Positions 1 through 9,109 of a stretch of DNA of 9,109 nucleotides are shown one piece after another. The stretch spans positions 1 through 9,109 of the forward strand of contig NZER01000100.1 of assembly GCA_002690445.1 (NCBI GenBank). The letters are read 5' to 3'. Within the stretch, counting starts at the first letter, position 1; each line of letters begins with the position of its first letter. This DNA comes from Candidatus Pacearchaeota archaeon (lineage in GTDB: Archaea > Nanoarchaeota > Nanoarchaeia > Pacearchaeales > GW2011-AR1). The position numbers and the translations under genes were made by a program. The notes beneath the pieces were generated by a model that worked only from the letters and a program-made list of their open reading frames with translations, searched no databases and had not been told where the DNA came from.

Positions 1-243
1 AACGCATCAACAGAGACGAAGTGGTTCTCGAAGTTCGCCGCGCGTGCGTCGTCGGTTTGCTTCATCGCTGGTCGACTTAGTTTCTGGAACCCGACGCGTG
101 AGAGCAAGAACGCGCCGCATGGCAACGCTCTGTTCTACTTCGGGTCGAACGCTTCGAAGTTCTACGAAGAGTTTGCTGAGCTGGGCCTCGTGTTCAATTG
201 CAACGCTGAGCACTTCACGCTGGTCTTCGGTGACGCTGCATGA
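1..243 (+). CDS. Phage DNA N6-adenine methyltransferase, C-terminal fragment (5' end outside window)
   Basis: The reading frame is open from the first base to a TGA at 241-243, giving the last 80 residues of a longer protein. Seen: a TKWFSKFAARASSVCFIAGR segment, then RLSFWNP, then GNALFYFG, SKFYEEFAELGLVF and a short tail. This order (Trp near a helix, CF..GR.SFW, a FYFG strand, then F...F...GLV) matches my recollection of the C-terminal part of phage Dam-type N6-adenine methyltransferases (PF05869). These methylate adenine using S-adenosylmethionine, usually to protect phage DNA from host restriction. The catalytic DPPY/NPPY motif and AdoMet site would lie upstream of the window and cannot be checked. 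The stop overlaps the next start (ATGA), so the genes are probably co-translated. The family call is from similarity by eye only. Confidence 0.62.
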   Translation, partial: NASTETKWFSKFAARASSVCFIAGRLSFWNPTRESKNAPHGNALFYFGSNASKFYEEFAELGLVFNCNAEHFTLVFGDAA

Positions 244-371
244 TCGAGAAATACGCTGCTTATCTTTTCCTCGGCGTCATCGCTGGCGCCATCTTGTTCG
301 AGGGCTGGCTCGCTTATCGCCGCTGGTCTACTCGTCGCGCTATCAATCGTTATCTCAACTGGAAGGATTAA
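240..371 (+). CDS. Small single-span membrane protein (43 aa)
   Basis: Family not recognised. The ATG at 240 overlaps the TGA of the preceding methyltransferase fragment (ATGA), and a GGTG about 7 nt upstream could serve as a weak ribosome-binding site. The 43-residue product has one hydrophobic segment at about residues 7-25 (from AYLFLGVIAGAILF to WLA). A strongly basic tail follows, with YRRWSTRRAINRYLNWK at 26-42. The positive-inside rule would place the C-terminus in the cytoplasm. The next gene starts one base after its TAA and also encodes a membrane protein, so the two may act together. Small membrane proteins of this kind are common in phage accessory regions. A role in superinfection exclusion or lysis control is possible, but nothing in the sequence proves it. 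Confidence 0.55.
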   Translation: MIEKYAAYLFLGVIAGAILFEGWLAYRRWSTRRAINRYLNWKD

Positions 372-372
372 C

Positions 373-666
373 ATGATCCCGCTCGTTCTAATCTTCGCGC
401 TTACCAATGGCGCCATACTTGCCGTGTCCACTTGGATTGGTATCCAGCTCTATGACGCTGGCCATGTCATGTGGGCTGGCGTCTATGCCGTAGTGCTCGG
501 GATGGTAGCGATTCAAAAGCTCGGTCAACTGATCCACAATCTCACCGATGAGTACGGGTACCGAAAGAAACATTACAGCGACGTGCCTCAGTATGTGTGG
601 TGGTCGACGGCTTCCGATCTCTACGGATCAGCAAGGCCCGGTGAGATTCGTCGGCGCTATCGGTGA
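373..666 (+). CDS. Small two-span membrane protein (97 aa)
   Basis: Family not recognised. It starts at an ATG preceded by AAGGA about 5 nt upstream, which is a good ribosome-binding site. Two hydrophobic segments are visible: about residues 3-24 (PLVLIFALTNGAILAVSTWI) and about 31-51 (VMWAGVYAVVLGMVAIQ). The tail of roughly 45 residues is polar and aromatic-rich, with NLTDEYGYRKKHYSDVPQY and a basic end RPGEIRRRYR. The basic tail suggests that both termini are cytoplasmic. The gene sits directly between a membrane-peptide gene and a DNA methyltransferase, and its TGA overlaps the GTG start of the latter. It is therefore part of the plus-strand DNA-modification operon rather than the lysis cassette on the other strand. 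That makes a holin role less likely than an accessory or exclusion role, but this is inference. Confidence 0.6.
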   Translation: MIPLVLIFALTNGAILAVSTWIGIQLYDAGHVMWAGVYAVVLGMVAIQKLGQLIHNLTDEYGYRKKHYSDVPQYVWWSTASDLYGSARPGEIRRRYR

Positions 667-1652
667 TCATGTGGGATCTTCGTATCGCAGACGCCCGCGC
701 TCTGCCGTTTGATGATGGATGTGCTCATACGTGCGTGACTTCTCCGCCCTACTTTGGGCTCAGGGATTACGGGCACGACGGGCAGATCGGCCTGGATGAT
801 AGCCTTGATGAATACGTGAGAGATCTCGTGCAAGTGTTTCAGGATGTGCGGCGGGTTCTTCGGGACGATGGGACACTGTGGCTCAATCTGGGCGATAGTT
901 ACGCGAGCACAACGAAGGGCAGCGGCGGCGCGAGCGCCAAGCAGGACAGCAACGCCGGCTCTCGGTATTCACCGCGGCGGGTTGACTTGCCCGACGGTGT
1001 CAAACCCAAAGACCTCATGGGCATACCCTGGCGCGTAGCCTTCGCTCTACAGGCAGACGGCTGGTATCTGCGCTCGGATATCATCTGGCACAAGACAAAC
1101 CCAATGCCCGAGAGCGTCAAAGATAGGCCGACAAAAGGCCACGAATATCTTTTCTTGCTCTCGAAATCAGAGCGGTACTTCTATGACGCTGATGCGATCA
1201 AAGAGCCGGCAAGCCAAAGCAAGGCGGGGAATAAAGTGCGGCATTGTCACGATGGAACCAGATGGAGGGCAGATCATCTAGGCGCGTCGATCCCATGGGT
1301 TAATGGTGGGCAGGGCAGAAACAAGCGCAGCGTGTGGACGGTGACCACCACGTCATATAAGGGCGCCCACTTTGCGACCTACCCGCCGGATCTAATCGAG
1401 CCGTGTATACTCGCAGGCTCACCAGATCATGGCACCGTGCTTGACCCTTTCACGGGCAGCGGCACCACCGGAGCAGTAGCAATCAAGCACGGGCGGCGCT
1501 TCATTGGGACAGAGCTAAATTCAGACTATGGCGATCTCGCTCGGGAGCGAATGACCAGAGCACTCGAGGCGTCAGGGCGAGCTACTGCGGAGAACACTGG
1601 GCCAGATGATAGAGTGCAGCTCGGGCTAAACCTCAATGCTCCTACATCGTAG
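663..1652 (+). CDS. Site-specific DNA methyltransferase, N4/N6 type, beta-class order
   Basis: Transfers a methyl group from S-adenosylmethionine to an exocyclic amino group in DNA, probably to protect phage DNA from restriction. Seen: the catalytic motif IV TSPPY at residues 26-30 near the N-terminus, followed by FGLRDYG. The AdoMet-binding motif I, DPFTGSGTTG, comes late at 261-270. Between them lie LRDDGTLWLNLGDSY, IPWRVAFALQADGWYLRSDI and NKRSVWTV, which are typical of the large phage and prophage N6_N4_Mtase group (PF01555). Order IV - recognition region - I is the beta class. A T/SPPY motif, unlike DPPY, usually indicates N4-cytosine methylation, though adenine cannot be excluded. At 329 aa it is full length. 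The start is either GTG 663 (GTGA overlap with the upstream stop) or ATG 669; neither has a clear ribosome-binding site. No cognate restriction enzyme is adjacent, so it is probably an orphan enzyme. Confidence 0.93.
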   Translation: MIMWDLRIADARALPFDDGCAHTCVTSPPYFGLRDYGHDGQIGLDDSLDEYVRDLVQVFQDVRRVLRDDGTLWLNLGDSYASTTKGSGGASAKQDSNAGSRYSPRRVDLPDGVKPKDLMGIPWRVAFALQADGWYLRSDIIWHKTNPMPESVKDRPTKGHEYLFLLSKSERYFYDADAIKEPASQSKAGNKVRHCHDGTRWRADHLGASIPWVNGGQGRNKRSVWTVTTTSYKGAHFATYPPDLIEPCILAGSPDHGTVLDPFTGSGTTGAVAIKHGRRFIGTELNSDYGDLARERMTRALEASGRATAENTGPDDRVQLGLNLNAPTS

Positions 1653-1821
1653 GACAACGACTCGCACAACTCGCCGGCTTTGACTCTCAAGGTCGAGCAA
1701 AGCCCGGACGGTGACCACAAACAAACACCATAGACGAAAGGGGACTTCTCCCGAAACTCAACACCGTCCGGGTATATCTTAACTTTGACACGTCGCAAAG
1801 TGACCCCGTAACATTCCGATC
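1653..1821 (+). other. Non-coding gap with a long perfect inverted repeat (possible structured RNA or cruciform)
   Basis: No plausible gene lies in these 169 bases. CCCGGACGGTG at 1703-1713 is the exact reverse complement of CACCGTCCGGG at 1762-1772, which gives an 11-bp GC-rich stem. The 48-nt loop contains a second small hairpin, GGGA-CTTC-TCCC (1741-1752). The stem is not followed by a T-run, so it is not a standard terminator on the plus strand. It could be a structured leader of the nuclease gene that starts 49 nt downstream, an RNA-processing site or a DNA cruciform. A TTGACA (1785-1790) with a poor TAACAT 18 bp later lies just before that gene. Confidence 0.5.
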
Positions 1822-2316
1822 ATGGAACACCGCGACCGAGTTCTTCGAGCGCTGAATGCTTTCTTCGAATCTCCTAAGGCGAGACAACCACCGGTGGAGA
1901 AGACGAAGAGCAAGCCGAAGAAGAAGCTCGCGCCTAATTCGCGATATGCTGGGATCCCTACCGAGGCGAGTGAACAAGTAAAGCTTGCCGGTCTGCTCAA
2001 TCAGCTCACCGTCGACGACGAGCCGGTGCTTTGGTTTCATGTGCCCAATGAGAGCGGTGGGCTCGGCGCGCGCTCAGGGTACCGACGCAAGCAGCTCGGA
2101 GTGCTCAAGGGTGTGAGTGATATTCTGATCCTCACACCAGGCCCGCTGACCGGCACACCTACCGCCATCGAGCTGAAGCGGGTGAAGTATTCGAGCACCT
2201 CGCCAGAGCAACTAGAATTTCTCAGGAGGGCCGAGCGCTGTGGATGGGGTGTGCATATCTGCAAAGGCTTCAACGCCGCTGTAGAGGTTCTGAGAGCCGC
2301 TGGTTACTGCTCTTGA
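1822..2316 (+). CDS. VRR-NUC domain nuclease
   Basis: A small endonuclease of the PD-(D/E)XK superfamily, VRR-NUC type (PF08774). These often occur as stand-alone phage proteins and have been linked to structure-specific or Holliday-junction cleavage in repair and replication. Seen: a basic, Pro/Lys-rich N-terminal extension (about 19-38). Then E51-Q52 in the first helix, FHVPNE at 72-77, GVLKGVSDILIL with D100, and AIELK with E117 and K119 as the core D...ExK catalytic set. Q130 with the FL pair (SPEQLEFL) and the GWGVHICKGFNAAVEVL C-terminal strand and helix are also family traits. At 164 aa the length is normal once the basic tail is counted. The ATG is used, but the ribosome-binding site is weak. 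It is the last plus-strand gene before a convergent terminator and follows a methyltransferase, so it fits a DNA-processing module. The exact substrate is unknown. Confidence 0.88.
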   Translation: MEHRDRVLRALNAFFESPKARQPPVEKTKSKPKKKLAPNSRYAGIPTEASEQVKLAGLLNQLTVDDEPVLWFHVPNESGGLGARSGYRRKQLGVLKGVSDILILTPGPLTGTPTAIELKRVKYSSTSPEQLEFLRRAERCGWGVHICKGFNAAVEVLRAAGYCS

Positions 2317-2324
2317 CCCGGATC

Positions 2325-2349
2325 AAAAAAGCCCGGACGATGCCGGGCT
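2325..2349 (-). terminator. Rho-independent terminator between convergent gene sets
   Basis: Perfect 7-bp stem AGCCCGG (2330-2336) with CCGGGCT (2343-2349) and a 6-nt loop. Read on the minus strand, the stem is followed at once by six T residues (AAAAAA at 2325-2330 on the plus strand, sharing one base with the stem). It therefore ends the minus-strand repressor operon, whose last stop is about 40 nt upstream. On the plus strand there is only a weak GATTTGAG after the stem, so termination of the nuclease transcript here is possible but weaker. Confidence 0.85.
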
Positions 2350-2388
2350 GATTTGAGTCAATTGGTAAGACCGTTCTGAGTTCAACCT

Positions 2389-2820
2389 TCAGCCAAGCAA
2401 GCCGTGCGCTCGAAGCTCTGACCGGCTGATCATATTAGCATCGAGCTTGATGGCTAGTTGCTCCAGCTGGTGCTTCGTCACCTTGCCTCGATACCACTTC
2501 TCAATGCCGTCTCGAAGCTCTTGACGCTTGATGAGCGCACTTCGCTCTAGTGCCAGGTACTCCAGGCTGACGCCCTTCCGCCAATAGCTGAAGGTGTGCG
2601 ACTCCTTGATGACGAGAGGAGGTCCCGACGGGCCGACGAAGTTCGGATTGAGCATCGCGGAGTAAACCCACCAATGGACCACCAAGCAGTCACCGCGTTC
2701 AACCGCATCGACCGCCAACCAATACAGATCCTCAAGGTTGTCACTCGTGTGATGCGAAGCGTAGCCATCGCAGGAGGGCCGGCCTCCGATACACAACTTG
2801 TAGAGGTGTCTCATAGCCAT
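2389..2820 (-). CDS. Unknown phage protein (143 aa), third gene of the repressor operon
   Basis: Family not recognised. The ATG at 2820 shares its A with the TGA of the upstream gene (TGATG), so translation is probably coupled. A GTG one codon earlier (2823) and an ATG two codons later (2814) are alternatives. The product is soluble, with no signal peptide or membrane segment. The N-terminal half is rich in aromatic, Cys and His residues: LYKLCIGGRPSCDGYASHHT, then LEDLYWLAVDAVERGDCLVVHWWVYSAM. The C-terminal part looks helical and charged (LEYLALERSALIKRQELRDGIEKWYRGKVTKHQLEQLAIKLDA). It is the last gene before a strong terminator in a repressor-controlled operon, so its expression is probably restricted by that repressor. 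Its function is unknown; the position suggests an accessory (moron-like) role. Confidence 0.68.
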   Translation of the reverse strand: MAMRHLYKLCIGGRPSCDGYASHHTSDNLEDLYWLAVDAVERGDCLVVHWWVYSAMLNPNFVGPSGPPLVIKESHTFSYWRKGVSLEYLALERSALIKRQELRDGIEKWYRGKVTKHQLEQLAIKLDANMISRSELRAHGLLG

Positions 2821-3527
2821 CACTCAAACAACCGAGCATCACACACAACGACGTTGCCAAGCAGCTCGACGCCGAGCACCGCGAGCGCGCACTCATTGAA
2901 CGCTAGGTCTCGCTTCAAGAGACCATCTTCATCAGCCAGCACGATGACCTGGTCACACTTCAGCTCGTGGCAGAGTGCCGACCAGTCACCAAGTATCTCT
3001 TGAACGTACCCGCCGATCAGCTTTTGCATCTCTGCGAGTGTGAAAGGTTCCGAGCGGTGCTGAGTCTCAAGGACAGAGTCACCGGGTTTTAGGACTGCGT
3101 ATCTCATTGTCTTCATCTTCTCAGCCAGCTCATCAAGTCTTGCCCACACTCGATCACCGTGCTCACCCCAGCCAGGCAAATCGACGAGTGCGCCCTCACG
3201 ACCATTCTCGAAGTCGTCGAAGGTGAGGATCCGATCCTCGCCATTGAGCACGACATGAAAGGCGTCGCCTTCGAGCACGTGACCCGCTAAGTCGTAGCCC
3301 GCTGAGTGAAGCTCGACGCTGATCTCGATCCAGTGCGATGTGTCGAAGCTGCTCATCGCTTTCTCAAGGGCTTGAGTGAAGCCAGGCACACGCAAAGCTT
3401 CGCGCCTACCGGCTAGGCTGTCACCGTGACCGAGACGCGTATAGGCAGCTTGCACAAATTCAGCTTCGCTCGTCGCATCGTCGACCAAAGGTTTCCATTC
3501 TTGCTCAAACGTTTTCATTGTCTTCAT
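2820..3527 (-). CDS. Two-part protein with C-terminal DUF3846-like domain (235 aa)
   Basis: The C-terminal 95 residues (about 141-235) resemble DUF3846 (PF12957), a domain of unknown function common in phages and mobile elements. Seen: RYAVLKPGDSV at the domain start, LAEMQKLIGGYVQEIL (164-179), then VIVLADEDGLLK (194-205), a conserved-type Asn (N211) and LLGNVVV (222-228). The N-terminal 140 residues are acidic, have aromatic-rich segments such as HWIEISVELHSAGYDLAGHV, and match no family I know. The start overlaps the repressor stop (ATGA). A second ATG three codons later is better placed relative to AGGG. The 14-nt sequence spanning the start recurs exactly at codons 138-142, just before the DUF3846-like part, which suggests a fusion or an internal start. 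The domain name is from memory of the family pattern. Confidence 0.72.
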   Translation of the reverse strand: MKTMKTFEQEWKPLVDDATSEAEFVQAAYTRLGHGDSLAGRREALRVPGFTQALEKAMSSFDTSHWIEISVELHSAGYDLAGHVLEGDAFHVVLNGEDRILTFDDFENGREGALVDLPGWGEHGDRVWARLDELAEKMKTMRYAVLKPGDSVLETQHRSEPFTLAEMQKLIGGYVQEILGDWSALCHELKCDQVIVLADEDGLLKRDLAFNECALAVLGVELLGNVVVCDARLFE

Positions 3528-3751
3528 CCCTGTTCTACGGCTTCATCGAACCACATCATGATGAGCTTGCTGCGCTGTCGAGCGCTCACCTTGCAAGCTG
3601 ACATGACGTGTTCGAGATTCACCGGTGTGATGTGAGTGGCGCCGCGCTCAATCTGAGATACGGCACCTTGGGTTATACCCGCCGCTTCGGCGAGCTGGGT
3701 TTGTGTCAGGCCCGCCTTAGTGCGGATCGCTTTCAATTCATCAACTAGCAT
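3524..3751 (-). CDS. XRE/Cro-CI family transcriptional repressor (75 aa)
   Basis: A single-domain helix-turn-helix DNA-binding protein. Seen: ELKAIRTKAGLTQTQLAEAAG, with helix 2 at about residues 16-25, then ITQGAVSQIERG with recognition helix 3 at about 27-37. The TPVNLEHVMSAC stretch gives helices 4 and 5. This is the standard HTH_3 layout of Cro-sized repressors. There is no C-terminal peptidase domain, so it is not a LexA/CI-type cleavable repressor. The start is firm: ATG 3751 has a strong GGAGGTGA ribosome-binding site ending 4 nt upstream. It is the first gene of a three-gene operon. Two matching 17-bp inverted repeats lie upstream, one overlapping the -10 box, so autorepression is likely. 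Whether it is a lysogeny switch or a local controller of the two following genes cannot be told without the rest of the genome. Confidence 0.93.
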   Translation of the reverse strand: MLVDELKAIRTKAGLTQTQLAEAAGITQGAVSQIERGATHITPVNLEHVMSACKVSARQRSKLIMMWFDEAVEQG

Positions 3752-3755
3752 TGAG

Positions 3756-3763
3756 TCACCTCC
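3756..3763 (-). promoter_or_regulatory. Strong ribosome-binding site of the repressor gene
   Basis: Minus strand GGAGGTGA, close to the ideal anti-16S complement, with 4 nt between its end and the ATG at 3751. It is the strongest such site in the window and fixes the repressor start. Confidence 0.9.
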
Positions 3764-3802
3764 AGCGGTTGATTTCGTTGGTTGGTCCTCTTGGTAGGCT
3801 CA

Positions 3803-3821
3803 ATAATAGCCCAGCTACTAT
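3803..3821. promoter_or_regulatory. Operator 1 for the XRE repressor (17-19 bp inverted repeat)
   Basis: TAATAG-CCCAG-CTACTA at 3804-3820: the half-sites are inverted with one mismatch, and the A/T pair at 3803/3821 extends the symmetry to 19 bp. The 17-bp size is typical of Cro/CI-type dimers. It overlaps the -10 box of the repressor promoter. Confidence 0.7.
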
Positions 3822-3832
3822 GTGAAAGTCCA
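3803..3832 (-). promoter_or_regulatory. Predicted promoter of the repressor operon
   Basis: On the minus strand, TGGACT (3832-3827) matches the -35 consensus at 4 of 6 positions. After an 18-bp spacer, TATTAT (3808-3803) matches the -10 consensus at 5 of 6. Transcription would start near 3796, about 45 nt before the repressor ATG. One operator covers the -10 box and much of the spacer, so bound repressor would exclude RNA polymerase. This is a prediction from the sequence. Confidence 0.65.
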
Positions 3833-3837
3833 GGGAA

Positions 3838-3854
3838 TAGTAGGGGCGCTACTA
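3838..3854. promoter_or_regulatory. Operator 2 for the XRE repressor (17 bp inverted repeat)
   Basis: TAGTAG-GGGCG-CTACTA is a perfect inverted repeat with the same 5-bp spacer as operator 1. The centres are 34 bp apart, close to three helical turns, so two dimers would lie on about the same face of the DNA and could bind cooperatively. It lies just upstream of the -35 box. The CTACTA half-site is identical in both operators; the other half differs at one base. Confidence 0.72.
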
Positions 3855-3857
3855 CCG

Positions 3858-3933
3858 AAAAAACCCACACCGAGAGCAAGCCTCCCAAATGAGGGCACCA
3901 AAGCAGGGGACGCCGGCGCCTAGTTCCCGGTGT
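3858..3933 (-). terminator. Possible structured terminator at the end of the late (tail-lysis) transcript
   Basis: On the minus strand, ACACCG (3933-3928) can pair with CGGTGT (3872-3867), followed after GGG by six T residues (3863-3858). Smaller inverted repeats lie inside the loop: GGGA with TCCC, and CCTC with GAGG. This would separate the late genes from the independently promoted repressor operon. The closing stem is only 6 bp and the loop is long, so the call is tentative. The rest of the 3764-3962 gap holds the repressor promoter and operators; I see no gene in it. Confidence 0.3.
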
Positions 3934-3962
3934 CTATTCAGTTTTTCAGGAGTGCTCAGCGC

Positions 3963-4205
3963 TCAGAATTGAGCCAAATTCGGCGTACTTTTTTTGAGCT
4001 GTAGAGACGCTTTTTCGAGGGATCCGACCGCTTCGATATAGATCGCTGGGCTCAGCGGCTGACCTTCCTCGATGCAGCGCACCACCTCCTCGACGATTTC
4101 AATGAGTTCCGAGACCGGCTCACCCGTCGCTTCGACGCACGTCGGCCAGATGATTGGCCCGTGGTACAGCTCGTCACAATTCACGCAAGCTCGGTGCTCA
4201 TCCAT
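3963..4205 (-). CDS. Small Cys-rich protein downstream of the endolysin (80 aa)
   Basis: Family not recognised. ATG 4205 is chosen over an upstream GTG (4229) because AGGAG lies 8 nt before it. The resulting 8-nt overlap with the end of the amidase gene is normal for this compact operon. The N-terminus carries C7-x2-C10, then H15 and C23 (CVNCDELYHGPIIWPTC), a spacing that could bind zinc as a small knuckle. The rest is acidic and helical (SELIEIVEEVVRCIEEG, then YIEAVGSLEKASLQLKK). There is no signal peptide or membrane segment, so it is not a spanin. It is the last gene of the late minus-strand run. A five-bp hairpin (GCTCA with TGAGC, 3961-3974) spans its stop codon but has no U-tract. Confidence 0.62.
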   Translation of the reverse strand: MDEHRACVNCDELYHGPIIWPTCVEATGEPVSELIEIVEEVVRCIEEGQPLSPAIYIEAVGSLEKASLQLKKSTPNLAQF

Positions 4206-4758
4206 GGGTCGTGCTCCTGAAGCTGACACCTTGAAACTCTAGCATCCCTCGCGCCAGCTCGGCGGCAACTTCATCAGCGTCGGATCTCAATTTGCCCATC
4301 GGTAGCAGATGACCCGGGCATGCTTTGCTCGGATCAGAGCTAGCACCATGAAGCTCATCGTGACCGTGAATCTCTAAGCCGTAGAGTCTCCAGAATCCCG
4401 CGAACCTCTTGAGCGCTTCGTACTGCTCGAAGCTCGGCGGGTACACTCTGAAGTCTCCGATGAGAGCAACCGCCACACCCGTCGAGTTGTAGCGCTTGGC
4501 GTGCGGTGCGTTGTCACCGAGTGTCAGTGCTTGCTGAACTCTACCAGCACGATTGATGACGAAGTGGTAGGGCATGTGTCCACCGGTGTATGAGCCGGCC
4601 TTGAAGCGCCGCGTGTCTTGAAACGCCTTCGAGATCTCGATCGCATCTTTGCCAAGCTCGCCACCGATACGATGCACGATGAGCTTGGTGACTGACTCGA
4701 AGTCTCGACGACGCAACCGACCGTCATCACACTGAGCGATCACGTCCTCAACTTGCAT
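4198..4758 (-). CDS. Endolysin, N-acetylmuramoyl-L-alanine amidase (Amidase_2/PGRP fold)
   Basis: Cuts the amide bond between N-acetylmuramic acid and L-alanine in peptidoglycan at the end of infection. Numbered from ATG 4758 (186 aa), the visible T7-lysozyme-like zinc and catalytic residues are H29 (LIVHRIG), Y64-H65 (PYHFVINRAG), H133 (GHDE), K145 and C147 (KACPG). The RYNSTGVAVALIGDF strand is also typical of the family. A GTG two codons upstream (4764) is an alternative start; neither has a strong ribosome-binding site. Translation may be coupled to the preceding gene, whose stop lies inside this one. There is no signal peptide, transmembrane anchor or separate cell-wall-binding domain. 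Its release therefore depends on a holin, which fits the holin-like gene upstream and a Gram-negative host. Confidence 0.92.
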   Translation of the reverse strand: MQVEDVIAQCDDGRLRRRDFESVTKLIVHRIGGELGKDAIEISKAFQDTRRFKAGSYTGGHMPYHFVINRAGRVQQALTLGDNAPHAKRYNSTGVAVALIGDFRVYPPSFEQYEALKRFAGFWRLYGLEIHGHDELHGASSDPSKACPGHLLPMGKLRSDADEVAAELARGMLEFQGVSFRSTTHG

Positions 4759-4963
4759 CGTCACTGCTCATCAACTTGAAGTGCCAGGTCTGACGAACGA
4801 GCCATGAGCGGCACGCGTAGGAGCTGCGGATCTTGTTTAGGATCTGGAGCGCTTCGAACGTTGGAATACCGAACCGATCGGCGACGAGTTGAACCGTGAC
4901 CGATTGCTTTCTCATCAGCGGTATCAGCTTCGGCAAAATGAGATCCCATGATGGCCCGCTCAC
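4748..4963 (-). CDS. Winged-helix-like small protein in the lysis region (71 aa)
   Basis: The segment SVTVQLVADRFGIPTFEALQILNKI followed by LVRQTWHFKL has the look of a winged helix-turn-helix: helix, turn, recognition helix, then a two-strand wing. It may therefore bind nucleic acid, but no specific family is recognised. The frame is open up to a TTG at 4996 (82 aa). I prefer GTG 4963 because it overlaps the TGA of the upstream ORF (GTGA), the same junction style as the methyltransferase gene, and AGGG lies 7 nt before it. The 3' end overlaps the amidase start. A DNA-binding protein between holin and endolysin is unusual; it could regulate late expression or be an unrelated insert. Confidence 0.55.
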   Translation of the reverse strand: MSGPSWDLILPKLIPLMRKQSVTVQLVADRFGIPTFEALQILNKIRSSYACRSWLVRQTWHFKLMSSDDAS

Positions 4964-5166
4964 CACCTCACCCTGATCCCTGCACTCGCCGACCAAGACT
5001 CGAGCGACCTGAGCTCTGAGCTGGCGAACGCTGAAACGTTGCCAGTGATGCGGCTCGACGCCTCACCGATCAGGCTAGGGGATCCATCACCAGAGATAGC
5101 AGCAAGCAGTCGAAGAGAACCCGAACCCGGACGCGTTCGAGAGATTGAATCAAGCGCTTCATTCAC
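4960..5166 (-). CDS. Putative small ORF between holin and winged-helix genes (68 aa)
   Basis: Fills a gap of about 190 nt that would otherwise be empty in a region where neighbouring genes touch. The reading frame runs GTG 5166 to TGA 4960. Its stop overlaps the best start of the next gene (GTGA). The product begins MNEALDSISRTRPGSGSLRL and is rich in Ser, Ala and Arg, with SSRITGNVSAFASSELRS in the middle and no membrane segment, motif or known family. The same frame stays open further upstream through the holin gene, which weakens the argument from openness alone. There is no clear ribosome-binding site before GTG 5166. A 14-bp GC palindrome (5173-5186) sits between the holin stop and this start. 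I rate it possible rather than certain. Confidence 0.4.
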   Translation of the reverse strand: MNEALDSISRTRPGSGSLRLLAAISGDGSPSLIGEASSRITGNVSAFASSELRSLESWSASAGIRVRW

Positions 5167-5186
5167 ACCACCGAGCGCGCGCGCTC

Positions 5187-5486
5187 TTAGCTCTCGGCGG
5201 AGTCCTTTGAGCCCATCTCTTTGGCGGCCGCCATCGCTGCGATTGCTTGAGCTTCGACGGCTTTGGTCTTGCCCCTGGTCCAAGAGTAACCAAGAGATGC
5301 GAGCGTTGCAGAGAAGCCTCCGAGGATAGCCAGCCAAAACTTATTCTCAATCACACCGGAGTCACTGAGCCCTTCGAGGATCATCGCCGCAACTGGAAGC
5401 AACGTCGAAGCGAGCATTGCCCACTTGGTCGTCTTGTACTCCGACGTGTCAACGCCGCTCTTACCGAATCCACTGCTTTCAGACAT
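5187..5486 (-). CDS. Putative holin, two transmembrane segments (99 aa)
   Basis: Holins oligomerise in the inner membrane and open holes that release the endolysin. ATG 5486 is chosen over a more distant upstream start (5567) because AAGGGGG lies about 8 nt before it. Seen: a polar N-terminus with SEYKTTKWA, a first hydrophobic segment at about residues 22-41 (WAMLASTLLPVAAMILEGL), and a short loop SDSGVIENK. The second hydrophobic segment is FWLAILGGFSATLASLGYSW, followed by a basic then Ala-rich tail (TRGKTKAVEAQAIAAMAAAK). Two spans with a charged C-terminus fit class II holins, and the SEYK..KW start recurs in phage proteins annotated as holins. It lies upstream of the amidase in the same transcript. 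It could instead be another small membrane protein. Confidence 0.62.
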   Translation of the reverse strand: MSESSGFGKSGVDTSEYKTTKWAMLASTLLPVAAMILEGLSDSGVIENKFWLAILGGFSATLASLGYSWTRGKTKAVEAQAIAAMAAAKEMGSKDSAES

Positions 5487-5775
5487 GATTATTTCCCCCT
5501 TGGCGCCGCAGCTCGTCGGCGGTTTCTTGTTTCGCTCGGTCGATACGGTAGATCTCACGAAACTCATAGAGCAGCTTAACCGCTTCAGTGATCCGAGTGT
5601 TCACGCTGTCGAGCTTCTCGCTCAGCTCGTCGAGCTTCTGCTCAGCCAAGCTCAGCCTGACCTCGGTCTTGCTACTGGTCGAGCTGTTCGAGCGCTTGTC
5701 GATCGTACGTTCGAGCAATCGAAGGCAGACAATCACACAACCGATTGCCGCCGCTTCGATGCTCTCGAACTCCAT
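5479..5775 (-). CDS. Small coiled-coil protein with hydrophobic N-terminus (98 aa)
   Basis: Family not recognised. A short hydrophobic stretch at about residues 8-18 (AAAIGCVIVCL) is followed by basic residues. A long heptad-patterned region at about 38-92 (VRLSLAEQKLDELSEKLDSV, NTRITEAVKLLYEFREIYRI) predicts a coiled coil. This general plan, with a membrane anchor then a coiled coil next to a holin and endolysin, recalls inner-membrane spanins and other lysis accessory proteins. However, the hydrophobic stretch is short, and positive charges after it argue against a periplasmic C-terminus. No outer-membrane lipoprotein partner (signal peptide with lipobox) is visible nearby. It overlaps the holin start by 8 nt and begins 3 nt after the stop of the previous gene, so it belongs to the late operon. 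Confidence 0.6.
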   Translation of the reverse strand: MEFESIEAAAIGCVIVCLRLLERTIDKRSNSSTSSKTEVRLSLAEQKLDELSEKLDSVNTRITEAVKLLYEFREIYRIDRAKQETADELRRQGGNNHV

Positions 5776-5778
5776 CGA

Positions 5779-6033
5779 TCAGCTCGCCGGATCTTCCGGT
5801 GGTCCAGCATCCTCGACTGTGTGACCGCCTGTGCTCATCTGGTCCTTCAGGGCTGCAATTGCGTTGTCGATGAGTTCAGTGATTGCATCACCCGACATCG
5901 GCAGGCTCACACCGAAGCGCGTATTCTCTACTTCGGGCAATGTTGCGATTGCTTGGCATTGTGCCGAGACTTCGCCAGTTGCTACGTCTTTACTGATAGT
6001 CACTTGTACCTGGTGGAGTTTCTTAATCGCCAT
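5779..6033 (-). CDS. Small late protein of unknown function (84 aa)
   Basis: Family not recognised. The ATG lies inside the end of the tail-fibre gene (11-nt overlap), with GGAG about 10 nt upstream, so translation is probably coupled to the fibre. Residues 3-36 look like two or three beta strands (KKLHQVQVTISKDVATGEVS, then AQCQAIATLPEV). Then comes a possible helix (DAITELIDNAIAALKDQM) and an acidic, Pro-rich tail. There is no membrane segment. Its place between the tail fibre and lysis genes suggests a fibre-associated or assembly protein, but the sequence gives no direct proof. Confidence 0.62.
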   Translation of the reverse strand: MAIKKLHQVQVTISKDVATGEVSAQCQAIATLPEVENTRFGVSLPMSGDAITELIDNAIAALKDQMSTGGHTVEDAGPPEDPAS

Positions 6034-7867
6034 CGTTCTCTAGCTCCTCGATTCGTGCGCTCAGCTCCTGCACTGCCTTGATTAGCATTGGAACAAGAAC
6101 GCTGTATTTTACTGACTTTTGGTCTTCGAGACCGCCGATGAGTTCCTTCGACACTTCGATTTGCCCATCATCACCCACACTCTCGGTGCGGGAGTAGGTC
6201 CGGGCGTCACTGCTTTTGACCAGACCGGGGAAAACTTCGGCAACCTCATCAGCCACTAGTCCGATTTGCTTTAAATCGTCACCGATAAAATTGAAGTTGC
6301 GAACCTGGAGCTTGTTGATGTCACTGAGCTTTGAGGTTGCATCGGTGATGTTCTCTTTCAGTCTTCGATCAGAGATGCCACCGTAAGAGTTGTTCGTGTT
6401 CTCGCAATCACCGTCGCTCTTGACGTGAAAGAACGTTGAGCTTGGACCCGCGTACTTGATCGCGTCACCAGTGCCCGTGTTGGCCAGGTCAACCACGATG
6501 GGGTTGTTGGTGGTGTCGTCCATCTCGCACTTGATGCAATTGCGGTCGTTAACTACGCTAATGGCACTCGGATCGCCTGCGGTGTTCGACGTGCCAACCA
6601 CAACATGAAGCTGGGCCTCCGATGTGGTGTTGTTGTTCCCTAAATTCAGTGCACTGTATCTCATGTAGCTGCCGGTGGTGGCGCTCTTTAGCACCGTCCG
6701 GGTTGAGCCCGCAGCAGAATCTATCTGGAGCGTTGCATCATCGGCGTCTGATGAAAATGAGAAACGATTCTCGCCCTCATGATTCAGAATCTGCAATGTA
6801 CCGGTGTTGCTTAGCCGCATATATTCCAGCGGTGTCTCTGTCCCGTCTCTTGACGTAGCAAAAACTAACTCTGTCGGCATATCCCCATCGCCTGGCGTGC
6901 CATTTACGCGGGCAAAAATCTTTGCGCCTGTGGCCCAAGAGTCCCCGTCTTCAGCTCCTTGGAATTCGATGTTTCCAAGAATGTCATCATCCTGAACGAC
7001 GGTGGCAGAGCCATCCGTAGCGTTTCGAGACTTGGTGAAGACGAGGCTTTTGCCAAATTCGTCAGCGCTGTTGGTGACAATGCCGAGGTCGCCATCTTGG
7101 ACGTGGACCTTGTGAACGGGCGCAGTGGATCCCACCCCAACGAATCCACTACTCTTGATGGTCAGACGCTCGTTGTTGAACGTGTTAAAGCTCATTGTGT
7201 TGGTTGAGTGGTCGTACTCAATTTTTCCCGATGCCGCTTCGTCGCTGAAATGGATCTTGCCAACCCGGTTTGTGTCAGTCAGAATCGTTAGGCCCGCACC
7301 ATCAGACTCATTGCTTTCAATGACCAACATATCAGCACCATCAGCACCACTCAGGGTAACGCCAGTGTCGGACTCATAGATGTGAATCCCCCCGGCTTCA
7401 CAGAGTGCCGTGTCCTCACCCCCGGTGGTGATTTTTCCGCCTGAGTCGATCGATAACCGCACCGCGCCATTGTTGTGGAGGTCCAGCCTGTTGGTGCCGT
7501 GCACGTATTGGATTGCGCCCTGATAGTTGCTGCCTGAATCAGCGAACACGACTGCGCCAGTGTTGGCGTTGCCGCTTTGAATCGTTATTCCAGACGACGC
7601 AGAACCCTCAACAACAAGTTCATCGGCATAGGCATGAGCGGCAGATTGACCCGAGTCGGCAGTTCGAACGTGAAGCTGGGCCAGAGGGGCTGCTTTGTTC
7701 ACCCCGACCTTCGCACCACCACCCGCAAGAAGCAGTCTCTCATTCTCGGTGTCGATCTCAATGAAATCAAGGCCCGCAGTGTCCTCGATTAGAAGCGCTG
7801 GATCCTTCCCATCGTCAATTACAGACGTCCCGCCAACCGCGCCGCCTACTTCTTTACCCGTTGCCAT
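6023..7867 (-). CDS. Tail fibre/spike protein with C-terminal S74 intramolecular chaperone
   Basis: A virion receptor-binding or fibre protein whose trimer is folded by a C-terminal chaperone (Peptidase_S74, PF13884) that then cleaves itself off. Seen: SDRRLKENI at 499-507, with S499 and K504 spaced five apart as in the Ser-Lys dyad described for the endosialidase chaperone. Cleavage just before S499 would release 116 residues. The chaperone continues with IGLVADEVAEVFPGLV and ends in a coiled coil (VQELSARIEELEN). The shaft (about 40-490) is beta-rich and repetitive. GVNKAAPLAQLHV (55-67) and GVGSTAPVHKVHV (244-256) are variants of a motif common in phage fibres. GxIxYxHxTN...RLxIxS recurs at 117-142 and 214-239, and WATGAKIFARVNGTPG follows later. 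The start is ATG 7867; the ribosome-binding site is weak (AAAGG). Confidence 0.92.
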   Translation of the reverse strand: MATGKEVGGAVGGTSVIDDGKDPALLIEDTAGLDFIEIDTENERLLLAGGGAKVGVNKAAPLAQLHVRTADSGQSAAHAYADELVVEGSASSGITIQSGNANTGAVVFADSGSNYQGAIQYVHGTNRLDLHNNGAVRLSIDSGGKITTGGEDTALCEAGGIHIYESDTGVTLSGADGADMLVIESNESDGAGLTILTDTNRVGKIHFSDEAASGKIEYDHSTNTMSFNTFNNERLTIKSSGFVGVGSTAPVHKVHVQDGDLGIVTNSADEFGKSLVFTKSRNATDGSATVVQDDDILGNIEFQGAEDGDSWATGAKIFARVNGTPGDGDMPTELVFATSRDGTETPLEYMRLSNTGTLQILNHEGENRFSFSSDADDATLQIDSAAGSTRTVLKSATTGSYMRYSALNLGNNNTTSEAQLHVVVGTSNTAGDPSAISVVNDRNCIKCEMDDTTNNPIVVDLANTGTGDAIKYAGPSSTFFHVKSDGDCENTNNSYGGISDRRLKENITDATSKLSDINKLQVRNFNFIGDDLKQIGLVADEVAEVFPGLVKSSDARTYSRTESVGDDGQIEVSKELIGGLEDQKSVKYSVLVPMLIKAVQELSARIEELENDGD

Positions 7868-7881
7868 AGCTCAGGCCTTTC

Positions 7882-8202
7882 TCAATATGCGATACACTCG
7901 ATCTCGACGGTGAGGCTTGTGCCGCCGTCACTTGTCCAAGTCACTTTAGCTTGACCGGGGATCGAGTAGTCGAAGTCTGTGAAGGTTGTGGTCGTAGCTG
8001 CTACGGTCGTGGTGTCGAGCAGTCGCTCGGCTCCGTCCGGTGTAATCCAGTAGGTTTTCATCGATCCCGCCGCTGAAGCGTACGCGAACAGCGTGAAGCC
8101 TCGCTGAGCTTGCGCCGAGCGGTACACGTTGAATGCTGTTTGTTCGTCGGTTGTTGCGACCGTTGCGCTGTATGCCGCGCCGATCTCTCTTACTGCTGCC
8201 AT
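7882..8202 (-). CDS. Small beta-rich virion-associated protein (106 aa)
   Basis: Family not recognised with certainty. ATG 8202 has a clear GGAGG 7 nt upstream. The product is rich in Thr, Ala and aromatic residues in alternating patterns, which suggests a compact beta-sandwich: YSATVATTDEQTAFNVYRSA, FTLFAYASA, MKTYWITPDGAERLL, then TTTTFTDFDYSIPGQAKVTW and SLTVEIECIAY. There is no signal peptide or membrane segment. It is set between two adhesin genes in the same transcript, ending 14 nt before the tail-fibre start, so a role as a small tail or fibre-joining protein is likely by context only. Confidence 0.65.
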   Translation of the reverse strand: MAAVREIGAAYSATVATTDEQTAFNVYRSAQAQRGFTLFAYASAAGSMKTYWITPDGAERLLDTTTVAATTTTFTDFDYSIPGQAKVTWTSDGGTSLTVEIECIAY

Positions 8203-8257
8203 TGTCTCGCCTCCGTGATGAGATCCTAAGTGTGTCGTAAATCTTGGTGAAGTGAAT

Positions 8258-9109
8258 TCATCGGATCAAGCGACCTGAGAAGAGCGTCGCGGTGCTCGCT
8301 GTGCCTTCGATTGTTGGTTGACCTGAGCCGAAGCTGATCGTGACGTAAACCAGATCGCCCGACTTCAAGGTGACCTCTGGATGGTGCAGCGTCACCGGCT
8401 TGCGGTCGCCTAGGCCCGTGTCGACTTGCTGCAATTCGAGAGACTTGAGCGTTGAGACCGATCCGCCTGAGTCTTTCACAAGTTGGATCTGTGTTGTTCT
8501 AGTCTGGGTCGACGCCGAAAGAACCATCATCGCGGTGAAGGTGTATCGGCCCTGGTTCGGTGCGGTGAATTTGTAGGTACCGGTATTGTAGTTGCTGCCG
8601 TAGTCGTGTGCCTCCGACGCAAAAGGGATCACATCGCCGGTGCTCAGTCCGGTCGAGTCGGCCGATAGGTGAGCGGCAAAGCTCGGAGTACCTAGAGCCA
8701 GCGTCACGTCGTCGAAGTAGCATTCACTCACCGACGCGAACCGAAGCAAACGAACGCGAGCAAAGGAAGCGGTAGCCGGCGCGGTGTGTACGCCGCTCAA
8801 GCGTTCCCACGTGTCGGTTGCTCCGAGCGGTGCGCCGATTGCACCGCTCTGGCTGAGATAGGTTCGGCCGGCGTCGTAGTAGCGAATGTAACCCTTCACG
8901 GTGAGGCTCGTCGATCCGACTCTGGCCCAGTAGCTCAGGTCATACAGCTCACCGGGCATGATAGAAAAATAGTCACTATCGATAGTCGAGATAACGCCGG
9001 TGTTGGGCATATGCACCGAGTATCGCCCAGAGTGCCTGTATTGCCTCTCCTGCTTTGCATCGGTGCCCCAGGTACCAAGCGCAAGCTCCCACCCTCTACA
9101 CGCAGTAGA
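8258..9109 (-). CDS. Adhesin with carbohydrate-binding-like and C1q-like domains (5' end outside window)
   Basis: The frame stays open from the GTG at 9016 to the window edge with no stop, and the extra 31 codons are protein-like (WELALGTWGTD, HSGRYS). The true start is therefore beyond 9109 and 9016 is not the beginning. Of 283 visible residues, about 1-140 resemble a carbohydrate-binding beta-sandwich of the CBM_4_9 type: HSGRYSVHMP, YFSIMPGELYDLSYWARVGS, WERLSGVHTAPATASFARVR, FDDVTL. Residues about 143-283 match the C1q jelly-roll pattern: PSFAAHLSAD, VIPFASEAHDYGSNYNTGTY, KFTAPNQGRYTFTA and a final SATLFSGRLI. C1q-like domains trimerise and occur in phage tail proteins. The likely role is binding host-surface glycans at the tail tip. 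The domain calls are from pattern recognition. Confidence 0.85.
   Translation of the reverse strand, partial: STACRGWELALGTWGTDAKQERQYRHSGRYSVHMPNTGVISTIDSDYFSIMPGELYDLSYWARVGSTSLTVKGYIRYYDAGRTYLSQSGAIGAPLGATDTWERLSGVHTAPATASFARVRLLRFASVSECYFDDVTLALGTPSFAAHLSADSTGLSTGDVIPFASEAHDYGSNYNTGTYKFTAPNQGRYTFTAMMVLSASTQTRTTQIQLVKDSGGSVSTLKSLELQQVDTGLGDRKPVTLHHPEVTLKSGDLVYVTISFGSGQPTIEGTASTATLFSGRLIR

Follow-up and report, generated by a model that had tools for sequence, protein, structure and literature searches.

An operon of three genes on the minus strand, headed by a small XRE-type regulator, was found in DNA assigned to Candidatus Pacearchaeota archaeon (GCA_002690445.1, contig NZER01000100.1), and we consider it fairly probable that this is a self-regulating accessory phage operon encoding a regulator, a partner protein of that regulator and an effector. 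The window, by which the whole analysed stretch of 9,109 nucleotides is meant, looks like a portion of a tailed-phage genome. A preliminary description of this DNA had proposed a self-contained operon that has a regulator, a pair of matched operators and a terminator of its own, and this view is well supported by the sequence. Self-controlled operons are a known kind, and the two downstream genes belong to almost unknown families. Two results go beyond the preliminary description: a gene fusion which links the second protein to the regulator and which is the strongest new evidence, and the likeness of the operators to those of C.Csp231I and of the Aca autorepressors.

The genes follow each other in the order XRE regulator, 235-aa protein and 144-aa protein (Table 1), and are coupled by overlaps of four bases, ATGA between the first two (3524-3527) and GTGA between the last two (2820-2823). 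The described anatomy, an XRE gene in front of two coupled genes, is real; only the length of the last protein, given as 143 aa in the earlier text, has to be corrected to 144 aa. The operon is situated between the tail-fibre and amidase genes of the minus strand and the methyltransferase and VRR-NUC genes of the plus strand. Phage accessory loci, also known as morons, are sets of genes beside late genes which have their own promoter and terminator. The present gene set likewise lies beside late genes with a promoter-like sequence and a terminator of its own, but differs from such loci in having its own regulator with two operators and in its G+C content, which at 55.2% is no different from that of the window (55.7%).

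Table 1. Features of the operon and of its surroundings in the window.
Feature	Position	Strand	Remark
DNA methyltransferase	663-1652	+	convergent with the operon
VRR-NUC-like protein	1822-2316	+	E 6.6e-4, under the Pfam cut-off; phrog_824 E 2e-29
Intrinsic terminator	2325-2349	-	stem-loop 2349-2330, then U tract (TTTTT)
144-aa protein	2389-2823	-	family unrecognised, presumed effector
235-aa protein	2820-3527	-	helical N-terminus, central domain and DUF3846-like C-terminus; presumed XRE partner
DUF3846-like domain of 235-aa protein	2820-3116	-	26.6 bits by itself
Central domain of 235-aa protein	3108-3332	-	fused to XRE domain in P0002 and P0003
XRE-type regulator, 75 aa	3524-3751	-	HTH_3 E 1.9e-13; presumed autorepressor
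Ribosome binding site of XRE gene	3757-3763	-	GGAGGTG, from sequence
Predicted -10 box	3803-3808	-	TATTAT
Proximal operator (OR-like)	3804-3820		predicted site; one mismatch from a perfect palindrome; covers -10 box
Predicted -35 box	3827-3832	-	TGGACT
Distal operator (OL-like)	3838-3854		predicted site; perfect 6-N5-6 inverted repeat; upstream of -35 box
Amidase	4198-4764	-	E 3.6e-13
Tail-fibre protein	6023-7867	-	phrog_9942 E 4.7e-40

On the plus strand the proximal operator reads TAATAGCCCAGCTACTA and the distal one TAGTAGGGGCGCTACTA. Both inverted repeats are 17 bp long; they are separated by a gap of 17 bp, and their centres lie 34 bp apart. In order to avoid tuning the test to the observed motif, any pair of near-palindromes with half-sites of 6 bp, spacers of 0-12 and sites at most 80 bp apart was scored in shuffled sequences. 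The score of the operator pair, 23 out of 24, was reached in none of 3000 dinucleotide shuffles of the region 3752-3962 and, when the whole window was shuffled 200 times, in one. The matching pair noticed earlier is borne out, and so is the overlap of the first operator with the predicted -10 box. No further copy within two mismatches of the symmetric form was found elsewhere in the window; the XRE protein therefore most likely controls its own promoter, as judged from the sequence. The predicted promoter, TGGACT-18-TATTAT, agrees with the consensus at 9 of 12 positions, but its score is not above chance, since the window contains five such sites and its shuffles contain 3.5 (sd 1.8).

The closing hairpin with its U tract could be confirmed: for positions 2320-2360 the folding energy is -18.0 kcal/mol (z -4.41), and none of 200 shuffles was as stable. 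On the plus strand the hairpin is just as stable but is not followed by a U tract, and the terminator thus mainly serves the minus-strand operon. Between the late genes and the operators no convincing terminator was found; the region 3852-3940, which lies between the upstream late gene and the operators and ends in GGGTTTTTT, folds no better than its shuffles (z -0.25; 79 of the 200 were at least equally stable), and transcription from the late genes may therefore also enter the operon. The statement that the unit is controlled separately is only partly supported, because the promoter scores at chance level and a strong upstream terminator was not found. As minus-strand RNA the two operators of 3796-3860 can form a common stem (-21.0 kcal/mol, z -2.36; this stability was reached by 2 of 200 shuffles), so that a role at the RNA level is possible for them. 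Such pairing could matter only in read-through transcripts.

The regulator is an ordinary HTH_3 protein. Its best match in the PDB is C.BclI (E 1.5e-6), followed by entry 4ia8, a "Regulatory protein" (E 4e-4) which we take to be C.Esp1396I; C.AhdI comes third (E 1.1e-3), with the 434 repressor close behind (1.1e-3). Aca3 appears weakly in the same listing (E 0.44), and C.Csp231I matches only residues 1-32 at E 1.4. The top NCBIfam model is the HipB-like antitoxin model TIGR03070 (E 4.1e-10; 39.5 bits, cut-off 71.65), and the PADLOC models hit are those named Control_protein (best E 3.1e-7).

We also looked for similar operators elsewhere. Within 400 bp upstream of 88 distant XRE relatives (8 viral and 80 genomic) the best operator-like site agrees at 9 of 12 bases. 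A scan of IMG/VR for the exact operator-pair pattern with gaps of 8-30 returned nine contigs, seven with a gap of 10 and two with a gap of 28; the gap of 17 seen in the window occurred in none of them, and no XRE-like predicted protein was found within 1200 bp of their sites (best E 0.65 over 10 aa). Six of the nine have one flanking sequence in common, and one of these six matches a Pelagibacter phage tail-tube gene (L177). In L181 the site lies inside a tail-fibre-like frame, and on visual inspection L179 and L184 seem repetitive. All nine contigs were read as coincidence and rejected as relatives of the operators. Neither they nor the distant XRE relatives support or refute the proposed reading of the operon.

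Three relatives of the 235-aa protein were found among 1171 candidates, and a second search with the central domain returned the same three proteins (5 candidates). P0001 is 95% identical and begins at an internal methionine, so that the 235-aa protein may itself start at 3518. The metagenomic proteins P0002 and P0003 are made up of the central domain and, behind it, an XRE domain, which is 43% and 39% identical, respectively, to the regulator of the window; the BLAST match of both runs weakly beyond the central domain. Each comes from a single short contig (763 and 1042 bp), and P0003 breaks off before its XRE domain is complete. As these two proteins join its central domain to a related XRE domain, the 235-aa protein is probably the partner of the regulator and would act together with it. 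Controller proteins fused to their partner endonuclease are a known precedent, as described in excerpts of PMC3850674. The fusion link predicts that the XRE protein binds the 235-aa protein.

In the phage collection P0002 matched 15 records at E <=0.01, 14 of which start at residue 77 or later, inside the XRE part. The remaining record, MT837072.1, matches from residue 33 and was rejected as a central-domain fusion: we take it to be a HigA-like antitoxin, located behind a gene which is presumably HigB/RelE-like.

The C-terminal part of the 235-aa protein (residues 142-230) matches DUF3846 (PF12957) at E 7.9e-5, with 23.2 bits below the Pfam cut-off of 27.5; scored alone the domain also stays under this cut-off. 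The 235-aa protein is matched by phrog_3777 (E 8.2e-7) as well, and a DUF3846 protein from a Ruminococcus phage shares 31% identity with this region over 71 aa. The phage protein is a stand-alone protein of 118 aa, whereas the domain of the window is joined to two other regions. In the Ruminococcus phage (NatCom_23091, L170 2417-5363) the DUF3846 protein has an annotated amidoligase and a gamma-glutamyl cyclotransferase in its near neighbourhood. DUF3846 was found in none of 10 bacterial genomes, a count which says little since 14 control genomes gave none either. Among 50 virus records, drawn from 89 viral loci, it occurred in one, L171; the frames of this locus are unlike the operon of the window, and it was rejected as a similar operon. 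In the literature searched DUF3846 was mentioned once, as a domain name only. If the reading of the operon is true, a DUF3846-like protein would for the first time be placed in a functional context.

For the 144-aa protein one relative is 70% identical (P0005); another (P0004) is 100% identical and is listed without sources, like the window's own proteins. The distinct relatives of the two downstream proteins lie on short contigs of at most 1786 bp. The AlphaFold model of the 144-aa protein is weak (pLDDT 61.7), and neither the PDB nor BFVD gave a structural match to it at E <= 0.001; that of the 235-aa protein is too poor for use (pLDDT 46.5).

Neither downstream protein has a relative in the phage and plasmid collections at E <=0.01. 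Likewise no relatives were obtained in IMG/VR scans with either protein, the central-domain alignment or the amidase, in genome contigs scanned with the central domain, or in the phage collection searched with the cassette DNA, the VRR-NUC protein and the amidase, although distant relatives may be missed in the locus scans because these rely on short exact words. The VRR-NUC query of IMG/VR yielded one distant locus, L001. When 15 window proteins were compared to the 81 loci L001-L081, with the methyltransferase rows left out, the only matches were those of the VRR-NUC protein (L001) and of the XRE protein (L060, 39 aa).

According to the proposed mechanism, the XRE protein would bind, probably in dimeric form, to the two matching inverted repeats. 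Occupation of the proximal operator, which overlies the predicted -10 box, should keep RNA polymerase out and would limit the operon's own expression. The distal site may provide mild activation at low protein levels, or may form a short DNA loop with the proximal dimer, both by analogy to C.Csp231I. The gene fusion suggests that the 235-aa protein binds the regulator and tunes repression, as co-repressor or antirepressor, and the 144-aa protein would be the likely output. In this way the phage would make a limited amount of the operon's proteins independently of the late programme, except for what read-through may contribute.

A close likeness in geometry is found in the class of C.Csp231I and C.EcoO109I, where a small XRE regulator is also the first gene. 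In excerpts of PMC4321490 C.Csp231I is described as binding two CTAAG-N5-CTTAG sites 18 bp apart, a gap given as 15 bp in another place of the same source, with near-equal affinities and no obvious cooperativity, and DNA looping is proposed; OL serves it for activation and OR for repression (excerpts of PMC4824078). As in the window, two inverted repeats with an N5 spacer lie upstream of the C gene, and the distance between centres is 34 bp here and 33 bp in Csp231I, the latter calculated from 15-bp sites taken as 18 bp apart. The half-sites, however, are TAGTAG/CTACTA instead of CTAAG/CTTAG, the proximal site covers the -10 box here and the -35 box in Csp231I (as far as given in PMC4824078), and the regulator of 75 aa has no C-terminal extension, in contrast to the 98 aa of C.Csp231I. 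Furthermore, no collinear endonuclease was recognised in the operon. The self-regulating accessory operon, if true, would be a test bed for a controller-like switch with operators 34 bp apart and without a recognised restriction enzyme.

The Aca systems offer a second comparison. Excerpts of PMC9410906 state that Aca promoters invariably have an inverted repeat within the core promoter, that several families have a second, similar one outside, and that aca genes lie downstream of acr genes; in the acrIF8-aca2 promoter there are two repeats, of which IR1 is tightly bound (excerpts of PMC8434428). The operon shares with them a presumed HTH autoregulator in a phage operon and the placement of one repeat in the predicted core promoter and of the second outside. 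It differs in that the regulator gene comes first and no Acr was recognised. By analogy, the precedents of C.Csp231I and Aca alike would give negative autoregulation; the operon may work like both systems, a likeness which does not demonstrate membership in either.

The promoter architecture and the small phage proteins without recognised family could also be read as an anti-defence operon of the Aca style, in which the XRE autorepressor shuts off an early burst and the 235-aa protein, the 144-aa protein or both inhibit a host defence. The weak appearance of Aca3 in the PDB listing may point the same way. We regard this as rather unlikely, as the order of regulator and cargo is the reverse of that in acr-aca operons, PADLOC defence models matched neither downstream protein, and the fused central domain is more in keeping with a regulatory partner than with a defence inhibitor. 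The same fusion bears on an addiction module of the toxin-antitoxin kind, with the XRE protein as autoregulating antitoxin and a downstream gene as toxin: a partner domain joined to a DNA-binding domain is less expected of a toxin than of a regulator, and no toxin family was found in either downstream protein with Pfam and NCBIfam profiles. The coupling of the genes and the HipB-like model as best NCBIfam match would be in line with such a module, which nevertheless appears improbable to us.

Least credible is a module resembling restriction-modification, in which the XRE protein would be the controller, the methyltransferase on the plus strand would protect, and the 235-aa or 144-aa protein would be an unrecognised nuclease. 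C.BclI and C.AhdI among the top PDB matches, the Control_protein models and the operator geometry favour it. In Csp231I the C gene lies ahead of the endonuclease gene; the latter and the methyltransferase gene point towards each other, and a terminator is predicted in between (excerpts of PMC4824078). The layout of the window is the same if the VRR-NUC gene is counted together with the methyltransferase. On the other hand, Pfam, NCBIfam and PADLOC revealed no nuclease family in the two cargo proteins, the 434 repressor and HipB families score near the controllers, and the controller of Csp231I itself hardly matches the regulator. The methyltransferase, moreover, is a gene common in phages (matches in 534 of 50,697 phage records, and at least 600 in IMG/VR).

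A more far-reaching version of the accessory-operon reading is very doubtful. It would be a new two-component switch of the XRE protein and a partner with the central domain, perhaps an Sm/SH3-like barrel, whose DUF3846-like part would sense an infection signal and release a looped complex of the C.Csp231I type, leading to expression of an unknown anti-host protein. For the central domain an Hfq/Sm-like fold is a lead. The Pfam Hfq profile gave E 0.28 in one of four members and no profile match was significant; the PDB search with the central domain returned no Sm or Hfq chain. With hhalign the comparison to Hfq had a probability of 1.8%, and its score of 15.5 was above all 60 column shuffles (maximum 14.45). 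The likeness of the domain to the Sm1 part of Hfq is gap-free over 22 columns but not significant.

Some minor observations concern the plus-strand genes. A methyltransferase-like gene is directly followed by a VRR-NUC-like gene both in the window (663-2316) and in the distant phage locus L001 (3890-5166), where the methyltransferase was so named by eye only. In the window the space between these two genes contains the arms of a long inverted repeat (1687-1713 and 1762-1788), which are 74% complementary and share the perfect core CGGACGGTG/CACCGTCCG. These arms sit just ahead of a promoter match of 10 out of 12, TTGACA-18-TAACAT, at 1785-1814.
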